Shown one piece after another: positions 1 to 64,000 of a DNA stretch of 64,000 nucleotides. Source of the DNA: Peribacillus asahii (GTDB lineage Bacteria; Bacillota; Bacilli; Bacillales; DSM-1321); NCBI RefSeq assembly GCF_004006295.1, contig NZ_CP026095.1, positions 1,846,001 to 1,910,000 of the forward strand, read 5' to 3'. Positions within the stretch are counted from its first letter, which is position 1. Each line of letters opens with the position of its first letter. Position numbers and translations under genes: made by a program. The notes under the pieces were generated by a model. It did not search any database, had not been told where the DNA came from, and was given only the letters and a program-made list of their open reading frames with translations.

Positions 1-48
1 GATCAAACAAGTCCAACTCCTCAAGTGATTCAAACAAAAGGGGAATAG
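1..48 (+). CDS. sspN: Small acid-soluble spore protein N, C-terminal end (partial)
   Basis: The window opens inside a gene. The first 16 codons read to a TAG stop and give a hydrophilic tail ending QTKGE. That tail, and the position directly upstream of tlp, match SspN of Bacillus, a small protein packaged into the spore core late in sporulation. Only the last 15 residues are visible, so the call rests on the tail motif and on synteny. Confidence 0.55.
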   Translation, partial: DQTSPTPQVIQTKGE

Positions 49-123
49 CTGTTACATCTATATTCATAATAAGTATCTTATAATTATGTTATGTAAACAA
101 AAAAGTTGGTAGGGGGAAAAATG

Positions 124-369
124 ATGACTAAACCAAATCCAGATAATCGTGCCGATAACGTAGAAAAGCTGCAAACAGCTATTGAAAATACACGAGAGAA
201 TATACAGGCTGCAAATGAAGCAATCGAATGTTCATCATCAGCTGACACGGAAGCAATTCAGGCTAAAAATGAGCGAAGAATGGAAAGTATAAACTCGATG
301 GAAGCTGAAATTGAAGATGAGCAAGCAGCTCGAAAAAACGGATATAAGAGCAGTAATCAGTTTCAATAA
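124..369 (+). CDS. tlp: Small acid-soluble spore protein Tlp
   Basis: This encodes an 81-residue, very hydrophilic, largely helical protein beginning MTKPNPDNRADNVEKLQ and ending ARKNGYKSSNQFQ, the typical pattern of Tlp. Tlp is made in the forespore and stored in the spore core; despite its name (thioredoxin-like) it has no CxxC active site. The ribosome site AGGGGG at 111-116 favours the second ATG of a tandem ATG pair (121 and 124). It follows sspN and precedes the yneP thioesterase, as in B. subtilis, and ends in its own terminator. Confidence 0.9.
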   Translation: MTKPNPDNRADNVEKLQTAIENTRENIQAANEAIECSSSADTEAIQAKNERRMESINSMEAEIEDEQAARKNGYKSSNQFQ

Positions 370-376
370 ATAATGC

Positions 377-418
377 AAAAAGGCTATCCAAAGTTTTTTA
401 TTTGGATAGTCTTTTTTA
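377..418 (+). terminator. Rho-independent terminator of sspN/tlp
   Basis: An inverted repeat (GGCTATCCAAA paired with TTTGGATAGTC) is followed by a run of T. It starts 8 bases after the tlp stop codon. Confidence 0.85.
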
Positions 419-537
419 ACTATTAGCAATGGGTACAGTAATTATTTTGACGTGAAGGCAACTCGAATATTCAGTTTTCCAATCGAAATTATGGTAAGAT
501 GATGATGAGACACGTTAGTAAAAGGAGAGAGAGACTT

Positions 538-960
538 ATGCATATTGCTGAACATCAAATAGAAGTGCGTTACGCAGAAACCGATCAAATGGGCGTAGTC
601 TATCATGCTAATTATTTAGTATGGATGGAACTGGGACGCACGCAGCTAATACGTGAATTAGGCTTTGAGTATGCTCAAATGGAGGCTGATGGTATCCTAT
701 CACCTGTGATTGATATTCAGGTTTCTTATAAAACGCCAGTCCGTTATGGACAAGTGGCAATAATTAAGACATGGATTGAAAGCTATGATGGAATTCGAGT
801 CGTTTATGGGTATGAGATTTTCAACGGAAATCAAGACTTAGCTGTAACGGGTCAGTCCTCACATGTATGTGTAAAAAAAGAAAGTTTTCGTCCTATTTCT
901 ATTAAACGGCTTTTTCCTGAGTGGCACGAGGCCTATGAGAAGAATAAGAAGCTAGTTTAA
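538..960 (+). CDS. yneP: Acyl-CoA thioesterase, YneP/YbgC hotdog-fold family
   Basis: This 140-residue single-domain hotdog thioesterase is predicted to hydrolyse acyl-CoA esters in the cytoplasm. The N-terminal motif RYAETDQMGVVYHANYLVW carries the catalytic aspartate (Asp16) and the YHANY signature of the 4-hydroxybenzoyl-CoA thioesterase/YbgC group. A longer reading from 499 is possible, but AAAGGAGAGAG at about 521-531 points to ATG 538, and residue 1 then matches YneP proteins. The physiological acyl-CoA is not known from sequence. It is the first of a short run yneP-yneQ on the plus strand. Confidence 0.9.
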   Translation: MHIAEHQIEVRYAETDQMGVVYHANYLVWMELGRTQLIRELGFEYAQMEADGILSPVIDIQVSYKTPVRYGQVAIIKTWIESYDGIRVVYGYEIFNGNQDLAVTGQSSHVCVKKESFRPISIKRLFPEWHEAYEKNKKLV

Positions 961-995
961 AACGATAATTTACATAAGTTGAGGTGAAAAAAGCC

Positions 996-1289
996 TTGGC
1001 CTTCGGGATTAAGCGTAAAGATCTAGAAGAATGGAAGTACCGAATTGATGCAGGGGAAATTGCTTTTTTAACACATTATTGGTTGGATGATCGATTTCCA
1101 GGCTGTAAAACGGTGACCAAAGTCGGCTGCAAAGATTTAGATCGTTTAGCCAAATGGGGACAACAGTATGGTTTAAAGAGAGAATGGATTGATCTTAGAA
1201 AAGATGGCTACTCTCATTTTGATTTACTGGGGGAAAAGCAAAAACAAATTTTAGCAGCAGAAGGAATTCACGAAAAGCTGATAAAATAA
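996..1289 (+). CDS. yneQ: Conserved hypothetical protein YneQ
   Basis: This encodes a 97-residue basic protein of unknown function, conserved beside yneP in Bacillus. The sequence starts (M)AFGIKRKDLEEWK and includes the block FLTHYWLDDRFPGCKTVTKVGC, which I recognise from YneQ. The best start is TTG 996, placed 9-10 bases after GAGGTG (981-986). A GTG at 984 lies inside that ribosome site and would add four residues that YneQ lacks. No membrane segment or signal is seen. Confidence 0.8.
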   Translation: MAFGIKRKDLEEWKYRIDAGEIAFLTHYWLDDRFPGCKTVTKVGCKDLDRLAKWGQQYGLKREWIDLRKDGYSHFDLLGEKQKQILAAEGIHEKLIK

Positions 1290-1320
1290 CAACAGCGGCA
1301 CTTAGCCGCTGTTGTTATTT
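1288..1320. terminator. Bidirectional terminator between yneQ and yneR
   Basis: A perfect 12-bp stem (AACAACAGCGGC / GCCGCTGTTGTT) with a 5-base loop lies between convergent genes. A-rich and T-rich flanks allow it to serve both strands. Confidence 0.8.
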
Positions 1321-1605
1321 TGCATACGAAAATTCTGGTTCACCTAGTTTTTTATTAAAGCGAATAATTAGGTCATGACCATCGAAAAACCAAAGGTCAT
1401 TTTCTTCGATAAAGAAGGTTACTCCATCTTGCTCTGTTAATACAATCGGGTGAACCGGACGTTCCTGAGAAATACCTAAAGAAAAGCCAGCTTGAATACT
1501 GCTGTGGCCGCCATACCTTACAAAAAAACGAATATATGCACCTGAAGATAAAGCTAGTTCCTCTTTATACCAATCTACTGCTTCATTAGAAATTTTAATA
1601 TTCAC
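1315..1605 (-). CDS. yneR: HesB-like (IscA-fold) protein YneR
   Basis: This 96-residue protein has the HesB/IscA-like fold pattern (VRYGGHSSIQAGFSLGI, FFIEENDLWFFDGHDLII). It lacks the C-terminal CxC that iron-sulphur carriers of this family use, so it is probably not an Fe-S carrier in the classical sense. The match to B. subtilis YneR is clear in the central block. A GGAGGAG ribosome site precedes the ATG. It is convergent with yneQ. Function unknown. Confidence 0.85.
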   Translation of the reverse strand: MNIKISNEAVDWYKEELALSSGAYIRFFVRYGGHSSIQAGFSLGISQERPVHPIVLTEQDGVTFFIEENDLWFFDGHDLIIRFNKKLGEPEFSYAK

Positions 1606-1801
1606 TATGTCTCCTCCTTCTGTCGAACCCTCGATTTTGTATAGAGCAAAAGTTACATAAGTTGTAAAAAAGCAGAATATTATTTCTGCATATATAAATC
1701 ATTTTCTAAAAGTGTCTAAAAAGTTCACAAATATAGGTGATATTTATAAAATATAACATGTTTATTTGTGGTATTATAGGACTATAAATAGGTTTTAATA
1801 C

Positions 1802-1939
1802 CTATTTTTTGTTTTCGTCTAATTCTGCTAGTTTTTTTAGAAGAATAGGCATGGGCATATGCATTACTTGTTCTAGTGGAACATTCAACGCTTTTGCTAG
1901 TTTGATGGCTGTTTCAGGTGAAATTTGTAATGGTTTCAT
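1802..1939 (-). CDS. YycC-like micro-protein (45 aa)
   Basis: A short minus-strand gene encodes MKPLQISPETAIKLAKALNV, then PLEQVMHMPMPILLKKLAELDENKK. The motif 'ISPETAxKLAxALNVPLExxMHMP' is that of the small YycC-like family of Bacillus, whose function is unknown to me. AAGGAG lies 8 bases before the ATG on this strand. The protein is amphipathic and soluble. Two near-identical AGGTnTTAAnACCT sites flank it (1790-1803 and 2071-2084). Confidence 0.7.
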   Translation of the reverse strand: MKPLQISPETAIKLAKALNVPLEQVMHMPMPILLKKLAELDENKK

Positions 1940-2523
1940 AGTAGAAGCTCCTTATTTTTCAAGATTTTATAGATGAAGAATACATGTATTACGAAAACAA
2001 GTGAAACTTTACCCAGCAGGTTATTGCCCCTTTCCTCATATCGTTCCTCGCTTTTTCTCCATCTTGTACTAGGTATTAACACCTATTTATGTAAGATTTA
2101 TTGAAAGCTATATCAAGAAAAAATAAAAGTTCGCTTTAATCATTCCAACTAAATCTAAATAGAATCAGTAAAGCTTAAGATAAAAGAAAAAGATTGAAGC
2201 AAGCCATTCTTATAACGATTATTACTGAATCTGCGCCAGTAGTTTTGGTAATAAGGATAAGCTAACCGCTTGGCTATAAAACTCCTTGTATTGTAGCATG
2301 AATGTGGACAAAAAGCATGCTTGAGAAGTAGGTGAAACATATGAATTTATACATAATACTTGTTTTTTTAGAGAAAGAAAAGGTCTTTGAATTCATTTTT
2401 CGGGTATGTAGTGAACGGCGCAGACAGACTAACATATATAGGCGACAGGTACAGCCGTTTTTTGAATGCTTTATATTTTTTCGCTAGGCATGTAACAGTG
2501 ATTCTTTCACGGGAGGGAAGTAG
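1940..2523. other. Intergenic stretch without supported genes
   Basis: It holds the promoter side of the YycC-like gene and the leader of the HemAT-like gene. The only structure I see is the AGGTATTAACACCT site at 2071-2084. A 61-codon minus-strand frame at 2155-2340 has no convincing ribosome site and an odd composition. Confidence 0.5.
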
Positions 2524-3819
2524 ATGAAGGTACTATCCAAATTGAAGAAACGAATGAACAAAGTTTTGACAGTAAATCCGGCAGCAGGGGAGATAAAGGT
2601 AAGCGATTCAGAAATAAAAAAACAGCTAAAAATGATTGATTTAACAGAGAATGACCTCCGTATCATTTTTGCGTTCGGAGAAGTCATTTATGCCCAAATT
2701 GATGAACTTTTGGATGGCTTTTATCAAGCGTTATTGGAAGTTCCAGGGTTAAAGTCAATTATTACGAAGCATAGCACAATAGAACGCCTGCGTTCTACAT
2801 TATATACACATATTGTTACATTATTTGAAGGTGTTATTGATGATTCTTTTGTCGAAGCCCGTCTGCAAGTAGCTAAGAGCCACTATCGGATTGGTTTGGC
2901 ATCGCGTTGGTATTTGTCCGCGTTCCAAAGCTTACAAAATTCAATGTTATCATTAATCTATACATACGTACATAATGAAGAAGAGCAACGCGCTGTAATC
3001 TTTGCTATTACGAAAATACTAAGCTTTGAACGGCAATTAGTTATTCAGGCTTATGAAATGGAAAATCTGAAAGCACGTGAAATAGAATATGAAAAAGTCA
3101 AAAAAGATGTACAACGTCATATTTTAGGGATAAGTGAGGAATTACTCATATTAAGTGAAGAAACACATACTTCAATTAAGACGCTAGGGTTTAACGGTCA
3201 GGAGTTAGAGGACATTGTTAGGATTCAAACGGAACAGTCGACTTATTCTAGAATGAGTGCCGAAGAAGGGCAGAGGTGCATGCTTCAACTAAAAACCAAA
3301 TTATATGAACTGGTTGTATTTATGAATCATGTAGATCAAAATATTCACTCGTTGAATTCGTCCTTGCAGCAAATTACGGAGTTTGTTCAAATTGTTCAAT
3401 CTATTGCGAATCAAACGAATTTACTATCATTGAATTCAGCTATTGAAGCAGCTCGTGCAGGTGAACATGGAAAAGGGTTTGCCGTTGTAGCAAATGAGGT
3501 AAGAAAATTAGCGGATCAAACGAAAGAATCTATTGCGCAAATAGATGCTATTGTTCAGACATCAAACGGTTATATGCAAAGTGTGCTTCAATCTGTTGTA
3601 GAAGTGAAAGAAGTGATGGAATTGGGAGAAAGAGAATCTACTGTAACGGTCGAATCTTTCGATAAGATTCTTGAATCGGTGGAGAAAGATGTTGTTGGAA
3701 TGAATAAAATTAAGCAAAATATTCATTCATTTGTGATGGTTATTGATGAAATTAAAGGTGTAACAGAAAAGGTGGCATCTCAGGCGGAAACATTGAATCA
3801 GACAGCCGCAGAGTTATAA
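2524..3819 (+). CDS. HemAT-like globin-coupled chemoreceptor (paralogue 1)
   Basis: This 431-residue cytosolic methyl-accepting receptor has a globin-sensor domain at about residues 35-190 and a chemotaxis signalling domain to the end. The putative distal Tyr67 and proximal His120 keep the 53-residue spacing known for HemAT Tyr70/His123, so haem and oxygen binding is plausible. The signalling tip is [20 protein letters not shown], slightly divergent from the usual [16 protein letters not shown]. No membrane segment is present. GGAGGG precedes ATG 2524. A second and more canonical HemAT lies at 61736, so this copy may sense a different gas or range. It is inserted between yneR and plsY, which are adjacent in B. 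subtilis. Confidence 0.85.
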
Positions 3820-3822
3820 AAA

Positions 3823-3849
3823 AAAAGCCCCATTCAAAGGGCTTTTTTA
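3823..3849 (+). terminator. Terminator of HemAT-like gene
   Basis: AAAAGCCC pairs with GGGCTTTT across an 8-base loop and ends in a T run, just after the stop codon. Confidence 0.8.
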
Positions 3850-3953
3850 TTCTATATCAAATAATAATTCATGATAAGTGCACATATTATTTCGGCATAG
3901 CCGTTAATTTTAGGGGAAACGTGCCTATCCCCATCTAGCTATATACTTGCTCA

Positions 3954-4544
3954 TTATAACCATTTAATTTTTGGTTCAGTTTTATTCATAATTCGTTTAA
4001 TATTGGCTCGATGGCGATAAAAAATAAAAATTGTAAGGACTGCGATGACCAAAATTAGTGGCCAATCGTCCAAATGGAAGATAAAGCAATACGTTAAGGA
4101 AGCCACAGCTGCAATCATGGATGATAACGAAACATATTTTGATATGTATAAAGCAATGAAAAAGACTACGAGTAAAAATAAAAATAAGAATGGCTCATAT
4201 CCGAGTACGACACCTGCAGATGTAGCAACCGCTTTACCGCCTTTAAAACTAGCAAATATCGGAAACATATGTCCAATGGCTGCTAACACACCGGCTAATA
4301 GCAGGTGAATATCGGCTCCAAGTAATCCAGGAATAAGGGTCGCTGCCGTACCTTTTAAAATATCCATCAATGTAACAGCAATGCCAGGTTTAATTCCAAG
4401 TGTTCGAAATGCATTCGTTGCTCCAAGGTTTTTACTACCATGTTCACGAATATCTACTTTATAAAAGGTTTTACCAATAATTAATCCAGATGGAATGGAT
4501 CCAATTAAGTAGGCAAGTAATAAAGAAAGTATAATAATTAACAT
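3954..4544 (-). CDS. plsY: Glycerol-3-phosphate acyltransferase PlsY
   Basis: This 196-residue polytopic membrane enzyme transfers an acyl group from acyl-phosphate to glycerol-3-phosphate, the first acylation step of phospholipid synthesis. All three family motifs are visible: [25 protein letters not shown] and [18 protein letters not shown]. About five hydrophobic helices are seen. The length is normal. GAAAGGGCC lies just before the ATG. It is transcribed away from yneT-parE, the same arrangement as in B. subtilis. Confidence 0.95.
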
Positions 4545-5048
4545 CGAATGGCCCTTTCTAATAAAAAATTCTTGTTTTTTTCTTTAATAAATGGCTATGT
4601 TAAACAATATTCTTGCTACAATTAAGTTTGGTTTGTTTTAGCCTCACTCCATGAAACAAAGGAAAAGCGTGTTTTCTGCAAGAGGTCCCGCACAAAAGAA
4701 GCCAAAAACAACAGCATCATATAACAAAATTTAATAAATGGCAAGTTAAATAAACGAATGGCTACTTTATTGTACCACTTTCTCGTTAAAAAGGACGGCC
4801 AAGTGATAAATTTCCTGAGAAAAAATCTTCTCTATATTATGATTAGAACATCATATTTCTAAAACGAAACGGAAAAGCTGATAAACGAAAAAGATCTGAA
4901 TATATTTTATCGTATATAAAGTATTAGAATATTGTACCGGAGTGAAGTATAGAAAAGATTCCCTTGCTAATGGAAATCGAGGAAGATTCTTTGTAAAATG
5001 GTTGGTAAGATTTAAAAGTATACTATCTTTTGAAAAGGAATGATAAAC
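4545..5048. other. Divergent promoter region between plsY and yneT
   Basis: An AT-rich 500-bp spacer. It must carry both outward promoters. I see no open frame, repeat or riboswitch fold that I can support. Confidence 0.5.
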
Positions 5049-5462
5049 ATGACAATTATAAATCCAAGCAGAGAAGAAATCGGAAAAATATTAAAAAAAG
5101 CAAAACGAATTGCTGTTATTGGTTTGTCTAATAATCCAGATCGAACTTCGTATATGGTGACAGAAGCGATGCAAAACTGTGGCTATGAAATTATTCCGGT
5201 TAACCCAACGGTAAAAGAGGTACTTGGGGTGAAAGCTGTTGCTTCATTAAAAGATATAGAGGGGCATGTTGATATTGTCAATGTATTCCGACGTTCCGAA
5301 TTTTTACCGGAAATCGCCAAAGAATTTGTTGAAATAGATGCGGATGTTTTCTGGGCTCAATTAGGAGTAGCGAATCAAGAGGCATATGATTATTTAACAG
5401 AGAAAGGCTATACCGTTATTATGGATCGTTGTATTAAAGTTGAACATGCCATGACAAAATAA
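5049..5462 (+). CDS. yneT: CoA-binding domain protein YneT
   Basis: This 137-residue single-domain protein has the Rossmann-like CoA-binding fold. The N-terminal nucleotide-binding turn reads AVIGLSNNPDRTSYMV, followed by GYEIIPVNP and the late block IMDRCIKVEH, all typical of YneT. ATG 5049 lies 10 bases after AAAGGA; the upstream ATG at 5040 overlaps that ribosome site and is less likely. It is related to the CoA-binding domain of succinyl-CoA synthetase but lacks the ligase parts, so a binding or sensor role is inferred. Confidence 0.85.
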   Translation: MTIINPSREEIGKILKKAKRIAVIGLSNNPDRTSYMVTEAMQNCGYEIIPVNPTVKEVLGVKAVASLKDIEGHVDIVNVFRRSEFLPEIAKEFVEIDADVFWAQLGVANQEAYDYLTEKGYTVIMDRCIKVEHAMTK

Positions 5463-5479
5463 TAGATAAAATGAAGCTG

Positions 5480-5505
5480 CCATCAGTGAGAATGCTCATT
5501 GATGG
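5480..5505. repeat. CCATCAGT-type intergenic hairpin, copy 1
   Basis: CCATCAGTGAG and CTCATTGATGG form an 11-bp stem with one wobble and a 4-base loop, just after yneT. The outer arms recur at 21463-21497 and 55681-55720. There is no T run, so it is not a standard terminator. Between it and parE (to 5771) I see only AT-rich promoter sequence. Confidence 0.6.
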
Positions 5506-5771
5506 TTAGTTAAATATATTGCTTATTTAAAACGGATTTGCTAAATAAACAAATACCATCTACAATTAATAGTTGGTATGCATCAAAATGAATAGTTAAG
5601 GTGCTAAATCAAGGGACGACAAAAATAGAACACTTGTTCCTTTTTGGAGAATGTATTATACTTAATTTATTCACAGGAGCTTTAACTAGACTAGATTGTT
5701 AAAGCTTAGAGTCATTTCATGGTAGTATGATTTGGCCCGGAAATTGGTTTTGTTTAGAAAGGGGAATTTCT

Positions 5772-7745
<1,974 letters not shown>

Positions 7746-7747
7746 AG

Positions 7748-10192
7748 ATGGCATCAGAAGAGAGATTTCGTGATTTACCGTTAGAAGAAGTGATTGGTGA
7801 CCGCTTCGGACGGTACAGCAAATATATTATTCAAGATCGAGCGCTTCCAGATGCACGCGATGGTTTAAAGCCAGTACAGCGCCGGATTTTATATGCAATG
7901 CATGTAGAAGGAAATGTACATGATAAGGCGTATCGTAAAGCAGCTAAAACAGTCGGAAATGTAATCGGGAATTATCATCCGCACGGTGATAGCTCGGTTT
8001 ATGAAGCGATGGTAAGAATGAGTCAAGACTGGAAGCTGCGTAATGTAATGGTACAAATGCATGGAAATAACGGAAGTATTGACGGGGACCCGCCAGCTGC
8101 GATGCGTTATACGGAAGCAAGATTATCTGCGATAGCTTCTGAGCTGCTCCGTGATATTGAAAAGCGGACCGTTGATTTTGTTCCAAATTTCGATGATACA
8201 TCAGAAGAGCCTGTCGTTCTACCGGCGATGTTTCCAAATTTGCTTGTAAATGGTTCGACTGGAATCTCTGCTGGATATGCAACGGAAATTCCACCGCATC
8301 AACTAGGTGAGGTTATTGATGCAACGATTATGAGAATTGATCATCCAGAAGCAACGGTTTCTGAATTAATGACGGTGCTGAAAGGACCAGATTTTCCAAC
8401 CGGTGGTATTATTCAAGGGATTGATGGCATTAAAAAAGCATATGAAACTGGTAAAGGAAAAATCATAATTCGCTGTAAAGCCGAAATCGAAAGCATTCGA
8501 GGAGGCAAAGAGCAAATTGTCATAACGGAAATACCTTATGATGTGAATAAAGCCAATCTTGTGAAGAAAATCGATGAATTTCGTTTAGATCGAAAAGTGG
8601 AAGGAATTGCGGAAGTTCGTGATGAAACCGACCGTACAGGACTTCGTATCGTAATCGAGTTAAAAAAAGAAGCCGATGCACACGGTGTGCTTAATTATTT
8701 ATATAAGAACTCTGACTTACAAATTGCTTATAACTTTAATATGGTAGCGATTTATAAAAAAAGACCAACTTTAATGAGTCTGCCTAAGCTGCTTGATGCT
8801 TATATTGAGCATCGACGGGAAGTAATTATTAATCGTTCTCGCTATGAATTGCAAAAAGCATATGATCGAGCTCATATTGTCGAAGGCCTTATGAAAGCTT
8901 TATCTATTTTAGATGAAGTAATCGCAACCATCCGTGCATCTAAAGATAAACGTGATGCAAAAGATAATCTCATTGCGAAATTTGCTTTTACTGAAGCGCA
9001 AGCGGAAGCTATTGTTTCCCTGCAACTATACCGATTAACGAATACTGATATTACAGCACTTGAAAAAGAGGCGGCCGAGCTTAACGCAAAAATTGCTGAG
9101 CTTACAAAAATTCTTGAGAGCGAAAAAGCGCTTATGCAAGTGATGAAAAAAGAACTGAAAGCAATTAAAAAAGATTATAACGATACACGCCTATCGAAAA
9201 TTGAAGAAGAGATTGAAGAAATTAAAATTAATCTTGAAGTGTTAATAGCTAGTGAAGATGTCGTTGTGACTATTACAAAAGAAGGGTATGTAAAGCGAAC
9301 TTCTCTACGGTCATATGCGGCATCAGGTGGACAAGACTTTGGCATGAAAGATTCAGATCGCTTGCTGCAAAAGCTGGAAATGAATACGACAGACGTTGTT
9401 CTGTTGTTTACGAATAAAGGAAATTATCTGTATTGCCCGGTTCATCAACTACCTGATATAAGGTGGAAGGAAACAGGACAGCATGTAGCGAATATTATCC
9501 CGATTGATCGTGATGAACATGTAATTAAAGCGATACCAGTTAAAGATTTTGAAGAGCCACGTTTTTTATTACTTGCGACTCGAAACGGTATGGTGAAGAG
9601 AACAGAGCTCGCTTCCTTTAAAGCGCAGCGTTACTCTAAACCGTTAGTAGCGATGAATGTAAAAGGAGAAGACGAGCTTGTCGATGTCCATCTAACGGAT
9701 GGAAGTTTGGATGTATTCTTCATGACTCATCATGGATTAGCGCTATGGTATGATGAAGAAGAAGTGAGCATTGTTGGTCCGCGAGCTGCAGGAGTAAAAG
9801 GGATTAACTTGAAAGAAGAGGATTTTGTTGTCGGTATGAAAGTGTTAGGAAAGGATACGGAAGAAGCCGTTGCTATCGTCACACAACGTGGATCAGTGAA
9901 GCAGATGAAGCTGTCTGAGTTTGAAAAAACATCGCGAGCAAAGCGAGGCGTTGTTGTATTAAGAGAGTTAAAGGCTCATCCGCATCGGGTTATCGGCTTT
10001 GAAATGGTGACAAAATCAGATTGCCTTTCGATTCTTTCTGAGAAAGGAAAGCTTGAAACGGTCCAAGTAGCTTCATTAAAATATTCCGATCGTTATACAA
10101 ATGGTTCATTTATTTTAGACGAAAGTGAAAGTGGACAAGCGAAGGAAATGTGGAAAAACTTAACCGAGGAAGTAGATAAAAGTATACATTAA
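7748..10192 (+). CDS. parC: DNA topoisomerase IV subunit A (ParC)
   Basis: This 814-residue breakage-reunion subunit forms a heterotetramer with ParE. The catalytic tyrosine is Tyr121 in PAAMRYTEARLS, and the quinolone-determining helix is HPHGDSSVYEAMV at about residues 77-89, with wild-type-looking D81-S82-S83. A coiled-coil gate region follows near residues 430-490, then the C-terminal beta-pinwheel. The N-terminal sequence and position after parE separate it from GyrA. GAGGAGG before the ATG lies inside the parE tail, suggesting translational coupling. Confidence 0.96.
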   Translation: MASEERFRDLPLEEVIGDRFGRYSKYIIQDRALPDARDGLKPVQRRILYAMHVEGNVHDKAYRKAAKTVGNVIGNYHPHGDSSVYEAMVRMSQDWKLRNVMVQMHGNNGSIDGDPPAAMRYTEARLSAIASELLRDIEKRTVDFVPNFDDTSEEPVVLPAMFPNLLVNGSTGISAGYATEIPPHQLGEVIDATIMRIDHPEATVSELMTVLKGPDFPTGGIIQGIDGIKKAYETGKGKIIIRCKAEIESIRGGKEQIVITEIPYDVNKANLVKKIDEFRLDRKVEGIAEVRDETDRTGLRIVIELKKEADAHGVLNYLYKNSDLQIAYNFNMVAIYKKRPTLMSLPKLLDAYIEHRREVIINRSRYELQKAYDRAHIVEGLMKALSILDEVIATIRASKDKRDAKDNLIAKFAFTEAQAEAIVSLQLYRLTNTDITALEKEAAELNAKIAELTKILESEKALMQVMKKELKAIKKDYNDTRLSKIEEEIEEIKINLEVLIASEDVVVTITKEGYVKRTSLRSYAASGGQDFGMKDSDRLLQKLEMNTTDVVLLFTNKGNYLYCPVHQLPDIRWKETGQHVANIIPIDRDEHVIKAIPVKDFEEPRFLLLATRNGMVKRTELASFKAQRYSKPLVAMNVKGEDELVDVHLTDGSLDVFFMTHHGLALWYDEEEVSIVGPRAAGVKGINLKEEDFVVGMKVLGKDTEEAVAIVTQRGSVKQMKLSEFEKTSRAKRGVVVLRELKAHPHRVIGFEMVTKSDCLSILSEKGKLETVQVASLKYSDRYTNGSFILDESESGQAKEMWKNLTEEVDKSIH

Positions 10193-10236
10193 ACGAGAAA
10201 AATCCGTTCATCATAAGTGAACGGATTTTTCTCGTT
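10192..10236 (+). terminator. Strong terminator after parC
   Basis: A 19-bp perfect stem beginning AACGAGAAAAATCCG encloses a 7-base loop (TCATAAG). It starts at the parC stop codon. Confidence 0.9.
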
Positions 10237-10330
10237 TATAAAAACGGTAGTATAGTAATCTCTACATGTAAAGGAATTCTAGGAGGGCGTTATTGGTATG
10301 AGTATAGGTCATTGGAGTCAAGTTTGATGT

Positions 10331-10486
10331 TATTTTATAAACAGATTCGATTGGATTTTCTTTAATATACGTCTGCTTTGTGCATAATCCTGTTCGCGTG
10401 CTTCCTCAACTTTCAAGCGCTCATCAAGCTTTCGGCTATATTCAGCATAGCCAATTCCATGAGCTTGAAACATAGCCTTTTCCATT
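10331..10486 (-). CDS. Possible small protein of unknown family (51 aa from the first ATG)
   Basis: The minus-strand frame from 10486 encodes a charged helical peptide beginning MEKAMFQAHGIGYAEYSRKL and ending QSNLFIK. The frame stays open upstream to 10525, with coding-like residues FIKTLALLYTAE. A good ribosome site (GAAAGGA) lies about 10 bases before an in-frame ATC, while the ATG has none. Either translation starts at a near-cognate ATC or the gene lost its start. I do not recognise the family. Confidence 0.35.
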
Positions 10487-10549
10487 TCTGCCGTGTACAG
10501 TAAAGCGAGAGTTTTGATAAAGAATCAATCCTTTCTGAAATAATTTCCC

Positions 10550-10985
10550 TATTAATCGTATCATTGATTAAGAAAGGTCACAAAGTGGTTCTCGTTCTCT
10601 ATTAGAGGAGATTAGCGCTTCTATACGTCTGTATAACACTCATTGCTCACAGACGCCAAATTCCTGCCATTTCCTTTGTTTTCCTTTCCTTTCCGTACAT
10701 TTAGTATTTTAAGAACGAACTCGCTAGCATATAAATTTAAAAATCTTAGATGCAGAACGGCATTTATGTATTTAAAAATCAACCTCGTCAGAATATTTTT
10801 AATTAAACCTTAATTAAAAATAGTTAGTAATATAAATTATCCAATTATTGGTGTAAATTCTCTTGGCAGCTCATTAAATATTTTCCTTTTCTCGGGAAAT
10901 ACTATGAAGGATTTAAAACGGAAAGGGCGAGATAAATAGAATGGATTATGTATAAATTGCTGGGGCAATGTTCAGAACGAATATG
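10550..10985. other. AT-rich intergenic region
   Basis: No open frame with a ribosome site, repeat or RNA fold is supported here. It leads into decayed coding sequence. Confidence 0.4.
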
Positions 10986-10987
10986 GC

Positions 10988-11337
10988 TGTTCAGATTATT
11001 TTCGCGACCATTGGGTTTGGGCCTTTACCTCATTTGCATTAATTTCGAATGTTTATGCTTTTGAAGGTACACCAGTTGTTTTTCATTTTGAAAATGCCCC
11101 ATGGGCGGCTTTTTTTATCCAATCTTTTTAGTAACAGCGGGACATACGGCATTAACAGCATATGCGACAGGTACTTTTGTTATTGCAGCTTTTAAAATGT
11201 TGAAAAATCCATTACTTCTTTTCGAGCAGTATGTATGTCGGCTTTGCGATTTTAGTGCCGGGTTTCTATTATTTCTGGTCTATCTTTATGAAGGATCAAT
11301 GAAAAAAATAAAAAAGAAACACATCTCACAATCGTAA
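10988..11337 (+). pseudogene. Remnant of a cytochrome bd-type oxidase subunit
   Basis: Fragments in changing frames read VQIIFATIGFG, then WVWAFTSFALISNVYAFEGT followed by PVVFHFENAPWAAFF, then LVTAGHTALTAYATGTFVIAAFKML, then YVGFAILVPGFYYFWSIF. The hydrophobic, glycine-rich pattern and the 'H-x-ALxAYxxGxFVxA' helix resemble subunit I (CydA-like) of bd quinol oxidases. At least two frame changes and stop codons break it, and the total is far shorter than the roughly 450 residues of CydA. A 78-codon frame at 11101-11337 is part of this remnant and not a gene of its own. Confidence 0.45.
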
Positions 11338-11350
11338 GGAGCGGTTGAGA

Positions 11351-12118
11351 ATGAAAGGTCATTTTTTACATGTATTAAAATATGCTGTATTGGTCATTTC
11401 TGTTTGTTTAAGCTATCAAGCTGTTGAAGCACATGATAAAGGGTTTAAGTCAAATGAGTTTTATGAGGCAATGAAGCGCGATGTTACCGGTGATAAAAAA
11501 ATTGATACTATTGAGTTAAGAGGTACACCAAGCGAGAAAAATCGTCACCTTTTAACGAAAATGGAACTCGTAGTGGAAAGCAACTGCAAGAGGACGTCCA
11601 TTCCCCTTGAAGCAGGATATAAACCGAAGCTCGCTCTTGCTGATTTTAATAAAGATGGTGTACAGGACGTCTTTGTTTCCTTTCAAAAACAGAATAAATC
11701 TGAATTATTTCATCAAATTTATTCCTTTGACAAAGGACAAGTAGCAAATATAGAGGTACCGCCTTCTGTTCCTGTTACAGCTCAATTTCAAGACTATTAT
11801 ATGGCAGACATTACCGTCGAGGGGCAAAAGCCAGTTCGGGTGGATATTAGTAGTCATAGACAGGTGTATGAAGAGTTAGGGATTTATCAAAATGGAAAAT
11901 TAAATGAAGCTACGGAGTTAATTATTCATCCTTATTTCGAATTAACAGTACGCTCTCAATTTGGACGTGGAAAGGGCTTGACTGGAAAACAATTAGTAAA
12001 AGGAATTGAGGGAGAAGAGGCTATTGCGACAATTTCTTCAGTGTGGTCATTTCAGGATGGGGCTTGGAAACTCATTAAAGCAAATGTTAAACCGTTAAAG
12101 AAAATAAAGAATCGATGA
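11351..12118 (+). CDS. Secreted protein of unknown function with an FG-GAP/VCBS-like segment
   Basis: This 255-residue protein has an N-terminal signal sequence (hydrophobic core at residues 8-20, cleavage likely after AVEA). Residues 85-105 read PKLALADFNKDGVQDVFVSF, the calcium-loop pattern of FG-GAP/VCBS repeats, and an earlier DVTGDKKIDTIEL segment is similar. This suggests a beta-propeller-like secreted protein. The start ATG 11351 is 9 bases after AAGGAG; a TTG at 11345 is too close. No catalytic motif is seen. Confidence 0.65.
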   Translation: MKGHFLHVLKYAVLVISVCLSYQAVEAHDKGFKSNEFYEAMKRDVTGDKKIDTIELRGTPSEKNRHLLTKMELVVESNCKRTSIPLEAGYKPKLALADFNKDGVQDVFVSFQKQNKSELFHQIYSFDKGQVANIEVPPSVPVTAQFQDYYMADITVEGQKPVRVDISSHRQVYEELGIYQNGKLNEATELIIHPYFELTVRSQFGRGKGLTGKQLVKGIEGEEAIATISSVWSFQDGAWKLIKANVKPLKKIKNR

Positions 12119-12258
12119 AAGCTCGTCTATTTGATGAGTTTTTTGTTTGTGCTAAGTTAACCTTATTAGTGGTTAAGCGATTTCTTAGCTAAAATAAGCC
12201 AAAAATCAACAATGTTATATAAAATAAATAAATTTCCAAATTTTTATATAGAAAAATA

Positions 12259-12288
12259 TTGCAACATTTTTACATAATATGTTAAAAT
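12259..12288 (+). promoter_or_regulatory. Sigma-A-like promoter for the TetR gene
   Basis: TTGCAA (12259-12264) and TAAAAT (12283-12288) are separated by 18 bases in a very AT-rich tract, about 30 bases before the first possible start of the regulator gene. Confidence 0.5.
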
Positions 12289-12319
12289 CATATTTAAGTT
12301 CAGTTATTACTATAAATAA

Positions 12320-12991
12320 TTGAATGCTAGAAAATTCAAAAGGAGTGGTTGCTTTACGGAGTTAAAGGACCGAATTATCGAAACGTCGTTAAGACTCTTT
12401 GAACGATATGGCTTTCATGGTGTCTCAGTTCAAGAGATTGTGAAGAAAAGCGGTTCGAGCAAAGGCGGTTTCTATCATCATTTTCAATCAAAAGAGGAAC
12501 TTCTTTTTGTGATTCACGATTATTTTGTTTCCTATGTGTTGACGAAAGCGCAGGAAGCGATGTCATCAAGTATACGCCCCACAGACAAAATGCAAAGAAT
12601 TATCCGATCCTTTGTGAAAGCATTTGACCTTTATAAGCCACATATTTCTGTTTTTTATCAAGAAAGTATTTATTTAAAACCACCCTATGATCAAGCAATT
12701 AAGGAAAAAAGAAATCAATATAAAGAAGCGATGTTTTTTATCATTCAAGAAGGAATTGATAAAGGAGAATTTCGCTCAGAACTGCCTGTTCAAATCACCA
12801 GTATGTCGATTTTAGGTATGGTGAACTGGTCTTACAAGTGGTATAAACGGGACGGAGAAAAAACAATTGATGAAATTGCCGATATTTATGTCGATTTGAT
12901 TCTTCATTCGTTATTAACCGATCAAGCAAAACAAGATGCAGCTTTTCAATCTTATTTTTTAAATGATCCGCTAGATTCGTATTCTAATTGA
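12320..12991 (+). CDS. TetR-family regulator of the downstream acyl-CoA operon
   Basis: The N-terminal helix-turn-helix is clear (LFERYGFHGVSVQEIVKKSGSSKGGFYHHF), followed by an all-helical ligand domain to residue 223. The only standard in-frame start before the HTH is TTG 12320, which has no ribosome site. A good site AAAAGGAG (12338-12345) instead points to an in-frame ACG at 12356, giving MELKDRIIETSL, so the real start may be near-cognate. The stop lies 22 bases before a 20-bp palindrome in the promoter of the next gene. It probably represses the catabolic operon and is relieved by an acyl-CoA or fatty acid. Confidence 0.85.
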   Translation: MNARKFKRSGCFTELKDRIIETSLRLFERYGFHGVSVQEIVKKSGSSKGGFYHHFQSKEELLFVIHDYFVSYVLTKAQEAMSSSIRPTDKMQRIIRSFVKAFDLYKPHISVFYQESIYLKPPYDQAIKEKRNQYKEAMFFIIQEGIDKGEFRSELPVQITSMSILGMVNWSYKWYKRDGEKTIDEIADIYVDLILHSLLTDQAKQDAAFQSYFLNDPLDSYSN

Positions 12992-13008
12992 ATGTGCTTT
13001 TATGCGGG

Positions 13009-13040
13009 GTGACAAGACCAACTAGTCGGTCTTATATAAA
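13009..13040 (+). promoter_or_regulatory. Promoter with embedded TetR-type operator
   Basis: GTGACA (13009-13014) and TATATA (13033-13038) are 18 bases apart. The spacer is filled by AAGACCAACTAGTCGGTCTT (13014-13033), a 20-bp palindrome with one mismatched pair centred on ACTAGT. This is the size and shape of TetR-family operators. A bound dimer would cover the promoter core. Confidence 0.7.
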
Positions 13041-13059
13041 TTACGGGAGGTTTTTGACT

Positions 13060-14199
13060 ATGGATTTTGATTTAACACAAGAACAAGCCATGATACGTAA
13101 GTTAATTCGTGATTTTGCGGAAGCCGAGGTTGCTCCAGGTGCAGATCAAAGGGATCGTACTGGTGAATTTCCAAAGGAAATATTCAATCAATTAGCGAAG
13201 CTAGGGATGATGGGTCTTCCTTTTCCTGAGGAATATGGTGGTGGTGGTGGTGATACAATCAGCTTTGCCATTGCTGTAGAAGAGTTAAGTCGAGTATGTG
13301 GCTCTACAGGTATTACCTATTCTGCACATATTTCACTAGGGGGAGCTCCTATCCATTTATTTGGCACCCATGAGCAAAAGGAGAAATATTTAACACCACT
13401 TTGTACAGGGGAGTACTTGGGTGCTTTTGGTTTGACTGAACCTAATGCTGGTTCTGATGCAGGTGGAACTCAATCAACAGCGATTCTTAATGATGGTCAG
13501 TGGGTGCTTTCTGGTTCTAAATGTTTTATTACGAATGCAAGCTACGCCAAAAACCTTGCAATTACTGCAGTAACAGATCGATCAAAAGGAATTAATGGAA
13601 TTAGTGCGTTTATTGTACCTACTGATGCGCCGGGATTTACTGTAATTAGTAATTATGAAAAGATGGGACTTCATTCTTCAAATACAACTGAGTTAGTTTT
13701 TGAAAATGTAAGCGTTGCTAGAGAGAATCTCCTTGGTGAAGAAGGCAATGGGTTTAAGCAGTTTTTAGCTACTCTTGATGGAGGAAGAATTGGAATCGGG
13801 GCGATGGCCGTTGGAATTGCACAAGGAGCTTATGAAAAATCGCTTCAGTATGCAAAAGAAAGAAAACAATTCGGTAACAGCTTATCTTCATTTCAAGCCA
13901 TTCAATTCAAGCTGGCTGACATGGCTATGAATATTGAATTAGCTCGTAACATGGTTTATAAAGCAGCATGGTTGAAAGATCAAGGAAGAGCATTTAAGAA
14001 GGAAGCAGCCATGGCTAAATTGTATGCTTCGGAAATATGCATGAAAGTATGTGATCAAGCGGTACAAATCCATGGAGGTTATGGTTATATGAAGGAGTAT
14101 CAAGTTGAGCGATTCTTCCGTGACGCGAAGCTTTTAGAGATTGGGGAAGGAACCTCTGAAGTACAACGAATGGTTATTGCTAAACAGCTAGGTTGTTAA
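13060..14199 (+). CDS. yngJ: Acyl-CoA dehydrogenase (YngJ-like)
   Basis: This 379-residue FAD enzyme introduces the alpha-beta double bond into an acyl-CoA; from operon context the substrate is probably isovaleryl-CoA or a related branched acyl-CoA. It shows the family blocks GAFGLTEPNAGSDAG and RKQFGNSLSSFQAIQFKLADM and the C-terminal LEIGEGTSEVQRMVIAKQL, whose first Glu sits at the usual catalytic-base position of straight-chain dehydrogenases. Human isovaleryl-CoA dehydrogenase has no Glu there, so substrate choice is not certain. ATG 13060 follows GGGAGG; an upstream reading from 12988 runs through the operator and is rejected. Confidence 0.9.
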   Translation: MDFDLTQEQAMIRKLIRDFAEAEVAPGADQRDRTGEFPKEIFNQLAKLGMMGLPFPEEYGGGGGDTISFAIAVEELSRVCGSTGITYSAHISLGGAPIHLFGTHEQKEKYLTPLCTGEYLGAFGLTEPNAGSDAGGTQSTAILNDGQWVLSGSKCFITNASYAKNLAITAVTDRSKGINGISAFIVPTDAPGFTVISNYEKMGLHSSNTTELVFENVSVARENLLGEEGNGFKQFLATLDGGRIGIGAMAVGIAQGAYEKSLQYAKERKQFGNSLSSFQAIQFKLADMAMNIELARNMVYKAAWLKDQGRAFKKEAAMAKLYASEICMKVCDQAVQIHGGYGYMKEYQVERFFRDAKLLEIGEGTSEVQRMVIAKQLGC

Positions 14200-14246
14200 T
14201 CTTTCCAATAAGATAATTTAAATATAACTTGATGAGGAGGACTTTA

Positions 14247-15893
14247 ATGACTGAATTGTTGCATGTCACGATTGGTCAGTTGCTAGAGCAAACAGCTCGT
14301 GTTTCAGGTGATAAAGAGGCAGTTGTATACCATGATTTAGGTCTTCGCTATACGTATCGGGAGTTTGAGAAATTATGTCGAGAAGTAGCTCGCGGGTTTA
14401 TGTCGCTTGGAATTGAACAAGGGGATCACATGGCTATTTGGGCTACAAATAAACCAGAATGGCTTATCTCCCAATTCTCAACAGCGAAAATGGGAGGCGT
14501 ACTTGTAACAGTAAATACGAATTATCGCAGAAGTGAGTTAGAATATTTGCTACAACAGTCGGATGCGACAACGATTATTTTAATGGAAGAGTATCGCGGT
14601 CATTCCTTCATCGAGACGTTATATGAAGTTGTTCCTGAATTACGAGAATCTAAACCAGGGCAGTTACAATCAAAAAGGTTGCCAAAATTAAAAAATGTCA
14701 TTGTTCTTGGTGAAAATCGATATCCGGGCACGTATTCTTGGGATGATGTGTTGAAAGGAAAAGCTGATGTAACTGAGGAAATGTTAGATGAACGTATGAG
14801 TAATCAAAGTCCATCTGATGTGATTAACATGCAATATACATCAGGAACAACTGGCTTCCCTAAAGGTGTGATGTTGACTCATTCTAATCTTGTTAATAAT
14901 GGTCTAAATATTGCAGGTTGTATGAAGCTGACAAACGAGGATCGCTTATGTATTCCTGTGCCGTTCTTCCATTGCTTCGGTTGTGTACTAGGGACAATGG
15001 CTTGTGTTTCTGTCGGAGCGACAATGGTTCCGATTGAAGAATTTAATCCAAGCGATGTATTGAGAACAGTCGCTGCAGAAAAATGTACAGGTCTTCATGG
15101 TGTACCAACGATGTTTATTGCTGAACTGAATTTAGATGATTTCGATAGCTATGATGTAAGCACGCTTCGAACAGGAATTATGGCAGGATCGAATTGTCCA
15201 ATTGAAGTGATGAAGAATGTTGTAGAAAAGCTTGGAATGTCGGAAATTACGATTACATATGGACAAACGGAATCGTCACCTGGCATTACGATGACTCGAA
15301 CAGACGATCCAATTGAGTTACGAGTCTCATCAGTAGGAAGAGCACTGCCTAATGTTGAAGTGAAAATCGTCGATCCAACTACGGGTGAAGAAGTGCCGTC
15401 GGGTACACAAGGCGAGTTATGTACGCGTGGCTACCACGTGATGAAAGGCTATTACAAAAATCCAGAAGCAACACAAGAAGCGATTGACCATGAGGGTTGG
15501 CTTCATACGGGAGACCTCGCGGTTATGGATGGAAATGGATATTGTAAAATTACAGGACGTTTAAAAGATATGATTATTCGCGGAGGAGAAAATGTATATC
15601 CTCGTGAAGTCGAAGAATTCCTTTATCAGCATCCAGCAATTCTTGATGTACAAGTCATTGGCGTTCCGGATAAAAAATACGGAGAAGTGGTCATGGCATG
15701 GATTATTCTTAAAGAAGGCGAAACTTTGACAGAGGAAGAAGTAAAGGAATATTGTAAAGGTCAAATTTCTCACTTTAAAATTCCTCGCTATGTCCAGTTT
15801 ACGAAGGAGTACCCGATGACGGCGTCTGGAAAAATTCAGAAATTCAAACTGAAAGAACAATCAATAGATGTAATCTCAGAATCTACGAAATAA
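14247..15893 (+). CDS. yngI: AMP-forming acyl-CoA synthetase (YngI-like)
   Basis: This 548-residue adenylate-forming ligase activates a carboxylic acid to its CoA thioester with ATP. The P-loop is MQYTSGTTGFPKGVML, the A5/A7 motifs are TYGQTESSPG and GWLHTGDLAVMD, and the C-terminal lysine motif is ASGKIQKF. ATG 14247 follows GAGGAGG (14234-14240); the TTG/ATG pair at 14229-14234 overlaps that site. It lies second in the catabolic operon and would feed free branched or medium-chain acids into it. Confidence 0.92.
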   Translation: MTELLHVTIGQLLEQTARVSGDKEAVVYHDLGLRYTYREFEKLCREVARGFMSLGIEQGDHMAIWATNKPEWLISQFSTAKMGGVLVTVNTNYRRSELEYLLQQSDATTIILMEEYRGHSFIETLYEVVPELRESKPGQLQSKRLPKLKNVIVLGENRYPGTYSWDDVLKGKADVTEEMLDERMSNQSPSDVINMQYTSGTTGFPKGVMLTHSNLVNNGLNIAGCMKLTNEDRLCIPVPFFHCFGCVLGTMACVSVGATMVPIEEFNPSDVLRTVAAEKCTGLHGVPTMFIAELNLDDFDSYDVSTLRTGIMAGSNCPIEVMKNVVEKLGMSEITITYGQTESSPGITMTRTDDPIELRVSSVGRALPNVEVKIVDPTTGEEVPSGTQGELCTRGYHVMKGYYKNPEATQEAIDHEGWLHTGDLAVMDGNGYCKITGRLKDMIIRGGENVYPREVEEFLYQHPAILDVQVIGVPDKKYGEVVMAWIILKEGETLTEEEVKEYCKGQISHFKIPRYVQFTKEYPMTASGKIQKFKLKEQSIDVISESTK

Positions 15894-15902
15894 GGAGGGC
15901 AT

Positions 15903-17255
15903 ATGATGATCCAAAAAATATTGATTGCTAATCGAGGGGAAATTGCGCGAAGAATTATTCGTACTTGTAAAAAGTTAAACATTCAAACGGTAGCTATTTA
16001 TTCTGAAGCAGATGCGGATGCACCGTTTGTTTCTGAAGCGGATGAAGCCTATCTATTAGGTGCTCCACAAGTACAGCAAAGCTATCTTAATGTCCAAAAG
16101 ATTTTAGAGATTGCAAGTCTTGCAAAGGTAGATGCTGTTCATCCTGGCTACGGCTTCTTAAGTGAAAATGCAGATTTTGCTCGTTCATGTCAAAGCGCTG
16201 GTCTGATTTTTATTGGACCAAGTCCTGATGTGATGCAACAAATGGGTAGCAAAGTTGAAGCCCGAAAAACGATGGAGCAAGCTGGTTTACCACTTGTTCC
16301 TGGATTATCCCGCCCGCTTATTGATGCGGATGAAGCTGTTCAAGTGGCGAAGCAAATAGGCTATCCAATTATGCTGAAAGCTTCTGCCGGCGGCGGTGGC
16401 ATTGGGATGCAATCGGTGGATAATGAAGCGGAGCTAATTAAAGCATTTGAAGGAAATCAAAAGCGAGCACAAATGTTTTTTGGGAACGGCGATATGTTCA
16501 TCGAAAAACGCATTTTACAGCCGCGACATATCGAGATTCAAATATTAGCAGATACATTTGGCAACGCGGTGTATTTATGGGAACGAGAATGCTCTGTGCA
16601 ACGTCGTCATCAAAAGGTCGTCGAAGAAGCACCGTCTTCATTCTTAAGTGAAGAAACGAGACGTAAGATGGGTGAGGCAGCCGTAAAAGCTGTGCAGGCA
16701 ATTGGCTATTATAATGCTGGTACACTTGAGTTTTTAGTAGATCATGAGCAAAACTTCTACTTCTTAGAAATGAATACACGCTTGCAAGTGGAGCACCCTG
16801 TTACCGAAGAAATTACAGGCTTAGATTTAGTAGAACAGCAAATTCGTATTGCATGTGGCGAGAAGCTTTCCTTTACGCAAAACGATGTAAAGCTAGAAGG
16901 GCATGCCATTGAAGTACGAGTGTATGCTGAAGATCCAAAAACGTTTTATCCAGCTCCAGGAAAAATTACGGATTTACAGTTGCCAAATGGAGAAGGGATT
17001 CGTCATGAGCTAGCTGTTCATAATCAATCCGTTGTTTCTCATTTTTATGATCCAATGATTGCAAAATTAGTCGTTAAGGGAGAAACGAGAAACGAAGCGA
17101 TTGAGAGGTTAAAAGAGGCGCTGGCTCACTATAAAGTACAAGGAATTAAATCAAATATTCCATTGCTGGAAGAAATCGCTGCTCACGAAGCATTTAAAAA
17201 TGGAGATACAACAACAGACTTTATTGATAAATATATTAAAAAAATTACAGTTTAA
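15903..17255 (+). CDS. Biotin carboxylase subunit of an acyl-CoA carboxylase (YngHA-like)
   Basis: This 450-residue ATP-grasp biotin carboxylase charges a biotinyl carrier with carbonate. The N-terminus IQKILIANRGEIARRIIRTCKKL, the glycine-rich ATP loop KASAGGGGIGMQ and the active-site block EMNTRLQVEHPVTEEITGLDLV are all intact. The length fits a stand-alone subunit. With the carrier at 17270 and carboxyltransferase at 19453 it makes a complete methylcrotonyl-CoA-type carboxylase. AAGGAGG precedes it at the end of the ligase gene. Confidence 0.93.
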   Translation: MMIQKILIANRGEIARRIIRTCKKLNIQTVAIYSEADADAPFVSEADEAYLLGAPQVQQSYLNVQKILEIASLAKVDAVHPGYGFLSENADFARSCQSAGLIFIGPSPDVMQQMGSKVEARKTMEQAGLPLVPGLSRPLIDADEAVQVAKQIGYPIMLKASAGGGGIGMQSVDNEAELIKAFEGNQKRAQMFFGNGDMFIEKRILQPRHIEIQILADTFGNAVYLWERECSVQRRHQKVVEEAPSSFLSEETRRKMGEAAVKAVQAIGYYNAGTLEFLVDHEQNFYFLEMNTRLQVEHPVTEEITGLDLVEQQIRIACGEKLSFTQNDVKLEGHAIEVRVYAEDPKTFYPAPGKITDLQLPNGEGIRHELAVHNQSVVSHFYDPMIAKLVVKGETRNEAIERLKEALAHYKVQGIKSNIPLLEEIAAHEAFKNGDTTTDFIDKYIKKITV

Positions 17256-17269
17256 GGGAGGGATTTTAA

Positions 17270-17482
17270 ATGGCAGAATTAAAAGCGAGTATGGCTGGTA
17301 ACGTATGGAAGGTGGTTGTAGGAGAAGGGGAAACGGTAACAGACGGACAAGATATCGTGATTTTAGAATCGATGAAAATGGAGATTCCTATTGCGGCAGA
17401 GCAATCGGGTTCTGTGAAGGAACTAAAAGTGAATGAAGGGGATTTTGTAAATGAAGGTGACGTGTTAGCAATCATTGAATAA
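17270..17482 (+). CDS. Biotin/lipoyl carrier protein (YngHB-like)
   Basis: A 70-residue stand-alone biotinyl domain. The attachment motif ILESMKMEI puts the biotinylated lysine at residue 36, mid-sequence as usual, and paired GEG turns (GEGETV, NEGDFVNEGDV) complete the flattened barrel. Its start is 14 bases after the biotin carboxylase stop, behind a GGGAGGG site. It carries carboxybiotin between the two carboxylase halves. Confidence 0.93.
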   Translation: MAELKASMAGNVWKVVVGEGETVTDGQDIVILESMKMEIPIAAEQSGSVKELKVNEGDFVNEGDVLAIIE

Positions 17483-17534
17483 AGTTCATTTAGTAGATTT
17501 TCTTTTAGGGAAGAGATACTGAGTGTTGGTTGAA

Positions 17535-17580
17535 GTCTCCCGCTTCTCTTAATGGTGAAGTGGGGGCTTACTATCTGCTC
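17535..17580. repeat. GAAGTGGG-type hairpin inside the operon
   Basis: GTCTCCCGCTTC and GAAGTGGGGGC form a stem around a 10-base loop, followed by CTATCTGCTC. A similar unit in reverse orientation sits at 21370-21430, and a partial one at 55742-55758. It separates the carrier and lyase genes and could act as a processing or attenuation site. Confidence 0.5.
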
Positions 17581-17607
17581 ATTTGCGATAAAATGGAGGC
17601 GATGTAA

Positions 17608-18510
17608 TTGAAATGGCCGGAGAAAATCATTATTAAGGAAGTAGGCCCACGAGACGGTCTTCAAAATGAAAAGCGGATTGTTCCAACAGACGTTAAAATA
17701 GACTGGATTAATGCTTTATCTAACACAGGGCTTTCTTACATTGAAGCGACCTCTTTCGTTAATCCTAAATGGATCCCGCAGCTCGGTGATGCAATGGAGG
17801 TAGTGAAGGGCATTAAGAGAAATCCGGATGTAACGTATGCGGCGCTTGTTCCAAATAAGAGAGGCTTAGAAGCTGCATTAGAAGCTAATATTGACGAGGT
17901 TTCTGTTTTTATGTCGGCCAGTGAATCGCATAATCAGAATAATATTAATAAATCAATAGCGGATACGTATCCTGTTTTGCGTGAAGTTATTGAGGAGGCG
18001 ATTCGAAACGGAAAGACGGTAAGAGGATATGTATCAACCGTTTTTGGCTGTCCATATGAAGGAGATGTGCCAGTCGAGCAAGCGTTGCGTGTTTGTGATC
18101 AGTTATTTGATTACGGCATTCACGAACTTTCTCTCGGTGATACGATTGGTGTAGCTTCTCCTATGCAAGTGGAGCAGTTTCTTGAAGTAGCTCTTAAGCG
18201 ATATGACAAAAGCAAGGTCGCACTTCATTTCCATGATACGAGAGGAATGGCGCTTGCGAATATTGTGAAATCGCTAGAGTACGGGATTGTTACTTTCGAT
18301 GCTTCATTAGGTGGGTTAGGAGGCTGTCCGTACGCTCCAGGTGCAAGTGGAAATGTTGCGACAGATGATCTTGTTCATATGCTAGATAAGATGGGAATTG
18401 AGACGGGAATTGATGCTGAGAAACTTATGCAGGCGAGTTTGCTTATTCAAAATAGTTTGCAAACGCCGCTGCCAAGTCATCAGATGGCCGTATTTAATGC
18501 TAGTAAGTGA
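17608..18510 (+). CDS. yngG: Hydroxymethylglutaryl-CoA lyase (YngG-like)
   Basis: This 300-residue TIM-barrel lyase cleaves HMG-CoA to acetyl-CoA and acetoacetate, the last step of leucine degradation. Family motifs are EVGPRDGLQNEK near the N-terminus, the metal-binding HFHDTRGMALAN, and the catalytic-cysteine loop GGLGGCPYAPGASGN. TTG 17608 follows ATGGAGGCG. The sequence is complete and fits its place downstream of the carboxylase. Confidence 0.95.
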   Translation: MKWPEKIIIKEVGPRDGLQNEKRIVPTDVKIDWINALSNTGLSYIEATSFVNPKWIPQLGDAMEVVKGIKRNPDVTYAALVPNKRGLEAALEANIDEVSVFMSASESHNQNNINKSIADTYPVLREVIEEAIRNGKTVRGYVSTVFGCPYEGDVPVEQALRVCDQLFDYGIHELSLGDTIGVASPMQVEQFLEVALKRYDKSKVALHFHDTRGMALANIVKSLEYGIVTFDASLGGLGGCPYAPGASGNVATDDLVHMLDKMGIETGIDAEKLMQASLLIQNSLQTPLPSHQMAVFNASK

Positions 18511-18521
18511 GGAGTGAAGCT

Positions 18522-19301
18522 ATGAAGCTGATAGAAATGAACCGTGAAACAAAAGGTGTTGCGATTATTACGTTAAATCGTTCTGAAGCAGCTAATGCTT
18601 TATCAAAAGCATTGCTTCTTGAGTTAAATGAAGCAATCGCTGAACTACAAACTGACTCTCAGTTACGAGCTGTCATTGTAACGGGAGCAGGAGAGAAGGC
18701 ATTTTGTGCGGGTGCTGATTTGAAGGAACGTGCTGGTATGGAAGAAGCCGAGGTAAAAGAGACAGTCAAACTGATTGGAAGCACAATTACAAAACTAGCA
18801 AACTTTCCGGTTCCTGTGATTGCCGCTATTAATGGTGCTGCATTTGGAGGAGGGCTGGAGCTCGCTTTAGCTTGTGATCTGCGCTTAGCTTCAGAAACAG
18901 CGAAAATGGGCTTAACGGAAACGGCGCTGGGCATTATCCCTGGCGCAGGTGGAACACAGCGCTTGCCACGTGTTATCGGGGTTGCTGCGGCAAAAGAATT
19001 AATCTATACAGCGCGTAGAATTGATGCACATACGGCCAATTCGCTTGGAATCGTTAGTCGAGTGGTGGCGCAAGGTAAGCTAATAGAAGAAGCGAAAAGA
19101 CTCGCTCAGGAAATTGCTGAAAATGCTCCGCTTTCTTTACGCGCAGCTAAAGCGGCTATTAATGAAGGACTAGATGTTTCATTAGAAGCAGGATTAGCTA
19201 TTGAAAAAATTCAATACAATACGACGATTCGTTCTAACGACCGATTAGAGGGTCTGGCCGCGTTTAAAGAAAAGCGAAAGCCAGTCTTTACAGGGAATTA
19301 A
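18522..19301 (+). CDS. yngF: Enoyl-CoA hydratase/isomerase (methylglutaconyl-CoA hydratase-like, YngF)
   Basis: This 259-residue crotonase-fold enzyme shows the oxyanion segments AFCAGADLKERAGM and GAAFGGGLELALACDLRLAS, with the catalytic-Glu region TETALGIIPGAGGTQRLPR intact. In this operon its likely job is hydration of 3-methylglutaconyl-CoA to HMG-CoA. ATG 18522 follows GGAGTG; an upstream reading from 18507 overlaps the ribosome site. The substrate call is by context, since crotonase specificity is hard to read from sequence. Confidence 0.9.
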   Translation: MKLIEMNRETKGVAIITLNRSEAANALSKALLLELNEAIAELQTDSQLRAVIVTGAGEKAFCAGADLKERAGMEEAEVKETVKLIGSTITKLANFPVPVIAAINGAAFGGGLELALACDLRLASETAKMGLTETALGIIPGAGGTQRLPRVIGVAAAKELIYTARRIDAHTANSLGIVSRVVAQGKLIEEAKRLAQEIAENAPLSLRAAKAAINEGLDVSLEAGLAIEKIQYNTTIRSNDRLEGLAAFKEKRKPVFTGN

Positions 19302-19452
19302 GAAAAGCGTAAGGCGTCTGCAATCGTTGACAGATACATAAGTTGTCTTTCGAAGAAGTTAGCTTATGACTTTGAGTCGGTAACGCTTGAATCTAGACAC
19401 CAAATTGAAAGTTTTATATTTTCCTATCTTTTAAAAAAGCGGAGGGATTAGC

Positions 19453-20988
19453 ATGTCACAATCAACGAAAACTACACTGAATGATATTGTGGAAACAATT
19501 AAAAAAGGTGGTTCTACTAAATATCATGAAAAAAATGCAGAAAAAGGTAAACTATTTGTTCGTGAACGCTTGGAGTTATTATTTGACGAAGGAATTGAAA
19601 TAGAGGATGCCTTTTTTGCTAATTGTACAAGTGAAGGGCTGCCAGCTGATGGTGTTGTAACAGGCATCGGGAAAATTAACGGCCAAACGGTTTGTGTAAT
19701 GGCTAATGATTCTACTGTAAAAGCAGGATCATGGGGAGCTAAAACGGTTGAAAAAATCATTCGTATTCAGGAAACAGCGGAAAAATTACAAGTTCCTCTT
19801 TTATATTTAGTTGATTCTGCTGGAGCACGTATTACGGATCAAATCGAAATGTTCCCAGGTCGCCGTGGTGCTGGAAGAATTTTTTATAACCAAGTGAAGC
19901 TATCTGGAAAAGTACCGCAAATTTGCTTATTGTTCGGTCCTTCCGCTGCTGGTGGTGCGTATATCCCTGCTTTTTGTGATATCGTTGTCATGGTCGATGG
20001 CAATGCATCCATGTATTTAGGTTCTCCGCGAATGGCTGAAATGGTTATTGGTGAAAAGGTAACGGAAGAAGAAATGGGCGGAGCGAAAATGCATTGCTCA
20101 GTTTCTGGATGTGGAGATGTGCTTGCTAAATCAGAAGAAGAAGCAATTGCATTTGCTCGCCGCTATTTAAGCTATTTCCCAACGAATTATCAACAAAAAC
20201 CGACACCAGTAGAAGCCAAAGCACCTGCTTCTTTTGAAAAAACATTAGCAGACATTATTCCAGCTAATCAGAATGCTCCATTTAATATGCACGATCTAAT
20301 CAATCGCATTGTCGATGAAGATTCAGTCTGCGAAATTAAGAAATTGTTTGCGCCTGAATTGATTACGACGTTAGCCCGTATTGATGGGCAGCCGGTCGGG
20401 ATTATTGCTAACCAACCTCGTGTAAAGGGTGGCGTGTTATTCCATGATTCAGCGGATAAAGCCGCTAAATTTATTACGCTATGCGATGCTTTCCATATTC
20501 CGCTTCTATTCTTAGCTGATATTCCAGGATTTATGATTGGAACAAAGGTTGAACAAGCAGGTATTATTCGTCATGGTGCAAAAATGATTTCAGCGATGAG
20601 CGAAGCGACTGTACCGAAAATTTCCGTCGTCGTACGAAAAGCATATGGTGCTGGATTATATGCGATGGCCGGCCCTGCTTTTGAACCAGATTGCTGTCTT
20701 GCGTTACCATCTGCTTTTATTGCAGTAATGGGAGCTGAAGCTGCAGTGAATGCAGTATATGCGAATAAAATAAACGCTTTAGAACCGAATGAACGCGGTG
20801 CTTTTATTGCGCAAAAACGAGAAGAATATAATCAAGATATCGATATCTACCGTTTAGCATCTGAAATGATTGTCGATGCAATTGTTGCGCCAAATGATTT
20901 ACGTGCAGAATTAACAAGTCGATTTGCAGCTTATAATAGCAAACAGTTAACATTTACTGATCGAAAACATGGAGTATATCCAGTTTAA
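19453..20988 (+). CDS. yngE: Carboxyltransferase subunit of acyl-CoA carboxylase (YngE-like)
   Basis: This 511-residue crotonase-superfamily carboxyltransferase has N and C halves fused, transferring CO2 from carboxybiotin to an acyl-CoA, probably 3-methylcrotonyl-CoA here. The oxyanion loops are LFGPSAAGGAYIPAF and the later VVRKAYGAGLYAMAGPAF. GGAGGGA precedes the ATG. A 150-bp gap separates it from the hydratase gene and shows no obvious terminator, so it is probably still in the operon. It ends at a strong terminator. Confidence 0.93.
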   Translation: MSQSTKTTLNDIVETIKKGGSTKYHEKNAEKGKLFVRERLELLFDEGIEIEDAFFANCTSEGLPADGVVTGIGKINGQTVCVMANDSTVKAGSWGAKTVEKIIRIQETAEKLQVPLLYLVDSAGARITDQIEMFPGRRGAGRIFYNQVKLSGKVPQICLLFGPSAAGGAYIPAFCDIVVMVDGNASMYLGSPRMAEMVIGEKVTEEEMGGAKMHCSVSGCGDVLAKSEEEAIAFARRYLSYFPTNYQQKPTPVEAKAPASFEKTLADIIPANQNAPFNMHDLINRIVDEDSVCEIKKLFAPELITTLARIDGQPVGIIANQPRVKGGVLFHDSADKAAKFITLCDAFHIPLLFLADIPGFMIGTKVEQAGIIRHGAKMISAMSEATVPKISVVVRKAYGAGLYAMAGPAFEPDCCLALPSAFIAVMGAEAAVNAVYANKINALEPNERGAFIAQKREEYNQDIDIYRLASEMIVDAIVAPNDLRAELTSRFAAYNSKQLTFTDRKHGVYPV

Positions 20989-21001
20989 ATTATGAATCTA
21001 T

Positions 21002-21031
21002 AAAAAACCTACCAGTTTTGGTAGGTTTTTT
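21002..21031 (+). terminator. Terminator of the acyl-CoA operon
   Basis: AAAAAACCTACC pairs with GGTAGGTTTTTT around a short loop, 14 bases after the yngE stop. Confidence 0.9.
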
Positions 21032-21369
21032 ATATGGAAAAGGATAAGAATTCAATTAAACTTTTTTGGTTTCTTGTATTATAAGAAGCAAATATAGTAA
21101 GATAGTGTGTAATTACATATTTATACTTATAGTTTATTTTTGAATGCAATCACGGATGGTAACTACGATTGCTCAATCGTTTCTAATAAAGTGTTACTAA
21201 TGAAAAGAAATAAGCTTGAAATCATTCATGTTTATAAACATTACTTGAAGAAAGTTCACAATTCGCATTTTATAGAAGGTATATGAAACTGATAAAAATA
21301 ATACGAATGTTCATTATAGGACATTAGAACATTTTAAAGGCACGTTTGGAGCAACGATTTTATTTCACA

Positions 21370-21497
21370 CTTAATGGGCAGTAGTTCCCACTTCAAGATT
21401 TTGAGAGAATAAAGAAGGAAAGTGGGAGACAATTGCTGGTAAAGGTCTGATTGGTTCAATAACCATCAGTGGAGGCTAAATGCCTCCTTACTGATGG
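21370..21497. repeat. Two dispersed hairpin units upstream of pncB
   Basis: First, TCCCACTTC (21386-21394) pairs with GAAAGTGGGA (21418-21427), preceded by GGGCAGTAG; it is an inverted relative of the unit at 17535. Second, CCATCAGTGGAGGC and GCCTCCTTACTGATGG (21463-21497) form a long stem, copy 2 of the CCATCAGT family. The rest of the 540-bp gap before pncB (21032-21570) shows no gene. Confidence 0.55.
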
Positions 21498-21570
21498 AAG
21501 TTTCAGTTTATAAACATAGCAACATGAAAAAAGAGGAGCGGCTTGCATTTCTTTTGGGAGGAACTATCAA

Positions 21571-23028
21571 ATGGCAACGAAATATACCGATGACAGCTAT
21601 ACATTACACACTGATCTTTATCAGATTAATATGGTTCAATCTTACTGGGAAGATAACATTCATAATCGAAAGGCCGTATTTGAAGTTTATTTTCGAAAAT
21701 TACCTTTTAAGAGTGGCTATGCTATTTTTGCAGGGCTGGAGAAAATCGTTCATTTTTTAGAACATTTCAGTTTTACAGAAAGTGATATCGATTATTTACG
21801 AACATTGGAGTACGATGAAGCATTTCTTACGTACTTAAGCGGGCTGCGTTTTTCAGGAAACTTACGTTGTATGAAAGAAGGAGAACTTGTTTTTGCGAAT
21901 GAGCCGATGTTACGAGTGGAGGCACCGCTTGGAGAAGCTCAGCTTATTGAGACTGCTCTGCTTAATATTGTGAATTATCACACACTTATTGCAACGAAGG
22001 CATCACGTATTAAGCAAGTGCTTGGGGATGAGCCAGCGCTTGAATTTGGTTCACGTCGCGCTCAAGAAATGGATGCGGCTATTTGGGGAGCACGAGCGGC
22101 ATATATTGCTGGATTTGATTCAACAAGCAATGTTCGTGCAGGTAAGTTATTTGGAATTCCTGTTTCAGGGACACATGCTCATTCAATGATTCAAGCGTAT
22201 AAAGATGAATATATAGCCTTTCATAAATACGCGAAAACACATAGAGATTGTGTGTTCTTAGTCGATACATACGACACCCTTCGTTCGGGTATTCCAAATG
22301 CGATTCGAGTCGCTAAGGAATTAGGCGATCAAATTAACTTTATTGGCATTCGTTTAGATAGCGGCGACCTTGCTTATTTATCAAAAGAAGCACGTAAAAT
22401 GTTAGACGAAGCTGGTTTTCCTGAAGCAAAGATTGTCGCTTCTAATGATTTGGATGAATATACTATTATCAATTTAAAACAGCAGGGTGCATGTATTGAT
22501 GTTTGGGGAATCGGAACGAAGCTTATTACAGCTTATGACCAACCAGCGCTAGGAGCGGTTTATAAAATGGTGGCGATGGAAGAAGAACATGGTGAACTGG
22601 TGGATACGATGAAAATTTCATCTAATCCAGAAAAGGTCTCTACACCAGGGCTGAAGCGCATCTATCGAATTATTAATAAAATTAACCACCATGCTGAAGG
22701 TGATTACTTGACGATGGAGGATGAAAAGCCGCAAGAAGAAGAGAAATTAAAGATGTTTCATCCAGTGCATACATTCCTTAGTAAATTTGTGACTGATTTT
22801 GATGCGGTCGATTTGCATGAAGATATTTATGAGGATGGTATATTAGTTTATGAATTGCCAGCCATTGAGGACATTAAAGCTTTTTGTAAGCAGAATTTAC
22901 AAGTACTTTGGCCAGAATACTTACGCGCGTTAAATCCGGAAGAGTATCCAGTCGATTTAAGTCAGAAATGTTGGGATAATAAAATGAGAAACATCGCAGA
23001 AGTACAAGCCAAAATGGTATCTAAATAA
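21571..23028 (+). CDS. pncB: Nicotinate phosphoribosyltransferase
   Basis: This 485-residue enzyme converts nicotinate, PRPP and ATP to nicotinate mononucleotide for NAD salvage. It starts MATKYTDDSYTLHTDLYQIN, the typical family N-terminus, and has FGSRRAQEMDAAIWGARAAY. The phosphorylated-histidine motif is GIPVSGTHAHSMI. GGGAGG lies before the ATG. nadE follows after 20 bases, so the pair runs nicotinate toward NAD as one operon. Confidence 0.95.
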   Translation: MATKYTDDSYTLHTDLYQINMVQSYWEDNIHNRKAVFEVYFRKLPFKSGYAIFAGLEKIVHFLEHFSFTESDIDYLRTLEYDEAFLTYLSGLRFSGNLRCMKEGELVFANEPMLRVEAPLGEAQLIETALLNIVNYHTLIATKASRIKQVLGDEPALEFGSRRAQEMDAAIWGARAAYIAGFDSTSNVRAGKLFGIPVSGTHAHSMIQAYKDEYIAFHKYAKTHRDCVFLVDTYDTLRSGIPNAIRVAKELGDQINFIGIRLDSGDLAYLSKEARKMLDEAGFPEAKIVASNDLDEYTIINLKQQGACIDVWGIGTKLITAYDQPALGAVYKMVAMEEEHGELVDTMKISSNPEKVSTPGLKRIYRIINKINHHAEGDYLTMEDEKPQEEEKLKMFHPVHTFLSKFVTDFDAVDLHEDIYEDGILVYELPAIEDIKAFCKQNLQVLWPEYLRALNPEEYPVDLSQKCWDNKMRNIAEVQAKMVSK

Positions 23029-23048
23029 TGCAGAAAGAGGGTAAGTAG

Positions 23049-23879
23049 ATGCGTCCTTTACAGTCAGAAATTATTAAAAAACTGTTAGTTCAGCCTACAA
23101 TCGATCCTAAAGTAGAATTCAGAAAAAGTGTGGATTTGCTGAAAGATTATGCAAAGAAATATTCATTTATCAAAAGTTTTGTACTTGGTATTTCTGGAGG
23201 ACAGGATTCCACTTTATGTGGTTATATCGCTCAAACAGCAGTGAATGAATTAAATGAAGAAAAGAATACAAATGAATATCAATTTATTGCAGTGAGTCTG
23301 CCTTATGGTGTACAAGCAGATGAAGATGATCGTCAGGTGGCTTTACAATTTATTAAGCCAAGTGTGAATGTGACGGTAAATATTAAAGCGGCTGTTGACG
23401 CTTCAATACAAGCGGTTGAAACAGCTTCTGGCCAGAAATTATCAAACTTTTTAAAAGGTAATACAAAAGCACGTGAGCGAATGAAAGTACAATTCGATTT
23501 AGCAGGTATTTATAAAGGCGTTGTACTGGGGACCGATCATGCCGCAGAAGCAGTAACTGGATTTTTTACGAAGTTTGGTGACGGAGCAGCTGATTTAGTT
23601 CCACTTTACCGTTTAAATAAACGACAAGGTAGAGAAATTTTGAAATATTTACAAGCTCCTGAACGTTTATATTTAAAAGTACCAACAGCGGATCTTGAGG
23701 ATGACAAACCGTTAGTACCAGATGAAGCGGCATTAGGTGTTTCCTATGAGGAAATCGATGATTATTTAGAAGGCAAAGACATTCGCATAGAAGCAGCGGA
23801 AATTATTGAAAACTGGTACACAAAGACGGAACATAAACGAAATGAACCGATTCATGTATATGATACGTGGTGGAGATAA
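23049..23879 (+). CDS. nadE: NH3-dependent NAD synthetase
   Basis: This 276-residue enzyme amidates nicotinic acid adenine dinucleotide to NAD. The PP-loop is [15 protein letters not shown] at about residue 42, and [28 protein letters not shown] is the substrate-binding block. The short length means no glutaminase domain, so ammonia is used directly. It is co-transcribed with pncB and closed by its own terminator. Confidence 0.96.
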
Positions 23880-23891
23880 GAAGAAATTATC

Positions 23892-23927
23892 AAACTGACC
23901 TGGCTTATATAAGCAGGTCAGTTTTTT
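23892..23927 (+). terminator. Terminator of pncB-nadE
   Basis: AAACTGACCTG pairs with CAGGTCAGTTT and a T run follows; the inner loop GCTTATATAAGC is itself self-complementary. Confidence 0.9.
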
Positions 23928-24384
23928 GAATTAGCAGACCATTTCACTTCTTACTTATGCGGTTTTAAGCATCCTGTTCTTTTTCTTTTATCTATGTTTT
24001 AAATCAATGTTGAAATTTGATATAATTTCGTGAAATTAACATAGCAACAAGTTTCTTTTAGATAGAGGCATAAAATTTTTGACTGCATAAGAGTATTTTT
24101 TGGTACAGGCTCTGTTGAAAGTTTTAAAGGTACAAAACCTTCTAAAAGGCTAAGAAAATCTCGTAAAAGAGGTAAGCAGGTTAAAAAGAGAGGTATAATG
24201 AATAGGTTTAATGGTGTTATAACTGTAACTATATGTACTGATTCAAATGACTTGAACTGTTTGAAAATGATAAAGAAGCAATAAAGGTAAAGAACTTTAT
24301 GGTTCAATGTAATGTAGCCTATGCTTATACAAAAACAGCAGATTTTAAAGAAAGAGAGCTAATATTTGTAAAGGAGATTGAGGT
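23928..24384. other. Intergenic region with short broken reading frames
   Basis: Lysine/arginine-rich short frames (around 24105-24280) look like decayed coding sequence, but I recognise no family and see no intact gene. The ribosome site for the next gene (AAAGGAGATTGAGG) lies at the end. Confidence 0.35.
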
Positions 24385-25014
24385 ATGACAGAATTTTGGG
24401 AATCAAGCTTTATAGAAAATCAAATGATGTGGGGATTTGAGCCTTCAGACTCCGCAATCTTGACAAAGGACTTTTTCCTTGAAAAGAAAGTTAAGGATAT
24501 ATTGATTCCTGGTATTGGATACGGTAGAAATGCAAAGGTTTTTATTGACAACGGAATACATGTAACAGGTATTGAGATTTCAAAAACAGCAATTGAATTG
24601 GCAAGGCAAAATGGACTTAATATTAGTATTTTTCATGGTTCAGTAACCGATATGCCTTTTGATAACAAACTTTATGATGGTATATTTTGTTATGCACTTC
24701 TTCACTTATTGAATAATCGTGAGAGAGATAAGTTTATTAAAGATTGCTATGATCAATTAAAGCCAAACGGATATATGGTTTTTACTACTATTTCTAAAGA
24801 AGCCCCAATGTTTGGAAAGGGAAAACAACTGGATAAAGACTATTTCGAGATAATGGAAGGGGTAAAAATGTTTTTTTATGATTCTGACTCGATAAAACAA
24901 GAATTTGGAAAATATGGACTGATAGAATTTTCGGAAGTTGTTGAGCCACATAAGAATATGGAAAATAAACCTCCATTTAAATTTATAATGGTAAAATGTC
25001 AAAAAGAACTATAA
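24385..25014 (+). CDS. Class I SAM-dependent methyltransferase
   Basis: This 209-residue Rossmann-fold methyltransferase has the SAM motif ILIPGIGYGRNAKVFIDNG with the acidic residue of motif II in VTGIEISKTAIELA. The N-terminal WESSFIENQMMWGFEPSD resembles the thiopurine/tellurite-type methyltransferases. The substrate is not evident. A strong AAAGGAG site precedes the ATG. It stands alone and its base composition is very AT-rich, which may point to transfer. Confidence 0.8.
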   Translation: MTEFWESSFIENQMMWGFEPSDSAILTKDFFLEKKVKDILIPGIGYGRNAKVFIDNGIHVTGIEISKTAIELARQNGLNISIFHGSVTDMPFDNKLYDGIFCYALLHLLNNRERDKFIKDCYDQLKPNGYMVFTTISKEAPMFGKGKQLDKDYFEIMEGVKMFFYDSDSIKQEFGKYGLIEFSEVVEPHKNMENKPPFKFIMVKCQKEL

Positions 25015-25285
25015 TTACAATTGCATAAAAATCAGAAATAGTGAATGGTTAATTGATACGGCTTATGTGTAACCATTCATTAAGGCCTTTAAGTGCTTAT
25101 GCATTATTATTAAAGGGCGAATTAAGGGAAGTCAAAGGGCTTTCCTTAAAATCGCTTAATTTTCAACAATATTTTAAAACATAGCCTTTCTTTTAAAACC
25201 GAAAAGAGGACGAAATGATTGAAACTCTATAAACTTGGTGTAAGATATATAGATATGAATACTTTTGATAAAGGATGAAGACAAC

Positions 25286-25459
25286 TTGAATAAACTTGGC
25301 TGGATTATATCGGGGCTTGGTGCTTTACTGATTTTTAGTAGTTTGCTTTACCCGCTAGACGTTATTGAAAAAAACACATTTTTAGTTCTTTTATTAGGTG
25401 GGGCAGGTATTATGTTTGTAGGAACAATGATACGTGCTTTTTTAGGAAATAAGAAGTGA
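25286..25459 (+). CDS. Small two-helix membrane protein (57 aa)
   Basis: The protein has two hydrophobic helices (about residues 4-22 and 31-50) and a basic tail AFLGNKK. TTG 25286 follows AAGGATGAAG with good spacing; the earlier TTG at 25265 precedes that site. A terminator lies directly downstream, supporting a real transcript. Family and function are not recognised. Confidence 0.6.
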   Translation: MNKLGWIISGLGALLIFSSLLYPLDVIEKNTFLVLLLGGAGIMFVGTMIRAFLGNKK

Positions 25460-25461
25460 AT

Positions 25462-25499
25462 AAAAATAGCTTCTAGGTCATGCCTAGAGGCTATTTTTA
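25462..25499 (+). terminator. Terminator of small membrane protein gene
   Basis: A 16-bp stem (AAAAATAGCTTCTAGG with CCTAGAGGCTATTTTT) and a 5-base loop end in T residues. Confidence 0.85.
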
Positions 25500-25807
25500 T
25501 TTAAACATTTGGTGTCCAATATAAAGGAGCCGCGTGCAAATCGTGTTTATAGGTGTACGCTATAAGTAATACTACAAATAAAAACAAATATTTTTAGTTT
25601 CTACATTTCTTGTTTTTAATATTGTTTAAATTGTCGAGACTAAAGGAAAAAGATATTGACAGGTAATGATGGGATGTAGTATTTTACATTGGGTTATCAA
25701 AAAATATATCGAAATAATATCTTGGGAAATGATAAAAAAGAAGTAATTTAGCAGTCGTCTGCTTTTATCGAATATGCAAAATGGGTAAGAAGAAAGGACG
25801 TTTATAT

Positions 25808-26542
25808 ATGAAAGTTGTTACACCTAAGTCATTTATGTATAAGGGCGGAGAAAGAGCCGTTCTTTTATTGCATGGTTTTACTGGAAATACAGTGGATGTG
25901 AAGAGGCTAGGGAAATATTTAAATGATCGAGGATATACATGCTATGCTCCACTTTATAAGGGACACGGTCTTACTCCAGAAGAGCTCATTGAGACAAATG
26001 TTGAAGATTGGTGGCAAAGTGTAGTAGAAGGGTATCAGTTTTTAAAAAGTCAAGGATATGAGCAAATAGCTGCAGTTGGTTTATCTTTAGGTGGCGTGTT
26101 TTCATTAAAGTTAGCTTATAATTTCTCAGTAAGTGGAGTTGTTACGATGTGCTCTCCTATGTATCAGAAAAAAGACGAAGCGATGCAAAAGCGTGTGATT
26201 GATTACGCCTCTAATTATAAAAAGTTTGAAGGGAAAAGTGAGGAAACTATTGAGGCTGAAATGGCGGAGTTTCAAAAGGTTCCTATGAATAATATTTTAA
26301 CAATTAGAGATTTTATTTTGGATGTGCAAGAAAACTTAGATCAAGTGTTTGCTCCTTTATTTGTAGCTCAAGGACGTCTAGATCATACTATTAATTTAGA
26401 GAGTGTAAACAATATATATAACGGTGTTAATTCATATGAAAAAGAGCTGAAGTGGTACGAAGAATCTGGCCATATTATAACGCTAGGCCCAGAACGTGAA
26501 CAATTATATGAGGATATTTATGAATTTCTTGAATTGCTGTGA
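25808..26542 (+). CDS. est: Carboxylesterase, Est30/YvaK type
   Basis: This 244-residue alpha/beta hydrolase is close to Bacillus thermostable esterase Est30. The oxyanion strand reads AVLLLHGFTGNTVDVKRLGKYL, the nucleophile is Ser93 in GLSLGG, the acid is in AQGRLDHTI, and the catalytic histidine is in ESGHIITLG. ATG 25808 follows AAAGGACG, while the reading from 25781 overlaps it. In B. subtilis the homologue lies in the secG-rnr region. It is monocistronic here. Confidence 0.9.
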   Translation: MKVVTPKSFMYKGGERAVLLLHGFTGNTVDVKRLGKYLNDRGYTCYAPLYKGHGLTPEELIETNVEDWWQSVVEGYQFLKSQGYEQIAAVGLSLGGVFSLKLAYNFSVSGVVTMCSPMYQKKDEAMQKRVIDYASNYKKFEGKSEETIEAEMAEFQKVPMNNILTIRDFILDVQENLDQVFAPLFVAQGRLDHTINLESVNNIYNGVNSYEKELKWYEESGHIITLGPEREQLYEDIYEFLELL

Positions 26543-26567
26543 CATGTCCTAATTGTATAGATGTAAG

Positions 26568-26600
26568 AAGGTGCAAATCTCGGGTTTGCACCTTTTTTAT
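26568..26600 (+). terminator. Terminator of est (near-duplicate of 29121-29153)
   Basis: GGTGCAAA and TTTGCACC with a T run. The same stem and tail recur after the MCP gene with only three loop differences. Confidence 0.85.
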
Positions 26601-27061
26601 GCATGGATAAACTTTACTTAGTACTTGAATTATCTGTTGCATAAGAGCTTCTTCATATTTTTAGGCAATAGCTTTATTTATTAATAAAATGGATTCCTAT
26701 TATGAAAGCCTTTAAATCGTCAGTGGAAAAATAGAAATATTTCGCTTCATCAAATGAACCCTGTTAGTACTTAAATAATATAGAATTAGAATTTAATTAT
26801 TTAAGAAAATAAATAAAATGGGTAAAAAGTCATGAAAAATTAGCTTCTGATAAGGTTTATAAAGTAATAAATAAGGTTTATACTCTGAAAAGAGTAAAGA
26901 AATAAGAATATACACTTAGTTAGCATAGATTTTATATAGAGTATAAATTGCCTTTTATTTTTTTCTATATATTATACATAAATAGTTAAATGAAGAGGGG
27001 TTTTAGGTGATTTATAGCAAATTCAACAAGTTAAAACTTAAAAAGGGGGGGAAGGTTTTTT
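26601..27061. other. AT-rich upstream region of the acyltransferase-MCP pair
   Basis: About 460 bp of very AT-rich DNA with no open frame. It probably holds the promoter of the pair. I could not find a sigma-D -10 (GCCGATAT) here. Confidence 0.4.
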
Positions 27062-27613
27062 ATGTACAAACTTGTAAAGAGTCAAAAGGAGCGAGACCTA
27101 TTTCATCAAATCAAGAAATCTGTTTGGGATGAAAAAGGGTTTGATATGGAATATGGGAAAGAAAGCTCAGACCTTTATCTTATTTATGCAGAAGATGGTG
27201 TACCGGGTGGAACATTCGAGTTTACTTCATATTCAAGATTCACCGCACCTATTATGAAGGAATTATTTAATGATGTTATTCAAAAAGATATGAGAGTTAT
27301 GGAAATAGATAGTTTTGCCGTGTTACCCCAATATCGCGGGAAACTTGGGCGTCAAATTATGTGTTTAGTGATTGATTACGCTCAAAAAAATGGATATACA
27401 CATGCTATTGGTATTAGTGATCCGGCTGTTTTTCGTTCTTTTAACAATACATATCAAATTAGAACGATTCAAGTAAAAGAGAAAATATGGTACAAAGGTG
27501 CAGAGGTTATTCCAGCACTATTACATCTTAAAGAGGCTTATGACAATATAGAAGATGAAAAATTTTCATGGTTTACAAGACCAAATGAAATGAGAAAAGG
27601 TGTATTTATATGA
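27062..27613 (+). CDS. GNAT/acyl-homoserine-lactone-synthase-like acyltransferase
   Basis: This is a 183-residue soluble protein. The GNAT acyl-donor loop is visible as [17 protein letters not shown] (residues 84-100, R92-G93-K94-x-G96-R97). The N-terminal half resembles the LuxI/FeeM autoinducer-synthase plan: VW at 21-22, an acidic patch, then [20 protein letters not shown] and EIDSFAV in place of the usual E-x-SRFAV. A GGGGGGGAAGG site precedes the ATG. The stop overlaps the start of the next gene by 4 bases (ATGA), so the pair is translationally coupled. Function is inferred only: an acyl or acetyl transferase, substrate unknown. Confidence 0.6.
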
Positions 27614-29082
27614 GCAAATCTGAGTTATTACAAAAAAGAAATAATTGGGTAGTTTTGGTCTTTGGAGGGACAATAGCTGTTCTTCAGTTATTGAATTTTA
27701 GCTTAGGAATACCTTTAAGTTTTGTCATGTCTGTAATTGGAATTTTAGGAGGGATACTGGCCCCTGTTACTTTTATAGCGAATAAGACAAAATTTAAAGA
27801 GCAATTGGCTGTCCCAATGAAATATTTTAACCTTATTATTATCGGGGTATTTTGGTTTACGATTCTTTCATTAGACCCTCACATGATTAATATTATGTTT
27901 ATGTTTTTCTTTATAGCAGTTATGGGGATTTATCAAGATAAACTGATAAATATTCTTACTCTTGTTTTTACATTAGGCATTTTAATCTATTATTTTGTTA
28001 CACAGGGTGAGGTCATATTTCACTCAACTAATTATCAAGACTTACTGTATTATATTCTTACTTTCTGTTTTATATCTATCGCTTCTTTTATGCATTCTAT
28101 GTTTAATAATAAAATGCAGGAAGAGATAGAATTCCAAAGAGAAGAAGCGGTTCAAGCCAAAGAATTTACGGAAAATATTTTAAATAAAATTAGTAGTTCA
28201 TTAGATTCCGTGAAATCTTATCAAGACGATTTAAACAAAACAACAGAACAAGCAAGTTTACAATCAACGGAGATTATAGAATCTATTAAAACAATTGTTC
28301 AGTCATTTGATGTTCAAACAGCACAATCGAATGAATTAGTAGCTGGAACTAATTCAACAAACTTGCAAGTAGAAGATATGACGAAATCTATTAGTGAAAT
28401 GAATGATTATCTTGATTCCACACAAGAAGCAACAAAAGAGAGTGAAAAAAGAATCGATAATCTTGGAAGTGACCTGGAAAATTTTAATGGAAGCATTCAA
28501 AAAACGATTCACTTTATGCAGGAGTTACACTTAGAAACGGAAAATATCGAAAAAATTATTCAAACCATTTTTGATATTTCCGCTCAAACGAATCTATTAG
28601 CTTTAAATGCATCCATTGAAGCGGCGAGAGCTGGTGATGCAGGAAAAGGTTTTGCTGTAGTGGCTAATGAAGTTAGAAAACTTGCTGAATCTTCAAAAGA
28701 ATCTTCTGAATCCATTTCACAACTTCTTTTGTCCATCAAGGAAAGAGTCTCTTTAGCATCCAATACGATTGCTGAATCTCAAAAATCTATTGATAAAAAT
28801 AGAGAAGGTATGGAAGAAGTTAGATCTATTTTTAATAATGTGGATGTATACATGAATAATTTGATAGAAAAAACAGAAAATCTTCAAGACTTTATTTTGA
28901 CTGTACAAGGAATGATGCAGGAGGTAGAAGCTAAAGCTAAAGAAAGTGTAAGTATGACAGAAACAAACAAGCAAAGCCTTCACGATGTACTAGAACTAGT
29001 TTCAAACCAAGATGAAGAAATTTCTTATTTATCAGATGGGGCTAAAAATATCGAGCATAAATTACAAGAATTACATCGATGA
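27610..29082 (+). CDS. Methyl-accepting chemotaxis protein with a six-helix membrane sensor
   Basis: A 490-residue chemoreceptor. About six hydrophobic helices occupy residues 12-180 with very short loops and no extracellular ligand domain or clear HAMP. A cytosolic MCP signalling domain follows, with the tip [20 protein letters not shown] and flanking coiled coils. Such receptors must sense within the membrane or through short loops. It is coupled to the upstream acyltransferase by a 4-bp overlap. The architecture recalls membrane-embedded autoinducer receptors such as CqsS, but only in outline. Confidence 0.85.
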
Positions 29083-29120
29083 ATCACTGTAATAGTTTTT
29101 AAGTGAATAAATCGATAAAA

Positions 29121-29153
29121 AAGGTGCAAACCTAGGATTTGCACCTTTTTTAT
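29121..29153. terminator. Terminator after the MCP gene, shared with the convergent gene
   Basis: AAGGTGCAAA and TTTGCACCTT with T and A runs on either side. It is nearly identical to 26568-26600. Confidence 0.85.
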
Positions 29154-29158
29154 ATGCC

Positions 29159-29872
29159 TTATTTATAAACTGTACTTGGTACGTGAATAACTGGATTGCC
29201 TACTGCGTAAGGGGCTACTTCATATTCTTGGAAAATTAAAGCAATCCCTTTATCTGTATAATAAAATTGGGTGTTTTTATCGACTTTAAAATCATCTAAT
29301 ATATAGCTCTCAAAAAAGATGTCTGGATGTTTCGACATATAACTCTTTACATATTTTGTGACTTTTGTATACTTTGCCTTGGATGTAAGAGTATCACTCA
29401 GTGTATAGTGCTTTCCTGTTTTTAAATTGAAATTATAGCTTGTGACTAAACCGGAACCGTGTGCACCGCCTGCGTACATCCAGTCAAAGATAAGAATACT
29501 GACTTTTCCGTTTTTATTATATTTCACTTTATAGCTTGTTGTGTAATCATATTGACAAGCATACGGGTACTCTTTACATAGCGGATCTCCTTGAAGTTCT
29601 TCCATATCCTTTTTTAGTTGATTATAGCTTTTATAGGACCCTTGAATATGCTTTAAAAGAACACTGTTAATTTTCTTTTGAGCGGAGGTGCTCTTTAATC
29701 CAGAGACTTGAGGGTATTTTAAAAACTGTTTACTCTTATATGTTTTCGTTATCACCTTAGCCTTTGTAGAGGACGCAGCATAAGCGTCATTAGAGGGCAG
29801 GGAAAAAGAAACGAACAACGCAAACATCATCAGCCAACAAATAATAAGCCTACTCCATTTGATGTTTTTCAT
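29159..29872 (-). CDS. Secreted DUF3298/DUF4163-type protein
   Basis: This 237-residue protein has a signal peptide (cleavage likely after AYA) and the paired pattern seen in RsiV and the N-terminus of PdaC. A KTYKSKQFLKYPQVSGL strand region comes first, then the hallmark YAGGAHGSG followed by FNLKTGKHYTLSD. No anti-sigma or deacetylase domain is attached. ATG 29872 follows GGAGG; the reading from 29884 overlaps it. A role at the cell surface, possibly lysozyme or wall binding, is inferred from relatives. Confidence 0.75.
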   Translation of the reverse strand: MKNIKWSRLIICWLMMFALFVSFSLPSNDAYAASSTKAKVITKTYKSKQFLKYPQVSGLKSTSAQKKINSVLLKHIQGSYKSYNQLKKDMEELQGDPLCKEYPYACQYDYTTSYKVKYNKNGKVSILIFDWMYAGGAHGSGLVTSYNFNLKTGKHYTLSDTLTSKAKYTKVTKYVKSYMSKHPDIFFESYILDDFKVDKNTQFYYTDKGIALIFQEYEVAPYAVGNPVIHVPSTVYK

Positions 29873-30007
29873 AAAAACCTCCAAGTTAATGATTTACTAA
29901 TTTGTATTATAAAGGAAAATATATCCTCTGTCACAGCACATGATAAGTTATCGATATTTTGTCTGTAAATAAAATATGCTTCTAAAAGGATTATGTTCTT
30001 TTAGAAG

Positions 30008-30202
30008 CTAGATAAATGGTTTGGAAGAAACAAATTTATTTTTCAGCTCTTCCTCGGTAATGGTCATTTTCCCTTGCAATCCTTCAGCTTGAAGAACAAA
30101 ATTTTTGATACCTAAAAATTCTGATTCCGCGATTATGAAAAATGTTGTTCCTTTGATAAAGTTTGTTCCTGGTAAGTCTCTAATTAATTGTACCTGTTTT
30201 AT
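30008..30202 (-). CDS. Possible small protein with near-cognate start (64 aa)
   Basis: The minus-strand frame reads KQVQLIRDLPGTNFIKGTTF then FIIAESEFLGIKNFVLQAEG, ending KFVSSKPFI. This is clean coding-like sequence with alternating beta and acidic segments. No ATG, GTG or TTG precedes it in frame; an in-frame TGA lies at 30209-30211. GAGGAG stands about 9 bases before an ATA codon at 30200-30202, which would encode residue 1. Alternatively a one-base change separated it from a GTG just upstream (minus strand). Family not recognised. Confidence 0.45.
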   Translation of the reverse strand: MKQVQLIRDLPGTNFIKGTTFFIIAESEFLGIKNFVLQAEGLQGKMTITEEELKNKFVSSKPFI

Positions 30203-31139
30203 TTGTGCTCACTCCTCGTGTGATTTAGACTATAATGTTATCATAATTGTCTTCTCGAGAACATTATACGAAGCGGTATTTTAGTGCTAGTAATTATCGA
30301 AGGGCCTATTGTTAGTTAATGAAGGGGCTAGATGAATGCTTATATTTGAAAAGTTGATGGATTTGTATACGAAAAATTCTAATGTTGAATAGGCTAAGTG
30401 GAGAACATTATCCTTACGCTTTGGAATGTAACTGAACGAAAATCTCAATATACAGCAATAGAGGCATTAAAGCATATTCAATGAACTAACGTGGTTGACT
30501 TTTAAGTTGGACAAGTTAATCATTTTTATTATTATTTTATCTGAATTTAAAATGGGGAACACTTGTCTTACTATTTGAATAATATATATAAGACGTAAGG
30601 AAGCACCTTGCGTCACCTTAGACTGACTATAAAAAGTCAGTCTCTTTTTTTGAACTTAACTTACTAAAATTTCATAGTTATTTTTGAGGAGGGTCTTGCT
30701 GAAAGGTGTGTGAGACCAAGGTTTCACACGAGTAGGACCAAAAATCAACAACGTCCTATAACCGAGCTTTTTGGAAAAGGAACAAAGAATAAGCTATCAA
30801 GATTTTAAATTATACTCAATATGAGTTTAACGAAGTAAAATAGAATCAAGCCTTTTTTCATTGATTTGTGATACTGTATTTGAAGAAGACGAACTAATGT
30901 TTATTCAATATAAGTTTGACAAATCAAGCAAAAGAAAAATTGATTTATTTTTATAGTGAATAGTATCAAACAGCACTGAAAAAATTATATAATTATATTG
31001 AACTGGTAATCATTTAGATATTGCGTCTTAGGAGAAATGTTACAACTTGACTCATGGATTACAATGTAAGTGAAAACTACTTACCGAAAAAGGTAATTTT
31101 ATAAAAAAAACAGAGAAGCAATGCCGTACGTCTAAGTTA
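30203..31139. other. Long AT-rich region without intact genes
   Basis: Short broken frames occur around 30340-30490 and 30830-31070. A T-run terminator structure at 30592-30651 shows that something was or is transcribed. A palindromic stretch near 30700-30735 (GTGTGTGAGACC / GGTTTCACAC) is the only other structure seen. Confidence 0.4.
30592..30651 (+). terminator. Tandem hairpins with T run, no obvious upstream gene
   Basis: GACGTAAGG/CCTTGCGTC is followed by AGACTGACT/AGTCAGTCT and CTTTTTTT. It may end a small untranslated RNA or be left from a lost gene. Confidence 0.65.
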
Positions 31140-31620
31140 AATCGTTATAAGGATAGAGGTTCGCTGACCACTCCCATGGCTAAAGCCGCTGGGGTTCTTT
31201 CTCACAAATATCCCACTTACCATCTTCCATAAGAAGAGACAGAGGCGAGACTTGGGTGAGCAACACTTGAGAGAAAAACAGTCCTTCAAGAGGGCAAGGT
31301 CGGTGCCAACTACGCCGTTCAATCGGCGATACTTGTCTAGGATTACGATACCGCACTCTTTCTATGAAGAGTGTTGGTCGGCAGAACGTTGAACATTTTA
31401 CATGACAGACGTTTTTCCTGTCACAACCACCTATGTTCAGTTTTCAAAGAATATCCTATATACCAAATTATACCATTTTTAACGTATGGTGTACAGAACG
31501 TATTTTCGATATTTTATCTGCACACCGCATTTGAGCGAGCATTCATCCCATCCTTAAAAAAGGGGGTGCCAGCGCACCGTAATGGGCTTTCTTTTCGCAA
31601 AATCTGTAATTTGAGGTGCT
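31140..31620 (+). mobile_element. Hairpin-rich non-coding segment, IS200/IS605 omega-RNA-like remnant
   Basis: Five or more stem-loops lie in a row: GGCTaaAGCC at 31184, GCCG...CGGC near 31313, CACTCTT...AAGAGTG at 31353-31372, TGACAG...CTGTCA at 31402-31424, and GGTGC...GCACC at 31565-31578. The phrases TGTTGGTCGGCAGAACGTTG and ACTCCCATGGCTAAAGCCGC look like omega-RNA/HEARO-type sequences of IscB/TnpB elements as I remember them. No transposase or nuclease gene is attached. The last 85 bases recur at 46639-46718. Identification is by resemblance only. Confidence 0.4.
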
Positions 31621-31623
31621 ACA

Positions 31624-34620
31624 ATGCTGGAATCAAAAAATACCAATCAAATATGTATGTTAGAAACTGATCTTAGGACTGCACTTGAAAAGAAAGAGTT
31701 TAGTCTCTGTTATCAACCAAGACTCCATTTGGATTCAGGGAAAATTAATGGAGTAGAAGCCTTGATTCGCTGGGAACATCCAGAAAAAGGGGTAATCTTA
31801 CCAGTAGACTTTATTCCTCTTGCTGAAGAAACAGGATTGATTATACCAATAGGTGAATGGGTATTGCGCACAGCTTGTGAGCAAAACAAAGCGTGGCAGG
31901 AAGCCGGTATATCCCCTATGGTGATGGCTGTTAACTTGTCCGTTCGTCAGCTTTATCAACCGAATTTAGTTGAGAGAGTACGGCTTATTTTAGAAGAAAC
32001 GGGACTTGCTCCTGAATATTTGGAACTTGAAATTACAGAAAATATAATGATGAATGTTCAGGATGTTCTTCCTGTCGTAAAGGAATTAAAACGTCTCGGT
32101 ATCCGGCTTAGTTTGGATGATTTTGGAACAGGCTATAGTCCTCTACATTATTTAAAAGAATTTCCTATTGATAGTATCAAAATAGACCAATCTTTTATTT
32201 GTAATTGTAGAGTAGATCAGAAGGATGCCACAATTGTAAAAGCTATTATTGCAATGGCTCACCAATTAAAGCTGGAAGTGATTGCTGAAGAGATTGAAAC
32301 GAAAGAACATTTAATTTTCCTTCAACAGAATCTTTGTAATATGGGGCAAGGCTATCTATTTAGTGAACCTTTACCTCCTGATCAATTGATACAGCAGTTT
32401 TATCAAATAGAACAGATTGTTCATCGAGAAGGGATTTCACAAGAATTCAGTAGACAAAAATGGTTAGAGGAAGAGTTAGAACAAGCACGTCAAGAATTGC
32501 GGGATACCTTAAGGCAGCAACAAGGGATGATGTTTAAATTTATTGAATATAATAAAAAATTTATTCATACCTTATGTGATGGGGAATTGCTGTACCGAAT
32601 GAATTTCACACCTGAACAAATCTTAGGAAAGGGACTACGAGATTTTCTACCTGATGATTTAGCAGAAAGAAAAGCTCATTATTATCGAAGAGCTTGGGAA
32701 AACAAGGAGAATGTTACCTACGAAGAGGAAGTCAATGGCGTTTGGTATCTTGCCTCTTTGCGTCCTGTCCAAAGAGGTGGAGAAGTAGTTGAAGTTATTG
32801 GTTCCTGTATTGATATTACCGAAAGAAAAGAAAGTGAAGAGCGATATCAAAAAGTAGTTGAATATTCTCCTAAAGGGATTGTCATTCATCGGGATGGAAA
32901 ATTTCTTTATGCGAATCCCTGCGCTTTGAAAACGATAAAGGAAGAGGACGTAGTAGGGAAAGAAATCTCCATCTGTCTTCACCCAGATTCTTATGAACTT
33001 TCTAAAAAGAGGCTAGCTCAAACTGAAGTGGGAGAAGAACTGCCGATAACAGAAATGAAGCTGATAGCACAAGATGGAGAAGTGATTGATGTCGAAATCG
33101 GCAGTGTGTCTATCCCTTATGGTGGAAGTTCGGCCATTCTAACTATGTATAGTGACATCACCGATAGAAAAAAGGCGGCACGAGACCTTGAAGAAAGTAA
33201 AGAACGGTATAGAAGGTTAGTAAATCTATCTCCAGAACCGATTGTCGTACACAGTCAGGGGATTATTAAATATATGAACAAAGCAGGAGTGAAAATTTTA
33301 GGGTTTACCCATCCTAAAGAATTACTTGGGAAGCCTATTTTAGATTTTGTTCATCCGGATGATCGAAAGATGGGGTTTGAACGGATACAATGTTTAGCAC
33401 AAGAAAACGAGAGTGAAGTCGAACTTTGGGAATATAGAATGATTCGTCCTGATGGAACAATCTTTTATGTGGAAGGTATAGCAACTGGAATTATGTATGA
33501 TGGAGAGCCGGCTATTCAAGGAATGTTCCGGGACATTACAGCAAGAAAAGAAGTAGAGGAAGCTCTCCGTCAAAGCGAAGAAAAATATCGCCTCATTGCA
33601 GAAAATATGCAAGATTTAATTGGCGTGTTGGATACAAAGTGTATAGTTCGCTACGCATCGCCCTCTCATGAGACTATATTAGGATTTCCAACTGATGTAT
33701 ATGAAGGGAATAGAGCTTTTGATTTAGTCCATCCTGATGATATTTCTTATGTGCAAACTCAGTATGAAAACTCAATTTCATCGAAGACACCTTGCTATAT
33801 TGAATTCCGATGTAAACATGTTAGTGGAGGTTGGGTCTATGTAGAGGCTTGGGGAACTCCTGTACTGGATGGAAATAATGAAGTTGAACATCTTGTCATA
33901 GTAGCTCGTGATATTTCCGAACGAAAAAAGGCAGATCAACTAATACGCAAATCAGAAAAACTTTCCGTTGCAGGACAATTGGCTGCGGGAGTAGCACATG
34001 AAATAAGGAATCCACTGACTTCGATAAAGGGATTTATTCAGCTATTACAAAAGGAAACAAATAACCCCTTGTATACGGATGTTATCTTGTCTGAAATTGA
34101 TAGATTAGAAGATATCGTTCAGGGTTTTTTATCACTTGCCAAGCCTCAAGCACCGCAAATGAAAGAAATAGATGGAAGGCTTCTTTTACAACAAGTGGTA
34201 CTTTTATTTGAGACACAAGCTTTATTGAAAAATGTTCAAATTGTGCAAGAGTATAGTGAAAATTTACCGCTTATCTATTGTGACGGAAACCAAATGAAAC
34301 AGGTGTATATGAACATTCTTCAAAATGCAGTAGAAGCTATGCCGAACGGAGGAGTCATTAAAATTCAGGTTCTTTGGCACAGTGCTGACTCTATTTTGTT
34401 TAGATTTATTGATCAGGGCCAGGGGATATCTAAAGAACGGATTAAAAATATTGGCGAACCTTTTTTCAGTACAAAAGAAAAAGGGACAGGACTGGGGCTA
34501 ATGGTTAGCCAAAAAATTGTCCAAGAACATGGAGGGACAATGGGTATAGACAGTACCGTTAATCAAGGAACTACGGTAGATGTTATTTTGCCGATTAAGC
34601 CTTCTTTTGTACGTGAATAG
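31624..34620 (+). CDS. EAL domain - PAS - histidine kinase fusion
   Basis: A 998-residue soluble signalling protein. Residues 12-260 form an EAL c-di-GMP phosphodiesterase domain with VEALIRWEHP, LEITENIMM, DDFGTGYSPLHYL and KIDQSF; one late motif is altered (AEEIET instead of AEGVET). Four PAS repeats follow (about 300-770), several ending DITxRK. A KinA-like kinase closes the protein: H-box VAHEIRNPLTSIKGF (His about 792), N-box MNILQNAVEAMPNGG, and G-boxes DQGQGISKERI and GTGLGL. It starts where GGDEF-EAL proteins would have their linker (LETDLRTALEKKEFSLCYQP), hinting at loss of an N-terminal GGDEF domain. GAGGTG lies before the ATG. Confidence 0.85.
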   Translation: MLESKNTNQICMLETDLRTALEKKEFSLCYQPRLHLDSGKINGVEALIRWEHPEKGVILPVDFIPLAEETGLIIPIGEWVLRTACEQNKAWQEAGISPMVMAVNLSVRQLYQPNLVERVRLILEETGLAPEYLELEITENIMMNVQDVLPVVKELKRLGIRLSLDDFGTGYSPLHYLKEFPIDSIKIDQSFICNCRVDQKDATIVKAIIAMAHQLKLEVIAEEIETKEHLIFLQQNLCNMGQGYLFSEPLPPDQLIQQFYQIEQIVHREGISQEFSRQKWLEEELEQARQELRDTLRQQQGMMFKFIEYNKKFIHTLCDGELLYRMNFTPEQILGKGLRDFLPDDLAERKAHYYRRAWENKENVTYEEEVNGVWYLASLRPVQRGGEVVEVIGSCIDITERKESEERYQKVVEYSPKGIVIHRDGKFLYANPCALKTIKEEDVVGKEISICLHPDSYELSKKRLAQTEVGEELPITEMKLIAQDGEVIDVEIGSVSIPYGGSSAILTMYSDITDRKKAARDLEESKERYRRLVNLSPEPIVVHSQGIIKYMNKAGVKILGFTHPKELLGKPILDFVHPDDRKMGFERIQCLAQENESEVELWEYRMIRPDGTIFYVEGIATGIMYDGEPAIQGMFRDITARKEVEEALRQSEEKYRLIAENMQDLIGVLDTKCIVRYASPSHETILGFPTDVYEGNRAFDLVHPDDISYVQTQYENSISSKTPCYIEFRCKHVSGGWVYVEAWGTPVLDGNNEVEHLVIVARDISERKKADQLIRKSEKLSVAGQLAAGVAHEIRNPLTSIKGFIQLLQKETNNPLYTDVILSEIDRLEDIVQGFLSLAKPQAPQMKEIDGRLLLQQVVLLFETQALLKNVQIVQEYSENLPLIYCDGNQMKQVYMNILQNAVEAMPNGGVIKIQVLWHSADSILFRFIDQGQGISKERIKNIGEPFFSTKEKGTGLGLMVSQKIVQEHGGTMGIDSTVNQGTTVDVILPIKPSFVRE

Positions 34621-34947
34621 ATTTCTATTCATAATCCTGTGTGTCGATTTAGATGGATGATAAAGTAATCTCGCAGCACTGTAATACGGTTCAAGAAAAT
34701 CCATCGGTTCACTGAGGAGATAACGTTCCAACTCAGTTAATGTAAAAAAACAAATAGTGGTGATTAAAAGAATCAGTCAATGGCTGATTCTTTTTTCATC
34801 CATTTTCGATGCAGGTATTTCTTGAAGTCTTGTTTTTTATGTCTTTCTTAATGTCTCGACTTGACAACATATTTTATCCATTAATCGGGAACTCTAGTTT
34901 TAAATTGCTAACGTGTATAAAAAGGGAATTTTAGAGGAGGGAAATAA
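34621..34947 (+). terminator. Intergenic region with terminator at 34766-34797
   Basis: GAATCAG/CTGATTC with TTTTTT ends the kinase transcript about 150 bases after its stop. The remaining sequence is the promoter side of the lipoprotein gene; nothing else is supported. Confidence 0.7.
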
Positions 34948-35466
34948 TTGAAGTATTTTTCTAAAGTTTTAATGACTATTTCTTTATCATTTTTTCTTAT
35001 GTCTGTCTTTGGTTGCAGTAATAATGAAGAAAATAATAACACTAATGAAAATCAAACTACAGAGGAGACAAAGAAGGATGAAGAAACTACTAAGAGTAAA
35101 TATCCATTTCCAAATGACACAACCGCTAAAGGGAATGGGAAAATTATGTTAAGTACTGCTGCTGGTACATCTGAAAATGGAAATACTCCAGTTTTATTTG
35201 TTTCTGAAGAGGATATCCTTATTCAAATTGGCATGGATGCTGAAAACTTTGATGGAAGCAAACAATCGTTTGTGTATGTGGATAAGCTGTTTTCTAATAC
35301 AGAACAGTTTGGAGAACTAACACAAACATCAGTGAATTTGCAGGAAAGTATGTTAAAGCCAGGAATACACACAGTATCAGTCGTTCAATTTAATAACGAT
35401 GATCCCAATAATGGTTCTGTCACAGGTTATACAGAGGCGAAATACGAAGTAAAAGAGAAGAAATAA
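34948..35466 (+). CDS. Lipoprotein of unknown function
   Basis: This 172-residue protein has a lipoprotein signal (lipobox SVFGC, lipidated Cys23), then an Asn/Glu/Thr-rich linker (residues 25-50) and a beta-rich domain ending KYEVKEKK. It starts at TTG 34948, 6 bases after GGAGGG. It should be anchored on the outer face of the membrane. No family is recognised. Confidence 0.75.
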   Translation: MKYFSKVLMTISLSFFLMSVFGCSNNEENNNTNENQTTEETKKDEETTKSKYPFPNDTTAKGNGKIMLSTAAGTSENGNTPVLFVSEEDILIQIGMDAENFDGSKQSFVYVDKLFSNTEQFGELTQTSVNLQESMLKPGIHTVSVVQFNNDDPNNGSVTGYTEAKYEVKEKK

Positions 35467-35613
35467 TTAACGTTAGTCTAGAGAAAAAATTATGGATTTC
35501 ATATTGAGTTGTTAGGATTTAAAGATTCTATATAACTGGATTTACTTTTGTTTTTAAAGATGAGTTTGTGCTATACTAATTTTAATAATATTCGAAGGGA
35601 TGATGGGTGGACG

Positions 35614-35784
35614 ATGATTAACTAATCTTATTTTTAAAATTTGAAATCGCATATTTCAAATCATAACAAATAGGATTAGTCTGCCCATTTTCTATAAATT
35701 GTAGAGCTATTAATGAAAATAGCTTATTTGATTATGCAAAGGTACGGCTAATCCTTCCAAATGAATGGGGAGGATTTTTTTTAT
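35614..35784 (+). promoter_or_regulatory. vmlR leader: MIN uORF and transcription attenuator
   Basis: A three-codon ORF ATG-ATT-AAC-TAA (35614-35625) follows a GGGTGG site. Downstream, AAATAGGATTAG (35668-35679) can pair back with CTAATCTTATTT at the uORF stop or forward with CTAATCC (35748-35754). The latter blocks the terminator AATCCTTCC / GGGGAGGATT plus T run (35750-35784). This is the arrangement described for B. subtilis vmlR, where a MIN tripeptide uORF lets ribosome-stalling antibiotics induce read-through. Confidence 0.8.
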
Positions 35785-35812
35785 TCTCCCTTTAAAGAGA
35801 GGGATAGATTAT

Positions 35813-37444
35813 ATGAAAGAACTATTGAAATTATCTAATATTAGCTATACAGTTATGGATCTTAACGTTTTTGAAGATCTAAATGCTAGTGTTCAGCAAG
35901 GAGATATCATCGGTGTTATTGGCAAGAATGGTGCAGGTAAATCTACATTATTGCAATTAATTAACGATGACTTAGTGCCGGAACAAGGACATATACAATG
36001 GCTGCAACAAGACTTAAAAATGGTTATGGTTGAACAAGAAACCGAGTCGTATTCTTCTGAAGACAAGACTCCTTTTGAAGTTAAATTACTAGAGAAGTGG
36101 CATGTACCAACCCATGATTTTTCACAATTGAGCGGTGGAGAAAAACTAAAAGCACGCCTTGCAAAAGGTTTTTCAAAAGATGCAGATGTTTTACTATTAG
36201 ATGAACCGACGAATCACCTCGATGAGCAAGGTGTAGAAATGCTTAATAGACAAATGAAGAATTATAAAGGTACGATTATTTTTGTTTCGCATGATCGTTA
36301 TTTTTTAGATGCCGTTGCAACAAAAATATGGTCGATTGAAGGAAAAAAGCTGATTGAACATAAGGGGAATTATTCTAGTTATATGGAGGTTCGTAAACAG
36401 AAAAGACTTACCCAGCAGCGTGAATATGAAAAACAGCAAAAGATGGTTGAACGGATTGAAGGACAAATGAATGAACTGACTTCTTGGTCGAAAAAAGCTC
36501 ATGCACAATCGACGAAAAAGGAAGGAGTTAAAGAATACTATCGCGTAAAAGCAAAGCGTATGGATGCACAAGTCAAATCCAAACAAAAGCGTCTTGAAAA
36601 AGAGCTTGAAAAAGCAAAAGCTGAACCTGTTGAGTCAGAATATACGGTACGTTTTTCAATGAAAGCAAACAACAAAGTAGGAAAACGATTTTTAGAAGTT
36701 AAGAAGTTAACAAAGTCCTTTGACGGACGAACATTATTTAAAAACGTCAATTTTACGATTCAGCATGGTGAGAAGGTTGCAGTAATAGGTCCAAATGGTA
36801 GTGGCAAGACGACATTATTGAAAGTAATTACTGGACAGGAAGCTTTTGCGGGCGATGTATGGATTTCACCATCTGCAAAAGTTGGTTATTTAACGCAAGA
36901 AGTGTTTGACTTACCGCTTGAACAAACACCTGAGCAGCTTTTTTTTCAAGAAACATTCGAGGCAAGAGGGAAAGTCCAAACTTTAATGAAGCATTTAGGA
37001 TTTATGACATCTCATTGGACAGAACCGATTAGGAATATGAGTATGGGTGAGCGTGTAAAGTGTAAGTTGATGGCATATATACTAGAAGAAAAAGATGTGC
37101 TTATCTTAGATGAGCCGACGAATCATCTTGACTTACCTTCACGTGAACAACTTGAAGATACGTTAGCGCAGTATAACGGAACACTAATCGTCGTTTCGCA
37201 TGATCGATATTTTCTCGAAACAACGACAAGCAGCAAACTCGTTATTTCGAATAACAGCATACAAAAGCAATTGAATGAAGTGTCTCCAAAAAGAGATAAC
37301 CTCGATGAATTGCGTTTAAAGCTTGAAACAGAAAGACAAGAAGTTTTAGGAAAGCTTAGCTTTATGACTCCAAAGGATAAAGCGTACGCAGAACTCGATA
37401 AGAAATTTAAAGAGCTTACGAAACAAATAAATAAACTTTTGTAA
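35813..37444 (+). CDS. vmlR: ABC-F ribosome protection protein VmlR
   Basis: A 543-residue cytosolic ABC-F ATPase with two nucleotide-binding domains: Walker A GKNGAGKST and GPNGSGKTT, signatures LSGGE and MSMGE, and paired DEPTNHLD. The linker at about 185-290 forms the ribosome-probing arm. It has no membrane part. The sequence runs in parallel with B. subtilis VmlR, which dislodges virginiamycin M and lincomycin from the ribosome. ATG 35813 follows GAGGGA; the reading from 35765 crosses the attenuator. The leader above supports drug-inducible expression. Confidence 0.92.
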   Translation: MKELLKLSNISYTVMDLNVFEDLNASVQQGDIIGVIGKNGAGKSTLLQLINDDLVPEQGHIQWLQQDLKMVMVEQETESYSSEDKTPFEVKLLEKWHVPTHDFSQLSGGEKLKARLAKGFSKDADVLLLDEPTNHLDEQGVEMLNRQMKNYKGTIIFVSHDRYFLDAVATKIWSIEGKKLIEHKGNYSSYMEVRKQKRLTQQREYEKQQKMVERIEGQMNELTSWSKKAHAQSTKKEGVKEYYRVKAKRMDAQVKSKQKRLEKELEKAKAEPVESEYTVRFSMKANNKVGKRFLEVKKLTKSFDGRTLFKNVNFTIQHGEKVAVIGPNGSGKTTLLKVITGQEAFAGDVWISPSAKVGYLTQEVFDLPLEQTPEQLFFQETFEARGKVQTLMKHLGFMTSHWTEPIRNMSMGERVKCKLMAYILEEKDVLILDEPTNHLDLPSREQLEDTLAQYNGTLIVVSHDRYFLETTTSSKLVISNNSIQKQLNEVSPKRDNLDELRLKLETERQEVLGKLSFMTPKDKAYAELDKKFKELTKQINKLL

Positions 37445-37490
37445 TGATTTACATCTTAAATCTCATCCCAAACAACACTATATTTTGCAC

Positions 37491-37517
37491 AAAAAACGCT
37501 TGGAAACAAGCGTTTTC
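37491..37517. terminator. Terminator between vmlR and the DinB-like gene
   Basis: AAAACGCTTG/CAAGCGTTTT with a GAAA loop lies between convergent genes. Confidence 0.85.
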
Positions 37518-37541
37518 TTTTAGATTTCTTTTAACTTTTTA

Positions 37542-38045
37542 TTAAAGTGGAGGATTTTCGACACCTAAATTTACCCAATCTTCCTTTGGAGGTCCGTAAA
37601 CCCCGAAAGGTTTTAACCCAGCTTGACGGATAAGAATAGTTAATTGCCCTCGATGATGAACGATGTGTTTGATTAGTCCCATTAAAATCTGAGCATTTGT
37701 TTCCTCTCTGCCAAACGCCTTTTGTATTTGGCTCAAAGAGTTATCGGTCCACTGTTGTTCAATAGTTTGAGATGCTTCAGCACTTACCTTTTTAAAGGTT
37801 TCCGCAATTTCTTTTGCTGAGGATGGGACATTCTGTGCATTATCAACTTTTTTCATTTCCAATCCGAAATTAGTTAAATAATCTGGAATGTTTGTTGTGA
37901 AATGCCAAGCGATTCGCCCTAAAGTTCGTCCTTCTGGATAAACCTGTTGTTTTAAAGAGTCATCTGTCAAACCATCCAAAACCTCTTGAGTTAGCATTGC
38001 CTCTCTATTCCATTCTTTAATAAAATCTGAAATTGTTACATACAT
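37542..38045 (-). CDS. DinB-like four-helix-bundle protein
   Basis: This 167-residue protein has the DinB/YfiT-like pattern of three metal-binding histidines: one in RIAWHFTTN and the pair in IKHIVHHRGQLTILIRQAG. Such proteins are cytosolic metal-binding bundles; some act as thiol transferases, many are unassigned. The end motif GVYGPPKEDW is typical of the Bacillus YjoA-type subgroup. ATG 38045 follows GGAGGAAATT; the longer reading from 38060 has that site inside it. Confidence 0.8.
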   Translation of the reverse strand: MYVTISDFIKEWNREAMLTQEVLDGLTDDSLKQQVYPEGRTLGRIAWHFTTNIPDYLTNFGLEMKKVDNAQNVPSSAKEIAETFKKVSAEASQTIEQQWTDNSLSQIQKAFGREETNAQILMGLIKHIVHHRGQLTILIRQAGLKPFGVYGPPKEDWVNLGVENPPL

Positions 38046-38060
38046 ATGAATTTCCTCCAT

Positions 38061-38504
38061 AATTAATTCAATTGATCTGTTATTTTATAGGTATATTATA
38101 AAACGTTTGTTCGTGTTTTTCTAATTACCTTATAACAGATTGTTTTGCATTTGATTTAGCTACAAATTTAACACATCCATTTTATAGCGGACAACAATTA
38201 TTGTCCTTGTAAAAAACAGTTAATATTATGGTTATTTTCAATGTCAATTCGTTATAAGTGTGGATATAACAATAAAAGACAGCCAAATTGCTATGCAATT
38301 TGGCTGCTAATTTATACACTAATTGTACATTTCCTCTCCCTCATCGGAATCCGTTAATCCATTTTTGTATGTTTTTGCTCTTTTGTGAAACAAATTATTT
38401 TGATTAAAATTATGTCCCCTATATGTAATTTTAGTGACAATTAGCCTCATATCCAAAAGTAATTTACAATTTATGTTAATATATGGTGGATAGGAGGTTG
38501 TTAG
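38061..38504. other. Intergenic region with one inverted repeat
   Basis: AGCCAAATTGC/GCAATTTGGCT (38281-38306) is an 11-bp stem with a 3-base loop and no strong T run. A minus-strand frame at 38319-38522 overlaps the next gene's start and has no ribosome site. Nothing else is supported. Confidence 0.5.
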
Positions 38505-38789
38505 ATGAAATATATCATGCAAAATATAAACGCATACTCAGGTCAAGTATTAAGAGAAACTGAATTTAAAGATCAAACGAAGATTGACACATTTATTAAG
38601 CATTATGAACGACTTGATTCTAAACTTAATCAAGAAATGATGCTTGTTCTAGTTGACAAGGATAGAGAAGCTTGGAATGCAGGTTATTTAGGATATGTAG
38701 TTGATAATACTAAAGAAGACGCAGGGATTATTTCGTATAAATTTGTGTTTAAAGTGAAAAAGAGTAATTATAGAGTTAGAATTAAATAG
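38505..38789 (+). CDS. Small hypothetical protein (94 aa)
   Basis: A charged, mixed alpha/beta protein starting MKYIMQNINAYSGQVLRETE, with acidic and basic segments and no signal or membrane helix. TAGGAGG precedes the ATG with ideal spacing, so it is very likely translated. It stands alone. I do not recognise the family. Confidence 0.65.
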   Translation: MKYIMQNINAYSGQVLRETEFKDQTKIDTFIKHYERLDSKLNQEMMLVLVDKDREAWNAGYLGYVVDNTKEDAGIISYKFVFKVKKSNYRVRIK

Positions 38790-38907
38790 AACAGGATTAA
38801 ACTTAGCATCCAAATAGGCTGTTATTTTTTATGTACGTAACTGAAATCAAAACTCTATTTTTAATTTTAGTTATCAAAATTTTTTAACAAGGGATAACTC
38901 TATATAA

Positions 38908-39053
38908 CCATCTTTACTGGGGTCTTAGACCAAAGGAGATGGAAGCACTAGTGTGCAGAATCTTTGAATTTAGCTAGCGGCGAGCTCTGAAGTTTTATGG
39001 GAATAAAACAAGAAAACAACTTTTATTTTTAAGAATAAAGGTTGTTTTCTTTG
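38908..39053 (+). terminator. Hairpin 38908-38942 and terminator 39010-39053
   Basis: CCATCT...AGATGG encloses a second stem GGTC-TTA-GACC. About 70 bases on, AAGAAAACAACTTTTATT pairs with AATAAAGGTTGTTTTCTT and a T run. The gap from 38790 to 39115 contains no gene. Confidence 0.6.
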
Positions 39054-39115
39054 AATTTCATTACATAGTGAGAAGAGCTTTACTAAGCATTATAGAATGC
39101 AGAATTCCAACAATG

Positions 39116-39694
39116 TTAATGATGATGACTATGTTCCGATGAATCAATTTTATCGGTCGTCCCCTTCGTATCGATGGTTTGCAGAATGGGTAGAAAACAG
39201 ATTAAACAAACATTTATAAGGAAGAACACATAAAAGGACGCCGGTTTACTTTTTAAAATAGGTTTCTTTTTCTCCAACTGACGATTTGCCAATCCGAGTA
39301 GGATTGAAAAAACACTGATAAGAAAAATAAGATCTATGGCGATAATCATAATGTTTACTTCATTTGTCTCCAGCATGACGCCTAGCATCGCTCCCATCAT
39401 GGCCCCCATTAAACTTGAAGATTGTGCTTCGATAAATCCATTTGTTCCAAACTTTTTTCCTATGAAACTACCAAGGATGCTGCTTAAAACGATTGATAGA
39501 ATAGTTGTGACCGCAAGTCGATCCGGCATCCAGGTACCAATTACTAAACCGACTGTCAAACTGCTTGTCATTCCGAGAATCATCGGAATGCATTTGACCC
39601 ATGAGTGATTCTCTTTGCAGTTTGTTAGATAGCTGGAGAACGAAAAATATAGGCTATATCCAATTACCATCAGCAAACTAACTGAAGTAAGCAT
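39116..39694 (-). CDS. Multi-pass membrane protein of unknown function
   Basis: This 192-residue protein has about six hydrophobic segments, including glycine/methionine-rich stretches SSLMGAMMGAMLGVML and SSILGSFIGKKFG that suggest tightly packed helices. The C-terminus is soluble and histidine-rich (SSEHSHHH), which might bind metal. GAGGAGGG precedes the ATG on this strand. No family is recognised; a metal or ion link is only a guess from the tail. Confidence 0.65.
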   Translation of the reverse strand: MLTSVSLLMVIGYSLYFSFSSYLTNCKENHSWVKCIPMILGMTSSLTVGLVIGTWMPDRLAVTTILSIVLSSILGSFIGKKFGTNGFIEAQSSSLMGAMMGAMLGVMLETNEVNIMIIAIDLIFLISVFSILLGLANRQLEKKKPILKSKPASFYVFFLINVCLICFLPILQTIDTKGTTDKIDSSEHSHHH

Positions 39695-39786
39695 GTTATA
39701 CCCTCCTCAAAATGGATTTCAATCGATTTCTTTTTTAGATGGGAATAGCTACTGAAACATATCCTCTTTCGATTGGTGCTTATAAT

Positions 39787-40602
39787 TTAAGAGTGGCTGA
39801 CTGACTTATATGTATTAATATATTGTTTGGGCGTTAGATTCATATATTTTTTGAAGCCTTTGTAAAAATGAGATTTATCATAGAAACTAAAATCATCGAT
39901 GACTGTATTTAATAGTTGATTACGGTGAAGCAGTTCTTGAATAGTGTATTGCAATCGAATAATCTGACACAATTGTTTGGGTGAGAAGCCGATATATTCT
40001 TCGAATTTCCTTTGTAGGTATCTACTTGAATATCCGGTGTCGGATGCCAATTGATTTATATGGATGATACCATTCGTGGCATAAATACTGTTTAGGCAAT
40101 ATTTGATGAGGTTTTGATCGTAGTTGGTCTCTTGCTGTTTTTGTTGAAAAAAGGAGATAAACCATTTGATTCGTTCTGGAAAACTTTGAAGTCGTACCAT
40201 GTTTTCGAGTAGAGATGAATCAAATTGTACCATTTCAAATAAAGGGATTTGCTGATGCTGAATCAATTCTTTAATCGAACATGGAAGAGTAAGAAGTGTT
40301 TGTTCTGGGAAAAGTCTGACACCGAAATAAACACAATTCGGTTTAAAGTGGTAGAGACAACGATATTCAGGACTGGTAGCAAGGATAGCAAAGGGTTGAG
40401 AGGGATTGCAACAAAAAAGTAGGTCTAAACATCCGTCTGGAATAACTGGGAGGTGAGCCGATGTATGTTCACCTGTCGTTAATTGATAAAATAAGATTAC
40501 TTCATTTTTTAAAAGACCTTTTGGCTGGTTCTCGAGATATAGCTGAGAATTGGACATCATTTCCGGTTGAATTGGATAGAAAGAAAAATCTCTGTCCCCC
40601 AT
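39787..40602 (-). CDS. AraC-family transcriptional regulator
   Basis: A 271-residue regulator. The C-terminal 100 residues hold two helix-turn-helix motifs (INQLASDTGYSSRYLQRKFEEYIGFSPKQLCQIIRLQ and DDFSFYDKSHFYKGFKKYMNLTPKQY, cited as the two blocks). The N-terminal half contains a cupin-like segment with PVIPDGCLDLLFCC, as in DUF6597-type AraC proteins. It is divergent from the amine oxidase gene across 205 bp and probably controls it in response to an amine. Confidence 0.85.
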   Translation of the reverse strand: MGDRDFSFYPIQPEMMSNSQLYLENQPKGLLKNEVILFYQLTTGEHTSAHLPVIPDGCLDLLFCCNPSQPFAILATSPEYRCLYHFKPNCVYFGVRLFPEQTLLTLPCSIKELIQHQQIPLFEMVQFDSSLLENMVRLQSFPERIKWFISFFQQKQQETNYDQNLIKYCLNSIYATNGIIHINQLASDTGYSSRYLQRKFEEYIGFSPKQLCQIIRLQYTIQELLHRNQLLNTVIDDFSFYDKSHFYKGFKKYMNLTPKQYINTYKSVSHS

Positions 40603-40807
40603 TATTTCACTTCCCCCTTTTACATAATTTATTTTAATTTCACAAGGCTTAAGATTATTAAGTTGATTATAGTATAAAAACGAATAGATGGTAGTATGTA
40701 GAACTAATTTATCGCATAAAAAGTAAGTTTAGTTCCGATTTTTACAATGAATTCCTAAAAATTTAGAGGTATATTGAGTACACTTACAATGTTAGGAGGA
40801 ATCGTTT

Positions 40808-42760
40808 ATGCGAGTACATGAAACCATTAGTAGTGCCGTGAAGCATCCGTTGGAACCACTAACAGGTCAAGAAATCAAAAAGGCTGTTGAAATCATACGG
40901 ACGGAGAAAAATCTAAGTCAATACGTACGATTTGTCACAGTGACACTAAAAGAGCCAGCGAAGGATACTGTACTTAATTATGAAGCTGGAGATACAATTA
41001 CACGCGAAGCATTTATGATTCTTTTAGATAATAAAACAGAAAAAACATATGAGGCTATTGTTTCTATTACAAAAGGAAAAGTAACATCCTGGGAGTATAT
41101 CCCAAATGTTCAACCAGGAGTTATGTTAGATGAATTCGAGGAGTGCGAGCAAGTTGTCAAAAATAGCCCTGAGTTTCAGGAAGCTTTATTAAAACGCGGC
41201 ATTACGGATTCTAATTTAGTTATGGTCGATCCTTGGTCAGCCGGCTATTTTGGCATAAAAGAAAATGAAGGAAAAAGATTGGCCCGCGCAATTTGTTGGG
41301 TACGAAAATTTCCAAATGATAATGGGTATGCCTATCCGTTAACGGGGATTGTCGTATTTGTTGATTTAAATAAAATGGAGGTATTAAGAGTAGAAGACCA
41401 TGGTGTAAGACAGATGCCTCCATTAGATGGTAACTATTCTCCTGAAACATCTGGTAGCATTACACTTCGCACTGATTTAAAACCTCTTGAAATTATTCAA
41501 CCGGAAGGGCCGAGTTTTGAAATAGATGGCCATCTGATCAAATGGCAAAAATGGAATATTCGATTCGGATTTACACCGAGAGAAGGATTAGTTCTACATA
41601 CAGTCGGATATGAAGACAAAGGTAAGGTTCGTCCGATTTTGTATCGTGCTGCCTTGTCAGAGATGGTAGTTCCTTATGGTGATGCTAGTTTTGCCCATAA
41701 TAGTCAAAATGCCTTCGATGCCGGTGAATACGGATTGGGACAATTAGCGAATTCTTTAGAATTAGGATGCGATTGTCTAGGTGAAATTCGTTATTTTGAC
41801 GCGGTGATGACGGATAGCAGAGGAAATGTACGAACAATTCCCAATGCCATCTGTTTACATGAAGAAGATTACGGTGTGGCATGGAAGCATACCGATTGGC
41901 GAACAGAACAAGTGGAGGTGCGCCGCTCACGTCGATTGGTTCTTTCGTTCTTCTGTACGGTCGGTAATTATGATTACGGTTTTTATTGGAGCTTCTATCA
42001 AGATGGAACGCTGGAAATGGAAGTGAAATTAACCGGTATGTTGAATACGGGTACATTCGATGATAGCGGTAAGTCTAAATATGGAACAGAGGTTGCCCCA
42101 AAATTGAATGCGGTTTATCACCAACATTTCTTTAATTTCCGCTTGGATACGATGCTGGATGGTCCGAAGAATTCTGTAGTGGAAATTAACACGCTTCCAG
42201 AAGAAGAGGGACCGAATAATCCGTATAGTAATGCGTTTTATATTGATTCAAAAACATTTAAAACAGAAGAAGAGGCCAAGCGTAATCTAGATATGGCTAC
42301 TCAACGTACATGGAAAATCATTAATCCGAATTCTTTGAATGCGGTTGGCACACCGGTTGGCTATAAAATTATGCCAGGTGAAAACTGTCTTCCATTTGCA
42401 AGTGATAATTCGAGTGTAATGAAACGTGCTGGTTTTCTGAAGAATCAGTTACACGTTACGCCATATGATCCAAATGAGATGTATGCAACAGGAAAATATC
42501 CGAACCAACATAAAGGCGGCGATGGCTTACCAAAGTACACGGCAGCAAATCGGAATATTGAAAATGAAGACGTAGTTGTGTGGTATACAATGGGACATCA
42601 TCATATCACAAGACCAGAAGATTGGCCGGTTATGCCGACAGCGTACATTAATTTTCAATTAAAACCGGTTGGATTCTTCGACCGTAATCCAGCGCTCGAT
42701 TTACCTCGTCCAAAGCCAAAAACAGCATGCAATTCAAAAAATGGATCAAATTGCCATTGA
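40808..42760 (+). CDS. Copper-containing primary amine oxidase
   Basis: A 650-residue quinoprotein that oxidises primary amines to aldehydes with H2O2 and ammonia. The precursor of the topaquinone cofactor is Tyr388 in TVGNYDYGFYW. Copper ligands are in HQHFFNFRLD and HHHITRPEDWPVMP, and the catalytic-base region is YGDASFAHNSQNAFDAGEYGLG. There is no signal peptide, so it is cytosolic as in Arthrobacter phenylethylamine/histamine oxidases. TAGGAGG precedes the ATG. The tail CNSKNGSNCH carries two extra cysteines. The divergent AraC gene suggests amine induction. Confidence 0.93.
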   Translation: MRVHETISSAVKHPLEPLTGQEIKKAVEIIRTEKNLSQYVRFVTVTLKEPAKDTVLNYEAGDTITREAFMILLDNKTEKTYEAIVSITKGKVTSWEYIPNVQPGVMLDEFEECEQVVKNSPEFQEALLKRGITDSNLVMVDPWSAGYFGIKENEGKRLARAICWVRKFPNDNGYAYPLTGIVVFVDLNKMEVLRVEDHGVRQMPPLDGNYSPETSGSITLRTDLKPLEIIQPEGPSFEIDGHLIKWQKWNIRFGFTPREGLVLHTVGYEDKGKVRPILYRAALSEMVVPYGDASFAHNSQNAFDAGEYGLGQLANSLELGCDCLGEIRYFDAVMTDSRGNVRTIPNAICLHEEDYGVAWKHTDWRTEQVEVRRSRRLVLSFFCTVGNYDYGFYWSFYQDGTLEMEVKLTGMLNTGTFDDSGKSKYGTEVAPKLNAVYHQHFFNFRLDTMLDGPKNSVVEINTLPEEEGPNNPYSNAFYIDSKTFKTEEEAKRNLDMATQRTWKIINPNSLNAVGTPVGYKIMPGENCLPFASDNSSVMKRAGFLKNQLHVTPYDPNEMYATGKYPNQHKGGDGLPKYTAANRNIENEDVVVWYTMGHHHITRPEDWPVMPTAYINFQLKPVGFFDRNPALDLPRPKPKTACNSKNGSNCH

Positions 42761-42820
42761 TTCTTAGATAATCAATCTTGAGTGATTCTATATAACAAAA
42801 TCCTAGTAGGGGAGTTCAAC

Positions 42821-42861
42821 GATGGAATAAAAGGAGCATGTGCTTTTCCTTTTATTCCATC
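42821..42861. repeat. Long hairpin after the amine oxidase gene
   Basis: GATGGAATAAAAGGA pairs with TCCTTTTATTCCATC, continued inward by GCA/TGC. No T run follows, so it may be a weak terminator or the end of a lost mobile element next to the transposase scar. Confidence 0.55.
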
Positions 42862-42869
42862 TTCCTCTA

Positions 42870-43020
42870 TGGGTTTAAATGTTTCGAACAAGCCAAACTG
42901 ATTATCTGTGGAATGAAGGTGATGCATACGCTGAAAAAAGGACAACTTCAACAAAAGGTGAAGTCTGTCCAAAGCGAGATTGAATTCATACATAAATTAT
43001 TTCAGTATTATCATTTATAG
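42870..43020 (+). pseudogene. 3' fragment of an IS6-like transposase
   Basis: The frame GFKCFEQAKLIICGMKVMHT followed by LKKGQLQQKVKSVQSEIEFI resembles the C-terminus of IS6/IS240-type transposases (AK-TI-GxxxMHxxKKGQ...SVQxEvxFInkLF). The DDE core is absent. The fragment sits beside a long hairpin. From here to 43127 nothing else is seen. Confidence 0.5.
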
Positions 43021-43127
43021 ATGAAAGGGATATTGAGATTCTATGTTTCTAATAACACCAGAACGCTAAAAGTATGGACGAATTAAATGACCTTCGTTTT
43101 AAGTGAGTACAAGGGGCATCCCTGATA

Positions 43128-43445
43128 TTATTTCTTCTCCACTTTTACTAATCCTTTACCTAAATTATTCTTTTCAAAATAGCATATTACCTCATCATGA
43201 ACTTGTATTTTATCCTCTGAAAGGATGTTTTTATCAGAAAAACGAATCTCGGTCCCGTCATCACCTTTTCCATAGTATTGATTACCATTAATATTGGTAA
43301 TCTTGTATTCCACCGTAGTATATTCAGAGGAACCATTGCTTTTAGGATTTGTATTGTTAACAGGAGCAGCTGTATGAGTTCTAACCAATACTAATACTAA
43401 TAATATTGATGAGAGCATCACGAGGATGATTGCTTTTTTGTACAT
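43128..43445 (-). CDS. Small membrane-anchored/secreted protein (105 aa)
   Basis: It has an N-terminal hydrophobic segment (residues 4-21) and a beta-rich extracellular part (YTTVEYKITNINGNQYYGKG ... IQVHDEVICYF). The pattern of two short strands with 'DEVICYF' suggests an OB-like or small beta-barrel domain. GGAGGTAGAG precedes the ATG. No family is recognised. Confidence 0.65.
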   Translation of the reverse strand: MYKKAIILVMLSSILLVLVLVRTHTAAPVNNTNPKSNGSSEYTTVEYKITNINGNQYYGKGDDGTEIRFSDKNILSEDKIQVHDEVICYFEKNNLGKGLVKVEKK

Positions 43446-43774
43446 GTTACTCTACCTCCTTCTATGTATTTTAAAAGATAAAAGAGGAAAGTAAATCCTT
43501 CTATTTTCCCTACCTTTAGTCTTTTTAACCAGGAAGACTCCCATCTTCAATCCGTAGCAATGCGATAGTGAGCGAAGTGGAAGGTGGATTGGCTTCTTTT
43601 TTGTTGCTGCAAGCATTTTAAATTGGAAAATTTAACAGTGGAAGGTAAAATGTTCAGATAAAAAAGAACTGACATTCTCTTTGACGGTGAAAAGGGGTGA
43701 AAGCAGCTTATTTTTCAAAACGGATTCTATAAAGGAAGACCTAAGAAATACATAGATAACAATAGAAGTTCACT
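43446..43774. other. Intergenic region with a degenerate hairpin
   Basis: At 43531-43600 GACTCCCATCTTC and GAAGGTGG-type arms resemble the GAAGTGGG hairpin family, but pairing is incomplete. No gene is supported. Confidence 0.4.
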
Positions 43775-44518
43775 TTACAAAAATCCTAACGATTTATGTG
43801 TAAAATAATTTTCCATTTGTCTTTTCATATCCTCTTTATTTTCCCGAAATTGTCTGTGCCGATGACCATTACTTCCTGAAGGATGAGGGAATCCCTTTAA
43901 AATAGGTTTATTTTTGTAAAAATAGTCGAGAACTTTGCTTACATTCACTCCTAAAGGAATAATAAATGGATTTTCCATTGTCGAGATATCTTTAATAAAA
44001 TAATTTTTTACATATTCTAATAGCATTTCGGTTTTTAAAATATTGGGCCGTGAACCGTTAAAATTTTGATGATTGAAAAATACAGCATATGGGAGGATGG
44101 AAGTATTGTAAACAAGGTGACTGGCTGTACCAAAAAGTTCGCTTGAAGATGAAATGCCGAGATGTCTCGGTAATTCAAGTTCATCTAGCATGGCTGTGAG
44201 ATTTTTTCTCATTGTTCCCTCAAAACTAGCACTTTTTTTCACCTGATGAAGGAGTTCCTCATCACTTAAATGTCTATTCTCAATAACTGCTGTATAAGCT
44301 TTTTTCATCTGGTGGAGTCCAGGTATAATGCCGACTATAACCACTTTGGCATTCTCATTTATGTAATCAAAAGGGGTGTAATAAACCTCTAGTTTTTTCT
44401 TTTCATCCCTTTGCAATAAGAAAGTTGAATTTAAAAGGTCATTACCGCATAAGGGCAATTCTAGAGAAAATATTTTTTCTTTAAATAAATGAAATTTTGC
44501 TTCAGTAACAATTCCCAT
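43775..44518 (-). CDS. Uracil-DNA glycosylase superfamily-like protein
   Basis: A 247-residue protein with VVIVGIIPGLHQMKKAY (residues 58-74), which resembles motif 1 of the TDG/MUG branch (GINPG), and GFPHPSGSNGHRHRQF near the end, which resembles the DNA-minor-groove motif (HPSG/LPSTSG). The middle is helical. It lacks Fe-S cysteines, so families 4 and 5 are unlikely. A base-excision role is inferred. GGAGGAAA precedes the ATG. Its neighbours are unrelated. Confidence 0.5.
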   Translation of the reverse strand: MGIVTEAKFHLFKEKIFSLELPLCGNDLLNSTFLLQRDEKKKLEVYYTPFDYINENAKVVIVGIIPGLHQMKKAYTAVIENRHLSDEELLHQVKKSASFEGTMRKNLTAMLDELELPRHLGISSSSELFGTASHLVYNTSILPYAVFFNHQNFNGSRPNILKTEMLLEYVKNYFIKDISTMENPFIIPLGVNVSKVLDYFYKNKPILKGFPHPSGSNGHRHRQFRENKEDMKRQMENYFTHKSLGFL

Positions 44519-44618
44519 TCATTTTCCTCCAATTCTTTTACAAAGATGAACTCATGAGGACGAGATTTTCTAATTTAAACAATGTTGATAACCAAAAGTC
44601 ATTTAAAGATATGTGTAA

Positions 44619-44818
44619 ATGGATGAAAGAAAGGGTAAGGTAAAAGACCTTACTGTAAATACTGCCCAAGTTATCGATAAAATAAAAAAAGAAGTTACGG
44701 ATAACAGAACTCAAACTGCCCATACTTGGATTTATTATTCGATGATAAAGATACATATACGTACGTTCGTTATAACGATATTGTTGTTATTCAAAGTTGT
44801 GTATTAAGTAAGATAAAA
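44619..44818 (+). pseudogene. Frameshifted small gene remnant
   Basis: One frame reads DLTVNTAQVIDKIKKEVTDN to HTWIYYS. After a one-base shift it continues LFDDKDTYTYVRYNDIVVIQ to KIK-stop. Joined, this looks like one small soluble protein broken by a frameshift. There is no clear ribosome site. Family not recognised. Confidence 0.3.
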
Positions 44819-44919
44819 TAAACATTTTATTCGAGATATGAGTTAGAAAAGCCAGTATTTACAAGGATTTCAGCAGGATTGTTTTTAAATGGTAAGCGGG
44901 AAAACGTATGATAATTTCT

Positions 44920-45095
44920 AAGGGTCCAATCTTAGACAGAAACTTCGTAAACCCTATTGGGGTCAACGCGGTCTCAAAAGTTTATATCAAAAGTATGAAC
45001 AACTGCGTCATAATTGAACTGCCGTATACCGAGCGATAAGTAAGGAGAGTGAGAGGTCGAAGACTAATCGCTCACGCTTGCTTTATTTGTATGAA
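44920..45095 (+). other. Sequence resembling a group II intron 3' region
   Basis: GAACTGCCGTATACCGAGCG, then GTAAGGAGAGTGAGAGGTCG and the imperfect arms ACTAATCGCTCACG, resemble the stretch after intron-encoded reverse transcriptases (domains IV-VI). No reverse transcriptase frame remains. The rest of 44519-45119 shows nothing else. Confidence 0.25.
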
Positions 45096-45119
45096 TAGTA
45101 AAAAATTTAAAAATAAAAA

Positions 45120-45148
45120 TTGACATTTTTTTGAAATTTATTTATATT
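45120..45148 (+). promoter_or_regulatory. Sigma-A promoter of the malic enzyme gene
   Basis: TTGACA (45120-45125) and TATATT (45143-45148) lie 17 bases apart, 118 bases before the ATG. Confidence 0.7.
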
Positions 45149-45265
45149 TTTAAATATAAGGAACTTTATTCACTATTAGTGAAAAGTTGCGCTGCGATTA
45201 TGACAATAATCAAAAAAGTGAAAAGTAAAATTCACTTTTAAATTAAACATAAGGAGAGGAATTGT

Positions 45266-46459
45266 ATGGGGAATTTACGTGAAGAAGCACTAAAAATGCA
45301 TAAGGAAAATGGAGGAAAGCTTGGTGTTCATTCAAAAGTTCCCGTACGCAATGCAAAGGATTTAAGCCTCGCGTATTCTCCAGGTGTAGCGGAGCCATGT
45401 ATAGAAATTTATAAGGATGAAAGCAAAGTGTACGATTATACCATGAAGAAGAATCTTGTTGCAGTTGTTACAAACGGAACAGCCGTACTTGGTCTGGGGA
45501 ATATCGGTCCAAAGGCTGCTATGCCGGTCATGGAAGGAAAAGCCTTATTATTTAAAGCGTTTGCAGACATAGATGCCTTCCCTATTTGCTTAGATATAAC
45601 AGATTCCGAAAAGATGGTTGAGGTTGTTAAATTATTGGAACCGACTTTCGGAGGAGTGAACTTAGAAGATATTGCAGCACCACAATGCTTTGAAATTGAG
45701 GACAGGCTGCGAAAGGTTTGTGATATTCCAATTTTCCATGATGATCAGCATGGTACAGCGATTGTAACCGCCGCGGGGTTAATTAATGCATTAAAACTCG
45801 TTGCCAAAAATATAGAGGATATTCGCGTTGTTATAAATGGTGCTGGTGCTGCCGGAGTTGCAATCGTTAAGCTGCTCCTTCGTATGGGTGTTAAGGATGT
45901 CATTTTATGTGATACAAAAGGGATCATTTATAAAGGCCGTCCAATCGGGATGAACCCTTTTAAGGAGGAAATGGCATCTATCACTAATAAAGAACAGAAA
46001 AAAGGTACACTTGCAGATGCACTTGTAGGGGCAGATGTGTTTGTTGGAGTATCGGCCGCAGGTGCCGTCACGAAAGAGATGGTACATTCTATGAATCGTG
46101 ATGCGATTATTTTTGCCATGGCAAATCCGGTGCCAGAAATCATGCCAGAGGAGGCAAAGGAAGCTGGAGCACTCGTAGTAGGGACAGGACGCTCTGACTT
46201 TCCCAATCAGGTTAATAATGTACTTGCATTCCCTGGTGTATTTCGTGGTGCTTTGGACGTATCTGCAAAAGAAATCAACGAAGAAATGAAACTTGCAGCC
46301 GTTTATGCGATTGCCGGATTAATTACTGATGAAGAGCTTAACCCGGATTATGTGATTCCAGATCCATTTGACCCTAGAGTGGTGGCACATGTAGCAGAAG
46401 CCGTGGCTGAGGCTGCAATGGAAACAGGAGTTGCTCAAATCAATAAATTAAGGAGTTAA
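45266..46459 (+). CDS. NAD(P)-dependent malic enzyme, YtsJ type
   Basis: A 397-residue enzyme for oxidative decarboxylation of malate to pyruvate. Conserved blocks are DLSLAYSPGVAEPC, GTAVLGLGNIGPKAAMPVMEGKA, the metal site IPIFHDDQHGTAIV and the Rossmann loop INGAGAAGVAIVKLL. It is the short bacterial form without a C-terminal phosphotransacetylase domain. GGAGAGG precedes the ATG. It is monocistronic, with a strong promoter upstream. Which of the several Bacillus malic enzymes it equals is uncertain; YtsJ is closest by eye. Confidence 0.9.
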   Translation: MGNLREEALKMHKENGGKLGVHSKVPVRNAKDLSLAYSPGVAEPCIEIYKDESKVYDYTMKKNLVAVVTNGTAVLGLGNIGPKAAMPVMEGKALLFKAFADIDAFPICLDITDSEKMVEVVKLLEPTFGGVNLEDIAAPQCFEIEDRLRKVCDIPIFHDDQHGTAIVTAAGLINALKLVAKNIEDIRVVINGAGAAGVAIVKLLLRMGVKDVILCDTKGIIYKGRPIGMNPFKEEMASITNKEQKKGTLADALVGADVFVGVSAAGAVTKEMVHSMNRDAIIFAMANPVPEIMPEEAKEAGALVVGTGRSDFPNQVNNVLAFPGVFRGALDVSAKEINEEMKLAAVYAIAGLITDEELNPDYVIPDPFDPRVVAHVAEAVAEAAMETGVAQINKLRS

Positions 46460-46638
46460 AGGGCATTTTTGGCGAATAGATTAGTGAAAGGTCATCTACA
46501 TAATCCAAAATGGGAATGAAATCAACAGCTTGTGAGTAGGTGGGAGTAGTTCTATTAATATTGAAACAGATCAATAAAGATAGTAGTATCTTCAAATGCT
46601 TGAAGTACCACAAATCTTATGATTTTATATGGTACTTC

Positions 46639-46718
46639 GCATTTGAACCTCACTATCATCCGAGCTCTAGAGGGTACTATGGCATTGTAATGGGCTTGTT
46701 CATTGGTGAAATCTGTAA
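46639..46718. repeat. Second copy of the repeat seen at 31527-31609
   Basis: GCATTTGA, then 40 bases later GTAATGGGCTT, then AAATCTGTAA, in the same order and spacing (within 4 bases) as at 31527-31609. The region between the malic enzyme and the DUF4025 gene holds no gene otherwise. Confidence 0.6.
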
Positions 46719-46766
46719 AATAAAATGAATGAGTTGATGTACATATCACAAAAATCATTCATTAGG

Positions 46767-46937
46767 CTATTTAGAAAGCTGGTCCACAGTTCCTTCTGTA
46801 TAATCATCTCCGACTTGTTCATGTGTAATGGCCAAACCTTGTTCTAGTTGAGACGTTCCGTCGTAATCAGAAGGATCAAAAGTCTTTCCAGCAATCAGTA
46901 GATCTTCTTTATTTACTATCCGCTTTTTCTTGTTCAT
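46767..46937 (-). CDS. DUF4025/YozQ-like small protein (56 aa)
   Basis: This hydrophilic 56-residue protein starts MNKKKRIVNKEDLLIAGKTF and contains YDGTSQLEQGLAITHEQVGD followed by DYTEGT, the signature of the DUF4025 (YozQ-like) family of Bacillus. Function unknown; relatives are often expressed in sporulation. AAAGGAGTGG lies before the ATG on this strand. Confidence 0.75.
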   Translation of the reverse strand: MNKKKRIVNKEDLLIAGKTFDPSDYDGTSQLEQGLAITHEQVGDDYTEGTVDQLSK

Positions 46938-47037
46938 ACTTTTCCCACTCCTTTCTATTTTAGTATGCTTGATTTACTTCAGTTTTATAGATATAGACCA
47001 GTAATTGAATACATAAGAATCTTCTCGTTGGATACGT

Positions 47038-47172
47038 TAAAAAGGAAGAGCGCTGTTTGTATTTTCATAATTACTTCGAATGTGACATGCGATCATTTCA
47101 TACATATCATCTAAAGGGGACTTAAGTTTAAGTACTTCATAACGATAATAAATACCAACTTTAGAAAACAAA
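47038..47172 (-). pseudogene. Short coding-like remnant
   Basis: The frame reads FSKVGIYYRYEVLKLKSPLD then DMYEMIACHIRSNYENTNSA and stops. It looks like the C-terminus of a soluble protein, with no ribosome site and a stop just upstream. I do not recognise it. The rest of 46938-47261 shows nothing else. Confidence 0.3.
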
Positions 47173-47261
47173 GAAAGTCAGCATTCACCGGTACAACGCA
47201 CCTGCTGTGAAATTCTAAGAAATTGAGGAGAGATGCATGAATAAAACAGGAGGGGCTAAGT

Positions 47262-47738
47262 ATGAAATTTACGATAGAGTATATACCACTGAACAAAATC
47301 AAACCTGGTTTATCGCTGAAAATTACGGAGCACATGAAGAAACTTCAGAGATTAATGTGGGACTGCATGTTTAATCTTTTGGTTGTCAAAAAAAATCGAA
47401 AGGATGACAGCTACATCATTGTTAGCGGGCAAGATAGATTCGAATCTCTTAAAAAACACACCAAAAATACTTATGCGCCATGTATAGTCGATAAAAGTGA
47501 TTCCACCGGAATGATATCGTGGTTTTATCGTTTACGGAACAAACAACCCCTAGATGACTTTCCTTTAGTACCAACGAGCTGGTTAATCGTTCGTTCTTTT
47601 TTGAAACAAGAGCCTCGTTTTAAAAATCTATCCCGATCCGAACAAATAAGAGTGCTGCGTATAGCGGCACGTTACAAGAAAACTGTGATTTATACCATGA
47701 AAACTACAGTGGATGATATTCTGAGAAGTAACGAATAA
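47262..47738 (+). CDS. ParB/sulfiredoxin-like domain protein
   Basis: A 158-residue protein whose N-terminus has the ParB-like pattern: IEYIPLNKIKPG, a short helix, then NLLVVKKNRKDDSYIIVSGQDRFESLKKH, where ParB has G(G)ERR. The C-terminal part is helical and basic. It has no partner ParA and no ParB helix-turn-helix, so a plasmid-partition role is unlikely. GGAGG (47249-47253) precedes the ATG. Function unknown. Confidence 0.6.
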   Translation: MKFTIEYIPLNKIKPGLSLKITEHMKKLQRLMWDCMFNLLVVKKNRKDDSYIIVSGQDRFESLKKHTKNTYAPCIVDKSDSTGMISWFYRLRNKQPLDDFPLVPTSWLIVRSFLKQEPRFKNLSRSEQIRVLRIAARYKKTVIYTMKTTVDDILRSNE

Positions 47739-47966
47739 TTCATTCCTCTATAACAAAAACAAAAGCTATAATAAGAATTAAATTTTAGCTACACACATTC
47801 CCAAGAGTGATTAAAATACACTTAAAGGGTTCCATTCTATGGATGCTAATTAATAAAATGACAAGATATGACGTGTAAATTTCACACGTTATTTTTTTAT
47901 TTAATTAGTTTTTTCTATGTAATTAGCATTCGTTCAGGGCAACCTTATTCTTAGTTAACTAACATT

Positions 47967-47999
47967 AAAAGCCCTTCTCTAATGAGACGGGCTTTTCTA
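47967..47999 (+). terminator. Terminator upstream of the ISL3 fragment
   Basis: AAAAGCCC/GGGCTTTT with a 14-base loop. Another weak stem GTGT...ACAC with a T run lies at 47870-47897. Confidence 0.65.
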
Positions 48000-48007
48000 T
48001 TAATGAT

Positions 48008-48364
48008 TTGCAAAATGCAATTAAATTTGAAAGACAATCATTACTTTCGTTAGTTTATTTTAATTTTCCCAGTTTAGGTAACAAGGGGTGTAAAACAGGT
48101 GATTCTCATATTCATGTGATTTCCTATCCATTTATAAGGATTGGATGTTGTTGTCCATCATGTAAAACACCTATTGAAGAAATTAAAAATTACTGCAAAA
48201 GATTGTATCAGGACAGACAATTCATAGAGAACAGCCTTCGCTATTCATTCAGTAATGGTTTATTGGAAGGACAAGTCAATCGATTAAAAACAATCAAACG
48301 AATGATGTATGGAAGGGCGGGTGTTGCGTTACTGCGTATAAGGATGCTTTTTCAATTTACATAA
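48008..48364 (+). pseudogene. Internally deleted ISL3-family transposase
   Basis: The 118-codon frame joins a zinc-ribbon-like N-terminal piece (GCCCPSCKTP; reading IGCCCPSCKT) to the ISL3 transposase C-terminus NSLRYSFSNGLLEGQVNRLK then TIKRMMYGRAG. The catalytic DDE middle is missing. ISL3 transposases are usually about 400 residues, so nearly 300 residues are gone. It is a scar, not an active element. Confidence 0.75.
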
Positions 48365-48505
48365 CTATATTAAAAAAGTAATGCAAGAACCAAATGGCTA
48401 CCTACAGTATCTTTCACCAAAGTTGCGTAAGACCCTAAAAAATGCATTAAACGGCAATTAAGGATATTCATTTTCATGAATAGATTCTCAGCCTCTAGTC
48501 GTTTG

Positions 48506-48574
48506 ACATGGAGACTCTACGGATATAATTTCTCGCAAAGGCAAACGAGCCTAGTCATATCCGTCACTCCATGT
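48506..48574. repeat. Three-tier 69-base hairpin
   Basis: ACATGGAG/CTCCATGT, ACGGATAT/ATATCCGT and CTCG/CGAG are nested perfect stems. It lies between the ISL3 scar and the haemoglobin gene (gap 48365-48714). It could be a structured leader, a small RNA or a mobile-element end. Confidence 0.65.
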
Positions 48575-48714
48575 AAAGCGGTGAATATGCGCTAAACACT
48601 GCATACTCTTAAATGCTTTCATTTCTACAAATAAATTTTTCAATATATGGGATAAAAATGAAAGTATTGAGGAAAATACTTCTATACAAATTTCAAAATA
48701 GGAGTGTAGAGTTT

Positions 48715-49077
48715 ATGACACAAACATTGTACGAAAAAGTTGGTGGAGAGGAAGCTATTGCAAAGGTTGTGGATTATTTTTACTCTGAATTGGTTTTAAA
48801 GGATGAAACCGTTAATGGATTCTTTAAAAATACAGATATGGAAAAACAACAACGTCATCAAACAAAATTTATAAGTTTTGCTTTAGGTGGCCCTAATCAA
48901 TATTCAGGAAAGTCAATGGCAAAAGCACATGAAGGGATGAATATACAGCCAGTTCATTTTGATGCTATTGCAAAACATCTTCATGACGCTCTTGCACACT
49001 ATGGAGTTGAAGAAGCTGATATAGATACAGCTTTAACGAAAGTCGCTTCACTTAGAGATGATATACTATATAAATAA
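48715..49077 (+). CDS. Group I truncated haemoglobin
   Basis: A 120-residue 2-on-2 globin. The proximal haem ligand is His72 in KAHEGMNI. The distal B10 tyrosine is Tyr23 in DYFYSELV. The Gly-Gly hinge is FALGGPNQYSGKSM. These are features of GlbN-type (group I) proteins that bind oxygen or detoxify NO. ATG 48715 follows AGGAGTGTAG; a longer reading from 48613 adds an unlike extension. It is monocistronic. Confidence 0.9.
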   Translation: MTQTLYEKVGGEEAIAKVVDYFYSELVLKDETVNGFFKNTDMEKQQRHQTKFISFALGGPNQYSGKSMAKAHEGMNIQPVHFDAIAKHLHDALAHYGVEEADIDTALTKVASLRDDILYK

Positions 49078-49082
49078 AAGTA

Positions 49083-49130
49083 GAAAGAGCATGTTTTGGA
49101 AAAGATTAATCAAAACATGCTCTTTCTATT
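49083..49130. terminator. Terminator of the globin gene
   Basis: A 17-bp perfect stem (AGAAAGAGCATGTTTTG) encloses an 11-base loop. Confidence 0.85.
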
Positions 49131-49280
49131 TGTTTGAAAAAATCTTATGTCAAAGTGACGGAGCGAATCTTCTTTTTTCCAATGTAGAAGAATGTTAGTC
49201 GGATGAGTACTTAAAGGTTGAATAAAGGGAACTAATGTTCTATAATAATGAGGGAATCTAAAATTAGGAGAATTAATGAA

Positions 49281-49907
49281 TTGAACGGTACAGCACATAT
49301 GATAGTAGGTGCGTCAACGGGATTTGCTGTAGCATATGCTATGCAAGCAGATCCGACGACAACCATTATGTTTGTAGGACTTGGGGGAGTAACAGCTTTA
49401 ATACCGGATATGGATACGGACGGGAAGCTTAGTAATAAGATTACGTTTTCTTATAAGTTTGCCCGAGCGACATTGCAACTAATGGGCGTCCTTATCTTAT
49501 TATATAGCTTTTTAGAGCATGCTAATGTAATGAGGTGGATTGGGGCGGGACTTGGTGTAGGTGTGATTATTTTAGCTTCTTTCTTAACTCAGAGAATGAT
49601 GCTTACACTTACGGGAATCGGAGTTGTAGCAGCCGGTATATACATAGAAGAAAATTGGATTTTATTATTAGGTGTTTATATGATTTTAGCTTCTTTTGTT
49701 GCGCATCGTAGTTATACCCATTCTATTATTGGGGTTCTTTTTTTTGGAATCATCGCTTATCAATTTGAAGCATCTGTTGGAATTGAGGGGATGTTTCTTA
49801 CTTGCATGCTCGGTTATATCAGTCATTTAATTACGGATATGAAAGTGTTTCCCTTTAATAAAAGGGGAGTAAGATGGTTTTTACCTTTTTCCAAGAAGGA
49901 ATTTTAA
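49281..49907 (+). CDS. YdjM-type membrane-bound metal-dependent hydrolase
   Basis: A 208-residue membrane protein with about five helices. The family marks are GTAHMIVGAS at the N-terminus, GVTALIPDMDTDGKLSN and AHRSYTHSIIG, plus GYISHLITD near the end; these His/Asp motifs match the DUF457/YdjM group of putative membrane hydrolases. TTG 49281 lies 9 bases after AGGAGA and gives the usual short N-terminus (MNGTAH). The ATG at 49248 lacks a ribosome site. Confidence 0.8.
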   Translation: MNGTAHMIVGASTGFAVAYAMQADPTTTIMFVGLGGVTALIPDMDTDGKLSNKITFSYKFARATLQLMGVLILLYSFLEHANVMRWIGAGLGVGVIILASFLTQRMMLTLTGIGVVAAGIYIEENWILLLGVYMILASFVAHRSYTHSIIGVLFFGIIAYQFEASVGIEGMFLTCMLGYISHLITDMKVFPFNKRGVRWFLPFSKKEF

Positions 49908-49918
49908 TAACATAATTT

Positions 49919-49956
49919 AAAAGGCACTATCCATTTTTTCGGATAGTGCTTTTTAA
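49919..49956. terminator. Bidirectional terminator
   Basis: GCACTATCC/GGATAGTGC flanked by A and T runs, between convergent genes. Confidence 0.85.
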
Positions 49957-49959
49957 GTT

Positions 49960-51072
49960 TCACAAGGCCGTGCTCACATCATAAAGACTTAAATCAATTT
50001 CGACTTCTAGGCCTAAAGAAAGCTGAGCAAGCTGTTCTCCGATATAGGGGCCCATAGTCAAACCTGATGATCCTAGACCATTGGCCACAATTATACCTTC
50101 CCAGCCTGGCAGCGCTCCTATTACAGGAAGAAAGCCTGGTGTGAAGGGGCGAAAGCCGACTCTTGCTTCAAGAAATGTACTATCTGCTAGACCAGGAGCG
50201 GTGTGCAGTGCTTTGTTAAATACTTCTTGTAAACCAGCTGCTGTCATTCGATAATCAAATTCTTCTATATTTTCATGGGTAGCCCCGGCTACGATTCGAT
50301 GATTATCGAATGCAAGAAGATATTGATCACTTGGCGGCATAACGACAGGCCATTCATTTGTGTTTAGGTCAGGTAAGGAAAGGTGAATAATTTGTGCCCG
50401 TTGAAAGCTTACTTTAAAGTCTACTCCTAATGGCTGTAATAACTGTTTTGCCCAAGCACCTGCACAGACGATCACTTCATCGCTATGAATAAATGTATCG
50501 TTTACTGTTATGCCTGTAATCCGCTTTTCTTCATATTGAAGAACGGCATCTCCATGAATAAGCGTTGCTCCATGCTTCTGCGCGGCGCGTAATAGCGCGG
50601 TACAAAGGGCACGGCCATCTACTCTTGCGGCTCCGCTTATATGTACGGACGCATATTCTTCAGCGAGCGGGGGAAATAAGACATTCGTTGCTCCAGTATC
50701 AAGCTTTGTAATATTACCAATTTCAGGTGCATCCTCTCTTCGTTTTGTCGCTCGTTCCTCCATTCCTGCTAACTTTTTTTCCTCTGTATGTAAGCTAATC
50801 GCACCAACTTGGGCATACCCTGTGTCCGTTTCTCCGTCCAATTCAAGCTCTTTGATTAAATGAGGGTAAAAGCGAGCTCCATTTTTGGCAAGTTGATACC
50901 AAGCTTTATTTCTTCTCTGTGAAATCCATGGACAGACAATACCGGCTGCTGCTGCCGTTGCTTGTCCTTGATCTTTTCGGTCTACAATAATTACTTCTAC
51001 ATCTTTTTTTGCCAGTTGATAGGCCGTCGAAGCTCCTAAAATTCCGGCACCAATTATAATGATTTTTTTCAT
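49960..51072 (-). CDS. FAD-dependent amino-acid oxidoreductase (DAO family)
   Basis: A 370-residue flavoprotein. The dinucleotide-binding motif is MKKIIIIGAGILGASTAYQL. The DAO-family blocks AAAAGIVCPW, AGAWAKQLLQPLG and the C-terminal RPFTPGFLPVIGALPGWEGIIVANGLGSSGLTMGPY (in parts) are intact. It could be a glycine oxidase or D-amino-acid dehydrogenase; it is not linked to thiamine genes, so glycine oxidase is less likely. ATG 51072 follows AAAGGATG; a start at 51081 overlaps it. Confidence 0.85.
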   Translation of the reverse strand: MKKIIIIGAGILGASTAYQLAKKDVEVIIVDRKDQGQATAAAAGIVCPWISQRRNKAWYQLAKNGARFYPHLIKELELDGETDTGYAQVGAISLHTEEKKLAGMEERATKRREDAPEIGNITKLDTGATNVLFPPLAEEYASVHISGAARVDGRALCTALLRAAQKHGATLIHGDAVLQYEEKRITGITVNDTFIHSDEVIVCAGAWAKQLLQPLGVDFKVSFQRAQIIHLSLPDLNTNEWPVVMPPSDQYLLAFDNHRIVAGATHENIEEFDYRMTAAGLQEVFNKALHTAPGLADSTFLEARVGFRPFTPGFLPVIGALPGWEGIIVANGLGSSGLTMGPYIGEQLAQLSLGLEVEIDLSLYDVSTAL

Positions 51073-51264
51073 GGTAAACATCCTTTATATTCTTGTTTTA
51101 CTTAGGAAACACTAATAGCTTGAAACGTATATCTTAATACTACTGTTATAGGCATTATTTTTCTACTTATCACGGCTTTTTTAGTAAACATGTCACAAAG
51201 TATTTGTTTTTTATGAAGACGTTTATTTACGATATAAAATACATTCTACGATTAGGTGGTTTCT

Positions 51265-54200
51265 ATGAATAAGAAGTTTTCCCACTTCGCCTTTGCAGCT
51301 TATATCATGCTTTTATTATTATTTACGTCTATTCCTGTAGAAGCGAAGAAGCTAAGTGGAAGCCAGAGAAATCCAACTCTTTTTATTACAGAACTAGCAG
51401 TGGATACAACTAACCGTACAACACAAGATGAATATGAGTTTATTGAGCTTTACAATAATAGCGATAAACCTGTTTCTCTTAGCCATTTTAAGCTAGTTGT
51501 CGAAGGTGTTGAATGGACATTTACGGAGAACAAAACGATTCCTTCACAAAAAACGATGGTCATATGGATTAAAAATGAAAAAAATCAATCTTTAACGCTG
51601 AACGATTTTAATAAACATTATGAAACGAGTGTATCTAGTAAGCAGCTGGCAACCGTTAAAACAAAGGGTTTATCGAATCAATCGAAACAAACACTTATGC
51701 TGACCGATTTGGAAGGGAAGGCTCTATCAATGGCAACGTATCATCCAAAGCATGTAAACAAGAATAATGGCATTCACTTTCAAATTTCAATCAATAAAAA
51801 AAAGATGAAAGTGATGCAAGCTGAGAAACTAGCTACACCAGGAGTCTTACTGACAAACCAAGTACCGAAAGAACCTGTATATTTTATTGATAGAGAAGCA
51901 CCCGTTATTAAGCATCAACCAGTGAAATTAATTGCAGCAAAAGAAGACCTTTCTATTCAAGCAAAAGTGACCGATGAAACCAATCTAAAAAATGTGCAGC
52001 TTCAATATAGAACGAATAAAAATGATGTTTGGATTGAAAGCCCAATGAAAAAAACAGGTTCTAGTGTATATACAGCGATCATTCCACAGGAAACATATAG
52101 CGGGAAGCATGTATATTACCGCATTTTAGCTCGCGACGGTACAAATACAAAGAAAACAAAGCAATATGCTGTTAAAGTATACGACTCACAAAAAGTACCA
52201 GAATTATTAGTGACAGAACTAATGCCGCATTCAACGAATACGGGGAACTTTGATGCCTATCAATTCATTGAAATTTACAACAATACGACAAAAGCGATTA
52301 ATTTAAAGGATTATCATATTCGGTACCGTTTTTCCCTCGAAGGGTATAATGCTGACCTTATTTGGAAGCCCCAGAAGGAAAATCTTATGCTTCCTTCTGG
52401 AGAAACGATGGTTTTTTGGATTATGAATGCTGGTAATCAAGATTTAACGATTGCAGATTTTAATCATCATTACGGTGTGAACTTAACTGAAAATGTTAAC
52501 ATCGTTCAAATACATTCTGTAGGGATGGCATATAGAGATCTTCGCGGGATTGTTCTTGCAACGAATACAGGCAAAGAAGTTTCAATTGCTTTTTATAATC
52601 AAGGGAACAAGAAAGACGTGAAAAAAAACAAAGCCATTCTCTACTCTTTTCCAAAAAAACCTGGGGATCTCTTAATGAAAAAATATAGCAGCAGGAAAAA
52701 GCTGGGGACACCGGGGGGAGTATCTAAAAGACAAGTGCCATCTCAAAAGGTAATCCCAGTTGAGGATACACTCAATCCAGTCATTGAAGATCTTTCCAGC
52801 CATGAAGCACCGCTTTCTGAAATGAAGGACCTGTCATTAAAATTTGATATAAAAGATAATCATGTTGTAAAAACAGCGAGATTATTTTATAAAAATAACA
52901 GTGAAAAAGAGTTTCATGCGGTCGATTTAACAGAAAGCTTTGATGATTCTTTGTTTCATTATACAATTGACTCCACGAATTTAATCGGAAAGCATTCACT
53001 TGATTATTATGTAGTAGCTTCGGATGGAGAAAATGAAACAAAAACGGAAACAAAATCAATTGCCATTCAACAAGAAGAGCCCCAACCAGGTGTTCGATTA
53101 AATATAAAAAACAATCAAATATTACACGACAAAGTATTAATTAAAGCGTATGATATCGACAACTTCTCACAAACTAGGTTGCTGATTGATGAACAAGATG
53201 TAACAGACGCTGCATCGTATACGTTAGTAGAGCCTGCTTATTTTGCTTTTGATGTTAAAAATGTAAATCTTTATTTTAAAAATGCCGTGACGATTGGGAA
53301 GGAAACATTGTATACGCTTGACAATATTATCAATAAATATAAAGCAGTAACGATTCCTATTGATACAAAGTTTTTTCAAAGGGGAGAAAAGACGGTCATT
53401 TCCATTCGCTCAGGTACAAAAGTGTCTCCATTCGATCGACACTCTGAACAAAATCGGGATGACTTTTATATTAAAAATATTCGTCTTGTTTTAAAAGATG
53501 GAACTGTTATTTATGATCCTAAATACGCGGATCCAACAAAGGAACTGTTTATTGGTGACAGCAAACAAGCGAGACCAGTCGTTAATTTTGCGTTCTCTAT
53601 CCCTAAAAATAAATATAAAGCGAAAATGTACAGCTGGGATACAACAAAAGTGGGGGAAGGCACTCATACAATCGAAGCAATCAATAATGGAAAATCAAAA
53701 AAATCAACCGTTATTGTCGATAATAGTGCACCTGTTATTATACCGTCTATTGAAGAAAGAGAAATATATAAAGGTGATATTAGGCTACATGCTAAAACGA
53801 AAGATGCACTGTCTGGTGTTGAAACAATGACAGCGAAGCTCGATGGAAAGGATATTACATTGCCTTATCAAATATCATCAGCCGCACTTACACCAGGGCA
53901 GCATTCCTTTCAAGTTATAGCAGCGGATCGAGCAGGTAATAAAGCTTCTAAGACTGTACATTTTCAAGTTGTTGAGGAAAAGCCGGATAAACCTAAAGTT
54001 GTAAGTCCATTAGATGGTGCAAATCATATATCATTAGCTCCAAAGCTTGGGGTGAGAGTATCCGACCCCACTAAGGATTCCCTCGATGTTTCTTTTATGA
54101 AGGGGTATCAATACAAAGCAAACGAACAGGATAAAGTTGTCGTTTATCAAAATTCTGTGGATCATGAGCCGCCAAAAGAGATGATTCCTGAAGGAGAGAA

Positions 54201-55608
54201 AAAAGTTACAGCGTTACATGCTCTTACGGATGCTGATTCAAAATATGTGACAACAAAATCAACGAATCAATTTCCGTATCAGCGTTTTGAAATTACCCTT
54301 GATCAAAAAGTGAATCAGAACGACGAAGTAGAATTACGTTGGGAAGGTAAGTCATTGATTGGTCGAAAAGTATCCATGTATGTTTGGAACTATGAAAAGT
54401 CGAAATGGGAACGCAAAAGTTGGAAAATCGCAGAAAACGAAGAGAACTTTAAGCTTCAGAGTATTGTAAAAGGTTCTCACTATGTAAAGGAACAAAAAGT
54501 GCAAGTTATGATTCAAGATGAAATTGCAGCCACTAATCAATTTGATTATTCGTTTATTTGGATGTCGGATACACAATACTATAGCGCTAGCTACCCTCAT
54601 ATTTATAAAAATATGACAGAATGGATTGTTGCTCAAAGAAAGGCGCTAAATATTCAATATGTGTTTCATACAGGAGATCTTGTAGATCGAGCAAGTGAGT
54701 CCAAGCAATGGGCTTATGCAGATGAATATATGCGCTATTTAGAACATACAAAAATCCCTTATGGTGTTTTAGCTGGTAATCACGATGTTGGCCATAAAAC
54801 AGGTGACTATCATCAATTTAGTAAATATTTTGGAGCGAATCGTTTTAAAAACAAAAATTATTATGGTGAATCATATCAAAACAACCGAGGTCATTATGAT
54901 TTAATTAGTGTAAAGGGCAATGATTTTATTATGCTTTATATGGGGTGGGGAGTAAGTAATAAGGATATAGCTTGGATTAATAAAGTTCTTGCGAAATATC
55001 CTGAAAGAAAAGCCATTTTAAGCTTTCATGAATATTTGCTTGTCACAGGAGAGCGCAGCCCGATTGGAGAGAAAATTTATAACGATGTTGTCTTACCGAA
55101 TAAAAATGTCATTGCCGTATTATCTGGCCATTACCATGATAGTGAAACATTAATTAATGAAATAGACGATAATCAAGATGGTGTCATTGACCGAAAAGTA
55201 TATCAAATGCTTGCGGACTATCAAGGCGGGCCAGAAGGTGGACAAGGATTTTTGCGCATGATGCAGGTTGATCCTGTAGAGAATAAAATCTATATGAAAA
55301 CGTATTCTCCATATCTTAATCGATATAACTACTACAATCGGAAAAACTATCCTGGCAAAGATGAATTTGTCATGGAGACAGATTTAACACCGAAAGAAAA
55401 AGTGGTCTCCACCGATTTATTTGAAGTGAATATATACACTGATGAAAAAATTGGCGAAGTAAAGGATGTAGCGAATCAACAAATGGCAGAAATGGTATGG
55501 ACAGGTCTTGAGAAAGACCGAGAATATGGCTGGTATGTAAAGGTGTCTGACAAGTATAACGGCCAGACTCGTTCAAAGGTTTGGACATTCCGGACAAACA
55601 ATCCATAA
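51265..55608 (+). CDS. Giant secreted protein: two lamin-tail domains and a metallophosphoesterase
   Basis: A 1447-residue exported protein with a signal peptide (cleavage likely after PVEA). Lamin-tail domains lie at about 35-140 (FITELAVDTTN... EFIELYNNSD) and 310-420 (LLVTELMPHST... FIEIYNN). Ig-like modules follow (FSIPKNKYK... DRAGNKAS) up to about 1000. A calcineurin-like phosphoesterase starts near 1096: IWMSDTQYY, HTGDLVDRAS, LAGNHD, ILSFHEY and LSGHYHD. A fibronectin-like tail closes it. There is no sortase or S-layer anchor. AGGTGG lies before ATG 51265. It may be an extracellular phosphodiesterase or nuclease for phosphate scavenging. Confidence 0.85.
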   Translation: MNKKFSHFAFAAYIMLLLLFTSIPVEAKKLSGSQRNPTLFITELAVDTTNRTTQDEYEFIELYNNSDKPVSLSHFKLVVEGVEWTFTENKTIPSQKTMVIWIKNEKNQSLTLNDFNKHYETSVSSKQLATVKTKGLSNQSKQTLMLTDLEGKALSMATYHPKHVNKNNGIHFQISINKKKMKVMQAEKLATPGVLLTNQVPKEPVYFIDREAPVIKHQPVKLIAAKEDLSIQAKVTDETNLKNVQLQYRTNKNDVWIESPMKKTGSSVYTAIIPQETYSGKHVYYRILARDGTNTKKTKQYAVKVYDSQKVPELLVTELMPHSTNTGNFDAYQFIEIYNNTTKAINLKDYHIRYRFSLEGYNADLIWKPQKENLMLPSGETMVFWIMNAGNQDLTIADFNHHYGVNLTENVNIVQIHSVGMAYRDLRGIVLATNTGKEVSIAFYNQGNKKDVKKNKAILYSFPKKPGDLLMKKYSSRKKLGTPGGVSKRQVPSQKVIPVEDTLNPVIEDLSSHEAPLSEMKDLSLKFDIKDNHVVKTARLFYKNNSEKEFHAVDLTESFDDSLFHYTIDSTNLIGKHSLDYYVVASDGENETKTETKSIAIQQEEPQPGVRLNIKNNQILHDKVLIKAYDIDNFSQTRLLIDEQDVTDAASYTLVEPAYFAFDVKNVNLYFKNAVTIGKETLYTLDNIINKYKAVTIPIDTKFFQRGEKTVISIRSGTKVSPFDRHSEQNRDDFYIKNIRLVLKDGTVIYDPKYADPTKELFIGDSKQARPVVNFAFSIPKNKYKAKMYSWDTTKVGEGTHTIEAINNGKSKKSTVIVDNSAPVIIPSIEEREIYKGDIRLHAKTKDALSGVETMTAKLDGKDITLPYQISSAALTPGQHSFQVIAADRAGNKASKTVHFQVVEEKPDKPKVVSPLDGANHISLAPKLGVRVSDPTKDSLDVSFMKGYQYKANEQDKVVVYQNSVDHEPPKEMIPEGEKKVTALHALTDADSKYVTTKSTNQFPYQRFEITLDQKVNQNDEVELRWEGKSLIGRKVSMYVWNYEKSKWERKSWKIAENEENFKLQSIVKGSHYVKEQKVQVMIQDEIAATNQFDYSFIWMSDTQYYSASYPHIYKNMTEWIVAQRKALNIQYVFHTGDLVDRASESKQWAYADEYMRYLEHTKIPYGVLAGNHDVGHKTGDYHQFSKYFGANRFKNKNYYGESYQNNRGHYDLISVKGNDFIMLYMGWGVSNKDIAWINKVLAKYPERKAILSFHEYLLVTGERSPIGEKIYNDVVLPNKNVIAVLSGHYHDSETLINEIDDNQDGVIDRKVYQMLADYQGGPEGGQGFLRMMQVDPVENKIYMKTYSPYLNRYNYYNRKNYPGKDEFVMETDLTPKEKVVSTDLFEVNIYTDEKIGEVKDVANQQMAEMVWTGLEKDREYGWYVKVSDKYNGQTRSKVWTFRTNNP

Positions 55609-55680
55609 TGTAAGAGGGGCTGTGTTTTTTATATAAAACGTTCGTTCATCGAAAAGGCCTTACTGTTTATAAAGTGAAAC

Positions 55681-55775
55681 TTCCATCGGTGGGGATTTTT
55701 CTTCATCCTCACTGATGGAAGTTGAACTAATCCGGCTTTACGAGCAGTTGTCCCCGCTCAGCCGCCACCATTTCT
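55681..55775. repeat. CCATCAGT-type hairpin copy 3 plus adjacent GGCT/AGCC stem
   Basis: TTCCATCGGTGGGGAT pairs with ATCCTCACTGATGGAA through two G-U pairs. After GTTGAACTAAT, a second stem GGCT...AGCC holds GAGC...GCTC (55734-55763). The second part shares GAGCAG-T-GT-CCCCGCT with the hairpins at 17535 and 21370. Confidence 0.6.
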
Positions 55776-57120
55776 ACACTTTCTCGATTGGTTCGGATCT
55801 TTCTAGAGAAACTTCTGACAAAGGACTCTTTTTTTCTCGTATACTAACGATAGCAATAGCTGCAATAACTCCTGGGATAGCGAAAACCATAAAATTTAGG
55901 TGTAAAGGCAATTGAGCGCTTAGAAGAACTCCTCCCAGTATCGGACCTACAATACCGCCTATTCGACCAACCCCGGAAGCCCATCCGAGTCCTGTTGAAC
56001 GGATTTGGATTGGATAATATTGAGAAACGTATGAATATAGAATAATTTGTGTTCCGATTGTGGTAGCCCCTGCAATTGCAACAAGAGTATAGAGAACAAA
56101 TGTATTTGGGTGAGTTCCGAGTAAAGTTAAAGCGATTCCACCCAGAATAAAGTAGCAAATCACAACTTTTTTCGTATTCCAACGGTCTGCTGCCCATCCG
56201 CCAATAGCCGATCCTAATATGGCTCCAGCATTTAACACTAATAAGAACATTAAACTAGAACCTAGGGCATAGCCTGCTTGAGCCATTAACTTCGGCAGCC
56301 ATGTATTTAATCCATAGACCATTAGTAAACACATGAAAAACGATACCCAAAATAAGAGGGTGCTTAAGGCTCGGCCATCTCCAAATAATTTTGCTACTGT
56401 AATACCAGTTTTTTTAGGAATAACACTTTCGTAACGATCATTTTTCTCAGGTGTGTAGGATGGATCGATTTTTGATAACAATCGACCAATCTCCTTATGT
56501 TTATTTCTAGCTAAAAGAAATTCTAGAGACTCTGGGAGCAATTTGATAATAATAGGTAAGGTGAGTAAAGGGAGAGCGCCTACGAAAAAGACAGACTCCC
56601 AACCAAATTTAGGAATGAGGAAGATTGCTAGCCCTGCTGCTATAATTCCACCTAGAGAATAACCGCACATCATAATAGTAACTAATCGGTTTCTGAGAGG
56701 TTTCGGGGCATATTCCGTCATTAACGCTACTGTAATTGGTAGAACACCTCCTAATCCTAAACCTGATATCAAACGATAGATGCCGAATTCAGTAGGGTTT
56801 TTGGCCAAACCGATTAAACCAGTAAATAGACTAAATAGTAACACACATACAATAATAACTTTTTTGCGCCCAATCTTATCCGCAAGTGGTGCAAAAATAA
56901 AAGCACCGCACATCATACCTATAAGAGCATAGCTCCCTAAAGTGCCTGCTTGAACTGCTGTTAATTGCCACTCTTCCATCAGTACAGATACGACAGATCC
57001 ATAAATCACCAGATCAAACCCATCACAGACAATGATAAAGGCACACAAGAACAAAACGAGACCATGAAAGCGGTTAAATTTTGACTCATCAACGGTACGA
57101 CTGATATTAATTGAACGCAT
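55774..57120 (-). CDS. MFS transporter, aromatic-acid:H+ symporter (AAHS)-like
   Basis: A 448-residue 12-helix MFS permease. The N-terminal helix has CDGFDLVIYGSVVSVLMEEW, the DGxD motif of AAHS carriers such as PcaK/BenK, and the loop 2-3 motif is GAFIFAPLADKIGRKK. This suggests uptake of benzoate-like acids, although no aromatic pathway genes are nearby. GAGGAG precedes the ATG. The C-terminus overlaps the hairpin repeat by two bases. Confidence 0.88.
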   Translation of the reverse strand: MRSINISRTVDESKFNRFHGLVLFLCAFIIVCDGFDLVIYGSVVSVLMEEWQLTAVQAGTLGSYALIGMMCGAFIFAPLADKIGRKKVIIVCVLLFSLFTGLIGLAKNPTEFGIYRLISGLGLGGVLPITVALMTEYAPKPLRNRLVTIMMCGYSLGGIIAAGLAIFLIPKFGWESVFFVGALPLLTLPIIIKLLPESLEFLLARNKHKEIGRLLSKIDPSYTPEKNDRYESVIPKKTGITVAKLFGDGRALSTLLFWVSFFMCLLMVYGLNTWLPKLMAQAGYALGSSLMFLLVLNAGAILGSAIGGWAADRWNTKKVVICYFILGGIALTLLGTHPNTFVLYTLVAIAGATTIGTQIILYSYVSQYYPIQIRSTGLGWASGVGRIGGIVGPILGGVLLSAQLPLHLNFMVFAIPGVIAAIAIVSIREKKSPLSEVSLERSEPIEKV

Positions 57121-57520
57121 ATTTCTCCTCCTACTTTTTATTTAGAATGCATAAACAAGCTCTTAAAAATCTATTTAAAATAAAAATGCATTCTTACAGA
57201 AATGGGAGATGAGAGATAGCTGTTAGGTGCATTTTTATGAATATGCAGTAGAATTACTTGGACAATAATTTAATGGTTAGTCCTCTTACTTTTCCAAGCA
57301 ATTTATGTGCCGATTTTACTAGTTATTTATAAGGGAAGATTGAATAAAATTTTCGCAATTTTGATATTTTTCGCATGATTAATACTTAGAATTGCGAATT
57401 ACTTTTTACGTAAACTATCTGAAGGACTAGAGCAATAACCCCGTGCCTAAACTAGATTGGACACTGAGCGATGAATGATTCATACTAGAAGAGATTGATA
57501 CCATCAGGAGGAATAAAAAT
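57121..57520. other. Intergenic region, divergent promoters
   Basis: AT-rich 400 bp between the MFS gene and the next plus-strand gene. No frame or repeat is supported. Confidence 0.45.
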
Positions 57521-58108
57521 ATGCTAAAACCCAAAATTGAACAACATATTAAGACATTCAAGGGTGACCAGGTTGCCTTACATAAAGAAGAGAAAGAATA
57601 TGTAGAAAAGCATCAATTGCTTGAAGGAGGCATGACAATCGTAGAAAAGGATGCAGAGGCGCGCTTTACCGATGCTTATATTGAGCGTTCCGATAAAGAA
57701 TTTGAAAATCTTATCGCTGTAGAAACATCCGAATTTTTACACCAACCATTAACTTTTCTAAAAACAAACAAAAAAGAATTTATTTACCTAGAATCGAAGT
57801 GGTTCGAACTTATTGGAGTCGATGCCGTTTCATTAGAAGTCGATGATTTATTTGGTACATATGAAGCGTTATTAGGGTTAAAGTTGCAGAAGAAGTATGA
57901 TAAAGTAATTCGAAGCTATTTACAAGCTGAACTACAAGGAGAAAATGCAAAATTTGCGTTAATATTTAGCGCAGAGGATGGTCTATGGAACTTTAATTTT
58001 TCCTTAAATGATGTAAAAGGATTTACAGAAGATATGACCATTGGTGAAGCATATCAGTTCATTTATCAATTTTTATTTAAGTTGATGGAGGAGATAGAAG
58101 AGAAGTAA
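57521..58108 (+). CDS. Conserved-looking hypothetical protein (195 aa)
   Basis: A soluble, acidic protein with predicted alpha/beta fold. It starts MLKPKIEQHIKTFKGDQVAL and ends FLFKLMEEIEEK. No signal, membrane helix or cysteine cluster is present. AGGAGG precedes the ATG. A 34-codon frame and then a terminator follow, probably on the same transcript. I do not recognise the family; similar proteins are often mislabelled aminotransferases. Confidence 0.7.
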   Translation: MLKPKIEQHIKTFKGDQVALHKEEKEYVEKHQLLEGGMTIVEKDAEARFTDAYIERSDKEFENLIAVETSEFLHQPLTFLKTNKKEFIYLESKWFELIGVDAVSLEVDDLFGTYEALLGLKLQKKYDKVIRSYLQAELQGENAKFALIFSAEDGLWNFNFSLNDVKGFTEDMTIGEAYQFIYQFLFKLMEEIEEK

Positions 58109-58119
58109 TAAGGATTCGT

Positions 58120-58224
58120 ATGAACTTTACTGACGGTGAGTCATTAATATTTGAAGAAACACGGGTAAAAGTGATTGAGACTGCCGATGTGCTGCAGAAC
58201 TATCAAAATGTGATCTGCCAATAA
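58120..58224 (+). CDS. Micro-protein (34 aa)
   Basis: The frame MNFTDGESLIFEETRVKVIE then TADVLQNYQNVICQ sits 11 bases after the previous gene with AAGGA 6-7 bases before its ATG, and a terminator 5 bases after its stop. Composition is protein-like. No known family. Confidence 0.45.
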   Translation: MNFTDGESLIFEETRVKVIETADVLQNYQNVICQ

Positions 58225-58229
58225 ATATG

Positions 58230-58264
58230 AAAACCCTTGATATATGACAAGGGTTTTCTTGTTT
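58230..58264 (+). terminator. Terminator after the micro-protein
   Basis: AAAACCCTTG/CAAGGGTTTT with an 8-base loop and a T-rich tail. Confidence 0.85.
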
Positions 58265-58378
58265 TATCTGAACATAGCGGGAGATTTCCTTCGTGCAAAA
58301 GATTAAATTATCCAAGCTACTAAATGGTCATTTAGTATGCAGCATTAGCAAATTTTGAATTGTATTTTATATGGTTGT

Positions 58379-58861
58379 TCAATTTAATTCAACATCGTGT
58401 TCTTTTGCTAAGTCTTCTATTCCTTTGTTATAGTCCCTCAACATCTTCCTAGCTTCCGCAAGTTTTGCGTTTGCCTCACTCATTTTTTCATGACTCTGAT
58501 TCTCAAGGGCTGTTAGAATGAGGCTAAATGCACCTTGTTGTATATTAGCAGCTTCAATATATTGCTCATGTAATTTTCTTACTTCTTCTGTTTCTGCTTT
58601 AACATCTTCTAATTCCATAATAAAATCTCGATAAGTTGGGATAACGGTAAGGGAGATAACGTCGTACATGGTTTGATCATCCTTGTAATTTTGTCCTGTA
58701 ACGCTGTCGTAGGCATCGAGTGCTATGTTCTCTAATTCTCCAGCTTGTTTTAGTTCTTTGTTCACATAATTCAATAAATCTTCTTGTACAGGGTCACTTC
58801 CACACCCAACCAAACACACACTTATGAGTAAAAAAAAGTATCTAAATGAAATTTTTCTCAT
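58379..58861 (-). CDS. Helical lipoprotein of unknown function
   Basis: This 160-residue protein has a lipobox CLVGC (Cys20) and a long, highly charged helical domain (KELKQAGELENIALDAYDSV ... AEARKMLRDYNKGIEDLAKE). It should sit on the outer membrane face as a helical bundle. GGGGATG lies just before the ATG. No named family; single lipoproteins of this shape are common in Bacillus. Confidence 0.75.
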   Translation of the reverse strand: MRKISFRYFFLLISVCLVGCGSDPVQEDLLNYVNKELKQAGELENIALDAYDSVTGQNYKDDQTMYDVISLTVIPTYRDFIMELEDVKAETEEVRKLHEQYIEAANIQQGAFSLILTALENQSHEKMSEANAKLAEARKMLRDYNKGIEDLAKEHDVELN

Positions 58862-59244
58862 TAGGCATCCCCTCTCTGGTTCAGTTTATTGAAGAAAGAG
58901 GTTGACACATTACCTTGTTTTTTATTTTAGGTAAATATATTTATCTAAAATAAAAAACCGAGTTAATAACTGGTTGGTAAGTGAGATTTAAATAAATATC
59001 CATATTTTAAACAAAAAAATATCTTTCCTGTTAATCATTCAACAGAAAAAGTGGTTCATTAATGAGTGGGAGAAAGATGAAGCAATGACTGTGCAATTGA
59101 AGATGAAGGATTAATCCACCTATACTTTTTTGGGGGGATGGACATATATGGGAAGTAAAACGAGAAGCTCGCTAGAATATTTTTGTTCTCTATGAATCGA
59201 AATGGGATTTGTATATGCCGGATTAAAGCATGTAGGAGAGCGTT
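58862..59244. other. Intergenic region with decayed short frames
   Basis: A palindromic AT stretch TTTATTTTAGGTAAATATAT / TTATCTAAAATAAA occurs at about 58920-58955. Short plus-strand frames near 59080-59240 are broken. Nothing intact. Confidence 0.4.
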
Positions 59245-59349
59245 ATGAAATTATTAATTTTAAAAGGAATTAATGATGATTACATGAGTCAATGGAGTGT
59301 TGACGCTTTTTTATTTTATCAACGGCAAGCGAAGAGTATAGAAGTTTAA
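59245..59349 (+). CDS. Possible micro-protein or gene remnant (34 aa)
   Basis: AGGAGAG stands 6 bases before an ATG, and the frame reads MKLLILKGINDDYMSQWSVD then AFLFYQRQAKSIEV. The ribosome site is strong, but no relative is known to me and the surrounding frames look broken. Confidence 0.35.
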   Translation: MKLLILKGINDDYMSQWSVDAFLFYQRQAKSIEV

Positions 59350-59419
59350 ATTAAATAACCCTTCTTTATGAAAATATAGTAGAATTGTATTATCTTAACA
59401 GTAAAGGAGGACTATAGTT

Positions 59420-60142
59420 GTGAAAAGGTTATTTAAGATATTGATTATGCTTATTTTAGTATTATCGTTTTTCTCTTTTAATTCATCGAATACGGAAGCC
59501 GCTACTACTAAAATAGCGCACGTGAATATTAAGAGTGGTACTCTTACCATTCGAAGCGGTGCAGGAACAAAATATAAGAAAGTTGGATCATTGAAAAAGG
59601 ATGCAGGAGTGTACGTTTATTCCCAAACTAAAAGTGGTTGGTCAGAAATTCGTTATAAAAACAAGAAAGCCTATGTAGCAACAAAGTATTTGAAGTTTGC
59701 TAATTCTTATTTAATGGATAAAAAGAAGATATATACATACATAGACATGAAAACTGGGGAAAAATCCAAACATACATATACAGGTATATATGCTCCTGAC
59801 TTAAAAAAATGGGATATATGGAAAAGTGAAGATGGCAGTTATATCGTTGATGAAGATAAAAATGGATTATACTCGGGTTGGATGGAATCTGAATATGTTG
59901 TTGATATAAAATATCCTGTTAAAGTGGGTCAATCATGGGATAATGGTTTTGGCGAACCTAACTATACTCGTATTACTTCTATTTCTAAAACAGTTAAGAC
60001 ACCTGCAGGAACATTTAAAAACTGTATTGAAGTGACAGATCAGTTTGGGTATAAAAGGTATTATGCGAAAAATGTAGGACATGTTAAATTAGTTTATAAA
60101 GGGAAGACACTTAGCCAACTTGTTAGTTTGAAAAAGAGATAA
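59420..60142 (+). CDS. Secreted SH3b-domain protein
   Basis: A 240-residue protein with a signal peptide (cleavage likely after TEAA) and one SH3b domain at about 33-93 (GTLTIRSGAGTKYKKVGSLK ... KAYVATKYLKF). A beta-rich C-terminal domain follows (TPAGTFKNCIEVTDQFGYKRYYAKNVGHVKLVY), a pattern seen in secreted Bacillus proteins of unknown role. It probably binds peptidoglycan. GTG 59420 follows AGGAGG. Confidence 0.8.
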   Translation: MKRLFKILIMLILVLSFFSFNSSNTEAATTKIAHVNIKSGTLTIRSGAGTKYKKVGSLKKDAGVYVYSQTKSGWSEIRYKNKKAYVATKYLKFANSYLMDKKKIYTYIDMKTGEKSKHTYTGIYAPDLKKWDIWKSEDGSYIVDEDKNGLYSGWMESEYVVDIKYPVKVGQSWDNGFGEPNYTRITSISKTVKTPAGTFKNCIEVTDQFGYKRYYAKNVGHVKLVYKGKTLSQLVSLKKR

Positions 60143-60301
60143 AGATAATTTAGAAGAGTGGGTTCGCTTCAGTGCTGACTCTTTTTTTATTTATGAAGCA
60201 GAAGTGGAGAGCGTTGAAAAAAACGTGATTTTGAAATGCGATTTTAAAAAGGTTAAAATATTTATTAGGAATTACATAACGTCCGACGGAAGAGGGGTAT
60301 G

Positions 60302-61063
60302 ATGAAACTATCAGGGAATACAGTACTTATTACGGGCGGGGCAGCAGGAATCGGGTTTGCGTTTGCCGAGAGATTTATGAAAGCAGGCAATAAAGTCATT
60401 GTCTGCGGCAGACGGGAAGCAAAGCTCCAGAAAGCAAAGGAAAAATATCCTGAACTGATTATACGCGTTTGTGATGTTACCAAAGAATCTGATCGGATTG
60501 CTTTGTTTGACTGGGTAACGAGCGAGCACCCCGATGTGAACGTGCTTGTAAACAACGCAGGCATTCAGCAACGCTACCATGTTCTTAAAACGAACGCGAA
60601 GGAAGATTGGAAATATTACAGTCAAGAAATAGCCTCCAACATCGAGGCGCCATTTCATTTTGCTATGCTATTTGCGCCGTACTTTGCCAATAAAGACTAT
60701 GCGGCTATCCTTAATGTATCATCTGGTTTAGCTTTCACCCCAATGGCGATTGCGCCGATTTATTCAGCTACGAAAGCGGCGGTTCATTCATTTACGATGA
60801 GCTTACGGCATCAGCTTGAAGATACGGCCATTGAGGTGATTGAAGTTGCGCCGCCGGCAGTTAATACCGATTTAGGCGGAGTAGGCCTGCATACCTTTGG
60901 CACCCCTGTAGATGAATTTGCCGATGCGATATTTAAAGGCCTTGAAGCAGGAAAAAACGAAATTGGTTACGCACGTGCTGAAAAGGCGATGAAGATGTCC
61001 CGAGATGAAATTGATGAGACAGTAAAGGTAATATACACCAATATGAAAAACACAATTCTATAA
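60302..61063 (+). CDS. Short-chain dehydrogenase/reductase (DltE-like)
   Basis: A 253-residue classical SDR. The NAD(P) site is TGGAAGIGFAFAERF, the structural motif is NNAGIQ, and the catalytic residues are in NVSSG and YSATKAAVHSF (Ser, Tyr, Lys). The end block EVAPPAVNTDLGG resembles DltE-type reductases. AGAGGGG lies before the ATG pair. Its G+C content and codon choice (GCG, CCG, GGC) look higher than its neighbours, hinting at transfer. Substrate unknown. Confidence 0.85.
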   Translation: MKLSGNTVLITGGAAGIGFAFAERFMKAGNKVIVCGRREAKLQKAKEKYPELIIRVCDVTKESDRIALFDWVTSEHPDVNVLVNNAGIQQRYHVLKTNAKEDWKYYSQEIASNIEAPFHFAMLFAPYFANKDYAAILNVSSGLAFTPMAIAPIYSATKAAVHSFTMSLRHQLEDTAIEVIEVAPPAVNTDLGGVGLHTFGTPVDEFADAIFKGLEAGKNEIGYARAEKAMKMSRDEIDETVKVIYTNMKNTIL

Positions 61064-61068
61064 TGACT

Positions 61069-61100
61069 AAAGGAGCTATCCGTGTGGGTAGCTCCTTATT
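61069..61100 (+). terminator. Terminator after the SDR gene
   Basis: AAGGAGCTATCC/GGGTAGCTCCTT forms a 12-bp stem; the T tail is short. Confidence 0.7.
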
Positions 61101-61109
61101 GTTGAATGA

Positions 61110-61286
61110 ACGAATCATTTTATTGGTCGTAAAACTAAACTTGTTGAGGGCGGAGAAGAAGTAAGACGGAACGCAATTATTAAAGCATATCAAGAAGGCA
61201 CTAGCATAGCAGACATACGCAAAACTTATAAAGTAGGTACTGGAACAATATACAGATTGCTTGAACATGAAGGAATCGAACCATAA
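61110..61286 (+). pseudogene. C-terminal HTH fragment of a serine recombinase
   Basis: The frame reads IGRKTKLVEGGEEVRRNAII, then KAYQEGTSIADIRKTYKVGT and GTIYRLLEHEGIEP. This is the resolvase C-terminal helix-turn-helix (GRxxKL...AY..G.SI..I...Y.vg..TIYR.L). The catalytic Ser domain is absent and no start codon is present. Confidence 0.6.
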
Positions 61287-61400
61287 TGGGGTAGTCATTC
61301 CAGCTATCCTTTTTATTTATGACAAAAGATTTTTCAATTAATATATAATCCCAATAATAGTGCGGTACAATTCAACTATGACAATAGAAGGGGAAGAATT

Positions 61401-61508
61401 ATGAAAAAACTCATTATTACATGCATGACTGTTGTTTTGTGTTTTATTGGATTCTTGATTAGCACAAATGAGGCTTCTGCTGATATGAAGCTTTACTTTC
61501 CATCTTAA
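61401..61508 (+). CDS. Secreted 35-residue peptide
   Basis: A complete signal peptide (MKKLIITCMTVVLCFIGFLI then STNEASA) is followed by only eight residues, DMKLYFPS, before the stop. AGAAGGGGAAG precedes the ATG. It is either a very short secreted peptide, with a possible signalling role like a Phr-type peptide, or the start of a lost longer protein. No Rap-like receptor gene lies in the window. Confidence 0.5.
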   Translation: MKKLIITCMTVVLCFIGFLISTNEASADMKLYFPS

Positions 61509-61735
61509 CAAGTGAATACTTTCGTCAATTGTTAAGGTAGAAGTTTAAGTGATTTAAGAAAGTTGATTGCAGTTTATGTAAATTATCATTATATGAAAGA
61601 TTATTAATGGTCATAAAATACTGGTATAAAAGTAACAAAATGCCGATATCCTTAAAAATTTTTACATAATTTATACATCATCCACAATAAAAGTACTATA
61701 ATGAGTTTGGAATGGCAAAGAGAATCGGAGGCACT

Positions 61736-63037
61736 ATGAAAAATTTATGGAAAAGAAATAAACCTACTGTCGATAGAGAATATTTTTTAACATATAAAAA
61801 TGATGTTCGAATTGATTTACATAAATACTCAAAGTTATTAACGCAAATTGAGATGATTCATTTAACACAAGAAGATTTATGCAGGATTCGTTCTATACAA
61901 GATACGGTTAATGATCATTTATCGGAGTTAGTGAGTCGTTTCTATGAAAATCTGGCAAAAGAACCTTCGCTAATGGAGATTATCGATAACAATAGTTCAG
62001 TTAGTCGATTACGACAATCACTTCAAAAACATATAGGCGAGATGTTTTTAGGTGTTCTTGATGATCAGTTTGTAGAACAGCGCTATACTATTGCTCATGT
62101 CCATGTTCGAATCGGCTTAGACCCTAAATGGTATATGAGTGCCTTTCAGGATCTGCTACAGTCTATATTAACGATTATTATGCCGACTTGTCATAGTGTA
62201 CAGCACTATCATGAAATGGCGTTAAGTATTACGAAAATCATTAATTTAGAGCAGCAAATTGTATTAGAAGCATATGAACTAGAAAATAAGCGTATTCGTC
62301 ATCAAAATGATAAAGAGAAAAAAGCGCTTCGTGTACAGGTGAATAACAACGCCGCGCAATTGGCTGCTATTAGTGAAGAAACGAGCGCAACGAGTGTTCA
62401 AATTGTTAATAAAGTGTCTGAGATTCATCAAATTACGGAAACAGGTTCAGAGATTGCGATTAAAACGGAAGAAAAGTCGAAAGAAGGTCTTCGACGTTTG
62501 AAAGCGCTGGAAGAATTAATGAATCAAGCACAGGATAATATGAAGTATATCGCTGCAGAAATGGAGCAATTAACTTCAACGTCTAAGGAAATTGAGCGGA
62601 TTGTTACGATGGTAACATCGATTGCTGAACAAACGAACTTATTAGCATTAAATGCAGCGATTGAAGCGGCACGAGCTGGAGAAAATGGAAGAGGCTTTGC
62701 CGTTGTCGCAGGTGAGGTAAGGAAATTAGCGGAACATACAAAAACCTCTGTATCGGAGGTTTCAAAGCTTGTCGAGGGAATTCGTCGGTATACAAGCACT
62801 ATGAATACGTCGATTTCTGTTGTAAATGAAGATATTAGGAAGAGTACACAAGAAGGGAAAGAGACGAGCCTCTTTTTTGATCAAATTGTTGAATCAATGA
62901 ATAATGTTAAAGAACAAAATATCAATATTGCTTCAGAAATGACAGAGTTAAGTAATATTTTTGAAGGAATGAACCAAGCATTTGAACAGGTTGCCCATTC
63001 TTCTGATGAATTAACACAAATGACGATGGTGCTATAA
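61736..63037 (+). CDS. hemAT: Haem-based aerotaxis receptor HemAT
   Basis: A 433-residue cytosolic oxygen chemoreceptor. The globin domain (about 30-180) keeps Tyr70 in VSRFYENL and the haem-ligand His123 in [19 protein letters not shown], the same numbers as B. subtilis HemAT. The signalling domain has the canonical tip [23 protein letters not shown] 61736 follows CGGAGG; the earlier start at 61712 overlaps it. GCCGATAT at 61642-61649 matches the sigma-D -10 consensus, but no TAAA is at the usual distance. It is probably the main aerotaxis receptor. Confidence 0.93.
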
Positions 63038-63130
63038 GAGAAAAATTACTTGTGTTCTCCTTTTCAATATGCTATATTAATAAAGCGATGAGCTAATTTG
63101 TGTAAGTCGAAGAATATGCTTTATGCTAAA

Positions 63131-63199
63131 CGTTGGGATGTGGCCCAACGGTTCTCGCCACAAACGCATCAAAGACACCGGCATTTAGTCGGTGTCTTT
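63131..63199. terminator. Hairpin 63131-63150 and convergent terminator 63171-63199
   Basis: CGTTGGG/CCCAACG has the loop ATGTGG and is followed by GTTCTCGCC, a pattern recalling the P2 and J2/3 of purine riboswitches. AAAGACACCG/CGGTGTCTTT then serves hemAT and tatA from opposite sides; it overlaps the last codons of tatA. Confidence 0.65.
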
Positions 63200-63409
63200 C
63201 TCTTTATTTGGGAGACTTTCTTTGGCCGTTCGAATTTCTTCTTTTACTTGTTCTTGTATTTCATTAGGGATATCTTTTGTTGCTTCTTTAAATTCTTTTA
63301 ATGCTAACCCAATAGCTCGTCCGATTTGCGGGAGCTTGCTTGGGCCGAATACGATAAGAGCTAAAGTAAGAATTAATAGTAATCCGGGGAAGCCGATATT
63401 AGAAAGCAC
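63185..63409 (-). CDS. tatA: Twin-arginine translocase subunit TatA
   Basis: A 74-residue protein: a short hydrophobic N-terminal helix ([18 protein letters not shown]), the conserved [14 protein letters not shown] hinge, an amphipathic helix [11 protein letters not shown] and an acidic tail. It forms the pore-like part of the Tat export machinery for folded proteins. No tatC is adjacent on either side, so it resembles a separate tatA such as tatAc. GAGGTAATG just upstream supplies the ribosome site. Confidence 0.92.
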
Positions 63410-63545
63410 GGGCGCATTACCTCCTGAATAATTTATATATCTAGTATTATATCCGATTTTTTTAATTTATCGCAGTCAATTCCTTTAATGGAGTTGCCCC
63501 AAACAATAATCAGAGATTAAGATATTTGGTTGTTAAATTATTACA

Positions 63546-63574
63546 TTGATTTTATTGAAGCTTTTCGATACAAT
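63546..63574 (+). promoter_or_regulatory. Sigma-A promoter of the 6S-like RNA
   Basis: TTGATT (63546-63551) and TACAAT (63569-63574) are 17 bases apart; the start would fall near 63582. Confidence 0.65.
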
Positions 63575-63581
63575 ACTTTTA

Positions 63582-63767
63582 TAAGCTGCGTTGTACGTAA
63601 TGATAATTAAGTTTTAACCTTTAAGCTGTAATAGGGAGTTTTATATTAAAACAGGAATGTTAAGCCTAGTCACTGACCTGGACAACAGGAATGTTTTTGC
63701 AAACACCCACTTTGAGGAGTGGTGGTTTAAAACTTTCTTACTTGAACTACGGCAATTGCGGCTTTTT
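63582..63767 (+). ncRNA. 6S-like regulatory RNA
   Basis: About 186 bases with no open frame, directly behind a good promoter and ending TGCGGCTTTTT. The ends pair (GCTGCGTTGTACGTA with TACGGCAATTGCGGC, imperfect) and AAGTTTTAACC pairs with GGTTTAAAACTT. A large central bubble and inner hairpins (CACCCACT/AGTGGTGG) lie between. A single long rod with an open bubble, and this length, fit 6S RNA, which binds sigma-A RNA polymerase. Phrases such as AACCTTTAAGCTG also recall Bacillus 6S RNAs. Confidence 0.55.
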
Positions 63768-63783
63768 AATTGTAATTAAGAAA

Positions 63784-63814
63784 CAGTACAGTTCCATGTT
63801 GGGGCTGTTTTTTT
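63784..63814 (+). terminator. Second terminator downstream of the 6S-like RNA
   Basis: ACAGTTCC/GGGGCTGT (with G-U pairs) followed by seven T. Confidence 0.7.
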
Positions 63815-63916
63815 ATATGTAAAGAATCATTTTTCTATTAAAAAGGATTAGGGTAGTCTCATAGAAACAAACTAACAAAAATATTACGGAATTATCTGTA
63901 CTTAAGAGGTATACAT

Positions 63917-64000
63917 ATGTTTGCTGTCGGTTTAATAAGTGGTTTAATAATTGGAATTATTGTGACAAGCTTATATCATAAAGAGAAAGTAAGAGCATGT
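63917..64000 (+). CDS. Membrane protein, N-terminal part (cut by window end)
   Basis: ATG 63917 follows AAGAGGT. The 28 visible codons give MFAVGLISGLIIGIIVTSLY and then a basic stretch HKEKVRAC, a typical N-terminal anchor helix. The family cannot be told from this fragment. Confidence 0.55.
   Translation, partial: MFAVGLISGLIIGIIVTSLYHKEKVRAC

Follow-up and report, generated by a model that had tools for sequence, protein, structure and literature searches.

In the alpha-hydroxyketone quorum systems CqsA/CqsS and LqsA/LqsS (Vibrio and Legionella), the receptor gene is paired with the synthase gene, while in the Burkholderia diffusible-signal-factor system RpfF/RpfR the synthase adjoins a GGDEF-EAL receptor, as in one of the enzyme clades described here. 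CqsA and LqsA belong to an enzyme class unrelated to our GNAT enzyme, and the crotonase-type synthase RpfF and the cytosolic PAS receptor RpfR are both unlike the pair reported below. Membrane domains of adenylyl cyclases have been reported to sense fatty acids and anandamide. To our knowledge, the output of synthase-receptor signal pairs is a kinase, a transcription factor or a c-di-GMP enzyme; we know of no receptor gene paired with FeeM, no synthase gene beside the six-helix domains of adenylyl cyclases or ImcA, and no dedicated synthase beside the AI-2 chemoreceptors PctA and TlpQ. In the literature, judged by title and abstract start among the matches listed (with subscription papers and preprints largely outside the scope), we found no description of a synthase with a dedicated chemoreceptor or of taxis self-signalled by such a pair.

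Here, we describe a candidate for such a pair, comprising an acyltransferase-fold enzyme and a methyl-accepting chemotaxis protein (MCP) from Peribacillus asahii. The enzyme has a predicted fold in common with the LuxI-type AHL synthases TofI, EsaI, LasI and BjaI but lacks a match to their Autoind_synth profile, and its partner is an MCP or a GGDEF-EAL protein rather than LuxR. FeeM, an N-acyl amino acid synthase (PF21926, PDB 2g0b), is 14 percent identical to the enzyme, which scores below the Pfam cut-off for that family. On the receptor side, the membrane domain resembles in fold the six-helix domains of the adenylyl cyclases AC9, AC5 and Rv1625c and of ImcA, although their output is a cyclase and not an MCP. 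CqsS and LqsS are described as cognate six-helix membrane receptors without extracellular loops for a lipophilic signal (PMC4821796), which the receptor here resembles. PctA and TlpQ are likewise chemoreceptors for a bacterial signal (PMC7584622). Their ligand domain is a dCACHE domain, and their signal, AI-2, is widely shared. The CqsA/CqsS-like conservation of the synthase-receptor neighbourhood (87 of 103 loci here) comes with a different output, namely an MCP, or GGDEF-EAL in a related clade, instead of the histidine kinase of CqsS/LqsS.

The enzyme and chemoreceptor genes form a putative two-gene unit

The window, i.e., the whole 64,000-nucleotide stretch analyzed, carries the enzyme ORF at 27062–27613 (+) (183 aa, a GNAT-fold, LuxI/FeeM-like acyltransferase and putative signal synthase) and the MCP ORF at 27610–29082 (+) (490 aa, the putative receptor), both starting with ATG. 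The stop codon of the first and the start codon of the second lie in a common ATGA (27610–27613, +), which confirms the 4-bp overlap noted in the first-pass annotation and is likely to couple their translation. The two genes look like a two-gene unit because the nearest same-strand gene before the enzyme ends at 26542, leaving a gap of 520 bases, and because a terminator-like hairpin with A and T runs on its flanks follows at 29115–29153. This hairpin sits between the MCP gene and a convergent PdaC/DUF3298 gene; the scan assigns it to the (−) strand, with a T run present on both strands.

The gene upstream of the gap (25781–26542, +), outside the unit, encodes a carboxylesterase-like alpha/beta hydrolase for which a signal of the ester or amide type would be a possible substrate. 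Elsewhere in the window, a 998-aa ORF (31624–34620, +) begins directly with an EAL domain, after which come several PAS domains and the HisKA and HATPase domains; this sensor kinase with a fused phosphodiesterase-type domain is possibly the remnant of a longer protein. Two other MCP genes are present at 2524–3819 (+) and about 62522–62998 (+), the former encoding a 431-aa protein with a HemAT-like (globin-coupled) look by eye.

The predicted enzyme fold is close to those of autoinducer synthases

The enzyme matched Pfam Acetyltransf_1 (GNAT, PF00583) with 28.1 bits (cut-off, 20.7), and all 24 members of our closer enzyme profile, A1, matched it at E up to 1. The canonical GNAT acyl-donor loop is Q/RxxGxG/A; the loop QYRGKLG of the enzyme (residues 90–96; 27329–27349, +) is a degenerate version of it, in which R92 and G93 are unchanged throughout the A1 alignment and that of the wider profile, A2. 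Outside the loop, E81 is another invariant residue. The first-pass annotation had read this protein as LuxI/FeeM-like, and at the level of predicted structure this stands, since both the LuxI-type GNAT fold and the FeeM fold are found in it. Nearest to the predicted fold are the autoinducer synthases TofI, FeeM, BjaI and LasI, but they are tied in Z with one plain GNAT, SACOL1063. LuxI/FeeM-type folds cover the larger share of the enzyme, with 160–177 aligned residues for TofI, LasI, BjaI and RpaI. Sequence profiles do not go as far: the LuxI profile (Autoind_synth, PF00765) matched none of the 24 A1 or 20 A2 members at E up to 1, and the FeeM family (PF21926) scored 23.5 bits, under its cut-off of 27, though one relative (P0011) has a precomputed PF21926 label. 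An aminoglycoside acetyltransferase model weakly matched 1 of the 20 A2 members (0.025). By Pfam, none of six nearby ORFs (21571–34617) encodes a LuxR-type regulator; the MCP adjoins the enzyme instead.

The receptor consists of a six-helix membrane domain and an MCP signalling domain

The second protein matched MCPsignal (PF00015) with 115.3 bits against a cut-off of 34.6, the best stretch spanning residues 293–417 (28486–28860, +), and the Pfam matches of the 490-aa protein included no known ligand-binding domain. In the AlphaFold model of residues 1–185 (27610–28164, +; mean pLDDT, 89.7), which comprises the membrane domain and the beginning of the cytosolic helix, six membrane helices, one of them kinked, are connected by short loops, so that the MCP appears to be without an extracellular domain. 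An earlier description of about six helices and no extracellular part thus agrees with the model, while a simple hydropathy scan gave five peaks only. The predicted fold is of the adenylyl-cyclase membrane-domain (anchor) type and may hold the ligand site. When PDB sequences were searched with profile A6 (E up to 10), the matches included no cyclase, and weak DUF4118 matches occurred in 13 of 28 members.

The P. asahii genome (4.9 Mb) contains 13 matches to the MCP domain and 3 to the CheW domain, and next to a CheW lie ORFs that by eye resemble CheA and CheB; with these genes present, a pathway is available for the window MCP.

Enzyme and receptor are neighbours in most loci of the family

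Profile A1 found enzyme matches in 10 of 101 relatives, among them P. asahii itself, and in 25 of 398 genomes of the class. With A2, 43 of the 299 genomes searched from the order had a match, as had 68 of the 197 from family f50. In each genome the search scored a restricted set of initial candidates, so that these counts may miss weak second copies. We take f50 to be Paenibacillaceae because it matches the Paenibacillus sp. NAIST15-1 locus. All enzyme matches of at least 98 bits and some weaker ones were fetched, which gave 123 loci after identical enzymes were merged and L160–L190 and L002, which lies on a Methanobrevibacter contig and matches at 34 percent, were left out. Neighbours were counted on the downstream side of the enzyme, up to 2 kb.

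A receptor adjoined the enzyme in 87 of 103 non-redundant loci (window included) scoring at least 125 bits with A2, a profile built partly from these loci, whose bit scores are therefore biased upward. It adjoined none of 20 weaker or remote enzyme relatives. Given only 13 MCP-domain matches in a 4.9-Mb genome, pairing at this frequency is beyond chance. The first-pass annotation had proposed a synthase-receptor pair from a single locus, and the adjacency to MCPs indeed recurs, in 75 of the 87 loci. Window-type six-helix MCPs (M1) are the partner in 27 loci, all on the same strand, with gaps that range from −224 to +28 when the longest ORFs are taken. Another MCP type, M2, is the partner in 48, of which 40 are on the same strand and 8 convergent, one of the latter (L157) being 1.7 kb apart through an inserted transposase-like ORF. 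The remaining 12 partners, all on the same strand, are membrane GGDEF-EAL proteins (GG), with both domains verified in four of four scanned and the others assigned by similarity to these. An M1 pair is found in Paenibacillus sp. NAIST15-1 (L001), Brevibacillus choshinensis has a clade-1 (M1-type) enzyme (P0020), M1 and GG pairs occur together in two genomes (G009 and G029), and M1 and M2 pairs in one (G711).

Sixteen of the 103 enzymes had no receptor neighbour, including three A2 members (L046, L047 and L048); at L048 an ordinary MCP of another type lies just past the 2-kb limit. L046 and L047 (G018 and G002), both from the genus to which the window belongs, make up a fourth clade of enzymes and lack an adjoining receptor; L046 is near a contig end, and G002 additionally has an M1 pair. 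Among remote GNAT relatives of 60–82 bits (L076, L083, L085, L086, L088 and L089), lasso-peptide-like precursor ORFs adjoin L076 and L083 and Wzz-like chain-length ORFs adjoin all but L076 (both by eye), which is another recurring context of this GNAT type. In two related genomes (G047 and G528), remote enzyme-like genes (L082 and L087) lie 2.4–3.7 kb from a weak GG-type membrane domain with other genes between, perhaps by coincidence.

Receptor type follows enzyme clade

In the enzyme tree, whose bootstrap values are not fully settled, the M1 rows form one clade (100/99), the GG rows another (93/81), and the 48 M2 rows together with nine neighbourless enzymes a clade of 57 (100/97). Receptor type thus tracks enzyme clade (M1, 27/27; M2, 48/57; GG, 12/12), and from the tree the nine neighbourless enzymes read as cases of later receptor loss. 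By hhalign, M1 and M2 have homologous membrane domains (98.4 percent; E = 8.3e-15 over 176 columns); for that of GG, the comparison gave no sign of a relationship with M1 or M2 (probability under 1 percent). The partners of this one enzyme family therefore have membrane domains of two kinds, unrelated to each other, and outputs that are just as distinct, which argues against an enzyme that acetylates or acylates a lysine or the N-terminus of its receptor, or of another signalling protein, without any diffusible signal. Fold coverage also favours small-molecule synthases, and we regard such protein modification as unlikely.

Nearly all of the best-scoring receptors also have an enzyme

At the level of the class (398 genomes), the top 18 M1 domains (at least 299 bits) and the 18 clade-1 enzymes (at least 262 bits) came from one and the same set of 18 genomes, with weak M1-domain matches of about 50 bits or less in five more genomes. 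At the level of the order (299 genomes), the top 10 GG domains (at least 485 bits) belonged to the 10 GG-type enzymes, and the next one (312 bits) had no family enzyme adjoining. In the 197 f50 genomes, 48 of 49 M2 domains of at least 230 bits were next to the enzyme, one of them separated from it by the transposase-like insertion; the exception is in G758. A further 52 M2-type rows (at most 197 bits) were not beside an A2 enzyme match, and no enzyme ORF was found near the 17 of them that were fetched. The tie to the enzyme thus holds for the closest receptors but does not extend to their wider family, and the related receptors that lack the enzyme, together with the 16 neighbourless enzymes, argue against an obligate pair. 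Four genomes (G703, G714, G732 and G738) have a neighbourless enzyme and a weaker M2-type receptor on different contigs. An f50 subfamily of six-helix MCPs (L171, L173–L186 and similar; 28 rows of about 165–197 bits with A4) has no adjoining enzyme and may read the signal of other cells.

Sigma-D-like promoters precede one third of MCP-paired enzymes

The sigma-D consensus is TAAA, 14–16 bases, GCCGATAT. Sites matching it at 10 or more of 12 positions lay upstream of 25 of 75 MCP-paired enzymes versus 9 of 293 other ORFs of the same loci, where the controls are mechanically chosen ORFs and the rows are related rather than independent, so that the Fisher value of this comparison should not be taken as a real probability. 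By group, sites were found for 5 of 27 M1, 20 of 48 M2, 0 of 12 GG and 1 of 16 neighbourless enzymes. The NAIST15-1 enzyme has an 11/12 match, and the best match upstream of the window enzyme is 9/12, below the threshold.

By their promoter sequences, many MCP-paired enzymes and their MCPs would belong to the motility regulon, with no such sign for GG-paired ones. This would suit an enzyme that makes a wetting agent, a membrane lipid or another motility metabolite, the MCP being only co-regulated and sensing something else, and the ligand bound to FeeM, N-dodecanoyl-tyrosine (PMC9654057), is an amphiphile. However, such co-regulation predicts neither the fixation of partners by clade, nor the 18/18 reciprocity, nor a GGDEF-EAL partner with no sigma-D-like sites, and we give it a slim chance.

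DISCUSSION

From the gene pair, the predicted folds, the conserved pairing, the clade-fixed receptor type and the promoters, we infer that enzyme and MCP are probably a synthase-receptor pair, in which the product of the one is sensed by the other and a self-made signal is tied to chemotaxis or, in related pairs, to c-di-GMP. Three observations are accounted for by such a small-molecule link: the enzyme family is kept with membrane sensors of two unrelated kinds and with two outputs, the receptor has no extracellular domain in the model, and partner type tracks enzyme clade. These observations are less well explained by protein modification, co-regulated surfactant synthesis or detoxification. 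The last, in which the enzyme detoxifies or tags an outside amine or antibiotic that the MCP also senses, draws on the SACOL1063 tie and the single aminoglycoside acetyltransferase match and is very unlikely, as LuxI/FeeM-type folds cover more of the enzyme and a receptor without an extracellular ligand-binding domain suits a hydrophobic ligand.

Within the synthase-receptor interpretation, a more specific reading, to which we give slightly less than even odds, is that the enzyme makes an N-acyl amide read directly by the six-helix chemoreceptor, i.e., dedicated chemotaxis to a self-made lipid. In its most likely reaction, the enzyme would move an acyl chain onto a small amine, with an amino acid or a comparable compound as the probable acceptor, and the amphipathic product would exit the cell or partition into membranes and dock in the six-helix domain of the partner MCP. 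The change would be relayed along the cytosolic helix to CheA, biasing swimming, in whichever direction, by the local level of the signal. With the same enzyme family wired also to a membrane GGDEF-EAL receptor that would set c-di-GMP, one signal chemistry could lead to flagellar steering or c-di-GMP, with both channels in some cells (G009 and G029).

According to the genome paper of Paenibacillus vortex, the cells of a colony signal to one another chemotactically, by attraction as well as by repulsion, with no molecule named in the excerpted text (PMC3012674); moving colonies of Paenibacillus sp. NAIST15-1 are described as altering their behaviour with rising density (PMC5072692). If our interpretation is true, the pair is a candidate for the molecules behind the self-signalling that is proposed to shape colonies of Paenibacillus, one that can be tested by gene deletion in NAIST15-1, which carries an M1 pair. 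It would also constitute a Gram-positive acyl-signal system and add a bacterial chemoreceptor to the idea of adenylyl-cyclase membrane domains as lipid receptors. The pairing is present in many soil-type bacteria, which suggests that their cells make a signal and steer by it; if so, they would steer by a private, self-made lipid.
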